Below are positions 1 to 64,000 of a DNA stretch of 64,000 bases, piece by piece. The notes beneath the pieces are model-generated. The model was not told the origin of the DNA, made no database searches, and saw nothing but the letters and a program-made list of their open reading frames with translations. A program made the translations under genes and the position numbers. The stretch's first letter is position 1. Every line of letters starts with the position of its first letter. The stretch is from Butyrivibrio fibrisolvens (lineage in GTDB: Bacteria > Bacillota > Clostridia > Lachnospirales > Lachnospiraceae), in assembly GCF_023206215.1 (NCBI RefSeq), contig NZ_CP065800.1:1054001-1118000 (forward strand), written 5' to 3'.

Positions 1-396
1 GTAGCAGATGGAGATACATATAAAGGCAAGTGCCCATACCACGGAACCTGTTTTGAAGGAATGGCAGCAGGTCCTGCTATTGAAGACAGATGGGGCAAAA
101 AAGCTGTAGAACTTGCAGATGACGATAAAGTCTGGGACCTTGAAAGTACATATATAGCTCAGGCTCTGTGCACATATATCCTGACACTTAGCCCTCAGAT
201 CATCATCCTTGGCGGAGGAGTAATGCATCAGGAGCAGCTCTTTCCACTTATAAGGAAAAAAGTCCTGGAGCAGCTAAACGGATATATTGTAACCAAAGAA
301 CTTAAAGACATAGATAACTATATAGTTCCTGCCAGCCTAAACGATGACCAGGGAATAATGGGATCCATAAAGCTTGCAATGGACGCAGATATCTAA
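1..396 (+). CDS. scrK: ROK-family fructokinase, C-terminal part (cut by window edge)
   Basis: The frame is open from base 1 and lacks its start, so only about the last 131 residues are present. It begins with a zinc-binding segment, CPYHGTCFEG, followed by AAGPAIEDRWG, which is characteristic of ROK fructokinases (ATP + fructose to fructose-6-phosphate, cytoplasmic). The later LTLSPQIIILGGGVM segment fits the ROK C-terminal lobe. By family knowledge the enzyme feeds fructose or sucrose-derived sugar into glycolysis. The first internal ATG at 61 is not the real start because the motif lies upstream of it. The gene ends with TAA just before a very long inverted repeat. Assignment to fructokinase rather than glucokinase rests on the cysteine/histidine cluster. 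Confidence 0.9.
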   Translation, partial: VADGDTYKGKCPYHGTCFEGMAAGPAIEDRWGKKAVELADDDKVWDLESTYIAQALCTYILTLSPQIIILGGGVMHQEQLFPLIRKKVLEQLNGYIVTKELKDIDNYIVPASLNDDQGIMGSIKLAMDADI

Positions 397-400
397 TTTA

Positions 401-699
401 TTGAAACTTCGCACTTGCCAAACATACGCCACCCTTTGAGGCAGCGCCGATGCGGATAGTTTATAATGCATTTTCATATCTTGAAGGTGTTATAATTCAG
501 GGCATGATATCTGGATTTTTATATTCTAGGGTCTGAAACTCGCTTCGCTCAGACATGCAGACCCTAAGAAGAATATAAAAATCCATCTCTCATGCTCCTG
601 AATTTTATAACATCTTCAAAAGATATGAAAATGCATTATAAACTATCCGCATCGGTGCTGCCTCAAAGGGTGGCGTATGTTTGGCAAGTGCGAAGTTTG
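401..699. repeat. Long inverted repeat element, copy 1
   Basis: Two arms of about 130 bases are nearly perfect reverse complements, from AACTTCGCACTTGCC at the left edge to GGCAAGTGCGAAGTT at the right. The centre (about 528-565) starts GGGTCTG, ends CAGACCC, and contains CTCGCTTCGCTCAGAC. Next to the loop the left arm reads GCATGATATCTGG while the right arm (reverse complement) reads AGCATGAGAGATGG, a small built-in asymmetry. The core and loop recur at 52642-52923 and, reversed, at 53147-53422; the outer arms do not. A transcript would fold into a very long hairpin. No transposase is adjacent and the nature of the element is unknown. Confidence 0.93.
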
Positions 700-722
700 A
701 GAAAATTAATCGATTAAAATTA

Positions 723-787
723 AAAAAGCTTATATCTATCAGATTCGGCATGATAATAATGCTTAATAAGATGGATATAAGCTTTTT
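723..787 (+). terminator. Rho-independent terminator-like hairpin
   Basis: AAAAAGCTTATATCTATC (723-740) pairs with GATGGATATAAGCTTTTT (770-787) with one wobble and ends in a T-run. It lies downstream of the fructokinase gene and of the long inverted repeat. The A-run on the other side means it could also act on the minus strand. Confidence 0.7.
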
Positions 788-914
788 AACATTTTGACAG
801 TTTTCAAAAACAATAGATGCTAACACAAGCGAAGATTATATTATAATATAATCATAGAAAATAAAAGGGAAGCAGCGCATAGAATCGTTCCTTGGAATCG
901 GTAACTTGGAATTT

Positions 915-963
915 GGGACTATAACAAATGAAATCAAAAGCTGATTTTATTTGTTATAGTCCT
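915..963 (+). promoter_or_regulatory. 22-bp-stem hairpin in the galK leader
   Basis: Arms 915-936 and 942-963 pair over 22 positions (GGGACTATAACAAAT with ATTTGTTATAGTCCT, only wobble mismatches) around the loop AAAGC. No T-run follows, so it is not an ordinary terminator. It lies 85 bases before the galK start and would be in its 5' untranslated region if transcription begins upstream. A role in mRNA stability or a protein-bound leader is inference. Confidence 0.6.
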
Positions 964-1047
964 GAAGGCAAAGCCCCTACTTACCGTAAAGCCATGCGCA
1001 GCCATCCTGTTAACAACAATATTTAAGCAAAAAGACGAGGTATTTTT

Positions 1048-2229
1048 ATGATCGATCAGGAAATGAAACAGGCCGTTCTTGACGGCTTTGCAAAAGAATT
1101 TGGCGATAACGAAGGCGTTAAGTGCTACTTTGCACCGGGCCGTGTAAACCTTATAGGAGAGCACACAGATTATAACGGCGGTCACGTATTCCCATGTGCA
1201 CTCACAATCGGAACATACGCCGCTGCCAGAAAGAGAGATGACCGCGTAATGCGCTTTGTATCTCTTAACTTTGACGGTTCAAGACGCGAGACATCCCTTG
1301 ATGACCTTGTTCCAAACGATCCCAAGGCTGGCTGGACCAATTATCCCAAGGGTGTTGTATGGGCTTTTGAAAAAAGAGGAATGAAGCTTGAAACAGGCTT
1401 TGATATGGTTATCATCGGTAACATTCCTAACGGATCAGGCCTTTCTTCATCGGCTTCACTTGAAGTCCTGACAGGATTTGCTCTTCGTGATATGTACGGA
1501 TTTGATGTTCCTAATCAGGAACTTGCTCTTATCGGTCAGGATGCAGAGAACAATTTCAATGGTTGCAACTGCGGAATCATGGATCAGTTTGCATCTGCTA
1601 TGGGCAAAAAAGATAATGCTATTTTCCTTGATACGGCAGACCTTTCATTTGAATATGCTCCGATCCATCTTGATGGAATGAAGATCGTAGTAACTAATAC
1701 TAACAAAAAGCATAAACTCACAGATTCTCAGTACAATGCAAGAAGAAGTGCATGTGAACACGCCCTGTCTCAGATGCAGACAGTTTGTGATATCAAGGGA
1801 CTTGGAGATCTGTCTATTGAAGAGTTCGAAGCTCACAAGGATGTTATCACAGATGATGATGAAAGAGTAAAGGCAAGGCATGCAGTATATGAGAATCAGC
1901 GCACACTTGATGCTGTAGCAGCTCTTAAGGCAGGTGACCTTGAGAAGTTTGGTAAGCTTATGAACGCTTCTCACGTATCCCTTCGCGATGATTATGATGT
2001 AACCGGTATAGAGCTTGATACTCTTGCAGAAACAGCTTGGAAGGTAGACGGCGTTATCGGTTCACGTATGACAGGCGGCGGATTTGGCGGCTGCACTGTT
2101 TCTATCGTCAAGGATGATGCAATAGAAAGTTTCAAAGAGCAGGTTGGCAAGGCTTATAAGGATAAGATCGGCTATGACTGCACTTTCTATATCGTATCAA
2201 TCGGTGACGGACCGAGAGTTATTGAATAA
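1048..2229 (+). CDS. galK: Galactokinase
   Basis: Cytoplasmic GHMP kinase that phosphorylates galactose to galactose-1-phosphate, the first step of the Leloir pathway. The 393-residue length is typical. The signature PGRVNLIGEHTDYNGG lies near residues 30-45, the ATP loop GSGLSSSASLEV near 131-142, CGIMDQFASAMG near 175-186, and the C-terminal GHMP motif MTGGGFGGCTVSIV near 341-354. The ATG at 1048 is preceded by GAGG at a good distance. galT follows after about 100 bases that include a strong hairpin, so the two genes may be unequally expressed. Confidence 0.97.
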   Translation: MIDQEMKQAVLDGFAKEFGDNEGVKCYFAPGRVNLIGEHTDYNGGHVFPCALTIGTYAAARKRDDRVMRFVSLNFDGSRRETSLDDLVPNDPKAGWTNYPKGVVWAFEKRGMKLETGFDMVIIGNIPNGSGLSSSASLEVLTGFALRDMYGFDVPNQELALIGQDAENNFNGCNCGIMDQFASAMGKKDNAIFLDTADLSFEYAPIHLDGMKIVVTNTNKKHKLTDSQYNARRSACEHALSQMQTVCDIKGLGDLSIEEFEAHKDVITDDDERVKARHAVYENQRTLDAVAALKAGDLEKFGKLMNASHVSLRDDYDVTGIELDTLAETAWKVDGVIGSRMTGGGFGGCTVSIVKDDAIESFKEQVGKAYKDKIGYDCTFYIVSIGDGPRVIE

Positions 2230-2249
2230 TATTCATCAGACTTAGCTAC

Positions 2250-2293
2250 AAAATAAAACATTCTTGAAGATCATTTCAAGGATGTTTTATTTT
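2250..2293 (+). terminator. Terminator or attenuator hairpin between galK and galT
   Basis: Nineteen-base arms, 2250-2268 and 2275-2293, pair around the loop GATCAT with one G-T wobble; the right arm ends ATGTTTTATTTT. It sits 20 bases after the galK stop and 40 bases before the galT start, so it should reduce read-through into galT or protect the galK 3' end. Confidence 0.8.
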
Positions 2294-2333
2294 CAAAAAA
2301 TTCTTACAGTTTTATCATGAGGTGACAAATAAA

Positions 2334-3869
2334 ATGATAGATAAAAATATTATAGACCTGGTTGCTTATGCATATCGCACAGGCCTTATAGAAAAAGAAG
2401 ATATAGTTTACTCTCTCAATACAATACTTATGCAGTTTTCTCTTACAGAACTTGAGGGAACAGAAGATGATGTTATTAAAGAAGCAGAAAGCATTGATCA
2501 AAAGAAGATTGATGACGGAACATATCTTGAAGATACAATGAAAGTTCTGTGTCAATATGCAGCAGATAATAAGATCATAGAAGGAACAACACCTGCCTAT
2601 ACAGACCTTTTCGATACAAAGCTCATGGGTATACTTACACCAAGACCAAGCGATGTTATAGGCAAGTTCAAGGATCTTTATAAAGAGGATCCTATTAAGG
2701 CTACAGACTGGTACTATTCTTTTTCCAGAAATACTGATTATATAAGAAAATATAGAATCGCTAAAGATGTGAAATGGGTAACACCTACAGATTATGGCAA
2801 CCTTGATATCACTATCAATCTATCAAAGCCTGAGAAAGATCCCAAGGCTATCGCAGCTGCAAGAAATGCTAAGCAGTCAGGATATCCCAAGTGCCAGCTT
2901 TGCAGAGAAAATGAAGGATATTCAGGAAGACTTGACCACCCGGCAAGAGAAAACCACAGGATCATACCGGTCACTATCAATAACAGTAACTGGTTCTTCC
3001 AGTATTCACCTTATGTATATTACAATGAGCACTGCATAGTTTTTAACTCACAGCATGTACCTATGAAGATAGAGCATGCAACATTCTGTAAGCTATTTGA
3101 TTTTGTTAAGCAGTTCCCTCATTATTTTGTTGGCTCCAATGCTGATCTTCCTATAGTAGGAGGATCTATCCTTTCACATGATCACTTCCAGGGCGGACAT
3201 TATGACTTTGCAATGGCCAAGGCACCTGTGGAGAGGACATTTACGGTTAAGGGATTTGAAGACGTAGACAGCGGAATAGTTAAGTGGCCGATGTCTGTAA
3301 TACGTCTGTCAGGAGATGATACAGACAGGATCATCGCTCTTGCTGACAAGATCCTTGAAGCATGGCGCGGATATAGTGATGAGGAGGCATTCATCTTCGC
3401 AGAAACTGATGGTACACCTCATAATACCATCACACCGATAGCCAGAATGCGTAATGGCAGATATGAACTTGATCTTGTCCTTCGTAATAATATAACAACA
3501 GATGAGCATCCTCTTGGGGTATTCCATCCGCATGCACAGCTTCATCATATCAAGAAGGAGAACATCGGACTTATAGAAGTTATGGGACTTGCGGTTCTTC
3601 CTGCACGTCTTAAGGATGAGATGAAGAGCCTTAAGGATGCTATACTTAATGGGCGTGATCTTAGAAGCGATGAAGTCCTTGAAAAGCATGCAGACTGGGT
3701 AGATGAGTTTTCTAAAAACTACGACAAGATTGATGCTACCAATATCGATACTGTAATTCAGGATGAGATCGGTAAAGTGTTTATGCATGTCCTTGAAGAT
3801 GCCGGAGTATATAAACGGACACCTGAAGGACAGAAAGCTTTCGACCGTTTTGTAACATCATTGAATTAA
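2334..3869 (+). CDS. galT: UDP-glucose--hexose-1-phosphate uridylyltransferase, class II
   Basis: Transfers UMP between UDP-glucose and galactose-1-phosphate in the Leloir pathway. The 511-residue protein has the features of the Firmicutes class II GalT: an N-terminal helical part, then NTDYIRKYRIAKDVKW, the CQLCRENEGYSGR segment, and the two histidine-bearing segments SHDHFQGGHYDFAMAKAP and GVFHPHAQLHHIKKENIGLIEVMG. The latter HPHAQLHH block is the expected site around the uridylylated histidine. The chosen start is the ATG at 2334, which has GAGG about 11 bases upstream; a GTG at 2322 touches that GAGG and is too close. No galE is visible in the window. Confidence 0.95.
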   Translation: MIDKNIIDLVAYAYRTGLIEKEDIVYSLNTILMQFSLTELEGTEDDVIKEAESIDQKKIDDGTYLEDTMKVLCQYAADNKIIEGTTPAYTDLFDTKLMGILTPRPSDVIGKFKDLYKEDPIKATDWYYSFSRNTDYIRKYRIAKDVKWVTPTDYGNLDITINLSKPEKDPKAIAAARNAKQSGYPKCQLCRENEGYSGRLDHPARENHRIIPVTINNSNWFFQYSPYVYYNEHCIVFNSQHVPMKIEHATFCKLFDFVKQFPHYFVGSNADLPIVGGSILSHDHFQGGHYDFAMAKAPVERTFTVKGFEDVDSGIVKWPMSVIRLSGDDTDRIIALADKILEAWRGYSDEEAFIFAETDGTPHNTITPIARMRNGRYELDLVLRNNITTDEHPLGVFHPHAQLHHIKKENIGLIEVMGLAVLPARLKDEMKSLKDAILNGRDLRSDEVLEKHADWVDEFSKNYDKIDATNIDTVIQDEIGKVFMHVLEDAGVYKRTPEGQKAFDRFVTSLN

Positions 3870-3907
3870 TAGAATAATGAGCCACGGGGGTTATTGTAGG
3901 AGCGATT

Positions 3908-4552
3908 ATGGTTAGAAAAACTAAAGCGGTAATGGATAGAGTTAACGTCGTATGTGAGCGTCTTGATAACGAGTATGGCACAGATACGCGTACATATCTT
4001 GATCATAGGGATGCATTTGAACTTCTGATAGCAACTATACTTTCAGCTCAGTGCACTGACAAAAGGGTCAATATGGTAACTCCATCTCTTTTTGCCAAAT
4101 ATCCTACGGTACATGATTTTGCAACTGCCGATGTTAAGGAGCTTGAAGAAGCGATACATTCTATAGGCTTCTATCATGCCAAGGCAAGGAATATAATAGG
4201 CTGCGCCAGGAAGCTTGAAAGTGATTTTGAAGGAGAAGTTCCCAGAACTTTAGAAGAGCTTACATCCCTTCCGGGAGTTGGTCGTAAGACTGCCAATGTC
4301 ATAAGAGGCAATATCTTTGAAGATCCCAGTATCGTTGTAGATACACATGTTAAGAGAATCTCCAAAAGGCTTGGGTTTACAGATTCTGATGATCCTGTAG
4401 TTGTAGAACAGGACCTTATGAAGATACTGCCAAGGCAGAACTGGATCAGGTACAACATACAGATAATCTATCTGGGACGTACTATCTGTAAGGCACCAAC
4501 GCCAAGGTGCAGTGAATGCTTCTTGAAAGATATATGTCCTAGTTATAAATAA
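3908..4552 (+). CDS. nth: Endonuclease III (DNA glycosylase/AP lyase)
   Basis: Base-excision repair glycosylase for oxidised pyrimidines. The 214-residue length is typical. The helix-hairpin-helix LPGVGRKTANVI carries the catalytic lysine (Lys127) and VDTHVKRISKRLG the catalytic aspartate (Asp145). The C-terminus holds the four cysteines of the 4Fe-4S cluster spaced C-x6-C-x2-C-x5-C (CKAPTPRC, SEC, FLKDIC). TAGGAG precedes the ATG. It follows galT by 38 bases, probably without functional connection. Confidence 0.97.
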   Translation: MVRKTKAVMDRVNVVCERLDNEYGTDTRTYLDHRDAFELLIATILSAQCTDKRVNMVTPSLFAKYPTVHDFATADVKELEEAIHSIGFYHAKARNIIGCARKLESDFEGEVPRTLEELTSLPGVGRKTANVIRGNIFEDPSIVVDTHVKRISKRLGFTDSDDPVVVEQDLMKILPRQNWIRYNIQIIYLGRTICKAPTPRCSECFLKDICPSYK

Positions 4553-4585
4553 CTAAAACTGCCCAAATGGGAAGTTTGCCAATAA

Positions 4586-5230
4586 TCACCCGGCCTCTTT
4601 AGCAAGATATTCTTCGATAGAATCTTTGTTCATGGATTTGAGCTCTGCGGCATAAGGCTGCAGGGCTTTTATTTTGCTGATCGCTTCAGCCTTGGTCAGT
4701 CCCAGATGATTTTTGTAGATATCACATAACATATGATAGGTTTCTGATATGTCGCACTTGGTAGATACTGAGAATTCAAGAAGTGATACGACTTCGCTGT
4801 ACAGACCTTCTGTGTACAGAACGTCAGCCCATTCCTGCAAAGTCTTGATCAAAGTTATATAACTTGCGTCATATTCCATAAGCTTAACTATATTGGCGGC
4901 GCCGTACATAAGCTTTAGGTCAGTATTGGTTATACCGGTAAGGTTCACGATCTTTCTGGTATCCTTAGCAAGGTTTCTGATAGTATATTCCATATGGTCT
5001 ATCTCTTTGTGGCCTGTAAGGGCGCCAAAAGGGAGTGTTTCCAGAGGGATGGAGATATAATCAAGGTCTTTAAGACTCTTAACTGGCGCAAGATTCGCTT
5101 CCTTCTCTCTTGCAAGGAAACTCTGCTGACCGGTCATTTTCTTGGAATCCTTGTGCATCTCATATCTAAGCCACGCACAGAAGATGATGAAGAGAAATAA
5201 AAAAGTTGGAAAGCCAATATTATTAAACAA
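4586..5230 (-). CDS. Conserved hypothetical protein with N-terminal membrane anchor
   Basis: I do not recognise a named family. The 214-residue protein starts with a hydrophobic segment (about residues 7-22, FPTFLFLFIIFCAWLR), then a charged linker and a mostly alpha-helical cytoplasmic part rich in Leu, Ala and Lys. The helical part around 100-190 (LYSEVVSLLEFSVS, YHMLCDIYKNHLG) resembles TPR-like helical pairs but no clear repeat can be aligned. It faces nth convergently and diverges from the VanW gene. Residues 50-80 (ISIPLETLPFG) look conserved in character but carry no catalytic motif. Confidence 0.7.
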   Translation of the reverse strand: MFNNIGFPTFLFLFIIFCAWLRYEMHKDSKKMTGQQSFLAREKEANLAPVKSLKDLDYISIPLETLPFGALTGHKEIDHMEYTIRNLAKDTRKIVNLTGITNTDLKLMYGAANIVKLMEYDASYITLIKTLQEWADVLYTEGLYSEVVSLLEFSVSTKCDISETYHMLCDIYKNHLGLTKAEAISKIKALQPYAAELKSMNKDSIEEYLAKEAG

Positions 5231-5355
5231 GTTTCCGTTCCCCCAAAAAGTGGTATAATGACGTGAGGATTATTAAGTTACATTCTATATATAATATAAC
5301 ACAAGGGTTAAGGGAGTTGACAGCAAATAGATTACTCCCTATAAAGAGGACTATT

Positions 5356-6966
5356 ATGAAGAAAATTGTGATTGGTTTAGCCTTTATGGCTGTGCTTATC
5401 TTGGCTCCATCAATGATAGCGCAGGCTAAGACACAGGCTAAAATCCCGAACGGAGTTACTATTGGAAGTGTAGATGTTTCAGGTATGACACATGATGAAG
5501 CCTATGCAGCAGTTTCGTCATACATGGATACACTATCTAGTGCAAATATCACCTTAAAAGGTGCAAGAGATGAAGATGTAGTTACAGTAACAGCAGCAGA
5601 TCTTGGCCTTACCTGGACCAATACTGATGTAGTGGAGAGTGCCCTTAATATAGGAAAAGAAGGTAACGTAGTTCAGCGTTACAAGCAGCTCAAAGATGTT
5701 GCCAATGGCGGCGTAGCACTGGATCTTGAATACGCTTTTGATGACACCATGATAATGGATGTATTTGCAGGAAAGTGCGATACATTTAACGTAGCTGAAG
5801 TTGACTACGGTCTTACAAGAGAGAATGGAACTTTCAGCGTTGTAGATGGTAATACAGGATATGAGCTCAATCAGACAGCTTCTATAGAACTTCTTCAGAA
5901 CTATATAACAGATGGCTGGGACGGATCAGACTTTGATATCGCTCTTTCTGTAGATGTTACAGAGCCTAAAGGAAGCGCAGAGGAGCTTGCCAAAGTTGGA
6001 GACGTTCTTGGAACATACTCAACCAGCTATAAAACTTCCGGAGCAGCCAGAAGCGGCAATATTTCAAATGGATGTAAACTTGCAAGTGGCATAACTCTAT
6101 ATCCCGGTGATGAGTTTTCTATGCTTGAGAATATCACACCGTTTACAGAGGCTAATGGCTATTTTCTTGCAGGATCATATCTTCAAGGACAGGTAGTAGA
6201 GAGCTTTGGTGGCGGAATCTGTCAGGTTTCTACTACATTGTACAATGCAGTACTTAGAGCAGAGCTTGAAGTTACCGAAAGATATAACCACTCCATGATA
6301 GTCAATTATGTTGATCCTTCTGAAGATGCTGCTATAGCAGAAAATGGCGGCAAGAACTTCAAGTTCAAAAATAATACTGACTATCCTATCTATATAGATG
6401 GATATACTACTTCTAGTAAAACTATTACATTTACTATATATGGCGTTGAGACAAGACAGGCTGGAAGAGTTGTAAGTTATGAAAGCGAAGTTCTCGAAAC
6501 AACCGTTCCTACCACAGATACATTTGTACTTGATTCATCTCAGCCTGTAGGTTATGTCAAGGTTACACAGTCAGCCCATAACGGTATCAAGGCGCAGCTT
6601 TGGAAGATAGTCACAGTTGATGGCAAAGAAGAAAGCCGTGAAGTTGTCAATTCCAGTACCTATACAATGGTTCCAAGGATCGTTGCAGTAGGAACAGCAG
6701 GCGCTGATGAGAATGTCCTTGCACAGATCAATGCAGCTATAGCAACAGGTTCATATGATCAGGTAGTAGCTACAAGTAGTTCGATGGCAGCTGTCATAGC
6801 AGCTCAGAGTCAGCAGATAGATCCTGCTACGGGACTTCCGATAGACCCTGCAACAGGCCTTCCTGCTACTACAGATCCAAGTGTGGCAACACCTGATGCA
6901 GCGGCTTCCCAGCAGACAGATACTACAGGAAGTGAAGCGCAGAGCGCAGATGGGACAACAGGCTGA
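5356..6966 (+). CDS. VanW-family exported protein with peptidoglycan-binding-like domain
   Basis: The protein of about 536 residues has a signal peptide (MKKIVIGLAFMAVLILAPS, cleavage near AQA-K). A YoaR/PG-binding-4-like region follows (IPNGVTIGSVDVSGMTHDEAY), then a VanW domain around residues 245-390 with GDEFSMLENITPF, GGGICQVSTTLYNAVLRAELEV and ERYNHSMIVNYVDPSEDAA. The tail from about residue 490 is Ala/Thr/Ser/Pro-rich, with DPATGLP twice, and is probably unstructured. Such proteins act outside the membrane at the cell wall; the precise function of VanW is not established. The start at 5356 has GAGG upstream; an upstream in-frame GTG at 5263 would bury the signal peptide. Its TGA overlaps the next ATG. 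Confidence 0.85.
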   Translation: MKKIVIGLAFMAVLILAPSMIAQAKTQAKIPNGVTIGSVDVSGMTHDEAYAAVSSYMDTLSSANITLKGARDEDVVTVTAADLGLTWTNTDVVESALNIGKEGNVVQRYKQLKDVANGGVALDLEYAFDDTMIMDVFAGKCDTFNVAEVDYGLTRENGTFSVVDGNTGYELNQTASIELLQNYITDGWDGSDFDIALSVDVTEPKGSAEELAKVGDVLGTYSTSYKTSGAARSGNISNGCKLASGITLYPGDEFSMLENITPFTEANGYFLAGSYLQGQVVESFGGGICQVSTTLYNAVLRAELEVTERYNHSMIVNYVDPSEDAAIAENGGKNFKFKNNTDYPIYIDGYTTSSKTITFTIYGVETRQAGRVVSYESEVLETTVPTTDTFVLDSSQPVGYVKVTQSAHNGIKAQLWKIVTVDGKEESREVVNSSTYTMVPRIVAVGTAGADENVLAQINAAIATGSYDQVVATSSSMAAVIAAQSQQIDPATGLPIDPATGLPATTDPSVATPDAAASQQTDTTGSEAQSADGTTG

Positions 6967-8078
6967 TGAGAATTGGTAAGATCACAGAGAATGTCTTAAA
7001 AAGATCTGTATGGAAGCAGATCCATAATGGCAGATATAAAAATGGCGCAGCAGGATATACCGACTGCGCCTGTTTTGGAACTAATGAGATAGACACAGAT
7101 GCACGCAGAAACAATAATAAGGAAAATCCATCTGTAAATCGTAACGACTTCAAAGGCAATGAAATATTGTCATCAGTTCATACAGTGACTGCTGATGTAA
7201 AGCACTGCGGCAAATATGCTGTTGCCTGCGCCTGCAACAATATCTTTGCAGGAGGTGGGCAGCCAAAGCAGGTCTTATTATCCATAACACTTCCTAAGGA
7301 CTGCGAAGAACAGGTACTAAGGCAGATCATGAAGGATGCCGAGGCTGCTGCTATATATAATGGAGCTGAGATCGCAGGAGGACATACAGAAGTATCAGAA
7401 GCTGTTAATCATCCTCTTGTAACTGCTACTGCAGTAGGATATAAAGATGTGATTTCAGATAATAAGTCAATCTCCGTATCAGATGAATGCAAGGGACAAG
7501 TGGCAGATACGATAATAAAACCTGATATGAGGTTAAAGAATGCAGCAGACTGCGATATAGTCGTTACCAAATGGATCGCCCTGTCTGGATGCGCTATGCT
7601 TTCTGAAGATAGGAAAGATAAGATCATAGAAAGGTATCCATCTTTTATCATAGATGCAGGAACGTCTTTTGGCAGTATGGACTATCTCAGCATTAAAGAT
7701 GATGCTCGTATTGCCAGGGAAAACAAAGCTGTATGTATTCACGACGTATCAAGCGGCGGAATATTCGCAGCCTTGTGGGAACTTGGACAGATGACAGGAT
7801 GCGGTATGGAAGTGAATCTTAAGGCTATACCCATAAGGCAGGAGAGCGTTGAGATCACGGATGTATTTGATGTTAATCCATACCTTCTTGCATCAGCAGG
7901 GGCGCTTCTTATAGCGACTAGAGATGGTTCTCTAATGGTAGATGCTTTAGAAAAAGAAGGAATACCATCAGCTATCATAGGTAAGCTCACCAGTGGCAAT
8001 GATCGTATCATTATAAATGAAGATGAGACAAGGTTTCTGGATCTGCCTCAAAGTGATGAGATTCATAAGATATTTTAA
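6966..8078 (+). CDS. AIR synthase-related (PurM/HypE-fold) protein, stand-alone
   Basis: The 370-residue cytoplasmic protein has a PurM-like N-terminal half (VHTVTADVKHCGKYAVACACNNIFAGGGQPKQVLLSI is the region matching the family dimer and phosphate loop) and a C-terminal half with VCIHDVSSGGIFAALWELGQMTGCGMEV, the AIR-synthase C-terminal glycine motif. HypE, ThiL, SelD and PurM share this ATP-binding fold. No hyp, thi or pur genes are nearby, and the N-terminal MRIGKITENVLKRSV extension is not typical of any of those four. The ATG overlaps the VanW stop (TGATG), so the two are translationally coupled. The substrate is unknown. Confidence 0.75.
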   Translation: MRIGKITENVLKRSVWKQIHNGRYKNGAAGYTDCACFGTNEIDTDARRNNNKENPSVNRNDFKGNEILSSVHTVTADVKHCGKYAVACACNNIFAGGGQPKQVLLSITLPKDCEEQVLRQIMKDAEAAAIYNGAEIAGGHTEVSEAVNHPLVTATAVGYKDVISDNKSISVSDECKGQVADTIIKPDMRLKNAADCDIVVTKWIALSGCAMLSEDRKDKIIERYPSFIIDAGTSFGSMDYLSIKDDARIARENKAVCIHDVSSGGIFAALWELGQMTGCGMEVNLKAIPIRQESVEITDVFDVNPYLLASAGALLIATRDGSLMVDALEKEGIPSAIIGKLTSGNDRIIINEDETRFLDLPQSDEIHKIF

Positions 8079-8234
8079 TGATCTGCAGTAATTTTGCTAT
8101 ATAGTCATAGACTTTTTGACATTAATTTCACTGCGTAATCATAGGCATTTTTTGCATATGCAAAAGCATGGAATAATTATACATTTTCTGTTAATATACT
8201 AAAAAATAATGAATAAAACATAATAAGTAAAAGC

Positions 8235-8250
8235 ATAACAAACTTGTTAT
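8235..8250. promoter_or_regulatory. Palindrome upstream of the Lrp-type regulator
   Basis: ATAACAA and TTGTTAT form a perfect 7-bp inverted repeat around AC, ending 29 bases before the regulator's ATG. The place and symmetry suit an autoregulatory operator. There is no experimental or comparative support here. Confidence 0.45.
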
Positions 8251-8278
8251 GGCCGCTGCTGCGGCAGAAAGGATAGAC

Positions 8279-8767
8279 ATGGCCCTTAGAGAAGAGATTT
8301 TATCAGTCATTGAAAAAAACAGCCGAATCGGCATAGACGAGCTTTCAGCCGCGATCGGCGCTGCGGAGATAGATGTCGCCAATGAAGTCAAAGCTATGGA
8401 AGATGAAGGAGTCATCTGCGCTTATCATACTATGATAGACTGGTCCAAAACCTCTATAGAGAAGGTCATGGCCCTTATTGAAGTTAAGGTTACACCTACA
8501 AGAGGTATGGGATTTGATTCTATATCAGAGCGTATCTATAAGTTCCCTCAGGTTTCAAGTCTGTATCTTATGAGCGGATCTTTTGACCTTATGGTCATCG
8601 TTGAAGGCAAGAGCCTTCTTGAAGTTGCTAACTTCGTTAATACCAAGCTTGCAGTACTTGATACCGTTCAGAGCACAGCCACACACTTCATCCTTAAGAA
8701 GTACAAGGATCATGGAACGATACTTACTGCCAAGTACGAAGATACAAGAGAGAAAGTCTCTCCGTGA
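8279..8767 (+). CDS. Lrp/AsnC-family transcriptional regulator
   Basis: The 162-residue protein has an N-terminal winged helix (residues about 1-50, REEILSVIEKNSRIGIDELSAAIG) and a C-terminal ligand-binding RAM domain (VMALIEVKVTPTRGMGFDSISERIYKFPQVSSLYLMSGSFDLMVIVEG). Lrp/AsnC proteins respond to amino acids and commonly control neighbouring amino-acid genes; an aminotransferase follows 91 bases downstream, which suggests it as the target. The start at 8279 was chosen because AGAAAGGA lies just upstream; the in-frame ATG at 8249 would add an Ala-rich extension with no binding site. Confidence 0.9.
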   Translation: MALREEILSVIEKNSRIGIDELSAAIGAAEIDVANEVKAMEDEGVICAYHTMIDWSKTSIEKVMALIEVKVTPTRGMGFDSISERIYKFPQVSSLYLMSGSFDLMVIVEGKSLLEVANFVNTKLAVLDTVQSTATHFILKKYKDHGTILTAKYEDTREKVSP

Positions 8768-8858
8768 GGTATTTACGCATATGTAGTATCTGTATGCCTA
8801 TAGCAGGCATAAAAGGTGCTTCATATTACATACAATGAAGGGATGGATATAGACCATA

Positions 8859-10022
8859 ATGAGAAATCCGTTATCAGATAAAGTTATAGATATAAAGCCA
8901 TCAGGCATCAGAAAATTTTTTGACATAGTTCAGGATATGGACGATGTAATATCACTTGGTGTAGGCGAACCAGATTTTGATACGCCCTGGCACATCCGTG
9001 ATGAGGGTATATACTCACTTGAAAAGGGTAGAACCTTCTATACATCTAATTCCGGCCTTAAAGATCTCAAACAGGAAGTCAGCAATTATGTAAAAAGGAC
9101 TCAGGGTATAACCTATGATCAGGCAAGCCAGGTATTCATAACAGTCGGAGGTTCTGAAGCCATAGACCTTGCAATGAGAGCTATGGTCAATCCGGGAGAT
9201 GAAGTCCTGATCCCGCAGCCATCATATGTATCTTACGAGCCCTGTGCTATCCTTGCAGATGCAGTGCCTGTTATCATCAATCTTAAAGAAGAGAATGAAT
9301 TCAGACTCACAGCAAAGGAACTTGAGGATAGTATCACAGACAAGACCAAGATCCTGGTACTTCCTTTTCCTAACAATCCTACAGGAGCTATCATGGAGAA
9401 AAGCGACCTTGAAGCTATAGCCAAGGTTATATTAGAGCATGACCTGTACGTGATATCAGATGAGATCTATTCTGAACTTACCTATAAAGAGAAGCACGTA
9501 TCTATCATCTCCCTTCCTGGCATGGCAGAGAGGACCATCTATATCAATGGTTTCTCCAAAGCCTATGCAATGACAGGATGGAGACTTGGATATGCCTGCG
9601 GACCTGCTAATATCATAAGACAGATGATCAAGATCCACCAGTTTGCAATAATGTGTGCACCTACTACCAGCCAGTATGCAGGTGTAGAGGCTCTTAGAAA
9701 CGGCGACGAAGATATAGCTGTTATGAGAAAAGAGTACGATAGGAGGCGTAAATATCTTCTTCATGAATTTGATAAAATAGGTATAGACTGCTTTGAACCA
9801 TACGGAGCATTCTATGTATTTCCTAACATAAAGAAGTTCGGTCTGTCTTCGGATGATTTTGCAATGCAGCTTTTGGAAAAAGAAAGACTTGCGGTAGTTC
9901 CTGGAACGGCTTTTGGCGACTGCGGTGAGGGATTTATAAGAATATCTTATGCGTACTCACTTGAAGATCTTAAGAAAGCTCTTGAGAGGCTTAAGCACTT
10001 TATCGACGGACTTGAAAGATAA
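8859..10022 (+). CDS. Class I/II pyridoxal-phosphate aminotransferase
   Basis: The 387-residue cytoplasmic enzyme is of fold-type I. The family motifs are VGEPDFDTP near the N-terminus, FPNNPTGA, the pocket aspartate in VISDEIYSELTY, and the PLP lysine in NGFSKAYAMTGWRLGYA (about residue 233). The C-terminal RISYAYS supplies the carboxylate-binding arginine. It groups by eye with aromatic or aspartate aminotransferases of the Firmicutes patA/aspC type; the exact amino acid cannot be read from sequence. It follows an Lrp-type regulator and is ended by a strong terminator shared with the convergent gene. Confidence 0.92.
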   Translation: MRNPLSDKVIDIKPSGIRKFFDIVQDMDDVISLGVGEPDFDTPWHIRDEGIYSLEKGRTFYTSNSGLKDLKQEVSNYVKRTQGITYDQASQVFITVGGSEAIDLAMRAMVNPGDEVLIPQPSYVSYEPCAILADAVPVIINLKEENEFRLTAKELEDSITDKTKILVLPFPNNPTGAIMEKSDLEAIAKVILEHDLYVISDEIYSELTYKEKHVSIISLPGMAERTIYINGFSKAYAMTGWRLGYACGPANIIRQMIKIHQFAIMCAPTTSQYAGVEALRNGDEDIAVMRKEYDRRRKYLLHEFDKIGIDCFEPYGAFYVFPNIKKFGLSSDDFAMQLLEKERLAVVPGTAFGDCGEGFIRISYAYSLEDLKKALERLKHFIDGLER

Positions 10023-10057
10023 TATAGGAATTCTTATCATCCATTGTTATCAGCAAT

Positions 10058-10100
10058 AAAAAAGCGTCACCTTATTAAAACAATAAGGCGCCGCTTTTTT
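10058..10100. terminator. Bidirectional terminator
   Basis: AAAAAAGCG (10058-10066) pairs with CGCTTTTTT (10092-10100), and inside it CCTTATT pairs with AATAAGG. A- and T-runs on both sides serve the aminotransferase gene and the convergent nuclease gene that ends at 10109. Confidence 0.88.
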
Positions 10101-10108
10101 TATAAATT

Positions 10109-11056
10109 TTAGTATTCAACTCTTGTATCAAAGAGATTGGACTCGAACAGTCTGTTGAAACCAAGCCATCCGGGTTCGGTTGCATTCTCTCGTATCTCTT
10201 TAAAGGTTTCCATCTTGGCATCTGTATCATCTGCCATGTTAAGAGCTACAGCTTCCATAAGGACAGGCTTCTTGGGTGATCCGTATTCAAGCTGACCATG
10301 GTGAGCGAGGATGCAGTGCTCAAGCTCCTGATCCAGAAGAGTTGGGAAACCATCGATCTGTCTTACAAGATCATGTATCATCTGAGCACCCATTACTATA
10401 TGGCCCATGAAGTTACCGCAGTCTGTATAGTCATTTTCAGGGAATGCAGACAGCTCCTTGGTCTTGCCTATATCGTGGCAGATAGCAGCTGTTATGAGAA
10501 GGTCCCTGTTAAGTGATGCATATGATGTGCAGTAATAATCACACAGCTTTGCAACGCTAAGAGTATGCTCTAAAAGTCCGCCGATGAATCCGTGGTGTAC
10601 GGACTTGGCAGCAGATGACTTACGAAATGCTGCTATGAATTCCTTATCTTCTACAAAGAGCATCTCTAAGATTCTGTGAAGATACTGGTTCTTGACACTG
10701 GCGATCAGTCCAAGGAGTTCTTTGAACATCTCATCATTATCTTTAGAAGAAACAGGCATATAAAGAGCTGGATCATATTCACCTTCACGGCAGATGCGGG
10801 CTCTCTTGATATTAACCTGAAGCATTCCGTTGAAGCTTGTTGCTTCGCCGCATACTTCGATGAAGTCTTTGGAATCAAAATCATCAATTCCTGCACTGTT
10901 AGGATCCCAGATCTTGGCGTCTACACATCCAGTTTTATCCTGGAGGATGACATTGTCATAAGGTTTGCCGTTTTTGGTGGTAGCAGGAGTCTTGCTTTTA
11001 CAAAAATAGATATCCTGTATTCTGTCACCTGGTTTCATGTCTTTTATAAATTTCAT
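10109..11056 (-). CDS. yhaM: YhaM-type 3'-5' exoribonuclease (OB-fold plus HD domain)
   Basis: The 315-residue cytoplasmic protein starts with an OB-fold nucleic-acid-binding domain (KDKTGCVDAKIWDPNS-like region, about residues 20-90) and continues with an HD metal-dependent hydrolase domain. HHGFIGGLLEHTLSVAKLCDYY and the paired ICHDIGKTKELSAF provide the HD residues; HCILAHHGQLEYGSPKKPV follows. This order is that of Bacillus YhaM, a 3'-5' exonuclease on single-stranded RNA and DNA. It is convergent with the aminotransferase and followed on the minus strand by no other gene. Substrate range is inferred from the family. Confidence 0.88.
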   Translation of the reverse strand: MKFIKDMKPGDRIQDIYFCKSKTPATTKNGKPYDNVILQDKTGCVDAKIWDPNSAGIDDFDSKDFIEVCGEATSFNGMLQVNIKRARICREGEYDPALYMPVSSKDNDEMFKELLGLIASVKNQYLHRILEMLFVEDKEFIAAFRKSSAAKSVHHGFIGGLLEHTLSVAKLCDYYCTSYASLNRDLLITAAICHDIGKTKELSAFPENDYTDCGNFMGHIVMGAQMIHDLVRQIDGFPTLLDQELEHCILAHHGQLEYGSPKKPVLMEAVALNMADDTDAKMETFKEIRENATEPGWLGFNRLFESNLFDTRVEY

Positions 11057-11154
11057 ATCTGTAATACCTTTCCAAAGGCCGGACTATGCCAAAGCCCTAA
11101 GTAATAATAATATTCCGATAATAGCAAGTCAATTGTAAGAAATGCCGATTCTCT

Positions 11155-12588
11155 TTATTTGGTAGGAGCATCCTCGAGAGTAGCTGACAAGGTAAGCTCT
11201 GTATAATCATCAGGTGTTTGCCTCATTACGGTTATTGATACACTATCTCCTGACGACCTTGCATATAGAAGGCCGAGAAACTGGCTGTAAGATGTAACTT
11301 TTTCGCCGTCAATCTTGGTGATGATGTCTCCGCTTTGAAGACCGCAGTCCATTGCAGGAGACCCGGTTTCTATCTTGCTGACATATACGCCGCTTGGAAG
11401 AGTTCCGTCTTCTGTAAGATAAGACGGAATATCGCCTGCGTGTATTCCAAGATATGGAGGAACTATTCCGTTAGACAGGTTCTGGATCAGGTTTTTGACA
11501 TCAGATATACCGATAGCGGATATAAGATTTTCAAGCCCTGTGTCGTTATAGGACATATCTATGACTCCAATGACGCTTCCTTCAAGATTTATTATGAATC
11601 CGCTGGCAAGAGGACTGGCATATATATCTGTAGTCATAAGTGTGTACCTGCTGTCAGTAAGATCCAGAACTCTTCCGGTAGAAGTGATCATGCCATAGCA
11701 AAAAGACTGCGGAGTTCCGGTAGGTGATCCTATAGCGATAACAGGTGTGCCCTGAAGTCCGGCTGTAAGAGACGTACCAAGAGTAGCAGCAGCGATATTG
11801 TCCTTGGTATCTTCAGGAATATCGGTATTGGATACACTTATGATACATAGACCTGTAATATGATCGGTTGATTTGATAACCGCACTTACTGCATTGTCAT
11901 CATAGAATGATACCATGATGGTCTCAGCGCCGCTTAGATTACTGCTGTCTGCAAGTATTAGAGTCTCAGAATCTGTTATAGCGACTATAAGTCCTGAGGT
12001 TGAGGCCTCTCTGACAAAAGAATCATTGATAAAATCAGTATCGGAAGTTGCGGCAGTTACAGTTACGATAGAAATCTCTGCGGATGTAGCGACTTCTTTT
12101 AATGAATTATAGATTGATGCATAGTCAGAAGATGACAGGCTAAGGGAACTAAGAGCAGCAGCAACTTCTTTTTCTGCAGCTTCTGTAACACTTTCATTGA
12201 CGGAAGCCTGAGCACTTGCGGCATCGGCAGCAGCCTTCTCTTCTTCACTTGCGATAAGATCTTCGCGCTGTATCTCATCACTTACAGTTTCTTTGGGAAA
12301 AGAAACTTCAGTTTGTGACTTGTTGGATGATCCTATCTGATTGCTAAGTAGTGGCTGTAACAAAAGGAAAGTGCAGCAGGCAACAATTCCGAATATGATA
12401 GCCATTACTATGGTTGTAATAGTACGTCTTAAAAGCTTCTTGGAATTAATAGGACGGGATTTGATCTTCTCCCTCATAAAATCGGTATTAGCAAGTGGCT
12501 GACCTTCATCGTCAGTTGCTTCGATATTATCTAAATCCTCTAAATCCTGGCTTTTAGTATCCGTTTTTTTGGAATCTTTATTTGGCAT
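11155..12588 (-). CDS. Membrane-anchored HtrA-like protein with PDZ domain and degenerate protease triad
   Basis: The protein of about 477 residues has a hydrophilic cytoplasmic N-terminus, one membrane segment (about residues 65-85, TTIVMAIIFGIVACCTFLLL), an Ala/Glu/Ser-rich linker, a trypsin-like domain and a C-terminal PDZ domain (PPYLGIHAGDIPSYL to VSITVMRQ). In active HtrA proteases the triad lies in TNNHV, in a T/D-D-L-A-V segment and in GNSGG. Here the matching places read LADSS, TGLCII and ASGFIIN, so histidine and aspartate are absent and the serine region is altered. It is probably a non-catalytic sensor or scaffold at the cell surface. AGGAGG lies just upstream of the ATG at 12588. 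Confidence 0.85.
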   Translation of the reverse strand: MPNKDSKKTDTKSQDLEDLDNIEATDDEGQPLANTDFMREKIKSRPINSKKLLRRTITTIVMAIIFGIVACCTFLLLQPLLSNQIGSSNKSQTEVSFPKETVSDEIQREDLIASEEEKAAADAASAQASVNESVTEAAEKEVAAALSSLSLSSSDYASIYNSLKEVATSAEISIVTVTAATSDTDFINDSFVREASTSGLIVAITDSETLILADSSNLSGAETIMVSFYDDNAVSAVIKSTDHITGLCIISVSNTDIPEDTKDNIAAATLGTSLTAGLQGTPVIAIGSPTGTPQSFCYGMITSTGRVLDLTDSRYTLMTTDIYASPLASGFIINLEGSVIGVIDMSYNDTGLENLISAIGISDVKNLIQNLSNGIVPPYLGIHAGDIPSYLTEDGTLPSGVYVSKIETGSPAMDCGLQSGDIITKIDGEKVTSYSQFLGLLYARSSGDSVSITVMRQTPDDYTELTLSATLEDAPTK

Positions 12589-12741
12589 AATGCGGCCTCC
12601 TAAGCAGTAATATAGAAACATTTTATCACATTTGGAAGGTGTTGATTATTAAGGTTAAAAACTTGCCGATAGAACTGTGTTAGGCTATTATAGAATATGT
12701 TAGATAATTGGGGAATTGTGCATTTATAGGCGGTTTATGTA

Positions 12742-15153
12742 ATGAATGAGAAAGTTTTAAAAGTACTTGAATACGACAAAATAATTGAAATGCTTGTATC
12801 GCAGGCAGGTTCTGATCCGGGAAGGAAGTTATGCAGAGAGCTTCTTCCTATGACGGATATAGATGAGATAGGTAAGGCACAGATCAATACAGCTGATGCA
12901 ATTGCCAGGATATTTCAGAAGGGCTCGACTTCTTTTGGCTCCAATACTGATGTATCAGGATATGTCAGAGCTCTTAAGATAGGCGCATCACTTGATGCTG
13001 CGGCTCTTCTAAAGATTGCTTCTATGCTTGAAAATGTTGCAAGGATCAAAAGCTACGGAAGACGTGATAAGGAGGAGACTCCTTCTGATTCACTCACAGA
13101 TATGTTCGAAGGTCTTGAACCTCTTACACCTATATCAAGGGAGATCAGAAGGTGCATCATATCAGAAGATGAGATTGCTTCTGATGCAAGTCCTGCGCTT
13201 GCTCATATAAGGCGTAGTATTGCTCTTACAGGTGACAGGATCCATGATAAGCTTAATTCCATGGTCAACGGATCCATGCACAGCTATCTACAGGACAATG
13301 TCATAACCATGCGCGATGACAGATACTGTCTGCCGGTTCGTGCTGAGTTCAAGTCTCAGGTATCAGGTATAGTACATGATCAGTCATCATCAGGATCAAC
13401 TCTTTTTATAGAGCCTCAGGCAATAGTAGAGCTCAACAACAAGCTTCGTGAGTTCATGCTCGAAGAGCATAAGGAGATCGAGAAGATCCTTGCAGAGCTC
13501 TCTGCTCAGACAGGTGATTATGTACAGGCACTTATAGACAATGCAAAGCTTATGACAGAGCTTGATTTTATTTTTGCAAAGGCATCTCTTGCCCTTTCCA
13601 TGAATGCTACAACTCCTGTCATGAAGAAAGATCACAGCTTCAATATAAGAAAAGGTCGTCATCCGCTCATTGATAAGAACAAGGTAGTTCCTATCGATGT
13701 GTACTGCGGCGGTGATTTTAATATGCTGATAATAACAGGCCCCAACACAGGTGGTAAGACTGTAACTTTAAAGACAGTAGGTCTTCTGACACTTATGGGA
13801 CAGTCGGGACTTGCTATACCTGCAGGTGACAGATCAGAGCTTTCAGTATTTGATGAAGTGTATGCGGATATAGGTGATGAGCAGTCTATAGAGCAGTCCC
13901 TATCTACATTCTCATCACACATGACCAATGAAGTTAAGATACTAAATGAAGCCAATGAAAATTCACTGTGTCTGTTCGATGAGCTTGGTGCAGGAACAGA
14001 TCCTACTGAGGGCGCAGCTCTAGCTATATCTATCCTTAATGACCTTCATAAGCGCGGCATCACTACCATGGCTACAACTCACTATGCTGAGCTCAAGGTA
14101 TATGCCCTGTCTACAGAGGGAGTTAAGAATGCAAGCTGCGAATTCGATGTTTCAACGCTCAGACCTACTTACAAGCTCCTTATAGGTGTTCCGGGTAAGT
14201 CCAATGCTTTTGCAATATCTTCTAAACTTGGTCTTCCGGACAGGATCATAGAAGCTGCCAAAGAGCAGATCGGAAGCGATGATAAGAGATTTGAAGATCT
14301 TCTTGCAGATCTTGAGAAGAACCGTGTACTTGCAGAAAAAGAGCGTACTCTTGCAGAAAGATACAGACTTGAGCTTTCAGAGCTTAAGAAATCTTATGAG
14401 GAAAAAGCTGACAAGCTCGATACTACACGCGAAGAGATCTTGAGGCGAGCTAACGAAGAAGCAAGGGATATCCTTGCTGATGCCAAGAAAGTTGCGGATG
14501 ATACTATAAAGAGCTTCCGTAAAGCAGGTAAAGATGCAGGAATTCAGGAACTCGACAGAGAAAGATCCAAGCTCAACAAGCATATCTCTGATAAGAATCA
14601 GAAGCTCTCTGTAGCTGCAAGTGATAAGGATAAAGGGCACAAGATCCTTAAGGAGAGCCAGATAAGGCTTGGAGACAGCGTCAAGATCGTATCCATGGGC
14701 CTTAAGGGAACTGTATCTACAATGCCTGATAAGTCCGGCAATATGTTCGTCCAGTGCGGTATCATACGCACCAGAACCAATATCAAAGATATAGTTCTTG
14801 TAGCTGACGAAGAAGAAAAGAAGATTACCAAGAAGTTCAAGATGGATGCGTCCACTTTTGAAAATAACAGATCAAAGGGCAGAAAACTTGATCTGTCCAA
14901 GGGACGTGACATACATCATGAAGTCAACCTTATCGGAATGAATTCTGACGATGCGATACATGAGATGGAGCAGTATCTGGATCAGGCATATATGTCACAC
15001 CTTCCAAGTGTACGAGTAGTGCATGGTAAGGGATCCGGAATATTAAGACAGGCTGTTCAGCAAAGGCTCCGTTCGATTCCGTATGTTAAGAGCTTTAAAC
15101 TCGGCGAATACGGCGAAGGCGATTCCGGTGTTACTATAGTGACTTTTAAGTAA
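12742..15153 (+). CDS. mutS2: MutS2 (DNA-binding ATPase with Smr domain; recombination/ribosome quality control)
   Basis: The 803-residue protein lacks the mismatch-recognition domains of MutS and begins with the MutS core. The ABC ATPase has Walker A TGPNTGGKTVTLK near residue 333 and Walker B LCLFDELGAGTDPTEG, followed by TTHYAELK. A long coiled coil (about residues 515-640, Glu/Lys/Leu-rich) leads to a KOW-like strand region and a C-terminal Smr domain (HEVNLIGMNSDDAIHEMEQYLDQA, HGKGSGILRQAV). By family knowledge it binds branched DNA or, in Bacillus, collided ribosomes. The ATG at 12742 has only a weak Shine-Dalgarno. The two-component genes follow 30 bases downstream. Confidence 0.96.
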   Translation: MNEKVLKVLEYDKIIEMLVSQAGSDPGRKLCRELLPMTDIDEIGKAQINTADAIARIFQKGSTSFGSNTDVSGYVRALKIGASLDAAALLKIASMLENVARIKSYGRRDKEETPSDSLTDMFEGLEPLTPISREIRRCIISEDEIASDASPALAHIRRSIALTGDRIHDKLNSMVNGSMHSYLQDNVITMRDDRYCLPVRAEFKSQVSGIVHDQSSSGSTLFIEPQAIVELNNKLREFMLEEHKEIEKILAELSAQTGDYVQALIDNAKLMTELDFIFAKASLALSMNATTPVMKKDHSFNIRKGRHPLIDKNKVVPIDVYCGGDFNMLIITGPNTGGKTVTLKTVGLLTLMGQSGLAIPAGDRSELSVFDEVYADIGDEQSIEQSLSTFSSHMTNEVKILNEANENSLCLFDELGAGTDPTEGAALAISILNDLHKRGITTMATTHYAELKVYALSTEGVKNASCEFDVSTLRPTYKLLIGVPGKSNAFAISSKLGLPDRIIEAAKEQIGSDDKRFEDLLADLEKNRVLAEKERTLAERYRLELSELKKSYEEKADKLDTTREEILRRANEEARDILADAKKVADDTIKSFRKAGKDAGIQELDRERSKLNKHISDKNQKLSVAASDKDKGHKILKESQIRLGDSVKIVSMGLKGTVSTMPDKSGNMFVQCGIIRTRTNIKDIVLVADEEEKKITKKFKMDASTFENNRSKGRKLDLSKGRDIHHEVNLIGMNSDDAIHEMEQYLDQAYMSHLPSVRVVHGKGSGILRQAVQQRLRSIPYVKSFKLGEYGEGDSGVTIVTFK

Positions 15154-15183
15154 ATTACAGACAGACTAAAAAGGGAGAATGAA

Positions 15184-15882
15184 ATGGTTAATAAGCAGAA
15201 AATATTGATCGTAGATGATGACAGCAATATCGCTGAGCTCATCTCTCTTTATCTGGTAAAAGAGTGTTATGACACTCAGATAGCCGGTGATGGAGAGAGC
15301 GCTCTTGAAATGTTCAAAAGTTTTCAGCCGGATCTGATACTCCTTGATCTGATGCTTCCCGGCATAGACGGATATGCAGTATGCAGAGAGATAAGAGCAA
15401 AGTCTCAGGTTCCTATCATAATGCTGTCAGCAAAGGGAGAGGTCTTCGATAAGGTACTGGGCCTTGAAATGGGCGCAGACGATTATATGGAGAAGCCCTT
15501 TGATTCAAAGGAACTTGTAGCAAGAGTCAAGGCTGTCCTTAGAAGGACCAGAATGGCTCCTGCCCAGAAGGAAGAAACTGATGATAAGGTTGTAAGCTAT
15601 CCTGACCTTGAGATCAATATGACCAACTATTCCGTTACTTATAAAGGACAGAGAGTTGAGATGCCGCCCAAGGAACTGGAGCTTCTGTACTTCCTTGCAG
15701 CATCACCTAATCATGTATTCACACGAGAACAGCTTCTGGACCAGATCTGGGGATATGAATATATAGGTGATACTCGTACTGTAGACGTACATATAAAGAG
15801 ACTTCGTGAGAAGATCAAGGATCATGAAAAGTGGAAGATAGCTACAATCTGGGGCATTGGCTACAAGTTTGAAAGTGTGTAA
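15184..15882 (+). CDS. OmpR/PhoB-family response regulator
   Basis: The 232-residue protein has a receiver domain with DDD near the N-terminus, the phosphoacceptor Asp55 in LILLDLMLPG, a conserved LSAKGE and KPF. The C-terminal winged-helix domain has ELELLYFLAASPNHVFTREQLLDQIWG and TVDVHIKRLREKI. It pairs with the kinase starting at 16064. The last residues and the stop codon lie within a hairpin repeat: the sequence for FESV and TAA is the left arm and loop of the first hairpin. GGGAGA precedes the ATG at 15184. Confidence 0.95.
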   Translation: MVNKQKILIVDDDSNIAELISLYLVKECYDTQIAGDGESALEMFKSFQPDLILLDLMLPGIDGYAVCREIRAKSQVPIIMLSAKGEVFDKVLGLEMGADDYMEKPFDSKELVARVKAVLRRTRMAPAQKEETDDKVVSYPDLEINMTNYSVTYKGQRVEMPPKELELLYFLAASPNHVFTREQLLDQIWGYEYIGDTRTVDVHIKRLREKIKDHEKWKIATIWGIGYKFESV

Positions 15883-16052
15883 ACACACTTTCAAACCCAC
15901 ATCCAAGGATGTGGTACATGAGCCACACCCTGCGGGTGAGGCATTAGTACAAGTTCGAGAGTGTTTAAAAACACTCTCGAACCCACATCCAAGGATGTGG
16001 TACATGAGCCGCCCCTTCAGGTGCGGCATTAGTACAAGTTTGAAAGTGTGTG
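15862..16052 (+). repeat. Tandem hairpin repeat between response regulator and kinase genes
   Basis: Two units of about 86 bases (from 15862 and 15948) and a partial third (from 16033). Each unit has a hairpin built on TTTGAAAGTGTG or TTCGAGAGTGTTT with its complement, a second hairpin CCACATCC-AA-GGATGTGG, then GTACATGAGCC and GGCATTAGTAC flanking a small GC-rich stem. The stems differ between units with compensating changes on both sides. The upstream stop codon lies in the loop of the first hairpin. Related arrays lie at 39993-40115 and 62492-62632. Confidence 0.9.
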
Positions 16053-16063
16053 ATTGGATATAG

Positions 16064-17491
16064 ATGAAGCGTACAATATATCTTAAATTCTTAATTGCAT
16101 ATGTGTTGTTTGCTGTATTTGGGTTCATAGCTGTGGGTACTGTTATATCCAACATGACCATGGAGCACTGCAGGAGGGCAAGGGCTGAGAGTCTTTATTC
16201 AGAAGCTACTCAGATTGCCAATACCTATGCTACTGACCTTTATAACAGTGACACTACCATCTCCAGAGTTCAGACTCAGCTTATAGATCTGTCAAGATAT
16301 ATGCAGGCAACGATCTGGATCATCAATCCTTCAGGACGGCTTGTCATAGACTCCAGCAGGGTTCTTGATGAGAATACTGAAGTTGTTGTAGATGGTTTTG
16401 ATCCGACAGTTACTGGTGGGACATACTATACAGTCGGAGACTTCTTTGGAACTTTTCCGGAAGAGGAACTGTCTGTATTTGCACCTATTACTGCCAATTA
16501 TAAGGTAAGAGCATATGTTGTCATACATACTCCTATGAGTGCTATTAAGACAGAAGCCAATGAGCTTTTGAATATCTCATATCTTCTACTTATAATCCTG
16601 TTCCTTCTGTCTGCTATTATTCTTATATTTTTTACAGAATTGGTATATATACCTCTTAGGAAGGTTACGACAGCTACGGAGCAGTATGCTGCCGGCAATA
16701 TGGATTATAAGTTCACCCTGGAATCTGATGATGAGATAGGATATCTGGGCGCTGCCGTATCCTACATGGCAGGAGAGATCGCAAGATCAGAAGAGGATCA
16801 GCGCAAATTCATCGCCAACGTATCCCATGACTTCAGGTCTCCACTTACATCTATAAGAGGATACCTTCAGGCTATGATAGACGGAACCATACCACCTGAG
16901 ATGCATGAACACTATCTTCAGGTTGTACTTAATGAGACAGACAGACTTACCAAGCTTACCAACGGACTTCTGACCCTTAACAATATCGGAAGCGGTATGA
17001 TGCTTGAGAAGGCGGAGTTTGATATTAATAAAGTCATAAGAGATACTGCAGCTACTTTTGAAGGAACCTGCAGATCCAAGATGATAGCTATAGAACTTGT
17101 CCTTACAGATGAGCAGATGATAGTACTTGCAGACATGGGCAAGATCCAGCAGGTTCTCTATAATCTTATGGACAATGCCATCAAGTTCAGCCATAACGAT
17201 TCTGTTATCAAGATAGAAACCACTGAGAAGAAGAACAAGATCTTCGTATCAGTCAAGGACTCAGGAATAGGAATTCCCAAAGAGGATCAGAAGATGGTCT
17301 TCGAGAGATTCTATAAATCCGACCTTTCAAGAGGCAAGGACAAAAAAGGCACAGGACTTGGCCTGTCTATTGTAAAAGAGATCATCAAGGCACACGGTGA
17401 GAATATCAATGTGATCAGTACAGTTGGTGTCGGAACCGAATTTGTTTTTTCCCTGCCCAAGGCCAAGGTCATGGATGAAGATATTGTGTGA
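16064..17491 (+). CDS. Membrane sensor histidine kinase (PhoR/ResE-like)
   Basis: The 475-residue protein has a transmembrane segment at about residues 9-28, an extracellular sensing region of about 145 residues, a second transmembrane segment at about 172-195 (YLLLIILFLLSAIILIFF), a HAMP linker, a HisKA domain with phosphoacceptor His255 in NVSHDFRSPLTSIRGYL, and an HATPase domain with DNAIKFSHND, DSGIGIP and KGTGLGLSIVK. It should phosphorylate the response regulator encoded just upstream. The 180-base gap is filled by a hairpin repeat, and no strong Shine-Dalgarno precedes its ATG, so kinase expression is probably lower than regulator expression. The signal is unknown. Confidence 0.94.
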   Translation: MKRTIYLKFLIAYVLFAVFGFIAVGTVISNMTMEHCRRARAESLYSEATQIANTYATDLYNSDTTISRVQTQLIDLSRYMQATIWIINPSGRLVIDSSRVLDENTEVVVDGFDPTVTGGTYYTVGDFFGTFPEEELSVFAPITANYKVRAYVVIHTPMSAIKTEANELLNISYLLLIILFLLSAIILIFFTELVYIPLRKVTTATEQYAAGNMDYKFTLESDDEIGYLGAAVSYMAGEIARSEEDQRKFIANVSHDFRSPLTSIRGYLQAMIDGTIPPEMHEHYLQVVLNETDRLTKLTNGLLTLNNIGSGMMLEKAEFDINKVIRDTAATFEGTCRSKMIAIELVLTDEQMIVLADMGKIQQVLYNLMDNAIKFSHNDSVIKIETTEKKNKIFVSVKDSGIGIPKEDQKMVFERFYKSDLSRGKDKKGTGLGLSIVKEIIKAHGENINVISTVGVGTEFVFSLPKAKVMDEDIV

Positions 17492-17599
17492 GGCAGTGCG
17501 ATTGGTAGCCGAGGAATATGATAATCTTTTTGCTACCTATCACTTCGCCTGAATTGCGCGGAAGGATTATTATATTCCTTGAGCACCAATAACATTGGT
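17489..17599 (+). promoter_or_regulatory. Overlapping alternative hairpins between kinase and RlmD genes
   Basis: Arm 17491-17509 (AGGCAGTGCGATTGGTAGC) can pair imperfectly with 17532-17550. Arm 17511-17530, inside that loop, can pair with 17562-17581, which lies outside it. The two stems interleave and could form a pseudoknot or switch. A third small hairpin, CACCAAT and ATTGGTG, follows at 17584-17600. The kinase stop codon overlaps the first arm. Confidence 0.6.
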
Positions 17600-17629
17600 G
17601 GTATAGGCGTGATTAGTGAAAGGATTTTT

Positions 17630-19078
17630 ATGAACAAAAACGAAAAAGCCAGATTGTACAAGAAGGACGATCTGCTTACAGTTGAAATTACAGATATAGG
17701 AAATGACGGAGAGGGTATAGGCAAGATTGATGGCTATACTCTCTTTATTAAAGATGCGGTAATTGGCGACAAAGTAAAAGCCAAGATCATGAAGGCTAAG
17801 AAAAATTATGCCTATGCACATCTTGAAGAAGTCATAACGCCTTCCAAAGACAGGGTAAAACCAAGATGCCCCATCGCAAGGCAATGCGGCGGATGCCAGA
17901 TCCAGAACATGTCTTATGAAAGCCAGTTGAAATTCAAACAAAGCAAAGTCAGAAATAATATAGTAAGACTTGGCGGTTTTGATGAGAAGGAAATAGACTC
18001 TATCATGGAGCCTATCATAGGAATGGATGATCCTTTTAAATACAGAAACAAAGCCCAGTTCCCCGTTGGCAAGGATAAAAATGGCAAGATAGTAACAGGC
18101 TTTTATGCCGGACATTCTCATAACATAATCCCTAATACGGATTGCATCATTGGCGTACCTGATAATAAGGAAGTCCTCGAGATCATAATAGCTCATATGG
18201 AAAAGAACCATATAGAGCCATATGATGAAGTAACAGGTAAGGGCCTTGTAAGACATATCCTTATAAGAAAAGGCTTTGTAAGCGGCCAGATCATGGTATG
18301 CCTCGTTATTAACTATAAGAATAAAAATAATACTGAGAGTATATACATCAAAAATCAGGATGAGCTTATATCAAAGCTTTCATCTATTGATGGAATGACC
18401 AGTATATCCGTAAGCATCAATACAGAAAAGACCAATGTAATAATGGGAACTGAGATTCACACTATCTGGGGACAGGATACCATCAAAGATACCTTATGCG
18501 GTCTTGAGTTTAATATATCACCCCTGTCTTTCTATCAGGTTAATCCCGTGCAGACAGAAAAACTCTACGGCCAGGCAATTGAATACGCTGGCCTTACAGG
18601 TAACGAAACAGTGTGGGATCTTTACTGCGGAATAGGAACCATCACTCTGTCCATGTCCAAAAAGGCTAAACAGGTATATGGCGTAGAGATAATCCCTCAG
18701 GCAATCGATGATGCTAATGACAATGCAGTAAGAAATAATATTTCTAATGCGAAGTTTTATGTAGGAAAAGCTGAGGAAGTACTCCCTGATTTTTATGAAA
18801 AGGAATCTGAGAAAGATAGCTCTTCAAACGCACTTCATCCCGATGTTATCGTTGTTGATCCTCCAAGAAAAGGATGCGATCAGATGTGCCTTGATACCAT
18901 GCTCAAGATGGCTCCAAATAGGATCGTCTACGTCAGCTGTGATAGTGCAACACTGGCTAGAGACTTAAGAATACTTTGCGACGGAGGCTATAAGCTTGAG
19001 CATGTACGCCCTTGCGATATGTTCCCGATGAGTGTTCATGTGGAGACGGTAGTATTGATGTCAAAGGTTAAAGGGTAA
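17630..19078 (+). CDS. rlmD: 23S rRNA (uracil-5-)-methyltransferase, RlmD/RlmCD type
   Basis: The protein of about 482 residues has an N-terminal TRAM domain (residues about 10-70, VEITDIGNDGEGIGKIDGYTLFI), iron-sulfur cysteines in CPIARQCGGCQ, and a SAM-dependent methyltransferase domain. The latter has WDLYCGIGTITLSM, DPPRKGC, and YVSCDSATLARDL with the catalytic nucleophile cysteine. It methylates uracil C5 in 23S rRNA; whether U747, U1939 or both is not readable. The start at 17630 has GAAAGGA upstream; an in-frame ATG at 17579 lies inside a hairpin arm. It is the last gene before the accessory region. Confidence 0.93.
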   Translation: MNKNEKARLYKKDDLLTVEITDIGNDGEGIGKIDGYTLFIKDAVIGDKVKAKIMKAKKNYAYAHLEEVITPSKDRVKPRCPIARQCGGCQIQNMSYESQLKFKQSKVRNNIVRLGGFDEKEIDSIMEPIIGMDDPFKYRNKAQFPVGKDKNGKIVTGFYAGHSHNIIPNTDCIIGVPDNKEVLEIIIAHMEKNHIEPYDEVTGKGLVRHILIRKGFVSGQIMVCLVINYKNKNNTESIYIKNQDELISKLSSIDGMTSISVSINTEKTNVIMGTEIHTIWGQDTIKDTLCGLEFNISPLSFYQVNPVQTEKLYGQAIEYAGLTGNETVWDLYCGIGTITLSMSKKAKQVYGVEIIPQAIDDANDNAVRNNISNAKFYVGKAEEVLPDFYEKESEKDSSSNALHPDVIVVDPPRKGCDQMCLDTMLKMAPNRIVYVSCDSATLARDLRILCDGGYKLEHVRPCDMFPMSVHVETVVLMSKVKG

Positions 19079-19079
19079 T

Positions 19080-19111
19080 AGCCGCAAAAGCCCAATAATA
19101 CTGCGGCTTTC
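19080..19111 (+). terminator. Weak terminator-like hairpin after rlmD
   Basis: AGCCGCA (19080-19086) pairs with TGCGGCT (19102-19108) and is followed by TT then CGGG. The T-run is short, so termination may be weak. The rest of the gap to 19376 shows only a short direct repeat, GAGATAGATGTC, and no gene. Confidence 0.4.
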
Positions 19112-19376
19112 GGGCAATCGGGCAAATATGGCATCGTGCAGGACAAACGCTTCTCGGTAACTTATCCAAAAGCAAAAAGGTTCAAAAAGTGTGAGAGTTG
19201 AGTTGCCGAGATAGATGTCGGGGAGTTGTGGCTGTGAGATAGATGTCAGGAAATAAAAAATGTTAATTTCGCGTGTCATTTACATTTGAATGGCTAATGT
19301 TAATCCGCGTTGCTTGTGGCAACGGTCTGCTGCTCCTACAATGAGGACAACAACTGAAGAAAGGAGGTTATCTTCG

Positions 19377-19892
19377 ATGCTTAATGAGAACATTCAGTCC
19401 ATAAGAAAGTCGAAAGGACTGTCACAAGAGGAGCTTGCAATTAAGCTGAATGTAGTGAGACAGACCGTGTCCAAATGGGAGCGTGGGTTATCGGTTCCGG
19501 ATTCCGAAATGCTGATCAATATTTCAGAGATTCTCGAAACACCGGTTAGCGTTTTGCTCGGTGAACCGAATACAGAGATAGGGGTACCCGTTGATGATTT
19601 GAAAGTAATTTCTGAAAAACTAGAGGTCATCAATCTGCAGCTGGCACGAAGCAAAGCTGCTAAACGAAAAGTTTTGCACTGGTTGTTTATAACATTGTGT
19701 GCACTAATTGTGATAATCGCCGCAGTTCTGATTTCACAAAACAGTCCCTATTTGAGCTGGGATTTCAATGATCCGGAAACTGCAGTAGTAGGAACATTCT
19801 TTCATGCGTTTGAGTGGTTCTTTTTCAGATTAGCACCTGTTGCTTTAATCGGAACTATTGTTGGGATAGTGTTAACAAGACAAAGGAAGTAA
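19377..19892 (+). CDS. XRE-family regulator with two C-terminal membrane segments
   Basis: The 171-residue protein begins with a helix-turn-helix (residues about 6-60, GLSQEELAIKLNVVRQTVSKWERG), then a short linker and two hydrophobic segments (about 101-121, WLFITLCALIVIIAAVLI, and 143-165). Membrane-tethered XRE proteins of this layout are common in Firmicutes near small membrane or efflux genes. The ATG at 19377 follows AAAGGAGG at ideal spacing; the frame extends upstream to 19290 without a binding site. It opens the accessory region and is ended by a terminator shared with the convergent recombinase. Its target is unknown. Confidence 0.85.
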   Translation: MLNENIQSIRKSKGLSQEELAIKLNVVRQTVSKWERGLSVPDSEMLINISEILETPVSVLLGEPNTEIGVPVDDLKVISEKLEVINLQLARSKAAKRKVLHWLFITLCALIVIIAAVLISQNSPYLSWDFNDPETAVVGTFFHAFEWFFFRLAPVALIGTIVGIVLTRQRK

Positions 19893-19900
19893 GACAGACC

Positions 19901-19947
19901 AAGGCTCCTCACTACAGACAAATGTGTCGGCGGCGAGGAGCCTTTTA
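19901..19947. terminator. Bidirectional terminator
   Basis: AAGGCTCCTC (19901-19910) and GAGGAGCCTT (19935-19944) are perfect complements followed by T residues on either strand. The recombinase stop codon (TTA on the plus strand, 19945-19947) is within its tail. It separates the XRE gene from the convergent recombinase. Confidence 0.85.
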
Positions 19948-21513
19948 TGCTTCGATATCGATTGTGAGTCCAGACTTAAATTCCACTGTGAAGTGGTCGG
20001 CAAAGACGGTGATCTTCTCGATGAGCTTTTTTACCAGAGCTTCGTCGAACTCTGTGATGTCTGTTTTCTGCTTGGAGATAAAGTCCTGCAGTTCCTTGAT
20101 CCGGTTCATGGCTTCTTCCCGGTGGTGGCTGTCGACCTCGGACTGTTCCTTCTGTTCCCTGAGTCTGAGGATTTCGTCAGCGATGGCATCGTAATCCTGT
20201 TTGTTGTTTGCCTTCTTGATGAGCTCTTTTTGCAGTTCTTCCAGCCGAGCTTGAATGCCATCCGGCGATAGGGTATCGGCGCTGACTACGGCCTTGGCGA
20301 TATTGGCCTGCAACTGTTTTAGGAAGGTGCCGCGCTCTGTAAGAATCTGATTGATGGCTGTGACCGTGACTTCCTGCAGCAGGAGCTCGTTAACCGTCCG
20401 GTTGGTGCAGTTTGTGTCTGCGGAGCCCGGCTCCAATCGGCTGATGCAGCGCCAGACGATGGACTTGCAGCCGTGGTTATTCCAGTGAACGCGCCGGTAA
20501 AGCTCGCCGCAGTCTCCGCAGAAAACCATCTGTGCAAAGCAGTGATTGCAGGAGAAGCTGCGTTTCTTGCCTGTCGGGCTGACATGGACTACCCGGCGAC
20601 GGACAAGCTCCGCCTGCACCTGCATGAAGAGGTCTTTTGGAATGATCGCTTCGTGGTCGCCTTCAACGTAGTATTGAGGTACGGTGCCGTTGTTCTTGAT
20701 GCGCTTCTTCGTCAGGAAGTCTGTGGTGTAGGTCTTTTGAAGCAGCGCGTCACCCATATACTTCTCGTTTCGGAGAATCTTGTTGATGGTGCTTGTGTGC
20801 CATTTTTCTTTTCCTGCGCCGGTTAAAATGCCGTCAGCCATAAGACCGGAAGCAATCTTGTCCATGCTGGAGCCTTCGAGGTATTCCCGGTAGATGCGTT
20901 TTACGATCTCGGCCTGTTCCGGATCAATGACAAGGTTGCCGTTCTCATCCTTGGTATAGCCGAGGAAGCGGTTGTGGTTAACCTGAACCTTGCCCTGCTG
21001 ATAGCGGTATTGAAGGCCGAGCTTTATGTTCTCGCTCATTGATTGGCTTTCTTGCTGAGCAAGGCTCGCCATGATCGTAAGGAGCACCTCGCCTTTGGCA
21101 TCCAGCGTGTTTATGGATTCCTTCTCGAAATAGACCGGAATGTTCTTGTCCTTGAGCTGCCGGATGTATTGGAGGCAGTCGAGAGTGTTTCGGGCAAATC
21201 GGCTGATGGACTTGGTGATGATCATGTCAATGTTTCCGGACATGCACTCGTCAATCATGCGGTTGAACTCGTCACGCTTTTTGGTGTTGGTACCGGATAT
21301 GCCATCGTCCGCAAATATGCCTGCCAGTTCCCAGTCGGGATTCTTCTGGATGTACTCCGTGTAATGCGTGACCTGCGCCTCATAGCTGGTTTCCTGTTCG
21401 TCGGAATCCGTGCTGACGCGGCAATAGGCTGCGACGCGGAGCTTTTTCTGCTCGGATTGTTTTACCGTGTTCCCGACCTGCCTTTTGGCCGGGATGACCA
21501 TAACATTTCCCAT
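19945..21513 (-). CDS. Large serine recombinase
   Basis: The 522-residue site-specific recombinase appears complete. The N-terminal resolvase domain has the catalytic serine (Ser34) in [20 protein letters not shown], and the arginines in [11 protein letters not shown]. The recombinase domain includes [20 protein letters not shown] and [17 protein letters not shown], then a zinc-ribbon-like segment ([20 protein letters not shown]) and a coiled coil. Such enzymes excise and integrate transposons and prophages. Codons are visibly GC-richer than in surrounding genes, suggesting recent acquisition. Its ATG overlaps the stop of the gene upstream on the minus strand, forming a tight cluster with the next two. 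Confidence 0.94.
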
Positions 21514-21929
21514 TAGATCGCCTCGCTTTCAATGAGGCTGTACAGATACTCTGCCTGTAGCCTCGGATCTTCGTATTCTTTCTCCGCTTCTGCAAACCAG
21601 AAGTGTGTCGGAACCTTTATAGGCTTTGAGCTTTTCAGAAGGTTCAGCCTTCCGAGCTTACCGGCACGTTCCAGACGAATCGCTTCTGCCTTGTCGAAGG
21701 TCTCCTGATCGATGATTGCCGGGTAGAAGTCATCGCCGAGGTAGTGCCTGTTTTGCATCAGACGCTTTGCTGAGCTGTGGTAGGCCTCGATACCTGCCTC
21801 GATGGCAGCTTTTGACAGTGCCATTCCGGCGAGGTAATTCTCGTATAGGTTCCTGATTTTGGCGGCTTCATCTTCGTTAATCACAGCGCAGCCGTTTTCA
21901 ATTCTGTATCCGTATGGTGTATGTCCCAT
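21513..21929 (-). CDS. Small recombinase-like protein lacking the catalytic domain
   Basis: The 138-residue protein begins [35 protein letters not shown], the segment that in large serine recombinases follows the resolvase domain, and contains the [25 protein letters not shown] region of the recombinase domain. It has no resolvase domain and no catalytic serine. Such short proteins are often found between two large serine recombinases in mobile elements, so it may be a genuine accessory factor rather than a fragment. It overlaps the downstream recombinase by one base and shares its GC-richer codon use. Confidence 0.8.
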
Positions 21930-21933
21930 GCCC

Positions 21934-22775
21934 TCACTTCCTTTCCCTGAGCGTTAGACCGCACTTCAGTTCAAACCGGATATCGTTTCTGGAATGAACG
22001 ATGATGCGTTTTACATATCTGTCAAATAAGTCTTTGTCGAACTCCTGAAGCATGGCGCTCTTTTCTGCGAAATGAATCAGTGCTGTGGTTTCGGTGATTT
22101 TGTTTACATCTCCGGAGACTTCATTCTTCAGGGCTTCAATCTCATCCCGGAAGCTGTCCGCCTGAGAAAGCAGTTCGTTTGTTTCCTGACTGTAGAGCAC
22201 CGGATCAATGATGCCCTGCGTCATGAGCATTGTAAGAGTCTCGCGCTTTTCGGTATTTTGCGCCAGAAGGGTTTGAATCTGCTGAATACGATGAAGAGAA
22301 TCATCTGACGATGATGTTTTCAATGATTCTAAGTAAGGCTTCAGGATTTGACGGTGCGAAAAAATCAGCTTGTTCAGCATCGTGGTGAATGACTGCTTCA
22401 GCGCATCGTCTCTTACAAAAAGCATGTGGCACCTATCCTTGTCTTTGATATGGGTGTTGCAGCACCACGCGATGTATTTGTGATCGGTGCAGCTATGAAT
22501 CCGGCGCTTGAAGGTGTCGCCGCACTCACCGCAGATGATCTTGCCGGAGAAAGCATATCGGTTTTGGTATTTATCGGCGCCTTTTGTCACGCCTTTTTCG
22601 GAAGCCCGCTGACTTATAAAAATCCTTGCAGCTTCAAAATCCTCACGACTGATGATCGGTTCGTGATGATCCGTGACCATGTATTGCGTCTGCTCACCGT
22701 GGTTGTTGTGTCGGACAAATTGTGAATCAGAATAGGTTTTTTGGAAAAGGCAGTCGCCGACGTATTTCTCAACGG
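21934..22775 (-). pseudogene. Serine recombinase truncated at its N-terminus
   Basis: Recognisable recombinase sequence begins at KYVGDCLFQKTYSDSQFV and continues through the HEPIISREDFEAARIFI region, a zinc ribbon (CGECGDTFKRRIH, CNTHIKDKDRCH), a coiled coil and a C-terminal FELKCGLTL. The whole catalytic resolvase domain is missing: upstream of about 22770 the frame runs into sequence that does not resemble the family (up to 22863). The break lies next to an AT-rich segment that precedes another XRE gene, so this marks one edge of the GC-richer insert. As it stands it cannot be a recombinase. Confidence 0.85.
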
Positions 22776-22815
22776 AGTAGAACATTGTAGGATAGCATGA
22801 GGTGTGATAAAATAA

Positions 22816-22846
22816 ATTCACTAATATGAATGTTATATAAGTGAAT
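22816..22846. promoter_or_regulatory. Inverted repeat upstream of the second XRE gene
   Basis: ATTCACT (22816-22822) and AGTGAAT (22840-22846) are perfect complements separated by 17 bases, ending 19 bases before the XRE ATG. The position suits an operator for the encoded repressor. This is inference from symmetry and position. Confidence 0.4.
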
Positions 22847-22865
22847 GACAAGCGAGGTATCACTC

Positions 22866-23228
22866 ATGATTATCAGTGAAAGAATTATAAAGGTTTTGAA
22901 AGAACGCAATATGACTCAGGCGGAGTTTGCAAAGCAGGTAGGTATTTCGACCAGTACCATAAGCGAATGGAAAAAGAGAAAGACCAATCCTACTGTAGAA
23001 AAGATAATGGACATCTGTAATGTTTTGCAAATTACTCCGGAGCAACTTCTTACCGGTAAAGGAATTGAGGATGAAGAGGAAATTGCTGCAGCAAGTCCAG
23101 AAAGTAAATTCACTCCAGGCGATGTTCAGATGATTGAAGATTATCATAATCTTAAGGAAGAACAGCAGAAGAGGCTTATGGCTTATATGGAAGCACTGAA
23201 GAAGATAGAGAGCCTTGAGGATATGTAG
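22866..23228 (+). CDS. XRE-family transcriptional regulator
   Basis: The 120-residue protein has an N-terminal helix-turn-helix (RIIKVLKERNMTQAEFAKQVGISTSTISEWKKRKTNPT) and a short helical C-terminus (EEQQKRLMAYMEALKKI) likely used for dimerisation. It resembles phage- or element-type repressors. The ATG at 22866 has GCGAGG about ten bases upstream. It lies between a truncated recombinase and an ORF6N gene and may repress the latter; a 23-bp palindrome lies between them. Codon use is AT-rich, like the host rather than the neighbouring recombinase cluster. Confidence 0.88.
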   Translation: MIISERIIKVLKERNMTQAEFAKQVGISTSTISEWKKRKTNPTVEKIMDICNVLQITPEQLLTGKGIEDEEEIAAASPESKFTPGDVQMIEDYHNLKEEQQKRLMAYMEALKKIESLEDM

Positions 23229-23317
23229 TTAAAATTATTCGATTAAAAATTTGGACCAGTGGTTTGCGGTCGATTTTTTCGACCACAAAAAACATCTTTG
23301 TTTGAATATAGAATACA

Positions 23318-23340
23318 TGAAGTCACAATTTGTGACTTCA
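23318..23340. promoter_or_regulatory. Perfect palindrome before the ORF6N gene
   Basis: Eleven-base arms TGAAGTCACAA and TTGTGACTTCA flank a single T. The site lies 32 bases upstream of the ORF6N start. A close relative lies inside the coding sequence at 23576-23600. It may be an operator bound by the adjacent XRE protein or by the ORF6N protein itself. Confidence 0.65.
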
Positions 23341-23371
23341 AAAAAAGAAAATGCAAAGGAATATAGCGTTT

Positions 23372-24385
23372 ATGAAAAATACAACAGACTTACTCACAGT
23401 TGAGTCTATTAGAAACTGTGTATATACGATACGCGGGCAACAGGTGATGCTCGACAGTGATTTAGCTGATATTTATGGATATGAAGTCAAAAGATTAAAT
23501 GAGCAGGTTAAACGAAATATAAACAGATTTCCGGAAGATTTTATGTTTCAATTGACAAGAGAGGAAGTTGATTTGGTGAAGTCGCAAAATGCGACTTCAC
23601 GGAATGATTCATTTTTTGAAGGGCAGGATGGTGGTAGAAGAAAAATGCCTTATGCTTTTACAGAGCAAGGAATCTATATGTTAGCGACAGTTCTTAGAGG
23701 AGAATTGGCTGAGCAGCAGAGTATTTTTATAATGCGAGCTTTTAAGGAAATGCGTCACTATATCCGTCAGAATCAGCAGTTTGTAACTCAGTCCGAAATG
23801 AGCATGGTTACAGCTAAGGTTTCAGAATTATCTGTGCAAATGGCAGGAGCAATTGATCATCAGAAGAAAACGGATAAGGCAATTGAAGATATTCAGAAGA
23901 GTATTGATACCCTGAATGAAAATTTTGTTTCGGATAAGGATTTTAAGAATTTTATAATCTATAAAGGTCAGAAGTTTGAAGCTGATGCGGCTTACATAGA
24001 TATCTATCAGCAGGCAGCAAAATCAATTTATGTTGTTGACGATTATATGAATACGAAGTCTTTACAGTTATTATCGCAGAAAAATCCAGGGGTTGAGGTT
24101 ATTCTTTTTACAGAAAATGGACACGGTAAGCGAGGCTTTCTTACAACATCAGTGGTTAATGATTTTCTAAACCAATATCCACCGCTTCGAATTAAGCCTA
24201 ATCCTGATTGTCATGATAGGCTTATTGTACTCGATTATGGATTATCAACAGAGCAAGCATACCATTGTGGAGCATCCAGTAAGGATGCAGGACGAAAACT
24301 CTGTGCTATTAACAAGGTGGAATCGGTACAAATGATTCGTCCGGTTGTTGATGCTTTGTTAAAACTTCCGGATAAAAGTATCTAA
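23372..24385 (+). CDS. ORF6N-domain DNA-binding protein with PLD-like C-terminal domain
   Basis: The protein of about 337 residues starts with an ORF6N domain (IRGQQVMLDSDLADIYGYEVKRLNEQVKRN, RFPEDFMFQLT, KMPYAFTEQGIYMLATVLRG), a DNA-binding module of phages and mobile elements. After a helical linker comes a domain with YIDIYQQAAKSIYVVDDYM, then HDRLIVLD and GASSKDAG. The spacing H-x-R-x4-D followed by G-x-S resembles one half of a phospholipase D active site with Arg for Lys, but activity is not assured. The start at 23372 has AAAGGA upstream. It is flanked by an XRE gene and a broken recombinase. Confidence 0.82.
   Translation: MKNTTDLLTVESIRNCVYTIRGQQVMLDSDLADIYGYEVKRLNEQVKRNINRFPEDFMFQLTREEVDLVKSQNATSRNDSFFEGQDGGRRKMPYAFTEQGIYMLATVLRGELAEQQSIFIMRAFKEMRHYIRQNQQFVTQSEMSMVTAKVSELSVQMAGAIDHQKKTDKAIEDIQKSIDTLNENFVSDKDFKNFIIYKGQKFEADAAYIDIYQQAAKSIYVVDDYMNTKSLQLLSQKNPGVEVILFTENGHGKRGFLTTSVVNDFLNQYPPLRIKPNPDCHDRLIVLDYGLSTEQAYHCGASSKDAGRKLCAINKVESVQMIRPVVDALLKLPDKSI
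23576..23600. repeat. Palindrome within the ORF6N coding sequence
   Basis: GTGAAGTCGCA and TGCGACTTCAC are perfect 11-base arms around AAA. It encodes VKSQNATS. The palindrome before the gene, read in the matching frame, would encode KSQFVTS, so the two sites are related copies. Confidence 0.7.
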
Positions 24386-24399
24386 AGGAGATGATATTA

Positions 24400-26079
24400 T
24401 TGGGGAAAGAAAAAGCAAAAGTATATCTATATACCCGTGTTTCCACATCAATGCAGATAGATGGATATTCCTTGGATGCACAGAAGTCAAGGATGAAAGC
24501 ATTCTGTGAGTTTAATTAATATGAGATAGTCGGTGAATATGAAGATGCAGGCAAGTCCGGCAAATCTATTGAAGGGCGTGTTGCCTTCAACAACATGATG
24601 GAAGATATTAAATCAGGAAAAGATGATGTCTCTTTTGTTCTTGTATTTAAGCTTTCCAGATTTGGCAGAAATGCGGCTGATGTTCTCAATTCACTTCAGA
24701 TTATGCAAGACTTTGGAGTGAATCTGATCTGTGTAGAGGATGGAATTGATTCATCAAAAGAAGCAGGAAGGCTTATGATTTCTGTACTGTCAGCAGTTGC
24801 CGAGATTTAGCGTGAAAACATACGTGTACAGACTATGGAAGGCCGTATGCAAAAGGCTAGAGAAGGTAAGTGGAATGGCGGATTTGCTCCTTATGGATAT
24901 GCCTTGGTTGATGGAAAGCTTGAAATAGATGAAGAGGAAGCTGTAGCTATCAGAACCATCTTTGACCAGTACGTAAATACAGATATGGGGTCAAACGGAA
25001 TCGCAAAATATTTAGAAAATCATGGGATTCATAAGATTGCAAGGCAGAATGGTAAGAATCCTTTGTTTGATGCATCCTTAATACGAAGAATAATTCAGAA
25101 TCCGGTATACTGCGGTGAAATTGCTTATGGCAGGAGAAGAACAGAAAAGGTTCATGGAACAAGAAATGATTATCGTCAGGTTTATAAGGATGATTACCTG
25201 CTTGTAGATGGGCTTCATGAGGCTTTAGTATCAGAAGAAGTATGGGAGCAGGCACAGATAAAAGTAGCAGCTCAGGCTAAAAAATATGAAAAAGTCAATT
25301 CTCCTAAAGGTGAGAAAATACATCTTTTATCAGGTGTATTAAGGTGCCCTGTTTGTGGTGCAGGCATGTATGGGAATAAAAGTATTAAGCATAGAAAAGA
25401 TGGCACAAAGTACAGTGATTATTTTTACTATGGCTGTAAGCATCGCAATATGACAAGAGGGCATAAATGTGATTATAGAAAACAGGTATCTGAAATAAAG
25501 CTCGATGGAGCTGTAGTTGAAGTCCTGCGAAAGCTAGTGAGCAATAAGAAATTTGCTGGGATGATGCGTGAGAAAATCAATATGGAAGTTGATACCATAG
25601 CACTTGATCAGGAAATATCTGCTCAGGAAAAGACGCTACGCCAGAGTTACTTGAATAAAGATGCCATACTTTCAGATTTGGACAACTTGGATTATGAAGA
25701 TAAGCATTACAAGAGAAGGAAAGCAGATTTAGAGGACCGCCTTAGTAAGACTTATGATAAAATCGAAGAGACAGAAAACGCTTTAGTAGAAGCTAAAGCT
25801 AAGAAGAGGTCGATACTTGCTGAAAAGGTTTGTGGAGATAATATCTACAAAGCGCTAATCTTTTTTGACAAAATGTATGAGCCGATGAATGAAGCGGAAC
25901 GCAGAGAGTTCCTGACACAATTCATAGAAAAGGTTGAGATTTACGAAGAAGAACAAGAGAACGGCCAATGGCTTAAGGCCATTGAATTCAAGCTTCCTAT
26001 CATATCAAAAGATATGAAGATTAGTTTGGACAATGGCTCGCAAATCGAGACGGTATGTCTCTTGAGTAAAAAAATGTGA
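24400..26079 (+). pseudogene. Serine recombinase interrupted by two in-frame stop codons
   Basis: Read from the TTG at 24400 (AAAGGAG nine bases upstream), the frame gives a full-length recombinase of about 560 codons: VYLYTRVSTSMQIDGYSLDAQ with the catalytic serine, then KLSRFGRNAADVLNSL, APYGYALVDGKLEIDEEEA, RRIIQNPVYCGEIAYGRRR, zinc-ribbon cysteines (CPVCGAGMYG) and a coiled coil. TAA interrupts at 24517-24519 after CEFN, and TAG at 24808-24810 after AVAEI. No frameshift is present and the rest is intact, so inactivation is recent or the stops are read through. Codon use is host-like. A piece of its 5' region is repeated at 28251-28302. Confidence 0.9.
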
Positions 26080-26140
26080 AGATTTGATAATGTCTGTATA
26101 TTGCAAGAAGATACAGATGATATTAAAAAAGATACCCAAT

Positions 26141-26173
26141 AAAAAACTGAGTGCTTATCACACTCAGTTTTTT
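26141..26173. terminator. Bidirectional terminator
   Basis: AAAAAACTGAGTG (26141-26153) and CACTCAGTTTTTT (26161-26173) are perfect 13-base complements around CTTATCA. The right arm encodes the last residues and stop of the convergent membrane protein gene. Confidence 0.92.
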
Positions 26174-26709
26174 ATATTTTCTACGATATCTTCGATAGTA
26201 AAGGAATTATTCTCATCATAAGCATAGAAATGACCATCATTGATATCAAAACCATAGTGATAACAATCCAATAGGCAGTGGCTTCCGACAACAAAAGGGT
26301 TTTTGTATTCATAGAAATCTACTCTTGAATCCCAAAATGCGAAACGATGATATCCGACGATTTTATATCCATCATATTCTATAACATCTTCTCTATTTGG
26401 AAATGCTCCAATCTCCCCTGCCCAATCAATTGCCAACGTTAAACCAATAGGGAATGGTAATGGAAAGACTGCAAAAATGATAACTACAGCAGTTATAATT
26501 GAGAGCACTCGCTTAGCAATTTTATTTTGTACGCTATTATAAAACTTTATGAATCCCCATATAAATAATATAAAACTACTTGCAAGCCAAATGAAATTGA
26601 TCCAGGCCCTGAACATTAATCCGAACTGTCCTAAGATGAATCTGGCCACAAAAAACAATACAAATAATATTATTCCGATAAATAGTGTGTTTTTAAATAA
26701 TTTCTTCAT
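26164..26709 (-). CDS. Hypothetical membrane protein
   Basis: I do not recognise a family. The 181-residue protein has three predicted membrane segments (about residues 8-27, 35-54 and 67-95) followed by a soluble C-terminal part of about 80 residues rich in aromatic residues and His/Asp (YKIVGYHRFAFWDSRVDFYEYKN, CLLDCYHYGFDINDGHFYAYDENN). No Shine-Dalgarno is visible before its ATG on the minus strand. It lies between a broken recombinase and an acidic lipoprotein and is probably cargo of the mobile region. Confidence 0.65.
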   Translation of the reverse strand: MKKLFKNTLFIGIILFVLFFVARFILGQFGLMFRAWINFIWLASSFILFIWGFIKFYNSVQNKIAKRVLSIITAVVIIFAVFPLPFPIGLTLAIDWAGEIGAFPNREDVIEYDGYKIVGYHRFAFWDSRVDFYEYKNPFVVGSHCLLDCYHYGFDINDGHFYAYDENNSFTIEDIVENIKN

Positions 26710-26911
26710 AGGAGGAAGTATAGCACAATGAATTGTTGGATGGAAGAATTTTATTGGTGTAGTCTGAGGGTAGAAATATTTTTTGTTTGTGCGCTTTATC
26801 GCTTACAATTGACATTGTATCAGATAAAGAAAAATCCAAATTAAAAGATGCTATACTGATATGGTTTGCGAAGGTCAAACTGTTAATAAATAAAGCACAG
26901 GGAGAGATACA

Positions 26912-28240
26912 ATGAAAAAGAAGATAATTAAAACCATATCAGGGGCTATGGCTGCAGCCATTATTTTATCAGGTTGTAATAGCCCACAGCTTAAAATTGA
27001 TTCAGAAGATGAAGAAGCAGTAGAAGATTCTGGTGAAAATGATTCCGAAAATGAAAGCGATGAGGAATCTACTAATGAGAGTGAAGAAACTTCAACTAAA
27101 GAAACTGAAGATGAAGAAACGGAAGCTAAAGAATCCGATGCCGATTCATCTGCTGATGCATCTGATGCCGCTTCTGATGCAGATGAAGAAAGCGATTCAG
27201 CAAAGAAAGACAACGATAACGATTCTAAAAAGAAAACCGATGAAAGTGAATTTGAAGATATCACTGACTACGACTCTACTGTAATGCTGGACGGAGAAGA
27301 GCTTACAGAAGATGAACTTTCAGATATTCAGGATTTTCTGAATCAACATGAGAATAACGGATTTGTAGCTACATCATACAGGACTCCGGACAAGGCGAAC
27401 TGGAACGAGGTATTCTATGGCGGAGCTGGTATTGAAAACTGTGATTATCCTGACGAAGCGCTAGATGCATATCTTGATGCCATAGGCGAAGATTTTGTTG
27501 AGTATGACTTGATAGCTCTTTCAGGAGATGATGTCAGATCATATGTAGAGAGCAAAACAGGCATAACTGATTTTGATATTTCGTTATTAGACGGCTTCAC
27601 TTATATAGAAGAATACGACATTTTGTTTGATCAGGTCAGTGATACTAATCATGTGAATATTGTATGCGAAGAAGGTATTAGAAGAGATGACCTGATACAG
27701 GTTCTTGTATATGGTGAAATGCAAAAGGTTGGCGAGCTAGGCGCTTACAGACGTATTTCATTAATAGAAACCGGCGATTCCGATAATCCATATATGTTCT
27801 ATTCAAACAGGGAACTATGGGAAGACTATGCAGATTCTGTTATTGAAGCAAGTGTTTACGGAACAGATGAAACAATTACCTGCGCTATTTCAGGTACTGC
27901 ATATGGTCCTGATATTGCCATAATAGAAGATAATGCAGTTGAAGATATTATATATCCAAGGCTTAGCGATATAGATCTGTCAGACTTTAATGATGTTAAA
28001 GAAATTGCATTCTGCGATGTAAATGATGATGACCTTACAGACATGGTACTTATCTTATCAGATGGAGATGATACAGTTGCTGTAGTATGTGATGCACATG
28101 AATACTACGAGGGATATGTAGAATATTCTCAGGGAAGCAGCGCGGTAACAATCTGGCTAAGTGATAATGTCAAAAAACTTACAGCAGACAATGTTATCGA
28201 ATATATTCTGAATCATCAGGATGAATATAACGAATTATAA
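26912..28240 (+). CDS. Lipoprotein with long acidic linker
   Basis: The 442-residue protein has a lipoprotein signal peptide with lipobox LSGC at about residue 22, so it should be anchored on the outer face of the membrane. Residues about 30-115 are an acidic, low-complexity stretch of Glu, Asp, Ser, Thr and Ala, a likely spacer through the cell wall. The rest is a soluble domain without a motif I recognise; it is itself acidic (YDLIALSGDDVRSYVESKTG, DVNDDDLTDMVLILSDGDD), the latter resembling FG-GAP/calcium-binding-like Asp repeats. GGGAGAG precedes the ATG. It lies between two recombinase remnants, so may be cargo. Confidence 0.8.
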   Translation: MKKKIIKTISGAMAAAIILSGCNSPQLKIDSEDEEAVEDSGENDSENESDEESTNESEETSTKETEDEETEAKESDADSSADASDAASDADEESDSAKKDNDNDSKKKTDESEFEDITDYDSTVMLDGEELTEDELSDIQDFLNQHENNGFVATSYRTPDKANWNEVFYGGAGIENCDYPDEALDAYLDAIGEDFVEYDLIALSGDDVRSYVESKTGITDFDISLLDGFTYIEEYDILFDQVSDTNHVNIVCEEGIRRDDLIQVLVYGEMQKVGELGAYRRISLIETGDSDNPYMFYSNRELWEDYADSVIEASVYGTDETITCAISGTAYGPDIAIIEDNAVEDIIYPRLSDIDLSDFNDVKEIAFCDVNDDDLTDMVLILSDGDDTVAVVCDAHEYYEGYVEYSQGSSAVTIWLSDNVKKLTADNVIEYILNHQDEYNEL

Positions 28241-28250
28241 TAGTTATAAA

Positions 28251-28302
28251 ATATTCTTTGGATGCACAGAAATCCAGAATGAAAGCTTTCTGCGAATTTA
28301 AA
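28251..28302 (+). pseudogene. Remnant of a serine recombinase N-terminus
   Basis: This 52-base stretch translates as YSLDAQKSRMKAFCEFK, matching YSLDAQKSRMKAFCEFN of the broken recombinase at 24465-24516, with several silent differences in the DNA. It sits just upstream of the MGMT-like gene and lies in frame with it, which makes a falsely extended open frame from 28258. It marks the far edge of a segment bounded by recombinase sequence on both sides. Confidence 0.85.
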
Positions 28303-28314
28303 AGGAAGAAGCTT

Positions 28315-28938
28315 ATGAAGACAAGACAAGAAGCTTTAGATTATGGTTTATCATTTCCAAATACATACAAGGAAGCTCCGTTTAAAGAACAGAACTGGCA
28401 GCTTGTAAGAGTAAAGGGTTCTAAGAAGGCCTTCTTATGGACATATGAGAAGAATGGGTTTATTAATCTAAATGTGAAGGTGGATCCTGAATACAGGGAG
28501 CTTTGGAGGAAGGCATACGCCTGTGTTATACCTGCATATCATCAGAACAAAGAGCACTGGAACACGATAATCTTAGATGGCTCGGTTCCAGATGAGGAGA
28601 TTAAAAAGATGATAGCGCTTAGCTATGACCTTGTAACAGACTCGCCTACAAAGAGAATCTATGAAGCTGTAAAAAAGATTCCCAAAGGGCATGTAGCTAC
28701 ATATGGACAGGTGGCTCAGATGGCTGGCAATAAGAGGATGTCCAGAGCGGTAGGTAATGCTCTTCACCACAATCCTGATCCTGACAATATTCCATGTTTT
28801 CGCGTCGTAAATTCTAAAGGGTGTCTATCCGGCAATTTCGCGTTTGGAGAAGGTGTTCAGGAAAGACTCCTTAGAGAGGACGGAATCGAAGTTAAGGATG
28901 GCAGAGTAGACTTATCTGTCTATGGTATATCTTTGTGA
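28315..28938 (+). CDS. MmcQ/YjbR-like protein fused to MGMT/ATL-type DNA-binding domain
   Basis: The protein of about 207 residues combines an N-terminal YjbR/MmcQ-like domain (residues about 1-100, TRQEALDYGLSFPNTYKEAPF, FLWTYEKNGFINLNVKVDPEY) with a C-terminal alkyltransferase-like domain (RIYEAVKKIPKGHVATYGQVAQMAG, RAVGNALHHNPDPDNIPCFRVV). In O6-alkylguanine transferases the acceptor motif is PCHRV; here it is PCFRV, so the cysteine is kept but the histidine is replaced. Activity may be reduced or altered. The start at 28315 has AAAGGAAG upstream; the longer frame from 28258 includes a recombinase remnant and is rejected. Confidence 0.85.
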   Translation: MKTRQEALDYGLSFPNTYKEAPFKEQNWQLVRVKGSKKAFLWTYEKNGFINLNVKVDPEYRELWRKAYACVIPAYHQNKEHWNTIILDGSVPDEEIKKMIALSYDLVTDSPTKRIYEAVKKIPKGHVATYGQVAQMAGNKRMSRAVGNALHHNPDPDNIPCFRVVNSKGCLSGNFAFGEGVQERLLREDGIEVKDGRVDLSVYGISL

Positions 28939-28948
28939 TAAATAGTAT

Positions 28949-29048
28949 ATAGTAAACAACTTAAGAAAATGCACTTTACCAGTTGATAAATTCCTGATAT
29001 GCAAGCATTATATAACAGACATAAGGCATTTTTAAAGCTGTTTACTAT
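28949..29048 (+). promoter_or_regulatory. Long hairpin ahead of the GH9 gene
   Basis: ATAGTAAACAACTT with the following AAGAAAATGC (28949-28972) pairs imperfectly with GCATTTTTAAAGCTG and TTTACTAT (29026-29048). It lies between the MGMT-like gene and the GH9 gene. No T-run follows; a leader role or old repeat are both possible. Confidence 0.45.
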
Positions 29049-29118
29049 AGCTTAATCTTCCAAATACTAATATTATTTATATAATTGTATTAGTAATAAA
29101 AAAGAGAGGGGAATTATT

Positions 29119-30762
29119 ATGGGACGTATTTTTATGAATCAGGTGGGCTTTACACCTGATAGCAGTAAGAAGGCGGTACTTGACTTTGGGGGATCTGAAT
29201 TCAATATCAAAGACTTAAATGATAAGACCGTCTACGAAGGCAAGGTGAGTCATTTCGGAACAGATGAGATCTCCGGAGAAGATGTAAGCATAGCAGATTT
29301 TAGTGATTTTAAGGAAAAAGGAAAATACTATGTCACATCCGGTGATGTCCGCTCTACATCTTTTGAAATAGGAGAAGATGTGTATGATGGTCTTATGAAG
29401 GATATCTGTAAGTGTTTCTACTTCCTTAGATGCGGAGATGCTCTTTCTAAGGAGTATGCAGGGCAGTATTACCACGAGCCTTGCCATATGAGTAAGGCAA
29501 CAGTCTACGGAGAAGACACAGAACCTGTGGATGTGACTGGTGGCTGGCATGATGCAGGTGACTATGGCAGGTATTCTACAGCCGGCGCTGTAGCAGTCGC
29601 ACATATTCTGTATGGTGTAAGATTTTTTGAAGATATATTAAAAGTAGAATTTAACATTCCAAAAGTAAAATGCGATAAAGGTAATCTTCCGGATATCCTT
29701 GCAGAAGTTAAAGTAGAGCTTGATTTTCTTAAGAAAATGCAAAGAGAAAACGGCTCTGTATGGCATAAAGTAACTACATTTTGTCATGCGCCTTTCGTTA
29801 TGCCAGAAGAAGACAAGGAAGAGCTCTTCCTTTTCCCTGTATCATCACTTGCTACAGCAGACATAGCAGCTGTATTTGCTCTTGCATACAGCATCTATAA
29901 GGATTATGACAAGGCCTATGCTGACAGTCTCTTAGAAGTTTCAAAGAAAGCATACAAGTGGCTTAAGGAAAATCCTGACGAGCTCCTGTTCTTTAATGCA
30001 GAAGGATCAAACACAGGTCAGTATGATGAAGCTGAAGATATCTCAAATAGATTCTGGGCAGCAGCTTCTCTCTATGAAGTTACAGGTGATAAAGAATACT
30101 ATGAAGATATAAAATATCAAAAAGATAGATTATTATCTTTTGATAAGAATGCTACTAAAAAAGGCTATCAGGGCAATGTACTTACATGCCTTGGATGGGC
30201 AGAAGTAGCAGGACTTGGATCAATGTCGATCCTTCTTAAGAATGACGGCGATGACCTTAATAAAGAGATAAAGAAGGCTTTCACAGGTGAAGCAGACAGG
30301 CTTTCTTCAAATGCAAAGAAAAACGGATTTGGTCTTTGCATGGAAGCCAAAGACTTCATCTGGGGCAGTAACATGGAGCTTTTGAAATACCTTATGATCC
30401 TTACTGTTACAGATAAGAAGATAGAAGGAAAGCCTGAATATAAAGATGCGATCACATCAGGACTTGATTACCTTCTTGGTTGCAACAGCATGGATGTAAG
30501 CTACGTAACAGGTAACGGCGAAAAGGCATTCAAGAATCCGCACCTTCGTCCTACAGCAGTAGATGATATAGAAGAACCATGGCCGGGTCTTGTATCAGGC
30601 GGTCCAAATGTCGGCCTTCAGGATGAAAGAGCAAAGGAAGTTCCGGCAGGATCAGCACCCATGAAGTGTTACCTTGACCACATCGACTGCTACTCACTTA
30701 ATGAGATCACTATTTATTGGAATTCACCTCTGGTATTTGTAATGGCCGGAATCCTTGCCTAA
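29119..30762 (+). CDS. Glycoside hydrolase family 9 endoglucanase, intracellular
   Basis: The 547-residue enzyme has an N-terminal immunoglobulin-like CelD_N domain (residues about 1-85, MGRIFMNQVGFTPDSSKKAV) and a GH9 (alpha/alpha)6 catalytic domain. GGWHDAGDYGRYSTAG holds the catalytic aspartates (Asp145, Asp148), NPHLRPTA the conserved histidine-arginine pair, and YSLNEITIYWNSPLV the proton donor Glu529. No signal peptide or cellulose-binding module is present, so it should act in the cytoplasm on imported cello-oligosaccharides or mixed-linkage glucan fragments. AGAGGGG lies before the ATG. It is ended by a strong terminator and is probably monocistronic. Confidence 0.95.
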   Translation: MGRIFMNQVGFTPDSSKKAVLDFGGSEFNIKDLNDKTVYEGKVSHFGTDEISGEDVSIADFSDFKEKGKYYVTSGDVRSTSFEIGEDVYDGLMKDICKCFYFLRCGDALSKEYAGQYYHEPCHMSKATVYGEDTEPVDVTGGWHDAGDYGRYSTAGAVAVAHILYGVRFFEDILKVEFNIPKVKCDKGNLPDILAEVKVELDFLKKMQRENGSVWHKVTTFCHAPFVMPEEDKEELFLFPVSSLATADIAAVFALAYSIYKDYDKAYADSLLEVSKKAYKWLKENPDELLFFNAEGSNTGQYDEAEDISNRFWAAASLYEVTGDKEYYEDIKYQKDRLLSFDKNATKKGYQGNVLTCLGWAEVAGLGSMSILLKNDGDDLNKEIKKAFTGEADRLSSNAKKNGFGLCMEAKDFIWGSNMELLKYLMILTVTDKKIEGKPEYKDAITSGLDYLLGCNSMDVSYVTGNGEKAFKNPHLRPTAVDDIEEPWPGLVSGGPNVGLQDERAKEVPAGSAPMKCYLDHIDCYSLNEITIYWNSPLVFVMAGILA

Positions 30763-30781
30763 GAGTATTGTAAAAATAATT

Positions 30782-30830
30782 AGATGATAATAGGGCATCT
30801 TGCTAGTGAGATGTCCTATTATCATCTTTT
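30782..30830 (+). terminator. Terminator after the GH9 gene
   Basis: AGATGATAATAGGGCATCT (30782-30800) pairs with 30809-30827 over 19 bases with one wobble, around the loop TGCTAGTG, followed by TTT. Confidence 0.85.
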
Positions 30831-30941
30831 ATGATGGCGATAACGATGAGCACGTTGGCTATAAACAAACTGTAGCTAATAGAAAAAGCTACATGATGTT
30901 GACATTATATGCGACTTATTTTAGTATAATTCCTAGCAATG

Positions 30942-30988
30942 TGGTAGGGAATGAAAGTGCATCCATGCACTTCTGGACATTCCCACCA
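30942..30988. repeat. Palindromic repeat in the tcdA leader
   Basis: GGGAATGAAAGTGCAT (from 30947) and ATGCACTTCTGGACATTCCC form an imperfect hairpin, extended by TGGT and ACCA outside. Its reverse complement, GGGAATGTCCAGAAGTGCAT onward, matches the palindrome duplicated inside the GH43 gene at 56505-56626. A TATAAT at 30925-30930 lies just upstream, so the hairpin should lie at the 5' end of the tcdA transcript. Confidence 0.8.
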
Positions 30989-31024
30989 TATATCCTGTAT
31001 TTATGGGAATGGAAAGGTTATATA

Positions 31025-31780
31025 ATGTTAAACGAATTTTCAAGAACTCAGTTATTATACGGCAAGGATGCCATGGACAAGTTATCAAGGTGCAAAGTTG
31101 CAGTTTTTGGGATAGGCGGAGTAGGCGGATACACAGTCGAAGCCCTTGCAAGATCCGGAATAGGTGCACTTGATCTTATAGATGATGACAAGGTATGCCT
31201 TACTAATATCAACAGACAGATACTTGCTACAAGGAAGACAGTAGGCAAGTACAAAGTAGACGTTGCCAGGGATAGAATAGAAGAGATATCTCCAAACTGC
31301 CAAGTCAGAACTTTTAAGACTTTCTATCTACCGGAGACTGCTGATCAGTTTGACTTCACCGAGTATGACTATGTAGTAGATGCAATAGATACAGTAACCG
31401 GTAAGCTTACGATAATCGAAAATGCCAAGAAGCTGAAAGTGCCGGTGATATCATCAATGGGAGCAGGCAATAAAGTTAATCCGTCAGGTTTTGAAGTTGC
31501 AGATATCTATGATACCTCCATCTGTCCTCTTGCCAAGGTCATGAGAAGAGAGTGCAGGAAAAGAGGAATTGATTCTCTTAAAGTAGTATATTCCAAAGAA
31601 AAGCCGGTGAGGCCTCTTGAAGACATGTCAATAAGCTGCAGACAGCACTGCATCTGCCCTCCGGGAACTGTAAGAAAATGTACCCAAAGGCGTGATATCC
31701 CAGGATCAACAGCTTTTGTACCATCAGTTGTAGGGCTTATCATAGCAGGCGAGATCATTAATGATCTTACAGCTTGCTGA
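31025..31780 (+). CDS. tcdA: tRNA threonylcarbamoyladenosine dehydratase (TcdA)
   Basis: E1/ThiF-fold enzyme that dehydrates t6A37 in tRNA to the cyclic form using ATP. The protein of about 251 residues has RTQLLYGKDAMDKLSRCKVAVFGIGGVGG with the nucleotide-binding glycines, DLIDDDKVCLTNINRQI with the Asp and Arg of the adenylation site, DYVVDAIDTVTGKL, and CPLAKVMRRECRKRGI. The region PPGTVRKCTQRRDIPGSTAFVPSVVGLIIAGEI ends the family. The start at 31025 has AAAGG upstream; the frame runs open back to 30800 through the palindrome but has no binding site there. Confidence 0.94.
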   Translation: MLNEFSRTQLLYGKDAMDKLSRCKVAVFGIGGVGGYTVEALARSGIGALDLIDDDKVCLTNINRQILATRKTVGKYKVDVARDRIEEISPNCQVRTFKTFYLPETADQFDFTEYDYVVDAIDTVTGKLTIIENAKKLKVPVISSMGAGNKVNPSGFEVADIYDTSICPLAKVMRRECRKRGIDSLKVVYSKEKPVRPLEDMSISCRQHCICPPGTVRKCTQRRDIPGSTAFVPSVVGLIIAGEIINDLTAC

Positions 31781-32241
31781 TTGTATCTGATTAGTGAATA
31801 TCCCGCATGTTCTGTAAGCTGGATGTTTGAAAATACTATAAGTGCTTTTGGGTAAAAAGATAGTAAATAGTTAATAATATTAATTAAAATCCCGATAATA
31901 TTATAAGCAGGTAGTGTAAATATATTGCGTTCTATCACCTTTTATTTGTATAGCTACTTATTATACGATGTAAGAGTCAAAAGGAACTTTTGCCAACTAC
32001 TTTATTAAATTTAAGCTAAGGATGCTACAGGTATTTTTGTAAAAATGTAAAACAGTGCCTTTTATGACATTAAAACGGCAAGGAATGAGAAGATTCATTC
32101 CTTGCTTTTTTTTATCATGAATTAGTAGTAAAAAGATCTTCTAAAGCCTTTTACTATGATGATGTCCTTAGGTGATCACAATATAGGCAATAATTATATA
32201 ACATAAGATTAGATATCTAAATGAGGGGAGCTTATAGGGGA
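31781..32241. other. Intergenic region between tcdA and the GH43 lipoprotein gene
   Basis: A stretch of about 460 bases with no credible gene. It is AT-rich and contains one strong terminator at 32079-32113, about 300 bases after tcdA. That distance leaves room for a small RNA or simply a long 3' untranslated region; no convincing promoter pair was found. Confidence 0.7.
32079..32113 (+). terminator. Strong Rho-independent terminator
   Basis: CAAGGAATGA and TCATTCCTTG are perfect 10-base arms around GAAGAT, followed by C and eight T. It ends whatever transcript crosses the gap after tcdA. Confidence 0.92.
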
Positions 32242-33834
32242 ATGCATAAATTATATAAGATGTCAGCGCTATTTCTATCATGCATATTGTGTGCATGTGC
32301 ATCAGATAGAGCCGGAGCTGATATAGATAAGGCTGCAGGTGATAATAGCAGCATAGTATCTTCTAACATAGATACTGCAGAAGGAGATACCAAAGCCGAA
32401 AGCCTTGCAAATACAAATAAAGAGGATGAAAACAATATGACTGTAACAGATGTATCAAAAGCAGAAGAATTATTTGAAAACCTTGAACTCACAAAAGGAT
32501 ACAAGGATATAACAGATCACAATCCTTGTATGACTCAGCGCTTTAGTGCAGATCCTGGAGTTATGGTATACAATGACAGAGTCTATGTATATGCTACCAA
32601 TGATGGTATGGCTATGGATAATAAGCCTTCCAAGAATGAATATGGCAATATCAGAACCATTAATATGATGTTATCAAAAGACCTTGTAAACTGGGAAGAT
32701 CATGGTGCTATCATGGTCGCAGGCGGCAGTGGCGTAGCATCATGGGCGGGGAACTCATGGGCACCTTGTGCTTGTCATAAAGTGATCGATGGCAAGGAGA
32801 AGTTCTTCCTTTATTTTGCTAATAGTGGTAATGGAATAGGTGTTCTTACAGCAGATTCACCAACAGGTCCTTGGGAAGATCCGCTAGGACAGGCTCTTGT
32901 ACCACGCGATACTCCTGGTATTGAAGGAGTTATATGGCTCTTCGACCCTGCTGTACTTGTAGATGATGATGGAACAGGCTATCTTTACTTTGGAGGAGGA
33001 GTTCCTGAAGGCAAGGCAGAAGCTCCTGAGAGCTTTAGAGCAGTAAAACTTGCAGATGACATGATCCACCTAGACGGAGAGGTTGTTAAAATCGATGTTC
33101 CGTGGGGATTTGAAGATTCAGGCATCAATAAAATAGGTGATACATATTACTATTCATATTGTACTAACTGGTCAGGCGGCCCTTATGGTAATGCAAGGAT
33201 AGGATATATGACTTCTAAATCGCCTCTTGGACCATTCACCTATCAGGGAACATGTTTTAATAATCCCGGAGATTTCTTCGGAACAACAGGCAATAACCAC
33301 CATACTATCATTACTTTCAACGATCAGCAGTATATCTTCTATCACGCAGAATATCTTAACAAGAAGATGTACGGCGAGATGCTGGGTTACAGAACCACAC
33401 ATGTAGACAAGCTCCCTATGGAAGATGGCCTCTTTGGTGATGCCAAGGGTACACTTGAAGGTGTTGAGCAGCTTTGCAGCGTAGATGCCTATAGCATAAG
33501 TCGTGCAAGCGCGTTAGCATGGCAGGGCGGAGCTTCATTTGAAGGAAGCGGTGATACTCTTCTTAAGTTATCAAAAGGCGACTGGGCAGGAGTATCAGGT
33601 GTAGACTTTGGATCCGGAGCTGCTAATATAAAGCTCACAGTTAAGGCTCCTGAAGATACATGGATACGCGTAACAACAGGAAGTGCTGATGGAGAACTTG
33701 CAGGATATGTATATATTCCGGCTTCAAGTGATCTTCAGGAAGTATCAGCACAGGTAGAAGGCCTTGAAGGCGTAGAGGATCTTTTCTTTACAGCTGCAGG
33801 AGATGTGAGCCTGGATTCATGGGTATGTGAATAA
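32242..33834 (+). CDS. GH43 glycosidase lipoprotein with C-terminal CBM6-like domain
   Basis: The protein of about 530 residues has a lipoprotein signal peptide with lipobox LCAC, then a Ser/Asp/Thr-rich linker (to about residue 75), so it is displayed outside the membrane. The five-bladed GH43 domain has QRFSADPGVMVYNDRVYVYATND with the base Asp, WLFDPAVLVDDDGTGYLYFGGG with the pKa-modulating Asp, and WGFEDSGINKIGDTYYYSY with the likely acid Glu. The last 130 residues form a beta-sandwich resembling CBM6. Family members release arabinose or xylose from arabinoxylan. AGGGGAG lies 11 bases before the ATG at 32242; an earlier in-frame ATG at 32221 has no site. Confidence 0.9.
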   Translation: MHKLYKMSALFLSCILCACASDRAGADIDKAAGDNSSIVSSNIDTAEGDTKAESLANTNKEDENNMTVTDVSKAEELFENLELTKGYKDITDHNPCMTQRFSADPGVMVYNDRVYVYATNDGMAMDNKPSKNEYGNIRTINMMLSKDLVNWEDHGAIMVAGGSGVASWAGNSWAPCACHKVIDGKEKFFLYFANSGNGIGVLTADSPTGPWEDPLGQALVPRDTPGIEGVIWLFDPAVLVDDDGTGYLYFGGGVPEGKAEAPESFRAVKLADDMIHLDGEVVKIDVPWGFEDSGINKIGDTYYYSYCTNWSGGPYGNARIGYMTSKSPLGPFTYQGTCFNNPGDFFGTTGNNHHTIITFNDQQYIFYHAEYLNKKMYGEMLGYRTTHVDKLPMEDGLFGDAKGTLEGVEQLCSVDAYSISRASALAWQGGASFEGSGDTLLKLSKGDWAGVSGVDFGSGAANIKLTVKAPEDTWIRVTTGSADGELAGYVYIPASSDLQEVSAQVEGLEGVEDLFFTAAGDVSLDSWVCE

Positions 33835-33862
33835 TAGGTATGTATATTAAATAAATAGTTAA

Positions 33863-33898
33863 AAAACGCCGGCACTGCTTCATAAGTGCCGGCGTTTT
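33863..33898. terminator. Bidirectional terminator
   Basis: AAAACGCCGGCACT and AGTGCCGGCGTTTT are perfect 14-base arms around GCTTCATA. It serves the GH43 gene and the convergent chemotaxis receptor gene. Confidence 0.93.
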
Positions 33899-33901
33899 GA
33901 A

Positions 33902-35920
33902 TTAATTTGCGGATTTGAAGAATTTCATTTCTTCATTAAGCTTATTGGCAATTTCTTTTAGATCATTGGCAGATCCTGCAAGTGTAGTTACTGTTGCTGA
34001 GAGTTCCTGCATGGATGCTCCTGTCTCCTGAGAAGAAGCTGCGTTTTCTTCGGATATTGCAGATAGAGCACTCATGGTATCTACTACAGCATTCTTAGAA
34101 GATTCACAGGTGTCAGCTCCTTCAGAGATGAGCTGTACACCTCCAACAGTACTGCGGATATCTTCAAGCATACCGTTTACTGCATCTAAGGTCTCTCCAA
34201 GAGCTATCTGCTGATCAGTATTGCCATTTTTGACATCTGCTGCAGCATCAACAGCTGCTTCACTTTGTTTAAGGAGGATCTCCATCTCTTTTCTGATATC
34301 ATCTGCCATCTGCTTGGAGTCTTCTGCCAGCTTACCTATCTCTTCAGCTACAACTGCAAATCCTTTACCTGCTTCACCGGCTCTAGCAGCTTCTATAGAA
34401 GCATTTAATGACAAAAGGTTGGTCTGGGTTGCTATGGAGGTGATTCCTTCAACTTTCTCACTGATGTTATTAACGGCATCTTTAGTAGCCTGAATAGTAC
34501 TTGATATATCATCTATCTTGGCTGTCATCTGAGCTGACGAATCCTGAAGTGATCCAAGAGATGTGCTGGATATTTCTGAAGCTTCTTTCATCTTGCCTGC
34601 AAGAGTAGTAAGGTCATTGGAAGATGATTGAACGCTTCCTACAGCATCTCCGATCCTGCCTACATTATCTGATGCTGATTGAATCTCATCGGCCTGCTGG
34701 CTGGCACCCGAAGCTATTTCCATGACAGCATGAGATACATCTTCTGCTGTTTTGGAGATCTGGTCAGCCATGTCTGAAAGTTCATCAGAAGATGATCCTA
34801 CAAGGCCTGCAGAGTTCTTGATATTAGTTACGATGTCATCAAGCTTTTCTATAAGAGTATTTGTAGCTCTGGATATAAGGCCGAACTCATCTTTTCTTGA
34901 ACTGTATTTCTCAACCTTTTTAAAGTTTCCGTCAGAGAGAGCATCCAGAGATCCTGCCACCGCATTAATAGGATCTGTAAAGCTTTTGGCCATATATAGA
35001 GAGATGATTATAGCAACAACTAAAAGGCCAAGTCCCACTGCTACTACAATAAGAGCAGACCTTCTTGCAGGCCCCAGAACCTGTTCTTGGGTTTTGGAAG
35101 TGCAAACAGTAAAGCCTGTAATAGGATCCTTGGCATAGGCTATATAGCGATTGTCATAGTCTTTTTCAAAATAGAAGCCTTCACTATCTGTTGCTGTGAA
35201 GAAATAAAAATTTGACATATCCACTTCTTCATGAGCACCCTCGCCTATTTCATAGGCAGCATGAGCACACAGAGCACCGTTTCTGTCTACCATAAAGGTT
35301 GCGTCTGTTTCCTCAGCCAAAAGTTCATGAAAATTGTTGAGATTATAGTTTCTGTGTACTACAGCTATTACATTATTGTCGGGATCGAAGACAGGTGCTG
35401 AGAAGGAGATCATCCTCTTTCCATTGGTCTTACTGACAGTCATGTTGGATACAAAACTGTGTCCTTTCATTGCTTCCTGAAAGTATTCTCTTTCTGAGAC
35501 ATCAATGAAGTCGCCGGATGTTCTGACTACCTGCATACCTGTGGGCCCTGCGATTGATGTCTGATCTCCATCGTCCAGTACCTCGTCGCATTCTCTGATG
35601 ATGTCCTGTACTTCCTCATAAGTCACGTCAGTTCCACCCATCAGATATTCAACTACTATCGGGTTACCGGCAATACTTTCGATCATATTTACATTGCTGG
35701 TATAGATGGTCTCAAATCTTCCCTGAAAATACCAGACTTCCCATTCGGCACTGTCAGCTACATCTTCAAGTGCTTTGGCAGTAGAAGTGCTATAACTAAG
35801 TATTACAGCTACAGCCAAAGGAATGGCTGCAACTAATATCATGATGGTTATGAGCTTGGTCTTTATGCTGTCCTTAAAATTAATGCTGTTATTGTTTTTT
35901 GCATTCTTATTTTTCGCCAT
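33902..35920 (-). CDS. Methyl-accepting chemotaxis protein with dCache-like sensor
   Basis: The 672-residue transmembrane receptor has a first membrane segment at about residues 23-43, a large extracellular double-Cache-like domain (about 45-285, with [38 protein letters not shown]), a second membrane segment at about 289-311, HAMP, and a long coiled-coil signalling domain. The hairpin tip reads [20 protein letters not shown] then [20 protein letters not shown]. It signals to CheA/CheW and implies flagellar motility. dCache domains bind small ligands such as amino acids or sugars; the ligand is unknown. A sigma-D-like -10 (GCCGATAT) precedes it. Confidence 0.95.
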
Positions 35921-36293
35921 GATCAGCCTCCATATCCGTATATTAAAAACAATATATACACATTGATATATCGGCTTATTTGTTCAAAAGATGAATGGTA
36001 TCAGGGATGTTTTTTGGCATATAGAATAATAACCTGGAGCCGTGGCGAAAGTTATAACCGTTCAAAGTCTTGTCTATACCACTTAAATATATTTATAGCA
36101 ACTATCAGCAATCGGTTATGGACGCATATTCATTACAATGGCAATATAAGTTCTAACAATTAACAACTAGCCCAAACAACTAACGAACCACCCAGGCAAC
36201 TAATTACATACAAATGCGGCAAGACATTAAAGTTTAGCTTGCAGATGTATTAGTAGTAACGAGCACACAAGAGTTAGAAAGGAAGTAATGATT
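35921..36293. other. Divergent intergenic region between chemotaxis receptor and metY
   Basis: About 370 bases without a credible gene. It holds the sigma-D-like -10 for the receptor near the left end and the metY ribosome binding site at the right. A run with repeated CAACTA around 36150-36205 is seen. I looked for a SAM or other sulfur riboswitch fold before metY and found none that I could support. Confidence 0.6.
35968..35975 (-). promoter_or_regulatory. Sigma-D (SigD/sigma-28)-like -10 element
   Basis: Read on the minus strand this is GCCGATAT, the consensus -10 of motility promoters in Gram-positive bacteria, located about 50 bases before the chemotaxis receptor ATG. The expected TAAA at about 15 bases further upstream is not well matched, so this is tentative. 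Confidence 0.5.
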
Positions 36294-37616
36294 ATGGCAG
36301 ACAGAGAATACGGTTTTGATACTTTGAAGATTTTGGCAGGTTATGATTCAGCAGATAACAAGTATTCAGTTTCACCTCCGATCTATCACACAGCAGCATT
36401 TGACTTTAGAGACACAGAGCATGCGGAGAATCTTTTTACTTATAAAGAAGCAGGATATCTTTATACAAGAGTTGGAAATCCTACTGTAACTTATTTTTCT
36501 GAAAGAGTTAAGGCACTTGAAGGAGCTAAGAACGCTGTAGCTGTTGGATCAGGAATGGCTGCTATCACATTCACACTTCTAAATCTTGCAGCTAAGGGCG
36601 GAACAATCCTTGCTTCACCTTATCTCTACGGAGGTACTATAGACAGTTTCGACAGACTGTTCCCTGAAGTTGGAGTGAAGATAAAGCTTACAAGAAGCGT
36701 ACTTGATCCTGCCGAGCTTGATAAGGAGCTTGCAGAAAGTGATGACGTAAAGGGAATATACCTTGAGTCAATATCCAATCCCAATGCATATCTTCCTGAT
36801 ATAGATGCTATATCCAAGGTAGCTCATAAGTACGGCGTACCTGTTGTTGTTGATAATACAGTAGCAACTCCTTACATATACAGACCACTTGAACACGGAG
36901 CTGACATCGTAGTATATTCTGCAACCAAGGGCCTTACAGGACATGGCAATATCATTGCAGGTCTCATCCTTGATAATGGTAAGCTCGACTACTATACAGA
37001 AGATAAATATCCTCAGTTCTATGAACCTATCGTAATGCTTAAGGGCAAGAGTCCTAAGGATGTGTTCCCGGATAACTTCTTCATATTCCGTGCAATACTT
37101 GTATACCTTAACCTTCTTGGAGCAGCGCTTTCACCCAATGATGCATATCTTGGAATCCTTGGTCTTGAGACCCTTTCAGAAAGAGTAGCTAAGCAAAGCT
37201 CAAATGCACTTAAGATCGCTGAGTATCTTGAAAGTTCACCTGCAGTTGAGTGGGTTCGCTATCCAAAGCTTAGCTCTTATAAGTACAAAGAAGTTGCGGA
37301 TAAGCATCTTACAAGGGGCGGCGGAGGACTTCTTTCTTTCGGGATAAAGGGAAGTAAGGAACAGGAAGCTCTTTTCCTTAATAATCTTAAGCTCTTCCAT
37401 TATCTTGTAAATCTTGGAGACGTGCGTTCACTTATAGTAAATTCACCGGATACTACTCACAGTGAACTTACAGATGAGGAAAAAGAACTTGCAGATATCC
37501 CTGCAAATCTTATCAGGATCTCAGTAGGTCTTGAGGATGTTAACGATCTTATTAAAGATCTGGATCAGGCCTTCAAGGCAGCAGGACTTTTGGATGCAGA
37601 CAGCTCTGCAGCATAA
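36294..37616 (+). CDS. metY: O-acetylhomoserine sulfhydrylase / Cys-Met metabolism PLP enzyme
   Basis: The protein of about 440 residues belongs to the Cys/Met metabolism PLP family (fold type I). FDTLKILAGYD and SVSPPIYHTAAFDF are the typical N-terminus; YTRVGNPTVTYFSERVKALEG, GSGMAAITF and the PLP lysine in YSATKGLTGHGN follow, then SLIVNSPDTTHSELT at the C-terminal side. The length of about 440 residues, with the insertion after the lysine (EDKYPQFYEPIV), fits O-acetylhomoserine (thiol)-lyase rather than shorter cystathionine synthases or lyases. It would make homocysteine from sulfide. AAAGGAAG is 8 bases before the ATG at 36294. An uptake system of a type used for sulfur compounds follows. 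Confidence 0.93.
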   Translation: MADREYGFDTLKILAGYDSADNKYSVSPPIYHTAAFDFRDTEHAENLFTYKEAGYLYTRVGNPTVTYFSERVKALEGAKNAVAVGSGMAAITFTLLNLAAKGGTILASPYLYGGTIDSFDRLFPEVGVKIKLTRSVLDPAELDKELAESDDVKGIYLESISNPNAYLPDIDAISKVAHKYGVPVVVDNTVATPYIYRPLEHGADIVVYSATKGLTGHGNIIAGLILDNGKLDYYTEDKYPQFYEPIVMLKGKSPKDVFPDNFFIFRAILVYLNLLGAALSPNDAYLGILGLETLSERVAKQSSNALKIAEYLESSPAVEWVRYPKLSSYKYKEVADKHLTRGGGGLLSFGIKGSKEQEALFLNNLKLFHYLVNLGDVRSLIVNSPDTTHSELTDEEKELADIPANLIRISVGLEDVNDLIKDLDQAFKAAGLLDADSSAA

Positions 37617-37643
37617 GGGGTTAAAGGAGCTATATTAAGGGGA

Positions 37644-37686
37644 TTGTCAGGCGCTTATATACATATACATAGAAGCGCTCTGACAA
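37644..37686 (+). promoter_or_regulatory. Intercistronic hairpin between metY and the binding-protein gene
   Basis: TTGTCAGGCGCTT (37644-37656) pairs with AAGCGCTCTGACAA (37673-37686) with one bulge. No T-run follows. It may protect transcript ends or set the ratio of the two genes. Confidence 0.7.
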
Positions 37687-37709
37687 GCTTATTTCAAAAG
37701 AGGATGAAT

Positions 37710-38801
37710 ATGAAAAATATAAATTTGTTTAAAAAGGTAGTATGTGTCGGACTATCACTTTCACTTCTGACAGCCTGCTCAGTGACTTCTAATGAAAGCG
37801 TAATAGAAGATGAAAAGGTAGCTACAGCTGATTCTAATACTGCAGGATCTGCAGATGCTGTATCTGATGGAGACTACAAGTATGGCAAGATCGATATCCC
37901 GGGCAAGGACGGAGCCCTTTGCGGAGCACCTATTTATATTGCCTATGAAAATGGATATTTTGCCGAAGAGGGATTCGACGTAACACTGATATCAGCAGAC
38001 TTTGAGACCAGGAAGATCGGGCTTAACAACGGCAGTATACCGATTGTAAACGGGGATTTCCAGTTCTTCCCATCTATCGAGAACGGAATAGATGTTAAGG
38101 TCGTAGACGGACTTCATGAGGGATGCATCAAGTTCGCAGTAAAGCCTGATTCTGATATAGAGACCGTGGAGGATTTGAAGGGCAAGAAGATTGGTGTGGA
38201 TGAGATAGGCGGAACACCTCACCAGGTTGCAAGCTTATGGCTTGAAAATGCAGGTATATCTGCAGATCCTGCTAATGGTGAGGTGACATTCCTTCCGTAT
38301 TCTGACGGCAACCTTGAGTTTGAGGCACTTTCAAGCGGAGAGATAGACGTTGCAGCTCTTTGGGATCCACTTGGATCAATCCATGAGAAGGCAGGAGATG
38401 TGAAGATCATCTTCGACCTTGGAACGGATGAATATTTTAAGGACAGATTCTGCTGCTTCCTATATGCCTCTACCAAGGTGCTTGAAGAAAATCCCGAAGA
38501 AGTTGCGGCACTCCTTCGAGCTTATAGGAAAGCTCAGGAATGGATATATGAGAATCCCGAAGAAGCAGTCAATATCATCGTAGAGAAGAACTATGCTGCT
38601 ATTGAAGATAAGGAACTTGCAGTAGAGCTTATAAAGAGCTACGGCTATCCGTCAGCAACGCAGCATGCAGATAACTGGGATGAGACTGTAGAAGATAATG
38701 TGAGATATTTTGCAGGTGGTCTGTATGACATCGGCTATCTAAAAACGGATCCCGAAGAGTTTACTGATACCGTATATCAGAAAGTTGATGTGGGTAACTG
38801 A
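37710..38801 (+). CDS. ABC transporter substrate-binding lipoprotein, NitT/TauT type
   Basis: The protein of about 363 residues has a lipoprotein signal peptide with lipobox LTAC and a type 2 periplasmic-binding fold of the NMT1/SsuA group (IAYENGYFAEEGFDVTLIS, VKVVDGLHEGCIKFAVKPDSDIETVEDLKGKKIGVDEIGGTP, AALWDPLG). Relatives bind nitrate, sulfonates, taurine or thiamine precursors. The preceding metY makes a sulfur-containing ligand plausible, but that is inference from position. AAAAGAGG sits before the ATG at 37710, a better start than 37704 or the frame's upstream extension to 37644. Two cysteines in DRFCCF are unusual for an exported protein. Confidence 0.88.
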   Translation: MKNINLFKKVVCVGLSLSLLTACSVTSNESVIEDEKVATADSNTAGSADAVSDGDYKYGKIDIPGKDGALCGAPIYIAYENGYFAEEGFDVTLISADFETRKIGLNNGSIPIVNGDFQFFPSIENGIDVKVVDGLHEGCIKFAVKPDSDIETVEDLKGKKIGVDEIGGTPHQVASLWLENAGISADPANGEVTFLPYSDGNLEFEALSSGEIDVAALWDPLGSIHEKAGDVKIIFDLGTDEYFKDRFCCFLYASTKVLEENPEEVAALLRAYRKAQEWIYENPEEAVNIIVEKNYAAIEDKELAVELIKSYGYPSATQHADNWDETVEDNVRYFAGGLYDIGYLKTDPEEFTDTVYQKVDVGN

Positions 38802-38843
38802 TTGAAATAAAAAATACTAATATGCAAATGAAGTAGTTGTTGT

Positions 38844-38883
38844 GTTCTCACGGACTATCATTATAAAGATTGTCTGTGAGAAC
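38844..38883 (+). promoter_or_regulatory. Intercistronic hairpin between binding-protein and permease genes
   Basis: GTTCTCACGGAC (38844-38855) pairs with GTCTGTGAGAAC (38872-38883) over 12 bases with one G-T pair. It is not followed by a T-run and ends 22 bases before the permease ATG. Confidence 0.75.
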
Positions 38884-38905
38884 AAATCTTTATCAGAGGA
38901 TTGAT

Positions 38906-39988
38906 ATGGACGTAGAAGTTGCGATCAAAACAGCCAGGCAAAAGCGTAGTGATATAAAAAACATTGATAACAGTATTTATAATTATAAGAATACGAAATA
39001 TATGCTTCTAAAGATTTTATTTACAATATCAGGATTTGTAGCAGCTATCCTGGTCAATATCCTATTCCCTCAAAAGGCTGATGTAGAGTTTAAGACATAT
39101 ACGCTAAATCTTTTGAATCTGAAGATTGGTTTCAATATGAACAGTGCTTATATAGTAGTACTTATAGCACTTATCCTCATATATGGAACATCTGGAATCT
39201 TATCACTTTTTCAAAAAGATAGAAGAAAGCTATATGCCAAGAATGCCGCATTCAGGTTCTTCCTGGGAATAGCTCTTGCTATATGGGATATAGGAGGGAC
39301 TAAGTTACAGATCTTTGCACAGCCTTTTTTTCCGGGACCGGCCCAGATCATAGAAGCCTATATCGCTGATGGAAGCTACATAGTCCAGAATACGCTGTAT
39401 TCGATAAGACTTTATGCTGCAGGTTTTAGCTGCGGCGTACTTCTGGGAGTCGGAACCGGTATACTGATCGGATGGTTTCCAAAGGTATATTACTGGGTAT
39501 TCCCTGTTCTTAAGATAACAGGAGTAGTACCTGCGGTTGCCTGGATGCCTTTTGCTCTTACACTTCTACCTACTTCTTTTAGCGCAGCTGTATTTCTGAT
39601 CGTAATATGCGCGTGGTTTCAGATTGCATTCCTTACAGCTCAGGGTATACAAAGTACTCCAAAGCAAAGCTATGAAGCTGCAAGAGTTCTCGGCGGAGGT
39701 CAGATCAATCAGATACTTCATGTTGCTATACCTCATGCAATGCCGGATATCTTCACCGGCATAGGTTCTGCTAATGCTATGGCGTTTACAACTCTTGTAA
39801 TGAGCGAGATGCTGGGTCAGCCAGGCGGTCTTGGCTATTATATTAACCAGTCCAAGGTATGGAGTGCATATTATAAGGTTCTTGCTGCGATTGTTATCAT
39901 GGCTGTTCTTTTTTCTTTTATCAATTTCTTAATAGGTCTTATAAGGAAAAGAGTTCTTAGATGGCAGCAGGGAGTTGTTAAGGTGTGA
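38906..39988 (+). CDS. ABC transporter permease, NitT/TauT (SsuC/TauC) type
   Basis: The protein of about 360 residues has an N-terminal extension with two membrane segments (about residues 35-55 and 80-105) ahead of a normal permease domain of six segments. The coupling-helix motif is EAARVLGGGQINQILHVAIPHAMPDIFTG, and GVVPAVAWMPFALTLL is typical of SsuC-type permeases. SsuC proteins are about 260 residues, so the first 100 residues are an addition. AGAGGA precedes the ATG at 38906; an alternative TTG at 38870 lies in a hairpin arm. It should form a transporter with the binding protein before it and the ATPase after it. Confidence 0.9.
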   Translation: MDVEVAIKTARQKRSDIKNIDNSIYNYKNTKYMLLKILFTISGFVAAILVNILFPQKADVEFKTYTLNLLNLKIGFNMNSAYIVVLIALILIYGTSGILSLFQKDRRKLYAKNAAFRFFLGIALAIWDIGGTKLQIFAQPFFPGPAQIIEAYIADGSYIVQNTLYSIRLYAAGFSCGVLLGVGTGILIGWFPKVYYWVFPVLKITGVVPAVAWMPFALTLLPTSFSAAVFLIVICAWFQIAFLTAQGIQSTPKQSYEAARVLGGGQINQILHVAIPHAMPDIFTGIGSANAMAFTTLVMSEMLGQPGGLGYYINQSKVWSAYYKVLAAIVIMAVLFSFINFLIGLIRKRVLRWQQGVVKV

Positions 39989-39992
39989 AAGA

Positions 39993-40115
39993 TTGAAAGT
40001 GTTCCACTTTCAAACCATGAGGTTATGAGTTTGAATAAATTCAAACTCTAAGAAGTGGCATCGCGAGCTCTGCCACTTCCAACCATTAGTCACTCGTTCC
40101 ACTCGCGACATGAGG
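39993..40115 (+). repeat. Hairpin repeat array between permease and ATPase genes
   Basis: Four structures in a row: TTGAAAGTG-TTC-CACTTTCAA (39993-40013), GAGTTTGAAT-AA-ATTCAAACTC (40027-40048), GAAGTGGCA and TGCCACTTC (40052-40079), and ACCATTAGTC with GACATGAGGT (40082-40115). The first starts four bases after the permease stop. The last contributes GAGG as Shine-Dalgarno for the ATPase gene. Related arrays lie at 15862-16052 and 62492-62632. Confidence 0.88.
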
Positions 40116-40122
40116 TTGATTT

Positions 40123-40902
40123 ATGAAAAGTTCTATCAACATAAGGAATGTTAATCGAATATACAAAGATTCTGATGGAAACAAGGTTGAAGCTCTAAAG
40201 GATGTAAATCTGGAGATAAAGCCAGGTGAGTTTATATCTATAATAGGCCCTTCCGGATGCGGCAAGACGACACTTCTTCGTCTTATAGCAGGACTCGATA
40301 AGCCTCAAAACGGGCAGCTGTTTATAGACGGCGTACCGATCAAAGGCGCAGATCCGTCAAGAGGATATGTGTTCCAGCAAGGGAGCCTTTTTCCATGGCT
40401 TAGTGTCAGGAACAATATAGCCTACGGATTAAGGGCCAGAAAGGTCTACAGGAAGAAAAAGGATACTATCGCAAACTATATAGATCTTGTAGGCCTTAAG
40501 GGCTTCGAAAAGTCCTATCCTCACCAGATATCAGGTGGTATGGCGCAGAGAGTGGCTATAGCAAGAGCGCTTATCAATGAACCTAAAGCTCTTCTTCTGG
40601 ATGAGCCTATGGGAGCTCTTGACTCTTTTACCAGAGCTGATCTTCAGGACAAACTACTGGAGCTGTGGAAGAGGGATGGGACTACCATGATACTGGTAAC
40701 TCATGATATTGATGAGGCTATATATCTAAGCGACAGGATAGTTATCATGACTCCAAGACCCGGTAAGATCAGTAAGATAATAGATGTTGATCTGCCAAGG
40801 CCAAGGCAGAGAGGAAGCGCATCATTCCTTGAGATGAGACGACAGATCCTCGAATTCTTCGAACTGGCTCAGGCAAGTCCCCAGCCGGAATACAATATTT
40901 AA
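40123..40902 (+). CDS. ABC transporter ATP-binding protein, NitT/TauT (SsuB/TauB) type
   Basis: The 259-residue ATPase has Walker A GPSGCGKTT near residue 41, Q-loop FQQGSLFPWLSVRNNIAYGL, signature SGGMAQRVAIARAL, Walker B LLLDEPMGALD and switch histidine VTHDIDEA. The PWLSV Q-loop sequence is typical of nitrate, taurine and sulfonate importers. Its ribosome binding site, GAGG, is part of a hairpin repeat that ends seven bases before the ATG, so translation may depend on that hairpin opening. It completes the importer with the two preceding genes. Confidence 0.95.
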   Translation: MKSSINIRNVNRIYKDSDGNKVEALKDVNLEIKPGEFISIIGPSGCGKTTLLRLIAGLDKPQNGQLFIDGVPIKGADPSRGYVFQQGSLFPWLSVRNNIAYGLRARKVYRKKKDTIANYIDLVGLKGFEKSYPHQISGGMAQRVAIARALINEPKALLLDEPMGALDSFTRADLQDKLLELWKRDGTTMILVTHDIDEAIYLSDRIVIMTPRPGKISKIIDVDLPRPRQRGSASFLEMRRQILEFFELAQASPQPEYNI

Positions 40903-40939
40903 GAATGAAATAAAATGATGGAAAAGGAAGATTATAAAC

Positions 40940-41383
40940 ATGGATTATATTAAAAAGAATTATATAAAGCTAATTGAACTTGTTCTTGCTCTTGTAATTG
41001 CAATCGGGTCATTTACTGCATTTGCAGCATGCCCCGTGTCAGAAGAGCATGTGATGGCCTGCCATTATGCCCAGCTTGCCGTAACACTTTTTGGAACAGT
41101 TCTTAGTATACAGGCCCTTGCGCCTCTTATCATAAGGAATGATAAAGTAAGGCTTGGTATAACCATCTCACAGATACCGCTCGTAATAGCTCTATTCTTC
41201 GTACCCGGAACAGTTTTTTCACTTTGCATGATGAGCAGTATGAGATGTATCAGTATCTTTAAGCCTGCAGTAAGAGTTTTTAGCGGACTTGTATTCATCG
41301 TATCAGTGGCAGATGTTGTCATTAGTGTTATAAAGAAAGAAAACGGAGAACTTCAAAGTGAACATAAGGAAACTGCCGCTTAA
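40940..41383 (+). CDS. DUF4418-family membrane protein
   Basis: The 147-residue protein has four predicted membrane segments (about residues 10-30, 44-66, 75-97 and 105-125) and conserved-looking cysteines (FAACPVSEEHVMACHYAQL, CMMSSMRC) that fit the DUF4418 family, whose function is unknown. Genes of this family are often found beside FtsX/LolD-type ABC genes, as here. It starts 38 bases after the importer ATPase and overlaps the next gene by 26 bases, so it is probably cotranscribed. AGGAAG precedes its ATG. Confidence 0.75.
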   Translation: MDYIKKNYIKLIELVLALVIAIGSFTAFAACPVSEEHVMACHYAQLAVTLFGTVLSIQALAPLIIRNDKVRLGITISQIPLVIALFFVPGTVFSLCMMSSMRCISIFKPAVRVFSGLVFIVSVADVVISVIKKENGELQSEHKETAA

Positions 41384-42554
41384 AAACATAATAATGCATA
41401 AAAAAAGAACTGCGGGACTTCTTATAATACTCATGGTTTTGACAATAGCATTGTTTGGAGGGAGTCTTTTTATAAAGAGTCTTAATAACGGACTTGATAG
41501 CCTTAACGAAAGACTGGGATCAGATATTATCGTACTTCCCAAGGATGCAGAATCTGAAGTTGACCTTAAAAACCTCCTTCTTCAGGGGACACCCGGATAC
41601 TTCTATATGGACAAGAGTATACTAAGTGAACTTGAAAATATAGAAGGAGTAGACAAGATATCAGCGCAGTATTTCCTTGTTTCTGCCAATGCAGACTGCT
41701 GCAGTGTCAAGGTTCAGATAATAGGATTTGATGAAAAGACGGATTTTACTATCAAGCCATGGCTTCATGAAAGTTACAAGGGAGTACTTAAAGACAATGA
41801 GATAATAGTTGGATCCATGCTTTCTACAAGAGTAGGGCATACGCTAAAACTATATGGCAAGGAGTTTCTTGTAGTTGGCAAGCTTGAAAAGACCGGAACA
41901 GGACTTGATACGGCAGTATATACAACAGGTGATACGGTTAAGACTTTGATAGGTGCAGCACAGGATAAGGGGATAAGCATATTATCAAAGCAAAGCCCGG
42001 ATGATGTTATATCTTCTGTATATATTGATATCAAAGACGGATATGACATTGATTCTATAGTATCTGATATTAATCTTGGCCATAACGAAGTCAAAGCGGT
42101 CAGATCCAAGACCATGATGACTTCTACCTCGGACAGACTGGGAATAATATCTGCCGCAATCTCATTTTTGATCAAAACAATATGGGTATTTGCGGCAGTA
42201 ATACTTATAGCAGCTTTCTATATCATAACAGGTGAGAGGAAGAGAGAATTTGCAGCTCTTAGAGTTATAGGAGTATCTAGGAAAAGGCTTGGAATCCTTG
42301 TTATGTCAGAAGCTCTTATACTTGGAGTTGTTGGAAGTCTTATAGGCATTATAATGACAGGAGCTGTCATGTATTCATTTAGTGTACTTATAGGTACAAA
42401 ACTTGACCTTCCGTATCTGTTGCCCGGCGCTTTCACCGCAGCATACTATATCTTAGTAACCTTTGCCGGCGTTGTCTTTATAGGAGCAGTATCAGGGCTT
42501 ATATCAGCATACAAGGCTGTATCTGTAGATACTGCAAAGATACTAAGAGAATAA
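41358..42554 (+). CDS. FtsX/MacB-like ABC transporter permease
   Basis: The 398-residue protein has one N-terminal membrane segment (about residues 20-40), a large extracellular MacB-PCD-like domain (about 41-270), and three C-terminal segments of the FtsX fold with GERKREFAALRVIGVSRKRL. This is the type VII ABC architecture used to move lipoproteins, peptides or signals rather than bulk solutes. The GTG start at 41358 has GGAGA eight bases upstream and overlaps DUF4418. The partner ATPase begins about 100 bases downstream. Substrate unknown. Confidence 0.88.
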   Translation: MNIRKLPLKNIIMHKKRTAGLLIILMVLTIALFGGSLFIKSLNNGLDSLNERLGSDIIVLPKDAESEVDLKNLLLQGTPGYFYMDKSILSELENIEGVDKISAQYFLVSANADCCSVKVQIIGFDEKTDFTIKPWLHESYKGVLKDNEIIVGSMLSTRVGHTLKLYGKEFLVVGKLEKTGTGLDTAVYTTGDTVKTLIGAAQDKGISILSKQSPDDVISSVYIDIKDGYDIDSIVSDINLGHNEVKAVRSKTMMTSTSDRLGIISAAISFLIKTIWVFAAVILIAAFYIITGERKREFAALRVIGVSRKRLGILVMSEALILGVVGSLIGIIMTGAVMYSFSVLIGTKLDLPYLLPGAFTAAYYILVTFAGVVFIGAVSGLISAYKAVSVDTAKILRE

Positions 42555-42655
42555 AGAGGGGTAAACTTCCCACTTGGACGGTGTAGCATCACCAAAGGCC
42601 TTGCAGAAATGGACAGTATATATATCATTCATGACCAAAGGGGATGATCTTTATT

Positions 42656-43402
42656 ATGATAATAAAAGCACAAGATATATCGGTATCATATACTCATAAT
42701 GCCAAAAAAGGCAGAAAAGATAATGTTATAAACATCATAGATCCAGTAGATATAACTATAGTTCCAGGTAAGGTAACAGTTATCTTTGGTAGATCCGGAA
42801 GCGGGAAGACTACACTTTTAAGCGTGCTTGCAGGACTGTTGAAGCCGTCAGAGGGAACTGTTTTGTACGATGATATTGATATTTATAAGCAAAAGGATGA
42901 TATTTTTTCAGAATTTAGAAATCAAAATATCGGATTCATCCCCCAAGGACAGAGCCTTATAAGCGGCCTTACAGTAAGAGAGAATATACTGCTTCCTGCA
43001 AGAGAGAGTAAGCGAAGTGCAAATACCAGTGGTGTTAAAGCGGTGAATGCGAATGCTACATCAAATGATAATAATGCAGGAAGTTGTACCAAAAGAGCAG
43101 ACGATCTTATCAGTACTTTAGGTCTTCTTGACCGCGCGGATTATCTTCCTAGTCAGTTATCAGGCGGAGAGATCAGAAGATGTGCAATTGCAAGAGCTCT
43201 TATCAATGATCCTTCTGTAATATTTGCAGATGAACCAACAGGAGATCTTGATGACCACAATACCAAAATCGTCTTTGAACTTCTAAGACAAAAGGCCAGA
43301 GACGACGCAGCAGTTGTGATCGTAACTCATGAAGAAACGGCATATAATTACGCAGATATAGTATATAGGATGGATGCGGGAGCACTGGCGCTATCTGCCT
43401 GA
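42656..43402 (+). CDS. ABC transporter ATP-binding protein, LolD/MacB type
   Basis: The protein of about 248 residues has Walker A GRSGSGKTT, Q-loop GFIPQGQSLISGLTVRENILLP, signature LSGGEIRRCAIARAL, Walker B VIFADEPTGDLDD and switch histidine VTHEE. The DEPTGDLD form is characteristic of the LolD/MacB group. A low-complexity insertion (KAVNANATSNDNNAGS, about residues 124-140) sits before the signature and probably forms a surface loop. It should work with the FtsX-like permease. AAAGGGG is 12 bases before the ATG at 42656; another ATG at 42644 abuts it, so the start is uncertain. Confidence 0.92.
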   Translation: MIIKAQDISVSYTHNAKKGRKDNVINIIDPVDITIVPGKVTVIFGRSGSGKTTLLSVLAGLLKPSEGTVLYDDIDIYKQKDDIFSEFRNQNIGFIPQGQSLISGLTVRENILLPARESKRSANTSGVKAVNANATSNDNNAGSCTKRADDLISTLGLLDRADYLPSQLSGGEIRRCAIARALINDPSVIFADEPTGDLDDHNTKIVFELLRQKARDDAAVVIVTHEETAYNYADIVYRMDAGALALSA

Positions 43403-43537
43403 TTGTAAGGCTGGGATTACAGCTTATAGCCCTAGTCTATTACCGGATATATCTTTTTGGACTAAGACAATTTTATTTATAGATGTTAGCATATTATCCA
43501 AAATAATAGATAGCTTGAGTTATTAAGGGGATTTTGG

Positions 43538-44455
43538 ATGACACTACAGCAGCTACGATATGCAATGGTTGTGGCACAGACAGGCTCTATGAACAAGGCA
43601 GCAGAGAGCCTTTTTATATCACAGCCCACACTTACCAATACTATAAGAGGACTTGAAGAAGAGTCGGGGATCACTATTTTTAACAGAACCAATAAGGGCG
43701 TTAACCTTACAGGTGAAGGCTCCGACTTTCTTTTTTATGCCAAAAAAGTCTGTGATCAGTATGATCAGCTCATATGGCGATATGATGGCAAAGGCAATAC
43801 CAGAAAGATATTCAGCGTCTCAACGCAGCACTATTCATTTGTATGCGAAGCATTTTCAGATACAGTCAAGAACTATGATGCTTCCACATATCATTTTTCA
43901 ATTCTTGAAACTACAACTTCCAAGATAATAGAAGATGTAAGCTCATCAGTAAGTGAGATAGGGGTTTTGTTCCTTAGTGATTTTAACAAAGAAGCTCTTA
44001 AGAAGCTTTTTGTAGACAATACCCTGACCTATAAGAAGATCGTAAGCTGCAGATTCTATGTATATCTTGGCAAAAATCATCCACTTGCAGACAGGGACAT
44101 AATAGACTATGAAGATATAACCAAATATCCTCTTCTGACCTATGAACAGGGCAAGGACAGTCCTTTATATATGGCTGAAGAGATATTTGGTGAGCAGGAT
44201 TATCCGTATACTATCAAGGTTTCTGACAGGGCATCCATGCTTCAGATAATGAACAAACTAGATGGATTTACTTTCTGCTCAGGCGCTGTCAGAGGAGCTG
44301 TAGGATGGAGCGATTATAAGGTTATACCTCTTAGAGAAAGCGCTCACCTTCCATACAGCTCTATGGAGATAGGCTATATCCACAAAGACGGCCTTAGCGA
44401 GATAGGCAAAAGATTCGTTGAGGAGCTCTATAAAGCTGCTCCATCAGAAGAATAA
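43538..44455 (+). CDS. LysR-family transcriptional regulator
   Basis: The 305-residue protein has the N-terminal helix-turn-helix MTLQQLRYAMVVAQTGSMNKAAESLFISQPTLTNTIRGLEEESGITIFNRT and a substrate-binding domain of the periplasmic-binding fold. LysR regulators of this subgroup often control sulfur or amino-acid genes, and this one lies on the same strand after a metY and sulfur-type transporter run, so it may regulate that run. AAGGGGA precedes the ATG. Its end overlaps the convergent feoB end by 12 bases. Confidence 0.92.
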   Translation: MTLQQLRYAMVVAQTGSMNKAAESLFISQPTLTNTIRGLEEESGITIFNRTNKGVNLTGEGSDFLFYAKKVCDQYDQLIWRYDGKGNTRKIFSVSTQHYSFVCEAFSDTVKNYDASTYHFSILETTTSKIIEDVSSSVSEIGVLFLSDFNKEALKKLFVDNTLTYKKIVSCRFYVYLGKNHPLADRDIIDYEDITKYPLLTYEQGKDSPLYMAEEIFGEQDYPYTIKVSDRASMLQIMNKLDGFTFCSGAVRGAVGWSDYKVIPLRESAHLPYSSMEIGYIHKDGLSEIGKRFVEELYKAAPSEE

Positions 44456-46747
44456 TCCGATAACGAGTTTAAATATAAATGCGACTATCCATGCAACTGT
44501 GCACTGCCAGATTATAACGGCGCCTGCCCATTTGACGCCCAGTTCTCTTTTGATAGAAGCAACAGCAGCCACGCAGGGTGTGTACAAAAGGCTGAATATA
44601 AGGAGTGCACCTGCACTGATAGGTGTAAGTACAGCTGATACACCGCCCTGAGAGCCAAAGAGTATCTCCATAACAGATACTACGCTTTCCTTGGCCATAA
44701 ATCCGCTGATAAGAGCAGTTACTATCCTCCAGTCGCCAAGCCCAAGGGGACGCAGTACAGGAGCGATAATACCTGCAATAAAGGCAATGATACTATCGGC
44801 AGAATCTTCTACCAGGTCAAAGTAGAAATTAAAACTCTGCAGGAACCATACTATGATCGTTGCAAAGAAGATGACAGTGAAAGCTCTCTGGAGGAAGTCT
44901 TTGGCCTTCTCCCACATAAGCTGGAAGGTACTCTGAAGTCCCGGAAGTCTGTAATTTGGAAGCTCCATAACAAAAGGAACAGCTTCACCCTTGAAGATGA
45001 AGGTCCTGTATATGAGAGCCATAAGGATTCCGACTGCTATGCCAAGAACGTACAGACCTGTCATTATAAATCCGCCTCTGCCCGGGAAGAATGCATTTAC
45101 AAAAAAGGCATAGATCGGAAGCTTAGCTGTACAGCTCATAAAAGGAGTGAGGATTATAGTCATTTTGCGGTCTCGTTCACTTGGAAGAGTACGTGTGGAC
45201 ATGACAGCCGGAACTGTACAACCAAAACCTATAAGGAGCGGAACAATACTTCTTCCTGAAAGACCTATTTTTCTAAGGAGTTTGTCCATAAAAAAGGCAA
45301 CTCTCGCGATATAGCCGCTGTCTTCAAGTAGTGATAGAAAGAAGAACATGACGACGACTATAGGAAGGAAGCTGAGTACGCTTCCTACTCCCGCGAATAT
45401 ACCATCAATAACAAGGCTTTGTATTACCTTGTTGACATGAAGGGATATAAGGAGCTTTTCGGTAACTTGTGATAAGGAATCAATGCCAAGTTCAAGCCAT
45501 TCCTGAAGGATTGCTCCTATAACATTAAAGGTAAGATAGAAGACAAGGCCCATTATCAGTATGAAAACAGGGATTGCGGTATATTTGCCGGTCAGGATTT
45601 TGTCTATTTTCTCACTACGGATTCTTTCTTTACTCTCATGAGGTTTCTTGACGCATTCCTTACTGACTCTTCCTATGTATGCAAAGCGCATATCAGCAAT
45701 AGCAGCGCTCCTGTCAAGGTTGCGCTCTTTTTCCATCTGGATTGTGATATGCTCAAGGGTTTCAAGCTCGTTCTGGTCAAGGCCCAGCTGATGTATTATC
45801 TGTTTATCACCTTCGATTATCTTGCTGGCTACAAATCTAACAGGAAGATCTCTGCTTGTAGCATGGTCTTCTATGAAGTGGGCTACGCCGTGAAGGCATC
45901 TGTGAACTGCGCCTCCATTCTCATCTTCAAGGCAGAAGTCCTGCTTTGCGGGAAGCGTTTTGTTCTTGGCAACAGTCAGAGCCTGATGTATCAGTTCATC
46001 AACACCCGAATTCTTAGCAGCAGATATAGGCACAACAGGGACTCCCAGCATCTGTGTCATCTTCTTGATGTTGATGGAACCTCCATTGCCGGTGAGTTCG
46101 TCCATCATATTAAGGGCTACTACCATAGGACGATCCATCTCCAGAAGCTGCATTGTCAGATACAGATTCCTTTCAATATTGGTAGCATCGACTATGTTGA
46201 TGATCGCATCAGGCTTATCAAGAAGTACGAAATTCCTAGATACAAGCTCTTCGCTTGAATATGGAGACATGGAATATATTCCGGGAAGATCAGTGATGAC
46301 AGTGTTGGGATAGCCTATGATAGAACCGTCTTTTCTGTCTACAGTTACACCCGGGAAGTTACCTACATGCTGATTGGATCCTGTAAGTCTGTTAAAAAGG
46401 GTAGTCTTACCACAATTCTGATTACCTACAAGAGCGAATTTGAGAACTCTGTCTTTAGGAAGGACTATTTTATCTTCCTTTGGAGCTTTTGCTTTTTGAC
46501 CAGAGTCTTCTTCCTCTATAGTATCAACTTTGGTTATTTCAATCTGCTTTGCATCATCAAGACGCAGAGTAAGTTCATAGCCGTGGATCCTGATCTCTAC
46601 AGGATCTCCCATAGGTGCATATTTTACTATTTCAAGCTTAGCACCCGGGATTACGCCCATATCGAGGAAATGCTGCCTTGTGGCACCCTTGCCTCCTACT
46701 ACATCTATTCTGGCTTTCTCGCCAATCTTTAACTCGTTAAGTCTCAT
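44444..46747 (-). CDS. feoB: Ferrous iron transporter FeoB with fused N-terminal FeoA domain
   Basis: The 767-residue protein starts with a FeoA SH3-like domain (residues about 1-75, MRLNELKIGEKARIDVVGG, RQHFLDMGVIPGAKLEIVKYAPMGDP). A FeoB GTPase follows: G1 GNQNCGKTT, the G2 region with HVGNFPGVTVDRK, G3 DLPG and G4 NMMD. Next come a helical GDI region and the membrane part with Gate motifs (IVPLLIGFGCTVPAVMSTRTL, TPFMSCTAKLPIYAFFV). It imports Fe(II). FeoA and FeoB are usually separate proteins; the fusion removes the need for a feoA gene. No feoC is seen. The ATG at 46747 begins the gene on the minus strand. Confidence 0.96.
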   Translation of the reverse strand: MRLNELKIGEKARIDVVGGKGATRQHFLDMGVIPGAKLEIVKYAPMGDPVEIRIHGYELTLRLDDAKQIEITKVDTIEEEDSGQKAKAPKEDKIVLPKDRVLKFALVGNQNCGKTTLFNRLTGSNQHVGNFPGVTVDRKDGSIIGYPNTVITDLPGIYSMSPYSSEELVSRNFVLLDKPDAIINIVDATNIERNLYLTMQLLEMDRPMVVALNMMDELTGNGGSINIKKMTQMLGVPVVPISAAKNSGVDELIHQALTVAKNKTLPAKQDFCLEDENGGAVHRCLHGVAHFIEDHATSRDLPVRFVASKIIEGDKQIIHQLGLDQNELETLEHITIQMEKERNLDRSAAIADMRFAYIGRVSKECVKKPHESKERIRSEKIDKILTGKYTAIPVFILIMGLVFYLTFNVIGAILQEWLELGIDSLSQVTEKLLISLHVNKVIQSLVIDGIFAGVGSVLSFLPIVVVMFFFLSLLEDSGYIARVAFFMDKLLRKIGLSGRSIVPLLIGFGCTVPAVMSTRTLPSERDRKMTIILTPFMSCTAKLPIYAFFVNAFFPGRGGFIMTGLYVLGIAVGILMALIYRTFIFKGEAVPFVMELPNYRLPGLQSTFQLMWEKAKDFLQRAFTVIFFATIIVWFLQSFNFYFDLVEDSADSIIAFIAGIIAPVLRPLGLGDWRIVTALISGFMAKESVVSVMEILFGSQGGVSAVLTPISAGALLIFSLLYTPCVAAVASIKRELGVKWAGAVIIWQCTVAWIVAFIFKLVIGLFF

Positions 46748-46812
46748 AATAACCTACCATAAAAAGTCTGTATTTTTATATGCCATTATATAATACTAAT
46801 GCCCTGAGCTTT

Positions 46813-47595
46813 TTATTCTGACATGGCGACCCATTCTTCAATAATATCGGCTGTTTGATCGATCTGCTCAATATTGGTGATAGAAGGTTCACCATCCCCT
46901 GCCTGGATACCATAGCATCCAAAATATGAATGTATACCGCCGTCGATCACATATTCAGCAGCATCTGACGGCCAGTTGGATTTACCATTTTCATAGTTTT
47001 CCATTTTAATAACGCTGTCATTGGAACCATAGATTGACAATAATCTTAGATCAGTTTCAGATAAGTCCTTGGTAATATATGAAGCAAGAAGGATTATGCC
47101 ATCATAGGGCATATCATTGCCACTTTGAACCTGCTCGCTTATATATATGCCGGCTGCAACGCCGCCTAGAGAGTGGCCTGCCATATACCATGTGGAAACC
47201 TCTGATATCACATCCCCATAGCCGGAGGCTGCTCCGATATCAAGAAATGCCAGATTTTCAGGCATCCTGGTAAGAATGCATACAAATCCTCTTCCTGCAA
47301 GTTCGTACATAAGCCCTGAGTAGGCGGTATATTCAACCTTACCTCCAGGATAAAAAACAATTCCGGCCTTCACTAAGTCTTTGTCTTGTGGGATGAACAA
47401 AAGAGTGTCATCATCATAGTCTAAAACAGCGGCTTTTCCTTGTGCTTCTATCTCAGAAATAGTGGTAGTATCAGCCTTGTAATAGTTTAGAGAATATATC
47501 TTAAATGCTATTGCTGATCCTATTATTATCAGTAATAGCGCAAGTGAGATGTATTTTATTATTTTTGTTTTAGATACTTTATTGGATGTTTTCAT
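46813..47595 (-). CDS. Membrane-anchored or exported alpha/beta hydrolase
   Basis: The 260-residue protein has one N-terminal hydrophobic segment (about residues 13-32), then an alpha/beta-hydrolase fold: IVFYPGGKVEYTAYSGLMYELAGRGFVCIL, the nucleophile elbow WYMAGHSLGG, LLSIYGSNDSV with the likely acid Asp, and GGIHSYFGCYG with the likely catalytic His. It resembles Firmicutes esterases of the Abhydrolase_5 group; the substrate is not known. It follows feoB's start on the same strand, upstream of it by 65 bases, but probably is a separate function. Confidence 0.85.
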   Translation of the reverse strand: MKTSNKVSKTKIIKYISLALLLIIIGSAIAFKIYSLNYYKADTTTISEIEAQGKAAVLDYDDDTLLFIPQDKDLVKAGIVFYPGGKVEYTAYSGLMYELAGRGFVCILTRMPENLAFLDIGAASGYGDVISEVSTWYMAGHSLGGVAAGIYISEQVQSGNDMPYDGIILLASYITKDLSETDLRLLSIYGSNDSVIKMENYENGKSNWPSDAAEYVIDGGIHSYFGCYGIQAGDGEPSITNIEQIDQTADIIEEWVAMSE

Positions 47596-47705
47596 AGCTT
47601 ATACTTGTTGGCTTTTGACCATGCTTTCTTACTAGAATAGAAACCCTTGAAAATCAAGAAAGTTTCCGATTGTTAGTATAACACAAATTGTGCTCATTGA
47701 CAGTT

Positions 47706-47746
47706 GCTATATGTGCTATAATGTCGCATTATAGCACATATATAGC
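47706..47746. promoter_or_regulatory. Palindrome overlapping a possible promoter of the GNAT gene
   Basis: TATATGTGCTATAATG (47708-47723) and CATTATAGCACATATA (47727-47742) are perfect 16-base complements around TCG. A TATAAT (47717-47722) lies within it and TTGACA (47697-47702) upstream, but the spacer is 14 bases, shorter than usual. The site could be a repressor operator covering the -10, or an RNA hairpin at the transcript start. Confidence 0.6.
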
Positions 47747-47785
47747 TATATATAGGCTGTAAGGCACTTACTTGGAGGTGGCAGG

Positions 47786-48535
47786 ATGACCAAAGACAAT
47801 AAGGCACAGATCAATATGTATAATAGGGAAGCTAATAGAGATTATTATATGGATAAAGATATAGATAATGATATAGATAATGATATAGGTAATGATATGG
47901 ATAAAGATATGAATAATGAAAAAAATTTATATGATAAGAAAAAGATAATATATAAAGATAAAGATAAAGATAAAGACATCATCATAAGAGAAGTAAGCCT
48001 TATGGATGCACCTGAACTTGTAGAAGTCTACAGACCTTATGTTGAAAAGACGGCGATAACATTCGAGTACGAGGTCCCTTCTGTAGAGGAATTTACAGAC
48101 AGAATCAAAAATATCAGTGCCAAATATCCATATCTTGTTGTAGAGCAGGACGGCCGTATCATAGGCTATGCATATACAAGTGCCTTCCATGTAAGGAAAG
48201 CCTACGAGTGGTCAGCAGAGATGTCTATATATCTTTCTGATAGATGCAAAGGACTTGGCCTTGGAAGAAGACTCTATGAGATACTTGAAGATATATCTTA
48301 TAAGCAGGGTATCACCAACCTATATGCCTGCATAGGAGCTCCTGAAAAAGAAGACGAATACCTGACCAATAACAGCATTAACTTCCATGACCACATGGGT
48401 TACAAACTCATAGGCCGATTTACCAGATGCGGTTACAAATTCTCCCGCTGGTATGACATGGTCTGGATGGAGAAAATAATAGCTCAGCACCAGACAGATG
48501 CAAAGGACATCATCCCATACCCAATGCTGAATTAA
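47786..48535 (+). CDS. GNAT acetyltransferase (phosphinothricin acetyltransferase-like) with repetitive N-terminal tail
   Basis: The 249-residue protein has a low-complexity first 65 residues (DKDIDNDIDNDIGNDMDKDM, then KDKDKDKD) made by near-repeats of GATATAGATAAT and AAAGAT. The GNAT domain begins at about residue 66 (IIIREVSLMDAPELVEVYRPYVEKTAITFEYEVP) and includes the acetyl-CoA loop SDRCKGLGLGRRLYEILE and GYKLIGRFTRCGYKFSRWYDMVWME. That is the Pat/Bar arrangement, which acetylates small amines. GGAGG lies nine bases before the ATG. The tail is not needed for the fold, and both repeat units are multiples of three, so length changes would keep the frame. Confidence 0.88.
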   Translation: MTKDNKAQINMYNREANRDYYMDKDIDNDIDNDIGNDMDKDMNNEKNLYDKKKIIYKDKDKDKDIIIREVSLMDAPELVEVYRPYVEKTAITFEYEVPSVEEFTDRIKNISAKYPYLVVEQDGRIIGYAYTSAFHVRKAYEWSAEMSIYLSDRCKGLGLGRRLYEILEDISYKQGITNLYACIGAPEKEDEYLTNNSINFHDHMGYKLIGRFTRCGYKFSRWYDMVWMEKIIAQHQTDAKDIIPYPMLN

Positions 48536-48592
48536 TCCCTGTGAATTCCTTGATCATACTTCATCGTCCAAGTAGAGTATGAGTGAATTAAT

Positions 48593-48636
48593 AAAAAAGT
48601 ACGCCACCTATTTCAGTGATGGGTGGCGTACTTTTT
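48593..48636. terminator. Bidirectional terminator
   Basis: AAAAAAGTACGCCACC (48593-48608) pairs with GGTGGCGTACTTTTT (48622-48636). It lies between the GNAT gene and the convergent end of the polyamine operon. Confidence 0.92.
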
Positions 48637-48652
48637 AAGTACAAGTTTGTTT

Positions 48653-49912
48653 TTAATCAACAAGTACAGGGTTTTCTTCAACTACCCATGGAAGGCCCCA
48701 CTTGTTCAGTGCTTCCATGTATGGATCGGGATCGAACTGGTCAGTTGTGAATACACCCGGCTTATTCCAAAGGCCTGATACGACCATCATAGAACCGATC
48801 ATTGCAGGAACACCTGTTGTATAGCTGATTGCCTGTGAACCAACTTCCTTATAGCATTCTTCATGGTCACATACGTTGTAGATGTAGATCTTTTTCTCTT
48901 TACCATCTTTTTTACCTGTGAAGATACAACCTATATTGGTCTTGCCCTTAGTTCTTGGTCCGAGAGTAGCAGGATCAGGAAGAAGAGCTTTGAGGAACTG
49001 GATCGGAACGATCTCCTGTCCCTGGAACTTGATAGGAGTTGTTGAGAGCATTCCTACGTCTTCTAGACATCTCATGTGATCGAGGTAGCTCTGTCCGAAT
49101 GTCATAAAGAAGCGGATACGCTTAACTTCAGGCATATTCTTGGCAAGTGCTTCGATCTCTTCGTGGTGGAGCAGGTACATATCCTTCATACCAACCTGAT
49201 CGAAGTTATATTCTCTCTTTATGCTCATGGCAGGGATCTCTACCCAGTGACCATCTTCCCAGTAGGATCCTGGAGCTGATACTTCACGAAGATTGATCTC
49301 AGGATTGAAGTTAGTTGCAAATGCATATCCATGATCACCACCGTTGCAATCGAGGATATCGATTGTATCAATTGTATCGAAATAGTGTTTTTTGGCATAT
49401 GCAGCAAATACAGATGTTACACCTGGGTCGAATCCTGTTCCGAGAAGTGCTGTAAGTCCTGCGTTCTTGAACTTATCTTCATAAGCCCACTGCCAGCTGT
49501 AATCAAAATAAGCAGAGAAGCCGGCTTCCTTGCATCTTGCTTCGTAGATCTTCCTCCACGCTGGATCATCTGTATCTTCAGGCTCGTAGTTAGCTGTATC
49601 TATATAGTGAACGCCGGCTTCAAGGCAGGCATCCATGATAGTAAGATCCTGATAAGGAAGAGCCACATTAAGGACTGCATCAGGTTTATATTCCTTGATA
49701 AGAGCTGTAAGAGCAGGTACGTCTTCAGCGTCAATCTGTGCTGTGGTTATTTTTGTTTTGGTAGTATCTTTGAGCTTTGCTGCAACATCGTCGCACTTGG
49801 ACTTGGTTCTTGAAGCGATGCATATCTCTGTAAATACATCACTGTTCTGACAACATTTTGCAATTGCTACCTGTGCGACACCGCCGCATCCGATTATAAG
49901 TAATCTGGACAT
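48653..49912 (-). CDS. Saccharopine dehydrogenase-family enzyme, probably carboxynorspermidine dehydrogenase
   Basis: The 419-residue enzyme begins with a Rossmann NAD(P)-binding motif MSRLLIIGCGGVAQVAIAKC and contains VLNVALPYQDLTIMDACLEAGVHYIDTANYE and GTGFDPGVTSVFAAYAKKHYFD, typical of the carboxy(nor)spermidine dehydrogenase branch. That enzyme condenses a diamine with aspartate semialdehyde to give carboxyspermidine. It is the last gene of a minus-strand run with a decarboxylase and spermidine synthase, supporting a polyamine role. The carboxyspermidine decarboxylase (nspC) that normally follows is not in this window. AAAGGA precedes the ATG. Confidence 0.88.
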   Translation of the reverse strand: MSRLLIIGCGGVAQVAIAKCCQNSDVFTEICIASRTKSKCDDVAAKLKDTTKTKITTAQIDAEDVPALTALIKEYKPDAVLNVALPYQDLTIMDACLEAGVHYIDTANYEPEDTDDPAWRKIYEARCKEAGFSAYFDYSWQWAYEDKFKNAGLTALLGTGFDPGVTSVFAAYAKKHYFDTIDTIDILDCNGGDHGYAFATNFNPEINLREVSAPGSYWEDGHWVEIPAMSIKREYNFDQVGMKDMYLLHHEEIEALAKNMPEVKRIRFFMTFGQSYLDHMRCLEDVGMLSTTPIKFQGQEIVPIQFLKALLPDPATLGPRTKGKTNIGCIFTGKKDGKEKKIYIYNVCDHEECYKEVGSQAISYTTGVPAMIGSMMVVSGLWNKPGVFTTDQFDPDPYMEALNKWGLPWVVEENPVLVD

Positions 49913-49973
49913 AGTAGTTCCTTTCTGCCATCAAAGGCATAGATATAATTTGATCTAAACTTATAAATGGATA

Positions 49974-49992
49974 ATTGGATCGATGATCCAAT
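49974..49992 (-). promoter_or_regulatory. Intercistronic hairpin between speE and the dehydrogenase gene
   Basis: ATTGGATC and GATCCAAT are perfect 8-base arms around GAT. It sits in the 108-base gap inside the polyamine operon and has no T-run. Confidence 0.6.
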
Positions 49993-50020
49993 ATTTCGTG
50001 CTTATAAATATATATTAAAA

Positions 50021-50887
50021 TCAGTGTTCCTCTTCATGCAGTATATCAACTACATATCGTGGGAGCATGAATGCTGCTCTGTGAAGAGAGGTTGTATAAT
50101 ACTCAGTTTTGATATTTCTCTCATTCCATCTTTGTTCGTCAAAATCTGTAATGGGATGATATTTCTTACTTGCAAAACCAAAGGTCCAGTAACCTGATGA
50201 ACAGGTGGGTACGTGGGCCTGATATACCCTGCTTATGGGGAAAGTCTTAAACACTTTCCTGTGCATTGAGCGAAATACGGATTCCTCTTCGTCAAAGAAT
50301 GGACTTCCGTGCTGATATACCATTATGCCGTCGCTTTTAAGTGCTCTAAAACAGCTTCCATAGAACTCTTTGGTGAAGAGGCCTTCTGAATGGCCGAATG
50401 GATCTGTTGCATCATTGATGATGATATCGTATTCATTCTCCCTGCCTCTTACAAAGCGAAGCCCGTCCTGATAGGAGATCTGCACGCGTTCATCATCAAA
50501 TCCCCTTGTACTCTCAGGGAAAAACTCTCTGCAGACTTCTACCATCTGTTCGTCAGGTTCTACGACATCGATCTGTTCAATCTCCGGATAAGCTGTAAAC
50601 TCTGTAGCAACACCTCCGTCGCCTCCACCTATTATAAGAACTTTCTTGACATGTGGATGAACTGCCATAGGTACATGAGCTACCATTTCATTATAAATGA
50701 ATTCATCAGATTCAGAAAAAAGGACTTCGCCGTCAAGAACCAGAAACTTACCAAATGATTCTGACTGGAAGACATCTATCTCCTGAAATTCACTGATACC
50801 ATGATATAACTGGTTGGTTACTCTTATATTAAGAGATACACTGTCTGTCTGCTGGTCTGAAAACCAGATCTCAGAATTGTTTTTCAT
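50021..50887 (-). CDS. speE: Spermidine synthase (polyamine aminopropyltransferase)
   Basis: Transfers aminopropyl groups from decarboxylated SAM to putrescine. The 288-residue protein has the small N-terminal beta domain and a Rossmann methyltransferase-like domain with the YHGISEFQEIDVFQSESFG start, LDGEVLFSESDEFIYNEM, KVLIIGGGDGGVATEF, and DIIINDATDPFGHSEGLFTKEFY (catalytic Asp region). AGGAGG precedes the ATG at 50887. It lies between the decarboxylase and the dehydrogenase. No speD (SAM decarboxylase) is visible in the window. Confidence 0.95.
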   Translation of the reverse strand: MKNNSEIWFSDQQTDSVSLNIRVTNQLYHGISEFQEIDVFQSESFGKFLVLDGEVLFSESDEFIYNEMVAHVPMAVHPHVKKVLIIGGGDGGVATEFTAYPEIEQIDVVEPDEQMVEVCREFFPESTRGFDDERVQISYQDGLRFVRGRENEYDIIINDATDPFGHSEGLFTKEFYGSCFRALKSDGIMVYQHGSPFFDEEESVFRSMHRKVFKTFPISRVYQAHVPTCSSGYWTFGFASKKYHPITDFDEQRWNERNIKTEYYTTSLHRAAFMLPRYVVDILHEEEH

Positions 50888-50906
50888 AACAGCCTCCTTT
50901 TGAAAC

Positions 50907-51006
50907 GCATTTTTATCGAATTTATGCGTCCTCGAAATGACCTGGCATTTTTATCGAATTTATGCGCCCTCGAAATGCCCTGGCATTTTTGGCGCATTTA
51001 TGCGCC
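50907..51006 (-). repeat. 38-bp tandem repeat in the speA-speE gap
   Basis: Two units of 38 bases (50907-50944 and 50945-50982) and a partial third, built on GCATTTTTATCGAATTTATG and CCTCGAAATG. On the minus strand the first part reads GGCGCA-TAA-ATGCGCC, a hairpin whose loop is the stop codon of the decarboxylase gene, followed by ATGCCAGGGCAT. So the repeat begins inside the end of the upstream gene and fills the gap to speE. Confidence 0.85.
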
Positions 51007-52461
51007 TTTTACCCCCTCCAGTACCTGAAGGTTATCTGCGGAAGGGTCAGCCATTCCTTGCAAAGAACATCCCTTGTCTCTTGCATACAGGATCATGCCG
51101 ATAAGATCTTCGGTTATAAGTTCGCCTGGCGATAATATCGGGATTCCCGGCGGATAGCACATAACTGATTCGCCGCATACTCGCCCGGCTGTTTCATGTA
51201 TCGGAAGAGATACCTTCTTTGCATAGAAGGATTCCTGAGGTGAACATACAACCTTAGGAGTTACAGCATCAACATATGCCAGATCTTCCTTGTCTTTTTT
51301 GTAAAGACGTCTTATATCAGACAGGGCGCTTGCAAGTCTCTCAATATCCTGCATACGATCTCCTATTGAGATGTATGCCATGATAGTTCCCAGATCTCCG
51401 AATTCCATCTGTATATCGTACTCATCTCTGAGAAGATCATATACTTCTATGCCGGTAAGACCGATGGGTTTGGTGAATACGCATAGCTTGGTCACGTCGA
51501 AGTCATATACACTGGAGCCGTCGATGAGCTCTTTGCCGTAGGCGTAGTAGTCACCTATTGCATTGATCTCATTTCTTGCATATTCACTCATCTCTTTGAC
51601 TTTGGCAAAAGATTCTCTGCCCCTAAGTGCAAGATTGCGTCTACTGATATCAAGACTTGATAAGAGCAGGTAACTTGCTGAGGTTGTCTGTGTTAGATTT
51701 ATGATCTGACGAACGTGGGCTCTGTCCATATTTTCACCAAGTAAAAGGACAGAACTCTGGGTAAGCGATCCGCCTGACTTGTGCATGGATATTGCAGCCA
51801 TATCAGCGCCGGCCTTCATTCCTGCTATAGGAAGGTCGTCTGCAAAGTACAGCTGTGTTCCGTGAGCTTCATCGCACAGAACCTTAAGACCATGCTCATG
51901 TGCGATCTGGGTAAGACCTACGAGATCAGAACATATGCCATAATAAGTTGGATTATTTATAAGTACAGCCTTGGCATCGGGATTTGCATTGATGGCTTCA
52001 AGAAGGGATTCCTTCTCCATACCAAGAGCAACTCCAATGACAGGATGAATCTTCGGTTTTACATATACCGGAATAGCTCCGCACAGAATGAGTGCGTTGA
52101 TAACGCTTTTATGAACATTTCGGGGGAGTATGATCTTGTCACCTTTGGCACACACAGATAAGACCATTGCCTGAACAGCACTGGTCGTACCTCCTACCAT
52201 GAGAAAAGCATAAGCTGCACCAAAAGCATCAGCCATGAGTTCCTCTGCTTCTGCAATAACAGAAACCGGATTGCACAGATTATCAAGTGGTTTCATACTG
52301 TTGACGTCAATGCCTACGCACTGCTGTCCTAAAAGCTTTGTAAGCTCCGGATTGCCACGTCCTCTCTTGTGGCCCGGAACATCGAAAGGAACCACCCTTT
52401 TTTTACGGAATTTCTCAAGCGCATCGCAGATAGGTGCGCGTTGTTGTCTGCTTAAATCCAT
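50998..52461 (-). CDS. speA: Orn/Lys/Arg decarboxylase, fold type I
   Basis: The 487-residue PLP enzyme has the conserved N-terminus PICDALEKFRKKRVVPFDVPGHKRG, then TTSAVQAMVL, DEAHGTQLYF with the PLP-binding Asp and His, and SMHKSGGSLTQSSVLL with the PLP lysine. This is the small fold-type-I arginine/lysine/ornithine decarboxylase group of Firmicutes (SpeA/Cad-like). Lead position before speE suggests it supplies agmatine, cadaverine or putrescine for polyamine synthesis; the exact amino acid is not readable. AGGGAG lies about 10 bases before the ATG. Confidence 0.92.
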   Translation of the reverse strand: MDLSRQQRAPICDALEKFRKKRVVPFDVPGHKRGRGNPELTKLLGQQCVGIDVNSMKPLDNLCNPVSVIAEAEELMADAFGAAYAFLMVGGTTSAVQAMVLSVCAKGDKIILPRNVHKSVINALILCGAIPVYVKPKIHPVIGVALGMEKESLLEAINANPDAKAVLINNPTYYGICSDLVGLTQIAHEHGLKVLCDEAHGTQLYFADDLPIAGMKAGADMAAISMHKSGGSLTQSSVLLLGENMDRAHVRQIINLTQTTSASYLLLSSLDISRRNLALRGRESFAKVKEMSEYARNEINAIGDYYAYGKELIDGSSVYDFDVTKLCVFTKPIGLTGIEVYDLLRDEYDIQMEFGDLGTIMAYISIGDRMQDIERLASALSDIRRLYKKDKEDLAYVDAVTPKVVCSPQESFYAKKVSLPIHETAGRVCGESVMCYPPGIPILSPGELITEDLIGMILYARDKGCSLQGMADPSADNLQVLEGVKGA

Positions 52462-52641
52462 ACCCCTGCAACTCCCTATAAAAATATTTTAATAATGAAG
52501 CCCCAAAAAAGGTGTCACTTGCGATAACTTATCATAGCAAAAGCCCTATGTCAAGCGGAGTTTGCAGGCTTTTTCACCTCAAAATCTTTGCCAAAAAACC
52601 TGGCAAAATTTTGGTTAAAATAATCAGGGATTTTGCGGGTA

Positions 52642-52923
52642 TCCCACTTGGAAGGATCAGTATCCAGAAAGCTTTACAGGGAGCGGACAGTATATAAACC
52701 ATTGTCGCGCTGTTAATCGTTTTATAAATTCATGGCATGATATCTGAAGCTTTTTATTCTAGGGTCTGAAACTCGCTTCGCTCAGACATGCAGACCCTGT
52801 GCAGAATAAAAAGCTTCATCTATCACGCTCATGAATTTTATAAAACGATTAAAAGCGCGCCAATGGTTTATATACTGCCCACTCCCTGTAAAGCTTTCTG
52901 GATACTGATCCTTCCAAGTGGGA
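52642..52923. repeat. Long inverted repeat element, copy 2
   Basis: Arms of about 118 bases run from TCCCACTTGGAAGGATCAG to its complement ending CCAAGTGGGA. The core around the centre matches copy 1: CATGGCATGATATCTG, TTTTTATTCT, then GGGTCTGAAACTCGCTTCGC to CAGACCC, then AGAATAAAAA and the asymmetrical CATCTATCACGCTCATG. Outer arms are unlike those of copies 1 and 3 but pair with each other almost perfectly. The outer sequence CCCACTTGGA and GACAGTATATA is partly echoed at 42570-42625 between the FtsX and LolD genes. Confidence 0.93.
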
Positions 52924-53146
52924 AATCTGAGCAAAAATGATATAAAAAGTGAAGCATTTTGATACAATAATAAAATAATATAGTGTATTCTAAAAGAGTA
53001 AGCGTTATTAATTCCAATATATCAAACAATAAACGTAAGAACACACATGCTTAATGTAGAAGTTCTTATTGTGAAAAATAATCAAAAAAGTAAAAACAAA
53101 AAGGGCTAATGTAATTTCTAACTAAAACTTATTGCGCAGGCAATGA

Positions 53147-53422
53147 GGTATACTCAAAGGCTTTGCAGAGAGACGAAGATCTCGGGCGGACGGAATATGA
53201 ATCATTTACACGCTTTTAATTGTTTTATAAAATTCATGAGCGTGATAGATGGAGCTTTTCATTCTGTCTGGGGTCCACATGTCTGAGCGAAGCGAGTTTG
53301 GACCCCGGAATGAAAAGCGCCAGATATCATGCCATGAATTTATAAAACAATTATAGCGTGTAAATGATCCGTATTCCGTCTGTCTGAGATCTTCGTCTCT
53401 CTGCAAAGTCTTTGAGTATACC
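53147..53422. repeat. Long inverted repeat element, copy 3 (reverse orientation)
   Basis: Arms run from GGTATACTCAAAG to CTTTGAGTATACC, with CAGAGAGACGAAGATCTC in both. The core reads in reverse relative to copies 1 and 2: GAGCGTGATAGATGG is on the left, the loop is GGGGTCC to GGACCCC with GAGCGAAGCGAG, and CCAGATATCATGCC is on the right. Loop orientation and arm asymmetry flip together, so this is a defined element with direction. It ends 46 bases before the GH43 ATG. Confidence 0.93.
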
Positions 53423-53468
53423 AATCACCCAAGTGGCAAGTTTTGGCTTGACCCGGAAAAGAGGCTAG

Positions 53469-54992
53469 ATGTATCAAAATCCGATTTTATATGCTGATTA
53501 TTCAGATCCTGATGTTATACGTGTAGGCCAGGATTTTTATATGGTGGCATCATCTTTTACATATCTGCCCGGAGTTCCACTTCTTCATTCTAAAGATCTG
53601 GTTCACTGGGAGATAATCAATTACTGCGTTTCAAAACTTCCTTTTGATAAGTACAACAGACCTTCTCACGGCTCCGGAACCTGGGCTCCGTCTATTAGAT
53701 ATCATGATGACACATTTATTGTGTTTATCCCTCTTCCGGATGAGGGCATCATGGTAGCCAGAAGTAAAGATCCATACGGCCAGTTCCAGCTTAACATGCT
53801 ATGTACATCTAAAGGCTGGATAGATCCTTGCCCTATCTGGGATGATGATGGAAGAGCATATATGGTATATGCACTTGCAAGGAGTAGATGTGGTATCAAG
53901 CACAGGCTCATGCTAGTGGAGATTGATCCTGAGTGTACAAGGCTTATTGGTGAGCCTATGCTTATCTTTGATGGAGAGCAAGTGGCGCCTACAACAGAAG
54001 GCCCCAAGATTTATAAGAAGGATGACTATTACTATATTCTTATGCCATCCGGAGGCGTTGCGACAGGTTGGCAGTCATGCCTTAGATCCAGGGATATACA
54101 CGGACCTTATGAGTACAAGGTTGTAATGCATCAGGGCTGTACGGATATCAATGGTCCTCACCAGGGAGGCTGGGTTGATACACCGGATGGTCGTAACTGG
54201 TTCGTTCATTTTCAGGATGTTCATGAACTTGGAAGGATCACACATCTTCAGCCTATGTGTTTTATTAACGGATGGCCCTTTATAGGAAGTGATCTTGACG
54301 GTGACGGGATAGGAGAGCCTGTCAAGGAATGGTCTGATCCTGTTGAAGGTGCTCCTGAATATAAGATAAGTACATCTGATGACTTTAGATCTGATAAGCT
54401 TGGGCTTCAGTGGCAGTGGCAGGCCAATCCCAACGAAGACTGGTATCAGCTTGATGATGGGCATCTTATTCTTTACTGTATGGCTCCTGGAGGAAGAGAG
54501 AATCTTTTGTGGTATGCGGGCAATGTCCTGACTCAGATACCTCAGAGTAAAGCTTTTACTGTGACTACATCGATCCATCTGTATCCCGGAGAAGATGGGG
54601 ATATAGCTGCTTGCGGTATTGTGGGGCAGAAGTATTCCTATGCCGGGATCAAGCGTATGCAGGGCAAGAACTTCGTTGTTATGTTCAAAGGAGATGTTAC
54701 TAACAAGGAATTCGAAGGAGAAGCTACCGAGACTTCATGCGATGCACAGTTAATAGATTCGGGCCATATATTTATGAAGATAGTGGTTCGTGAAGATAAA
54801 TCTTATAACTATTACTATTCGCTTGACGGAGTGTCTTATAAAGAGCTTGGCAAAACACAGATGCTGGAAAGAGCAACATGGACAGGCGCCAAGATATGCC
54901 TTTGGTCAGCCAATATGAATAATAAAGGAAGTGGCAATGGCTATGGTAGATATGACTGGGTATATATCACAGATGATACGGCGAAAGAGTAA
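53469..54992 (+). CDS. GH43 beta-xylosidase/arabinofuranosidase, intracellular
   Basis: The 507-residue enzyme has a five-bladed GH43 domain with YADYSDPDVIRVGQDFYMVASSF (base Asp13), WIDPCPIWDDDGRAYMVYA (modulating Asp) and APTTEGPKIYKKDDYYYIL (acid Glu), and a C-terminal beta-sandwich from about residue 300 (WQANPNEDWYQL) typical of GH43 C2 domains. There is no signal peptide, so it should cut imported xylo-oligosaccharides in the cytoplasm. Family members with this layout are beta-xylosidases or arabinofuranosidases. GAGG lies close before the ATG, which follows a long hairpin element by 46 bases. Confidence 0.93.
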   Translation: MYQNPILYADYSDPDVIRVGQDFYMVASSFTYLPGVPLLHSKDLVHWEIINYCVSKLPFDKYNRPSHGSGTWAPSIRYHDDTFIVFIPLPDEGIMVARSKDPYGQFQLNMLCTSKGWIDPCPIWDDDGRAYMVYALARSRCGIKHRLMLVEIDPECTRLIGEPMLIFDGEQVAPTTEGPKIYKKDDYYYILMPSGGVATGWQSCLRSRDIHGPYEYKVVMHQGCTDINGPHQGGWVDTPDGRNWFVHFQDVHELGRITHLQPMCFINGWPFIGSDLDGDGIGEPVKEWSDPVEGAPEYKISTSDDFRSDKLGLQWQWQANPNEDWYQLDDGHLILYCMAPGGRENLLWYAGNVLTQIPQSKAFTVTTSIHLYPGEDGDIAACGIVGQKYSYAGIKRMQGKNFVVMFKGDVTNKEFEGEATETSCDAQLIDSGHIFMKIVVREDKSYNYYYSLDGVSYKELGKTQMLERATWTGAKICLWSANMNNKGSGNGYGRYDWVYITDDTAKE

Positions 54993-55060
54993 TAAGATCA
55001 CAGCTTAAAGTGGTTAACTCAAACTACTACTATTTATTTTAGGTGCGATACGAGGTGGTT

Positions 55061-55516
55061 ATGAATATTTATTCTTCGAAATCAGAAAAAGGCTTTAAAG
55101 AAGGAATTGAGGCAGCTCTTAGCGGTGATCTTGAACTTGTAAAACAAAAGACACGTCATGGTCTGAATCTTGAAGATACTGATGAGCATGGAAGGAGCGT
55201 GCTTCACTATGCGGTTCTTGGAGGCAATCTTGAAATAGTAAGATATCTGGTGCTTAGCTGCCAGATGGATCCTACCTATGCAGATGAATGGCTTATAACT
55301 CCATATGACCTTGCAGGAGAAGAACTGTATCTTGAAGCGTTAGGTATGCTGCCATCCGGTGGGAAAGCAGTATATGGCGGACTATCTGTCAAAGCCTCAC
55401 AGGATTATATCTATCAAAAATATTATTTTAAATCAAAAGATAATAATAAAAATAGTAATTCGGATAGTAATGAAGATGGTAATAATGATAACAGAAAAGA
55501 TATATATACTTTTTGA
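55061..55516 (+). CDS. Small ankyrin-repeat protein
   Basis: The protein of about 151 residues has two to three ankyrin repeats: GIEAALSGDLELVKQKTRHGLNLEDTDEHG, RSVLHYAVLGGNLEIVRYLVLSCQMDPTYADEW, and LITPYDLAGEELYLEALGML. The C-terminal 30 residues are Asn/Asp/Ser/Lys-rich and disordered. No signal peptide, so a cytoplasmic adaptor is likely. It lies between two GH43 genes, and its stop overlaps the TTG start of the second (TTGA), indicating translational coupling. GAGGT precedes the ATG at 55061. The partner is unknown. Confidence 0.82.
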   Translation: MNIYSSKSEKGFKEGIEAALSGDLELVKQKTRHGLNLEDTDEHGRSVLHYAVLGGNLEIVRYLVLSCQMDPTYADEWLITPYDLAGEELYLEALGMLPSGGKAVYGGLSVKASQDYIYQKYYFKSKDNNKNSNSDSNEDGNNDNRKDIYTF

Positions 55517-57168
55517 AAGAACATCTGGGTTATGATCTGAGTGATACCTACAGGAATCCGGTCATGAGATCATTTCATGCAGATCCTTCCATAGTAAGGG
55601 TTGGAGATGACTATTATATGGTCAACTCCAGCTTTATCTATTTTCCCGGAATACCGATTTCTCATTCCAAAGATCTTGTCAACTGGCAGCTCATTGGATA
55701 TGCAGTTACAGATCCTGACTGGGCATCGGAGCATCTTGGCAGACTTGAAGGTGGCAGGGGATTCTGGGCGCCGGATATAAGTTATCATGATGGTAGATTC
55801 TATATCTGCGCAACCCTTCGTAACAACGATGATATGGAATATCCGCAGACTCAGATCGTCACAAGCTCGGATAGACCGGAAGGTCCTTATGATACTCCTG
55901 TGATCCATAATATTAGTGGAATAGATCCGTCTCTTTTTACAGATGATGATGGAAGAAGATATATGCTTCTTAATAGAGGGGCATGTCTTGTGGAAGTGTC
56001 ATCTGATGGAAAGCGGATACTATCTGATCCTGAAATGATAGCTTACGGCTGGTCAGGCCATGCTCCGGAGGGACCGCATCTTATTAAAAAGGACGGTTAT
56101 TATTACTGCTTCCTTGCTGAGGGTGGTACCGGCAGAGGGCACATGATCACTGTCCTTAGATCTAGGAATCTCAAAGGTCCTTATGAGAACTGTCCTTACA
56201 ATCCTATCATGACGCAAAAAGATCCTATTGCTCCTATCCAGTGCTGTGGCCATGGCAAGCCTGTTATGACGCAGGATGGCAGCTGGTACATGGTATATCT
56301 GTGTGAGAGGATGATAGATGGCAAATGGGGGATGCTTGGAAGAGAGACTGCCCTTGATAAGATCACATGGACAGCGGACGGCTGGCCTATTGTAAATATG
56401 CGCAAGGGTCCTTCTTATATAGCCAAGCTCCCATATGATCGCAAGGATTCTACCTATGTTGCTAACGATTCCAAAATTCCGAATGACGGAAAATATAATA
56501 TGACTATTCCCGCCGTTACAGGACGTAAAAGGAAATGTCCAGAAGTACACGGATGTACTTCTATTCCCGACATTACAGGACGTAAAAGGGAATGTCCAGA
56601 AGTACATGGATGTACTTCTATTCCCGGCTTTGTATGGCTCTTTGCAAGAACTGCGGATAAAAAGTTTGTAGATGTCAGGCAGGACAGTTCTATCATGATC
56701 AAAGGAGATGGGAGAGATCTGTGTGACATTGGTTGCAGGAGTTTTGCTGTATATAATCAAAAAGACCTTGTCTGCAGGGATGAGATACAGATGATAAGTC
56801 CAAATGGCCTTTTGGATCATGAAGAAGCCGGGATGACTTTATATTATGATGAGAATTCCTATATCAAATTTGGACTTAGAAAGCAAGATGGATGTACCAA
56901 AGCTGTGATCACAGAGTATAGAGATGACAGGTATATTTATGAGCATATATTTAATATAGAAGATATATCAGAAAATACGTTCACGCTTATAACAGATTAT
57001 ACCCAAAGGACGTTCTTTCTTAATGGAAGATGTCTGTATATCGCCAAAGATGTGACTGGCATATGCTCCGAAGGATTGTCCAAGGGCAAGAGATTTACAT
57101 CTGCTATGATCGGCGCCTATGTATTTGGCAATAATACACATATATTTATAAGAAGAAGTGAAGAATAA
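55513..57168 (+). CDS. GH43 glycosidase, intracellular, with in-frame repeat insertion
   Basis: The protein of about 551 residues has RNPVMRSFHADPSIVRVGDDYYMVNSSF with the base Asp, GIDPSLFTDDDGRRYMLLNRG (modulating Asp) and HAPEGPHLIKKDGYYYCFLAEGG (acid Glu), the GH43 set. A beta-sandwich domain follows from about residue 370. Between the two (residues about 332-370) lies a 19-residue unit, IPAVTGRKRKCPEVHGCTS, twice in tandem, which comes from a palindromic DNA repeat rather than the enzyme fold. It starts with TTG overlapping the ankyrin stop; no ATG is suitably placed. It lacks a signal peptide and probably works with the preceding GH43. Confidence 0.9.
   Translation: MKEHLGYDLSDTYRNPVMRSFHADPSIVRVGDDYYMVNSSFIYFPGIPISHSKDLVNWQLIGYAVTDPDWASEHLGRLEGGRGFWAPDISYHDGRFYICATLRNNDDMEYPQTQIVTSSDRPEGPYDTPVIHNISGIDPSLFTDDDGRRYMLLNRGACLVEVSSDGKRILSDPEMIAYGWSGHAPEGPHLIKKDGYYYCFLAEGGTGRGHMITVLRSRNLKGPYENCPYNPIMTQKDPIAPIQCCGHGKPVMTQDGSWYMVYLCERMIDGKWGMLGRETALDKITWTADGWPIVNMRKGPSYIAKLPYDRKDSTYVANDSKIPNDGKYNMTIPAVTGRKRKCPEVHGCTSIPDITGRKRECPEVHGCTSIPGFVWLFARTADKKFVDVRQDSSIMIKGDGRDLCDIGCRSFAVYNQKDLVCRDEIQMISPNGLLDHEEAGMTLYYDENSYIKFGLRKQDGCTKAVITEYRDDRYIYEHIFNIEDISENTFTLITDYTQRTFFLNGRCLYIAKDVTGICSEGLSKGKRFTSAMIGAYVFGNNTHIFIRRSEE
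56505..56626 (+). repeat. 57-bp palindromic repeat duplicated in frame inside GH43
   Basis: Two 57-base units (56505-56561 and 56562-56618) and the start of a third. Each contains GGGAATGTCCAGAAGTACAT followed by its imperfect complement ATGTACTTCTATTCCC (first unit GGAAATG). Fifty-seven is a multiple of three, so the frame is kept and each unit adds 19 residues. The same palindrome occurs once, reversed, at 30942-30988. Confidence 0.92.
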
Positions 57169-57642
57169 AAAATAAGCATTGCGATTGTAAGAGACTATTT
57201 AAGGGAATAAATACAGTAATGAACAGGTTTTTAAATTTTTTTGAAAATCTGTGAAAGAGATTACAAAAATTACTGATCAAAACGAGCTGATTTTGGGGTA
57301 AACGTAACTGCTTACAATCATCTTTTTTACGATTTTTTATTGTTAAAATTGACGAATAAAATATGTGAAAGTGCATAATTAATAGGGGCTGTTTTTCGCA
57401 ATAATTGATAAAAAACACAAAAATTTTCGCGGTTGTTTCGATTTTTAGAGAGTGATAAAAGGTGGTTTAGGACGCGGCCTAGGCTGAAAACGCTGAAAAT
57501 ACGGGATTCTTTGAACTACTTTGCATTTTTGGCAATTATTTATGAAAATATAGCTTGAAATACTATTTTCTACATGCTAAATTAAACACATAAGGTATTG
57601 AAAACGCTTACATTTTTATACATTATTAAGGAGGGTAATTTT
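57169..57642. other. Intergenic region upstream of the sugar-binding lipoprotein gene
   Basis: About 470 bases, AT-rich, with no credible gene. It contains a perfect cre-like site (57599-57612), a weaker TGAAAACGCTGAAA at 57485-57498, and a CTTACA half-site near 57311-57316. These fit a catabolite- and inducer-controlled promoter for the transporter operon. Confidence 0.7.
57599..57612. promoter_or_regulatory. cre-like / LacI-family operator
   Basis: TGAAAACGCTTACA matches the catabolite-responsive element consensus TGWAARCGYTWNCW at every position. It lies 31 bases before the ATG of the binding-protein gene, downstream of any likely promoter, as expected for repression by CcpA or a local LacI-family regulator. 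Which protein binds is not determinable here. Confidence 0.7.
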
Positions 57643-59292
57643 ATGAAAAAGAAAGCGATATCATTGCTCCTATCCGCAGCAATGGTAGGAGTGCTTGCAG
57701 GATGTGCAGGTACAGAAACAGGAACAGGAACAGGAACAGAGTCTGCCAATGGGGGTAGCTCACAGGCTGAACAGACAGAAGGTGGTAGCGACTATCAGCT
57801 TACACAGATCAATCTGGTATTCGACGGAACTCTTACAGCTACAGTCGATGCAGGACAGGCTGAGTTCGTAGATCAGTGGGAGAAGGCAATCGAAGAGAAG
57901 TTCGGCTATCATGTAGATCTTAATATCACACAGCTTGATCACTCTGATTATTCAGGAACAGTTTCACGTCTTCTTACAACAGGAGAAGCAGGCGATGGAG
58001 AATATCCTGATGCTCTTATCATGAGCGCTACGATGCTCAGACAGTATCAGACAACAGGTCTTCTTTGGGATATGGCCAATGCTTATGACAATGCCGAGTT
58101 CCAGTCACGTCTGACACTTGATAAGATCAATGAGAATCTTAAGACTTCATCAGGAGCTCTTTACGGATTCGCTCCTACATATGGTAACGGATGTGTTACT
58201 TATGTTAAGAAAGCATGGCTTGATGCTGTAGGAATTGATGCAGCTTCTGTTACAGATTTCGATTCATATTACAACATGCTTCAGGCTTTCACTAATGATG
58301 ATCCTGATGGTAACGGATCTGCAGGAACATACGGTGTAATCGCAGCAGGCTACGGTAAGCTTGATGAAGCTCCATACATCAACTACATGCCTGAGTTCTG
58401 GCAGGATGCATATCCTTCATTCTATCAGAACAGCGAAGGCGTTTGGGTAGACGGTTTCACAGAGCAGGCTACAATCGATGCTCTTGCAAGACTTAACAAG
58501 GGTTACACAGACGGTGTTATCGATCCTGATACAGAGGAAGCTGGTACTAAGCAGGCTCGTGAGAAGTGGTTCTCCAATGATCAGTCAACATCTTCAGGTG
58601 TATTCACATACTGGGCTGGTACATGGTATCAGACACTTACAGATAAGCTCATTGGTAATGAAGTTGATTCTGAACTTGTAGAGCTTGCTCCTATCAAGGA
58701 GATCAAGGACAGCTGGGGCGGATACCTTAACAGAGAAGCTCCTGTTCTTACAATCACAGATGATGGTGACGGAGACAGCGCTCGTGAGCAGGCTATCTTC
58801 GATATCCTCTTCGACACAATGCTTGATGGTGACAAGGTACAGACTCTCTGGACATACGGTGCAGAAGGTGTTCACTGGTCAACAGAAGCAGAAACATTCA
58901 CAACAAATGCCGGAACAGATGATGCTAAGGAATACAGCTATGAAGCTGGTCAGTTCCACCTTAAGCAGTCACCTAACGACGAGAACACAGTTTGGAAGAA
59001 GAACTTCCTTGATGCTAATCTCGTAATCGCTCCTCTTACAAACGGCTATGCAGATAATACAGATCTTGTTGTAGAAGGTAACCAGTTCTTCACAGAGAAC
59101 TGTGTTGATGCTCCTGCAGCAGCTTCAAGTGAGACACTTACAAACTATGAAGCAGACATGGTTACAGATAAGACAACTTGGATGAATCAGGCAGTAGTAG
59201 GTGATATCACACCTGAGCAGGCTGTACAGAACTACATTGACAAGTACGGCGATGCATCTGCAGCTATTCTTGAAGAACTTAACGCTCAGTAA
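57643..59292 (+). CDS. Lpl-type ABC transporter substrate-binding lipoprotein
   Basis: The protein of about 549 residues has a lipoprotein signal peptide with lipobox LAGC, a Thr/Gly/Ser-rich spacer and a large type-2 solute-binding domain (VDQWEKAIEEKFGYHVDLNITQ, LLTTGEAGDGEYPDALIMSATML, ALYGFAPTYGNGCVTYVKKAWLDAVGID). Size and pattern match the LplA/YtcQ group that binds oligosaccharides, often from pectin or xylan. AGGAGGG lies eight bases before the ATG at 57643. The codon use is strongly biased, suggesting high expression. A hairpin terminator separates it from the permease genes, which would keep binding protein in excess. Confidence 0.93.
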   Translation: MKKKAISLLLSAAMVGVLAGCAGTETGTGTGTESANGGSSQAEQTEGGSDYQLTQINLVFDGTLTATVDAGQAEFVDQWEKAIEEKFGYHVDLNITQLDHSDYSGTVSRLLTTGEAGDGEYPDALIMSATMLRQYQTTGLLWDMANAYDNAEFQSRLTLDKINENLKTSSGALYGFAPTYGNGCVTYVKKAWLDAVGIDAASVTDFDSYYNMLQAFTNDDPDGNGSAGTYGVIAAGYGKLDEAPYINYMPEFWQDAYPSFYQNSEGVWVDGFTEQATIDALARLNKGYTDGVIDPDTEEAGTKQAREKWFSNDQSTSSGVFTYWAGTWYQTLTDKLIGNEVDSELVELAPIKEIKDSWGGYLNREAPVLTITDDGDGDSAREQAIFDILFDTMLDGDKVQTLWTYGAEGVHWSTEAETFTTNAGTDDAKEYSYEAGQFHLKQSPNDENTVWKKNFLDANLVIAPLTNGYADNTDLVVEGNQFFTENCVDAPAAASSETLTNYEADMVTDKTTWMNQAVVGDITPEQAVQNYIDKYGDASAAILEELNAQ

Positions 59293-59343
59293 TAGCATAC
59301 GACCCGGGTTGAGGTAAAAAGGCTGTAAGATTCAGAATTTCTG

Positions 59344-59379
59344 ATCCTGCCTCTGCGTATTAACGGAGGCAGGATTTTT
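59344..59379 (+). terminator. Terminator-like hairpin between binding-protein and permease genes
   Basis: ATCCTGCCTC and GAGGCAGGAT are perfect 10-base arms (59344-59353, 59366-59375) followed by TTTT. Placed within the operon, it probably gives partial termination so that the binding protein is made in excess over the permeases. Confidence 0.85.
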
Positions 59380-59431
59380 GCTGAGGATATTACAGTGGGA
59401 TTTACGGTACTATGAAAGGAAACACAAAACT

Positions 59432-60388
59432 ATGAGTAAAAAGTATAAGCAGGCTGATCTTGCTCTTGGTGCAGTTAGAAACAAGAAGCCTCTGGGGCAG
59501 CGAATATGGAATTCAAGAGGTTATTACCTCATGTTCCTTCCGGTATTCATTTTCGTTATCATCATGTATTACTGGCCAATGCTTGGAGTAAGATATTCTT
59601 TCTACAGCTACAAGCTCAAGAATATCCATTGGGTTGGTCTTGAAAATTTCCAGATAATGTTTGCAAAAGCAGAGTTCTGGGCAGCACTAAAAAACACACT
59701 TATTATTTCTATAGCTAAGCTACTTATTAACACATTCGCAGCTGTTATCATTTCTGTTTTTCTTAATGAAATGGGTAATATAATTGCCAAGAAAGCATTC
59801 CAGACAGTTATTTACCTTCCGCACTTTATGTCATATGCGGTTGTAGCAGCTATCTTCACTCTTTTCTTATCCAATTCATCAACAGGTTTCATCAATGAGA
59901 CTTTAAAAGAATGGGGAGTTATCTCAACTAGCATTGACTTCCTCCATTCAACTAAGATGTGGAGACCTATTTTCTATTTGATCAATATGTGGAAAGAAAC
60001 AGGTTGGGGAACAGTTATCTTCCTTGCAACTCTTGCAGGTATCAATCCTGAGATCTACGAAGCCGCAGATATTGACGGTGCCACAAGACTTCAGAAGATC
60101 TGGTATGTAACAGTTCCTGAACTTGCTAATACTATTATCATCGTACTCATCCTGAACATAGCTAAGGTTCTTAATATCTTCGAGCCTGTATTCGTTCTCT
60201 ATAACTCACGAGTATACGATGTAGCAGATGTTATCTCCACTTATATATATCGTCAGACATTCCTGCAGTTCATTCCTGATTATGGTTATACTACTGCTGT
60301 TGGTTTGTTCAAATCAGTTGTTGGTGGTATTCTCATGCTGCTTAGTAACTTTGCAAGTAAAAAAGTCCGCGGACGCGGTATTATTTAA
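59432..60388 (+). CDS. ABC transporter permease, LplB/YtaG type
   Basis: The protein of about 318 residues has six predicted membrane segments (YYLMFLPVFIFVIIMYYWP first) and the coupling motif YEAADIDGATRLQKIWYVTVPEL. The GLENFQIMFAKAEFWAALKNTL segment is typical of the LplB group of oligosaccharide permeases. The ATG at 59432 has AGGA upstream; the frame extends to 59378 through the terminator. It pairs with the next gene as the heterodimeric channel. No ATPase gene is present, as usual for this group, which uses a shared MsmK-type ATPase. Confidence 0.94.
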   Translation: MSKKYKQADLALGAVRNKKPLGQRIWNSRGYYLMFLPVFIFVIIMYYWPMLGVRYSFYSYKLKNIHWVGLENFQIMFAKAEFWAALKNTLIISIAKLLINTFAAVIISVFLNEMGNIIAKKAFQTVIYLPHFMSYAVVAAIFTLFLSNSSTGFINETLKEWGVISTSIDFLHSTKMWRPIFYLINMWKETGWGTVIFLATLAGINPEIYEAADIDGATRLQKIWYVTVPELANTIIIVLILNIAKVLNIFEPVFVLYNSRVYDVADVISTYIYRQTFLQFIPDYGYTTAVGLFKSVVGGILMLLSNFASKKVRGRGII

Positions 60389-60403
60389 GGAGGTCGCGGA
60401 ATT

Positions 60404-61261
60404 ATGGCAAAAGCACAATTACGAAAGAAGTCGGGCATACATGCATTTGATGTTGTCAACTATCTTGTATTTATAATCATTTCACTTATTATTATCATTC
60501 CGCTTTGGAAGGTTGTAGTAGATTCCTTCAACGCTGTCGGAATCTACCAGTTCAAGCTCTGGCCTACACAGCCTACAATCCTTGGATATAAGACTATATT
60601 CGAAACATCCAAGCTTTATCTTCCATTCTGGAACTCAGTATGGACAACAGTAGTAGGAACACTTGTAGGTCTTATAATGTCAACACTTGGTGGTTATGTA
60701 CTTAACCAGTATGATATGCCCGGAAGAACATTTTTCTCATATTTCCTTCTTGTGACAATGATCTTCTCCGGTGGTATGATCCCTGAATACCTTGTCATGA
60801 AGCAACTTGGTCTTGTTGATAACACATGGATCCTTGTTTTCAAGCATGGTATGAATGTATATAACCTTGTACTTATGAAGAACTTCTTCGAAGGAATCCC
60901 AGGATCACTTTATGAAGCTGCCAAGATTGACGGCTGCAGCCCTATGGGAATCTTCTTCAAGATAGTACTTCCTCTTTCCAAGGCAGCACTGGCATCAATC
61001 GGTCTTATGTTTGCAGTTACTGTATGGAATGACTACAGCACAGTTCAGATTTATATTACTAATACTAAACTCGTTAACTTCCAGTATCAGCTTCGTGTCA
61101 TGATCATGGATGGTGATACACCGACAACACAGTACAATGTAGCCCAGGAGACACTTTACTATGCAGCTATCGTATGCGCTATTCTTCCTTTCATGGCAGC
61201 ATATCCATTCCTTCAGAAATACTTTGTTAAGGGCGTAAATGTCGGTGCTGTAAAAGAATGA
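60404..61261 (+). CDS. ABC transporter permease, YtcP/LplC type
   Basis: The 285-residue protein has six predicted membrane segments, with FDVVNYLVFIIISLIIIIPLWKVVVDSFN at the start and the coupling motif YEAAKIDGCSPMGIFFKIVLPLS. GGMIPEYLVMKQLGLVDNTW and the C-terminal FVKGVNVGAVKE are characteristic of YtcP/LplC. It completes the oligosaccharide importer with the preceding two genes. AAGGAGG lies just before the ATG, within 16 bases of the previous stop, so the two permeases are cotranscribed. Confidence 0.95.
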   Translation: MAKAQLRKKSGIHAFDVVNYLVFIIISLIIIIPLWKVVVDSFNAVGIYQFKLWPTQPTILGYKTIFETSKLYLPFWNSVWTTVVGTLVGLIMSTLGGYVLNQYDMPGRTFFSYFLLVTMIFSGGMIPEYLVMKQLGLVDNTWILVFKHGMNVYNLVLMKNFFEGIPGSLYEAAKIDGCSPMGIFFKIVLPLSKAALASIGLMFAVTVWNDYSTVQIYITNTKLVNFQYQLRVMIMDGDTPTTQYNVAQETLYYAAIVCAILPFMAAYPFLQKYFVKGVNVGAVKE

Positions 61262-61375
61262 TACAGGTTCTGACTCATAAGTTAATAGTCATATATGTTT
61301 GCAAACAGAGCATTTTCAAACAGTACAATCATATAGCCAGGCAGTATCAGTCTTAAAACTGTTACTCATAGTCGG

Positions 61376-61412
61376 AAAGGTGGAAGAGCAGTTTTTGCTT
61401 TTTCACCTTTTT
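61376..61412 (+). terminator. Terminator of the transporter operon
   Basis: AAAGGTGGAAGAGC pairs with GCTTTTTCACCTTT with wobble pairs around AGTTTTT, followed by T residues. Confidence 0.65.
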
Positions 61413-61538
61413 GAATTTGTGTTAAGCTCGCGCTATTGTTCACAAAATATATCAATAGTAAAATTTTGTGATTTTGCTCAAAAATAAGTTTATATTTTTG
61501 TATCGTCAAACATGATAAAAACGTGTATAATGTTATAT

Positions 61539-61554
61539 ATGTAAGAGCTTACAT
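61539..61554. promoter_or_regulatory. Palindromic LacI-type operator
   Basis: ATGTAAG and CTTACAT are perfect 7-base arms around AG. It shares the CTTACA half-site with the cre-like sequence at 57599-57612. It lies about 30 bases before the next ATG, so it may coordinate the pectin genes with the transporter. Confidence 0.55.
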
Positions 61555-61585
61555 TATTGATTTTTCAGTAGTGGGAGATTATTTA

Positions 61586-62506
61586 ATGAAAAATGGTGAA
61601 ACTGTGGAAAATCTTCTTTTTTTGACAGAAAAACTAAAAAAAGATCTTGAATCCGGCGCTAAGATTCCTGTATCTGATTATAGTATAGGCCAGGCATGCA
61701 TATATCTATATGATGAGACGGGCAATTATGATTATAGAAAACTTGCAGATAGTCTGCATGAAAGGCTTATAGGATTTTTGGGTACAGACGAAAGCAGTAT
61801 CAGCTTATCAGGAATTAAAGATATGTGCTTTTATATGCCTTTTTATACTGATTATGAGACAAGATGGAACAAGAAGAACGGATACAATGATATCTGTGAC
61901 AGGTTTAGATCGGCATTTGAGCTTATAAGAGATGATGACTTAAATGGTACTTATTGTAGCGAGATTATTACTAATAAGATTTTTTTCCTAAAAACAGTAG
62001 TAGAGTCTCTTTGCTATATGAGTATCCAGATATACGAAGATTATAGGCTTTTAGAGGATATATTAAGACAGGGTATAAGAGAGCTCTTCTTTGATTTGAG
62101 GAGCATTGATAAGATCTGCGGCCTTGAAGATGATGTGAAGATGTGTGCCTGTTATGTACTTCTTATGGGAATAAAAGAAGGACATATCGATGCTGAGAAG
62201 TATGAAGGTCTTGCAATAAGACTTCTTAACATAGATGCAGATGAAGACTTGGATACAACTTTCCGGGATCACATAGATGAAGATTTAAAAACAAATATAG
62301 AAACGGATGCAGATTTAAAAGAAGATATTGATTCTGATTCTAAACTTAAAAAAATCAGTTTAATGAAGATGAGATCATTTCTGATCAAAGAATTTATAAA
62401 TGATGATTCTATTGGTATCAAGCCTTCGGAGTCACCATGTAGTTCCAATGTCAGAAAACTTATGATTGATGCATATATTATGATGTATCAAGCTCCACTA
62501 ATTTGA
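61586..62506 (+). CDS. Divergent GH88/GH105-like helical protein (tentative)
   Basis: The protein of about 306 residues is mostly helical. The segment MCFYMPFYTDYETRWNKKNGYNDICDRF resembles the part of unsaturated glucuronyl/rhamnogalacturonyl hydrolases that lines the (alpha/alpha)6 barrel, and its position beside a GH28 gene fits pectin use. However the catalytic Asp motifs of GH88/105 are not evident, and an Asp/Glu-rich insert (residues about 215-255, DADEDLDTTFRDHIDEDLKT) interrupts the C-terminal part. It may be inactive or a different family. GGGAGA precedes the ATG at 61586. Its last residues (YQAPLI) and stop are encoded by a hairpin repeat. Confidence 0.5.
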   Translation: MKNGETVENLLFLTEKLKKDLESGAKIPVSDYSIGQACIYLYDETGNYDYRKLADSLHERLIGFLGTDESSISLSGIKDMCFYMPFYTDYETRWNKKNGYNDICDRFRSAFELIRDDDLNGTYCSEIITNKIFFLKTVVESLCYMSIQIYEDYRLLEDILRQGIRELFFDLRSIDKICGLEDDVKMCACYVLLMGIKEGHIDAEKYEGLAIRLLNIDADEDLDTTFRDHIDEDLKTNIETDADLKEDIDSDSKLKKISLMKMRSFLIKEFINDDSIGIKPSESPCSSNVRKLMIDAYIMMYQAPLI

Positions 62507-62632
62507 ACCATTAGTCACTCGTGACATGAGGTCAAGCTTGAAAGTGTTCCACTTTCAAACCCAAATTAGTGTCGCAAGCTCCACCAATTTGAACCATTAG
62601 TCACTCGTTTCACTCGCGACATGAGGTTAAAA
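62492..62632 (+). repeat. Hairpin repeat array between the GH88/105-like and GH28 genes
   Basis: Two modules of ACCATTAGTC with GACATGAGGT (62508-62532 and 62593-62627), CAAGCTCCAC-AATTTGA repeated twice, and TTGAAAGTG-TTC-CACTTTCAA, identical to the hairpin at 39993-40013. It overlaps the end of the upstream gene and contributes GAGG as ribosome binding site for GH28. Confidence 0.88.
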
Positions 62633-62633
62633 A

Positions 62634-64000
62634 ATGGCATTTGAAATACTAAAAACAGGAGCCCGTTTTATCATTCTTAAGATAAACGATGGCGGTAAAT
62701 ATAATACAATCTATAAATATGAATATGAGATTATACCAAAAGAAAGTATGATCGTTCCTGATCCAAAGCCTGTACGTGGGATGACAGATCGTTGCATAAA
62801 TCTTATAACAGGTCTTCTTCCTGATATGGATTATGAGATCAGGATCACTAACACATGCGGCGATGAAGATGGCGTATCTGAGCTTTCGGTACATACTTTA
62901 CATGAAACAGTTACTCTTAATGCTTTAGAGTTTGGAGCTATCTGTGATGGAGAGCATGACGATACTATGGCTATTCAGACAGCTATAAATGTCTGCCCTG
63001 AAAGCGGAAGAGTCCTTATTCCTTCTGGAAGATATGCTGTTACAGCTCTTTTTCTTAAGTCTCATATTAGTATTGAGATTGAAGATGGGGCAGTTCTTAT
63101 AGGAACCAAAGATAAGTCAAAGCTTCCTATCCTCCCTGGGATTGTCAGAAGCTATGATGAGGATTCTGAATACAACTTTGCAAGCTGGGAAGGCAATCCT
63201 TTAAGACAGTATGCGTCTATGATCACAGGATTTGATGTAGAGGACTGCATCATATACGGACATGGAACTTTGGATGGTAATGCAGGCTTTGATGACTGGT
63301 GGAAGATTGACAAGGAGCATTTTACTGTCGCAAGGCCCAATATGTTCTTTGTTAATAATTGTAGTGATATCATGCTGGCAGGTCTTCTTATAAGACAGTC
63401 ACCTTGCTGGACACTTCATCCATATTTTTCAAAGAATATCGATGTAATAGATGTGAAGATTGAAAATCCCTGGAATTCTCCAAATACTGATGGATTCGAT
63501 CCTGAGTCCTGTAGCGGTATGAGGGTTCTTGGCGTTCATTTTAGTCTTGGAGATGACTGTATAGCAATTAAGTCCGGCAAGATATATATGGGAAGGAAAC
63601 ATAAGCGTCCCTCATGCGATATGCTTGTGGCACACTGCCTCATGGAATCCGGACACGGTGCTGTTACAGTTGGGTCCGAGATTGCCGGCGGTGTTAATAA
63701 TGTCAAGGTTACAGACTGCCTGTTCCATGATACGGACAGAGGACTTAGGATCAAGACAAGGCGAGGAAGAGGCAAGGATTCTGTTCTTGACAATATAATA
63801 TTTGAAAATATTGAGATGGATCATGTGCTTACGCCTTTTGTAGTCAACAGTTTCTATTTCTGTGATCCTGACGGTAAGACGGATTATGTACAGTCAAGAG
63901 AAAGCTTTCCTGTAGATGACAGAACTCCCTCTATAGGCCGTCTTGTATTTAGAAATATAAGTGCACAAGATACAGAATATGCTGCCGCATATTATCTTGG
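62634..64000 (+). CDS. GH28 polygalacturonase-family enzyme, intracellular (cut by window edge)
   Basis: Read from the ATG at 62634 (GAGG seven bases upstream, supplied by a hairpin repeat), the frame is open to the window end, giving about 455 residues. An N-terminal beta domain (residues about 1-90) precedes a right-handed beta helix starting LNALEFGAICDGEHDDTMAIQTAI. GH28 motifs are NTDGFDPESC, GDDCIAIKSG (catalytic aspartates), SGHGAVTVGSE (catalytic His region) and RGLRIKTRRG. No signal peptide is present, so it should trim imported oligogalacturonides, probably as an exo-enzyme. The C-terminus is beyond the window. Confidence 0.92.
   Translation, partial: MAFEILKTGARFIILKINDGGKYNTIYKYEYEIIPKESMIVPDPKPVRGMTDRCINLITGLLPDMDYEIRITNTCGDEDGVSELSVHTLHETVTLNALEFGAICDGEHDDTMAIQTAINVCPESGRVLIPSGRYAVTALFLKSHISIEIEDGAVLIGTKDKSKLPILPGIVRSYDEDSEYNFASWEGNPLRQYASMITGFDVEDCIIYGHGTLDGNAGFDDWWKIDKEHFTVARPNMFFVNNCSDIMLAGLLIRQSPCWTLHPYFSKNIDVIDVKIENPWNSPNTDGFDPESCSGMRVLGVHFSLGDDCIAIKSGKIYMGRKHKRPSCDMLVAHCLMESGHGAVTVGSEIAGGVNNVKVTDCLFHDTDRGLRIKTRRGRGKDSVLDNIIFENIEMDHVLTPFVVNSFYFCDPDGKTDYVQSRESFPVDDRTPSIGRLVFRNISAQDTEYAAAYYL

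Follow-up and report, generated by a model that had tools for sequence, protein, structure and literature searches.

The three hairpins of the window (the whole 64,000-nucleotide stretch of Butyrivibrio fibrisolvens DNA that was analysed, positions 1,054,001-1,118,000 of contig 1 of a 4.45 Mb genome in two contigs) are members of a repeat family that numbers at least 111 copies in this genome, and its description as a mobile hairpin repeat is well supported. The explanation that we favour, at slightly better than even probability, is a non-autonomous mobile repeat whose tip is recognised on one strand in trans and whose arms are kept paired by template switching and/or selection. Under this explanation, one strand (the minus strand, with the tip 5'-TGTYTGA-GCGNAGC-GAGTTT-3') would fold as single-stranded DNA or RNA and its tip would be recognised by a trans-acting protein. 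The arms would be free to drift in sequence, pairing alone being required, and pairing would be restored through template switching between the arms at replication and/or selection on the fold, not through copying of the flanks. We infer both the recognition of the tip in trans and the renewal of the arms through template switching.

The window hairpins and their family in the genome

Inverted repeats were verified at 394-708, 52642-52923 and 53147-53422, with folding z-scores of -26.2, -26.9 and -22.0 (copies 1, 2 and 3, each against 100 shuffles), confirming the three hairpins with a common core of the initial annotation. Within each copy, the outer arms are 96, 95 and 86% complementary, respectively. 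The copies have in common the apical loop, a stem of the GGGTCTG/CAGACCC type, TTTTTATTC and the pair GCATGATATCTG / CATCTATCACGC. The features of the window are as follows.

401..701, plus strand: element copy 1 (subfamily A), full hairpin with ends TTGAAACTTCGCACTTG / CAAGTGCGAAGTTTGAG
489..604 (contig 1054489-1054604), plus strand: conserved core of copy 1, match of covariance model R1
536..555, plus strand: apical loop of copy 1, AAACTCGCTTCGCTCAGACA; on the minus strand TGTCTGAGCGAAGCGAGTTT, with apex GAA
42562..42631, plus strand: solo left arm with core and right arm absent, just past an ORF ending at 42554
52642..52923, plus strand: element copy 2, by inverted repeat and fold
52722..52837 (contig 1106722-1106837), plus strand: conserved core of copy 2, covariance model match
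52769..52788, plus strand: apical loop of copy 2, by loop sequence
53147..53422, minus strand: element copy 3, by inverted repeat and fold; convergent partner of copy 2
53205..53233, plus strand: promoter-like TTTACA-N17-TAAAAT in the right arm of copy 3, a consensus match only, pointing into the core (the minus strand of the element)
53231..53345 (contig 1107231-1107345), minus strand: conserved core of copy 3, covariance model match
53280..53299, minus strand: apical loop of copy 3, by loop sequence

Copy 1 starts four bases past an ORF ending at 396. A terminator-like inverted repeat (AAAAAAGCTTATATC...GATATAAGCTTTTT, 716-794) lies downstream of it, so that the copy has a stop codon on one side and a probable terminator on the other. 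The left side of copy 3 faces an ORF that starts at 53469.

When the genome was searched with a covariance model of the core for which 33 copies had been used, 149 matches were obtained, comprising 111 places and 38 reverse-strand echoes, which were removed. The copy number is a lower bound, as 150 of 2239 first-look candidates were scored, 149 of which matched. The first element set held 91 of 93 loci, a chance match (L080) and a degraded one (L082) being left out. Twenty-four of the 111 copies, among them copy 1, form subfamily A, in which the arms are near-identical; the copy nearest to copy 1 is 100% identical over a 50-bp left-arm segment. A second arm consensus (at most 7 mismatches) unites 29 of the non-A copies. 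Arms can be aligned across copies, although divergence between copies is nonetheless strong: window copies 2 and 3 have a 46-bp arm block in common at 80% identity, while the own-arm identity of copy 2 is 0.96 against 0.82 for the nearest other copy, and that of copy 3 is 0.90 against 0.68.

Subfamily A and the second branch have a common end, AAACTTCSCACTTG, of which a 17-base form has 224 matches in the genome (at most 2 mismatches) against 8 for the reversed pattern. As terminal inverted repeats, AAACTTCSCACTTG or a close form of it (at most 3 mismatches) was found at both ends of 57 of the 111 copies; both ends were not recognised in the other 54. Many further end matches that were inspected proved to be mini-hairpins of about 50-180 bp with the same ends, or solo arms; both forms would arise by internal deletion of the palindrome. 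The earlier statement that the outer arms differ completely is thus contradicted by the near-identical arms of subfamily A, the 46-bp block of copies 2 and 3 and the common end. Its picture of a conserved middle with variable ends holds in so far as the arms vary by subfamily and by drift of paired arms, and fails for the terminal bases, which in the more uniform copies are themselves conserved. A second loop type, CTCGCTTCGCGATAGCCTCG, is common to three copies (C1 2196602, 2450857 and 2456884), and at locus L044 (around 2550) the hairpin reaches about 460 bases, with pairing that extends far into both flanks of the element.

Of the 57 copies in which both ends were recognised, 15 are flanked by exact direct repeats of at least 8 bp (mean 1.2 and maximum 5 in 100 shuffles of the flanks), the remaining 54 of 111 being excluded from these counts. 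Such repeats occur in 12 of the 24 subfamily A copies (1.1 expected from shuffled flanks), where they are AT-rich and about 8 bp long, and in 3 of the 33 non-A copies with recognised ends (0.5 expected). In another species (G013), a reduced subfamily A copy consists of one arm and 29 bp of the other, the core being deleted. The search for an empty site of copy 1 showed its flanking genes matching at separate places in relatives, with no clean empty site at the five gene ends inspected. At the matching gene end of a related species (L345), an unrelated long palindrome, GGGGACGTATCAAATTGACTCATTGTGCACAATGAGTCAATTTGATACGTCCCC, lies past the stop codon of a ROK gene.

Matches of the core model were found in four of 25 genomes of the genus, the source genome included, and in none of 16 genomes from other families of the order (at most 91 candidates scored per genome in both sets), which is a patchy distribution. 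Absence from other genomes is weak evidence, because the assemblies are drafts and many loop matches of one of them (G260) are no more than about 100 bases away from a contig end; such hairpins may break short-read assemblies and hence be undercounted. An assembly artefact peculiar to this genome, the doubt raised at the outset, is contradicted by the location of the 111 places on two long contigs and by the related hairpins of other genomes.

No transposase or partner gene was found for the element. An autonomous copy with the same ends was absent from the places inspected (about 100 of the 224 end matches, and about 100 of 110 in a further listing). One candidate for such a copy, with ends 1.4 kb apart (2776574/2778012), resolved into a pair of mini-hairpins, one on each side of a 352-aa ORF. 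Composite transposons were considered for four wider pairs of full elements and are unlikely, since the enclosed ORFs include one dephospho-CoA kinase-like and one carbonic-anhydrase-like reading, both from sequence alone. Neither the loop nor the end repeat was found within about 3 kb of the single ISL3 match of the genome.

The apical loop, its orientation and the folding strand

The initial annotation had proposed a search for the core in other genomes, and the loop indeed extends far outside the genus. The apical loop AAACTCGCTNCGCTCARACA occurs in at least 117 stretches of a collection of 84,980 species genomes, and 80 loci were represented among the matches listed. Judged by record titles (and so classed to phylum level by name), these include Bacteroidota, Pseudomonadota, Bacillota, Fusobacterium, desulfo-groups, Nitrospirales, Magasanikbacteria and Gastranaerophilales. 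In most hits the bases flanking the loop pair with each other, a stem score of at least 7 being reached in 62 of the 83 hits with enough flank against 1.3 with shuffled right flanks, and the stems under AAACTCGCTNCGCTCARACA differ and are unrelated between loci. In a sample from the phylum of the source genome, the exact loop was found in 11 of 299 genomes, including the source genome with 84 matches, and a longer reversed loop pattern, which serves as a clean control, gave zero matches in any listed genome of this sample. Fourteen genomes of the listed loci hold between 1 and 65 loop matches at one mismatch or fewer; these counts are indicative only, since the loop is nearly symmetric and several genomes have nearly as many reversed as forward matches, which invalidates the reversed-pattern control. 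Viral carriage of the loop was considered and set aside (6 stretches in the viral collection). Next to the hairpins of other phyla, a scan of 79 of the 151 flanking ORFs detected 109 Pfam families. None of them was present in more than two members, giving no recurrent neighbour gene.

The hairpins are oriented with respect to each other and to genes. Of 13 neighbours at most 1.5 kb apart in the source genome, 12 are arranged plus-then-minus and zero minus-then-plus; in other genomes, a hand tally of pairs at most 600 bp apart among the matches listed gave 14 plus-minus, two minus-plus, one plus-plus and two minus-minus. The left side is the one closer to an ORF in 82 of the 111 copies (p 5e-7, longest-ORF rule), whether the end or the start of the ORF meets it. 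In other phyla, the left ORF runs towards the hairpin in 58 of 85 hits with ORFs on both sides, and within 200 bp of the loop the left gene is on the plus strand in 36 cases and on the minus strand in 8; hits with too little flank were excluded, and those counted, several of which come from the same genome, are not independent. In a Ralstonia genome (the one with locus L177), a pair of opposed loop hairpins makes up a single unit (L294, 1780-2280; L295, 1780-2260) whose outer ends are the inverted repeat CCAAAGAAAGTAAGCAAAGAAAGGCGCGCC and which folds as a whole into a larger hairpin. In a gammaproteobacterial MAG (L176, about 2805-2905 and 4390-4500), two successive co-directional ORFs each have a loop hairpin right after the stop codon, resembling a cassette array.

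On the minus strand the tip reads 5'-TGTYTGAGCGNAGCGAGTTT. Altered loops occur in 14 of the 111 copies; in the 97 with standard loop borders, the tip centre is GNA in 88 and GNNA in 5 (93 of 97). Among 49 loops from other genomes of the phylum, 31 are GNA, 12 ANA, 5 GNNA and 1 CCA, this tally covering 49 of 97 rows (9 of G016, 2 of G023 and 37 of G260 being left out). All ten four-nucleotide tips observed are GNNA. The family of G016 has a longer hairpin in place of the tip (e.g. GCCCAT/ATGGGC). The tip centre GCGNAGC fits the very stable GNA and GNNA mini-hairpins of DNA, as presented in the consulted part of PMC4686876. With a DNA folding model, the isolated core loop of the minus strand was not clearly better folded than that of the plus strand.

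Mismatches within the arms provide a second view of the folding strand. An A.C mismatch on the plus strand is a G.T (G.U) on the minus strand. The A.C:G.T ratio is 155:99 in the source genome (p 5e-4). When isolated mismatches are taken, it is 63:36 in non-A copies (p 0.009) and 20:9 in subfamily A (p 0.06), identical contexts being counted once in both. Twelve other elements of the genus give 7:8, and other phyla 38:9 (p 2e-5). A skew of comparable strength (26:10, 8.7:2.4 and 24:6.5, the last for other phyla) is already predicted by base make-up alone at the mismatched positions; this control is drawn from the same mismatches and neither confirms nor removes the strand signal. Together these ratios suggest that the minus strand is the one that folds, with a strand signal that is not clean.

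The same tolerance of wobble pairs on the minus strand speaks in favour of the first of the alternatives, a structured RNA. Here a right-arm promoter would drive transcription of the minus strand, the core hairpin would be the functional RNA, as a leader or small RNA, and mobility would be secondary. With a simple sigma-70 score, 53 of the 87 non-A copies have their best minus-strand site in a single 3-nt bin within the right arm (boxes TTGCCA and TAAAAT), and the best plus-strand site falls at the mirror position of the left arm in 41 of 87. The box spacing in examples is 17-19 in the right arm and 15-17 in the left mirror, a difference that coincides with conserved one-sided bulges; a right-arm promoter, predicted from consensus matches, could account for the retention of these bulges. 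The closeness of the left side to genes in the source genome also agrees with such a transcript. The promoter-like site of copy 3 is one of six in its stretch, where 3.9 are expected. Against this stand four observations. The right-arm bin is not the best promoter site in subfamily A. The pairing of the outer arms is left unexplained, since the RNA would begin near the core and omit most of the right arm. Near genes in other phyla are mostly in the sense of the plus strand, as the counts within 200 bp indicate. Finally, Rfam 15 at gathering scores gave zero matches in the window and one tRNA alone in 14 of the 80 fetched loci, with sub-threshold miRNA and viral models as the only other matches. 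We therefore regard a structured RNA as a serious but rather unlikely explanation.

Pairing of the arms and its maintenance

Outside subfamily A, the arms of a given copy mostly resemble each other more than they resemble those of other copies. Over the 50-bp segment beyond the conserved bulges, own-arm identity in the 87 non-A copies is 0.90 against 0.76 for the nearest other copy, the own arm being the closer in 74 of 87 (Wilcoxon p 5e-9); in subfamily A, both medians are 0.96. The arm covariation that had been suggested is thereby borne out, and it persists even though the arms, by their subfamilies and common ends, are in part also conserved elsewhere as belonging to one repeat family, a finding that had been expected to speak against the initial reading. 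In the core, 21 of 34 predicted pairs have two-sided changes (33 copies). Among variants present in at least three copies, 11 are two-sided and paired and 4 one-sided in subfamily A, and 30 and 9, respectively, in the second group; for single-copy variants the corresponding numbers are 14 and 44, and 45 and 74. Mismatches in non-A copies grow outward from the core (0.043 to 0.069, p 8e-5), and the trend in subfamily A is the opposite (0.054 near the core and 0.029 far from it, p 0.015).

These data bear directly on a second alternative, an ordinary MITE family in which copies start as near-perfect palindromes and within-copy likeness reflects recent insertion from many masters. Its ends, target duplications and copy number are MITE-like, and in subfamily A the within-copy identity equals that to the nearest copy. 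The non-A copies do not fit: target duplications remain in 3 of 33, yet their arms are as well matched as those of subfamily A (medians of aligned-arm match 0.947 and 0.952) and their nearest copies stand at 0.76. Furthermore, the loop is common across phyla and the stems are not. An ordinary MITE family is thus improbable. The model of the initial annotation, in which the arms would be built from the flanks through template switching when a copy inserts, would explain arms that are self-complementary and variable between copies, and is very hard to sustain given that the arms are family sequence, homologous within subfamilies and present at unrelated loci, with conserved ends and with target duplications outside them.

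As own arms match better than the nearest copy while few target duplications are left in non-A copies (54 of 87 of which are without both ends recognised), pairing seems to be maintained after insertion. It seems to be restored over time and in place, a view drawn from the missing target duplications. Template switching between inverted repeats is a known route to the re-matching of hairpin arms, according to the consulted part of PMC8794818; as in that case, one replication event would re-match both arms, with the difference that the case described there concerns RNA genes and here the process is proposed for a mobile repeat. It cannot be the sole cause, because the one-sided bulges and the mismatches inside GCATGATATCTG / CATCTATCACGC are conserved among copies, and this conservation suggests selection. 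Template switching and a functional duplex, the two possibilities first put forward, both remain live explanations.

Relation to known elements and significance

Integron attC sites have a conserved fold with a variable stem and one-sided bulges, are recognised as single strands and often lie just after a stop codon; they are bounded by RYYYAAC / GTTRRRY core sites. The present element resembles them in its conserved fold, variable stem, one-sided bulges, suggested single-strand recognition and frequent position past a stop codon. It differs in that its apex is conserved (variable in attC), its copies are dispersed, subfamily A has target duplications and no integron integrase scored above the TIGR02249 cut-off in the genome, where seven weaker matches were found. 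REP / RAYT systems have a Y1 transposase gene with the repeats on its flanks, and GTAG or a similar tetranucleotide at the foot of the hairpin. The three Y1 loci of the genome are without the element, neither the loop centre nor the end repeat being found within about 3-3.4 kb of each. REP, BIME and REPIN sequences, as characterised in the portions consulted of PMC3116915, PMC8266576 and PMC2817692, are likewise intergenic palindromes in many copies and in opposed pairs; the present element is far longer, has a conserved tip on a variable stem and, in subfamily A, lies between direct repeats about 8 bp long. With MITEs such as QMITE2 of Coxiella, which has direct repeats of 7-9 bp (PMC10969869, in part), it has in common its short length, lack of a coding gene, inverted ends, intergenic position, stem-loop and many copies. 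Unlike them, it is wholly one long hairpin, its loop is common across phyla, its arms drift yet pair, and no parent insertion sequence was found.

Literature searches were also carried out. The 20-base loop of the window was not found in print by an exact-sequence search for that variant, 13-mers from the loop family and keyword searches yielded no such element or named match by title or abstract start among the papers listed, and DNA and peptide strings from related hairpins returned nothing. A hairpin survey (PMC13155455) restricts spacers to eight bases in the part consulted, which places the loop outside its scope. These results suggest that the element is undescribed in the sources searched; no name was found in the database and literature searches, in agreement with the initial annotation.

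A wider proposal, which we put forward tentatively and as somewhat doubtful, is a class of mobile hairpins spread across many phyla and defined by the tip 5'-TGTYTGA-[GC GNA/GNNA GC]-GAGTTT-3'. Its members would have stems of any sequence, be found for the most part directly behind genes, frequently as opposed pairs, be mobilised by a single-strand-specific enzyme and have arms renewed by template switching. Were the tip the recognised part and pairing the sole demand on the stem, the identity of this repeat would be a structure. More than 100 natural copies in one genome would then be available for weighing template switching against selection in arm pairing, and the tip would serve as a sequence tag for a widespread mobile element.
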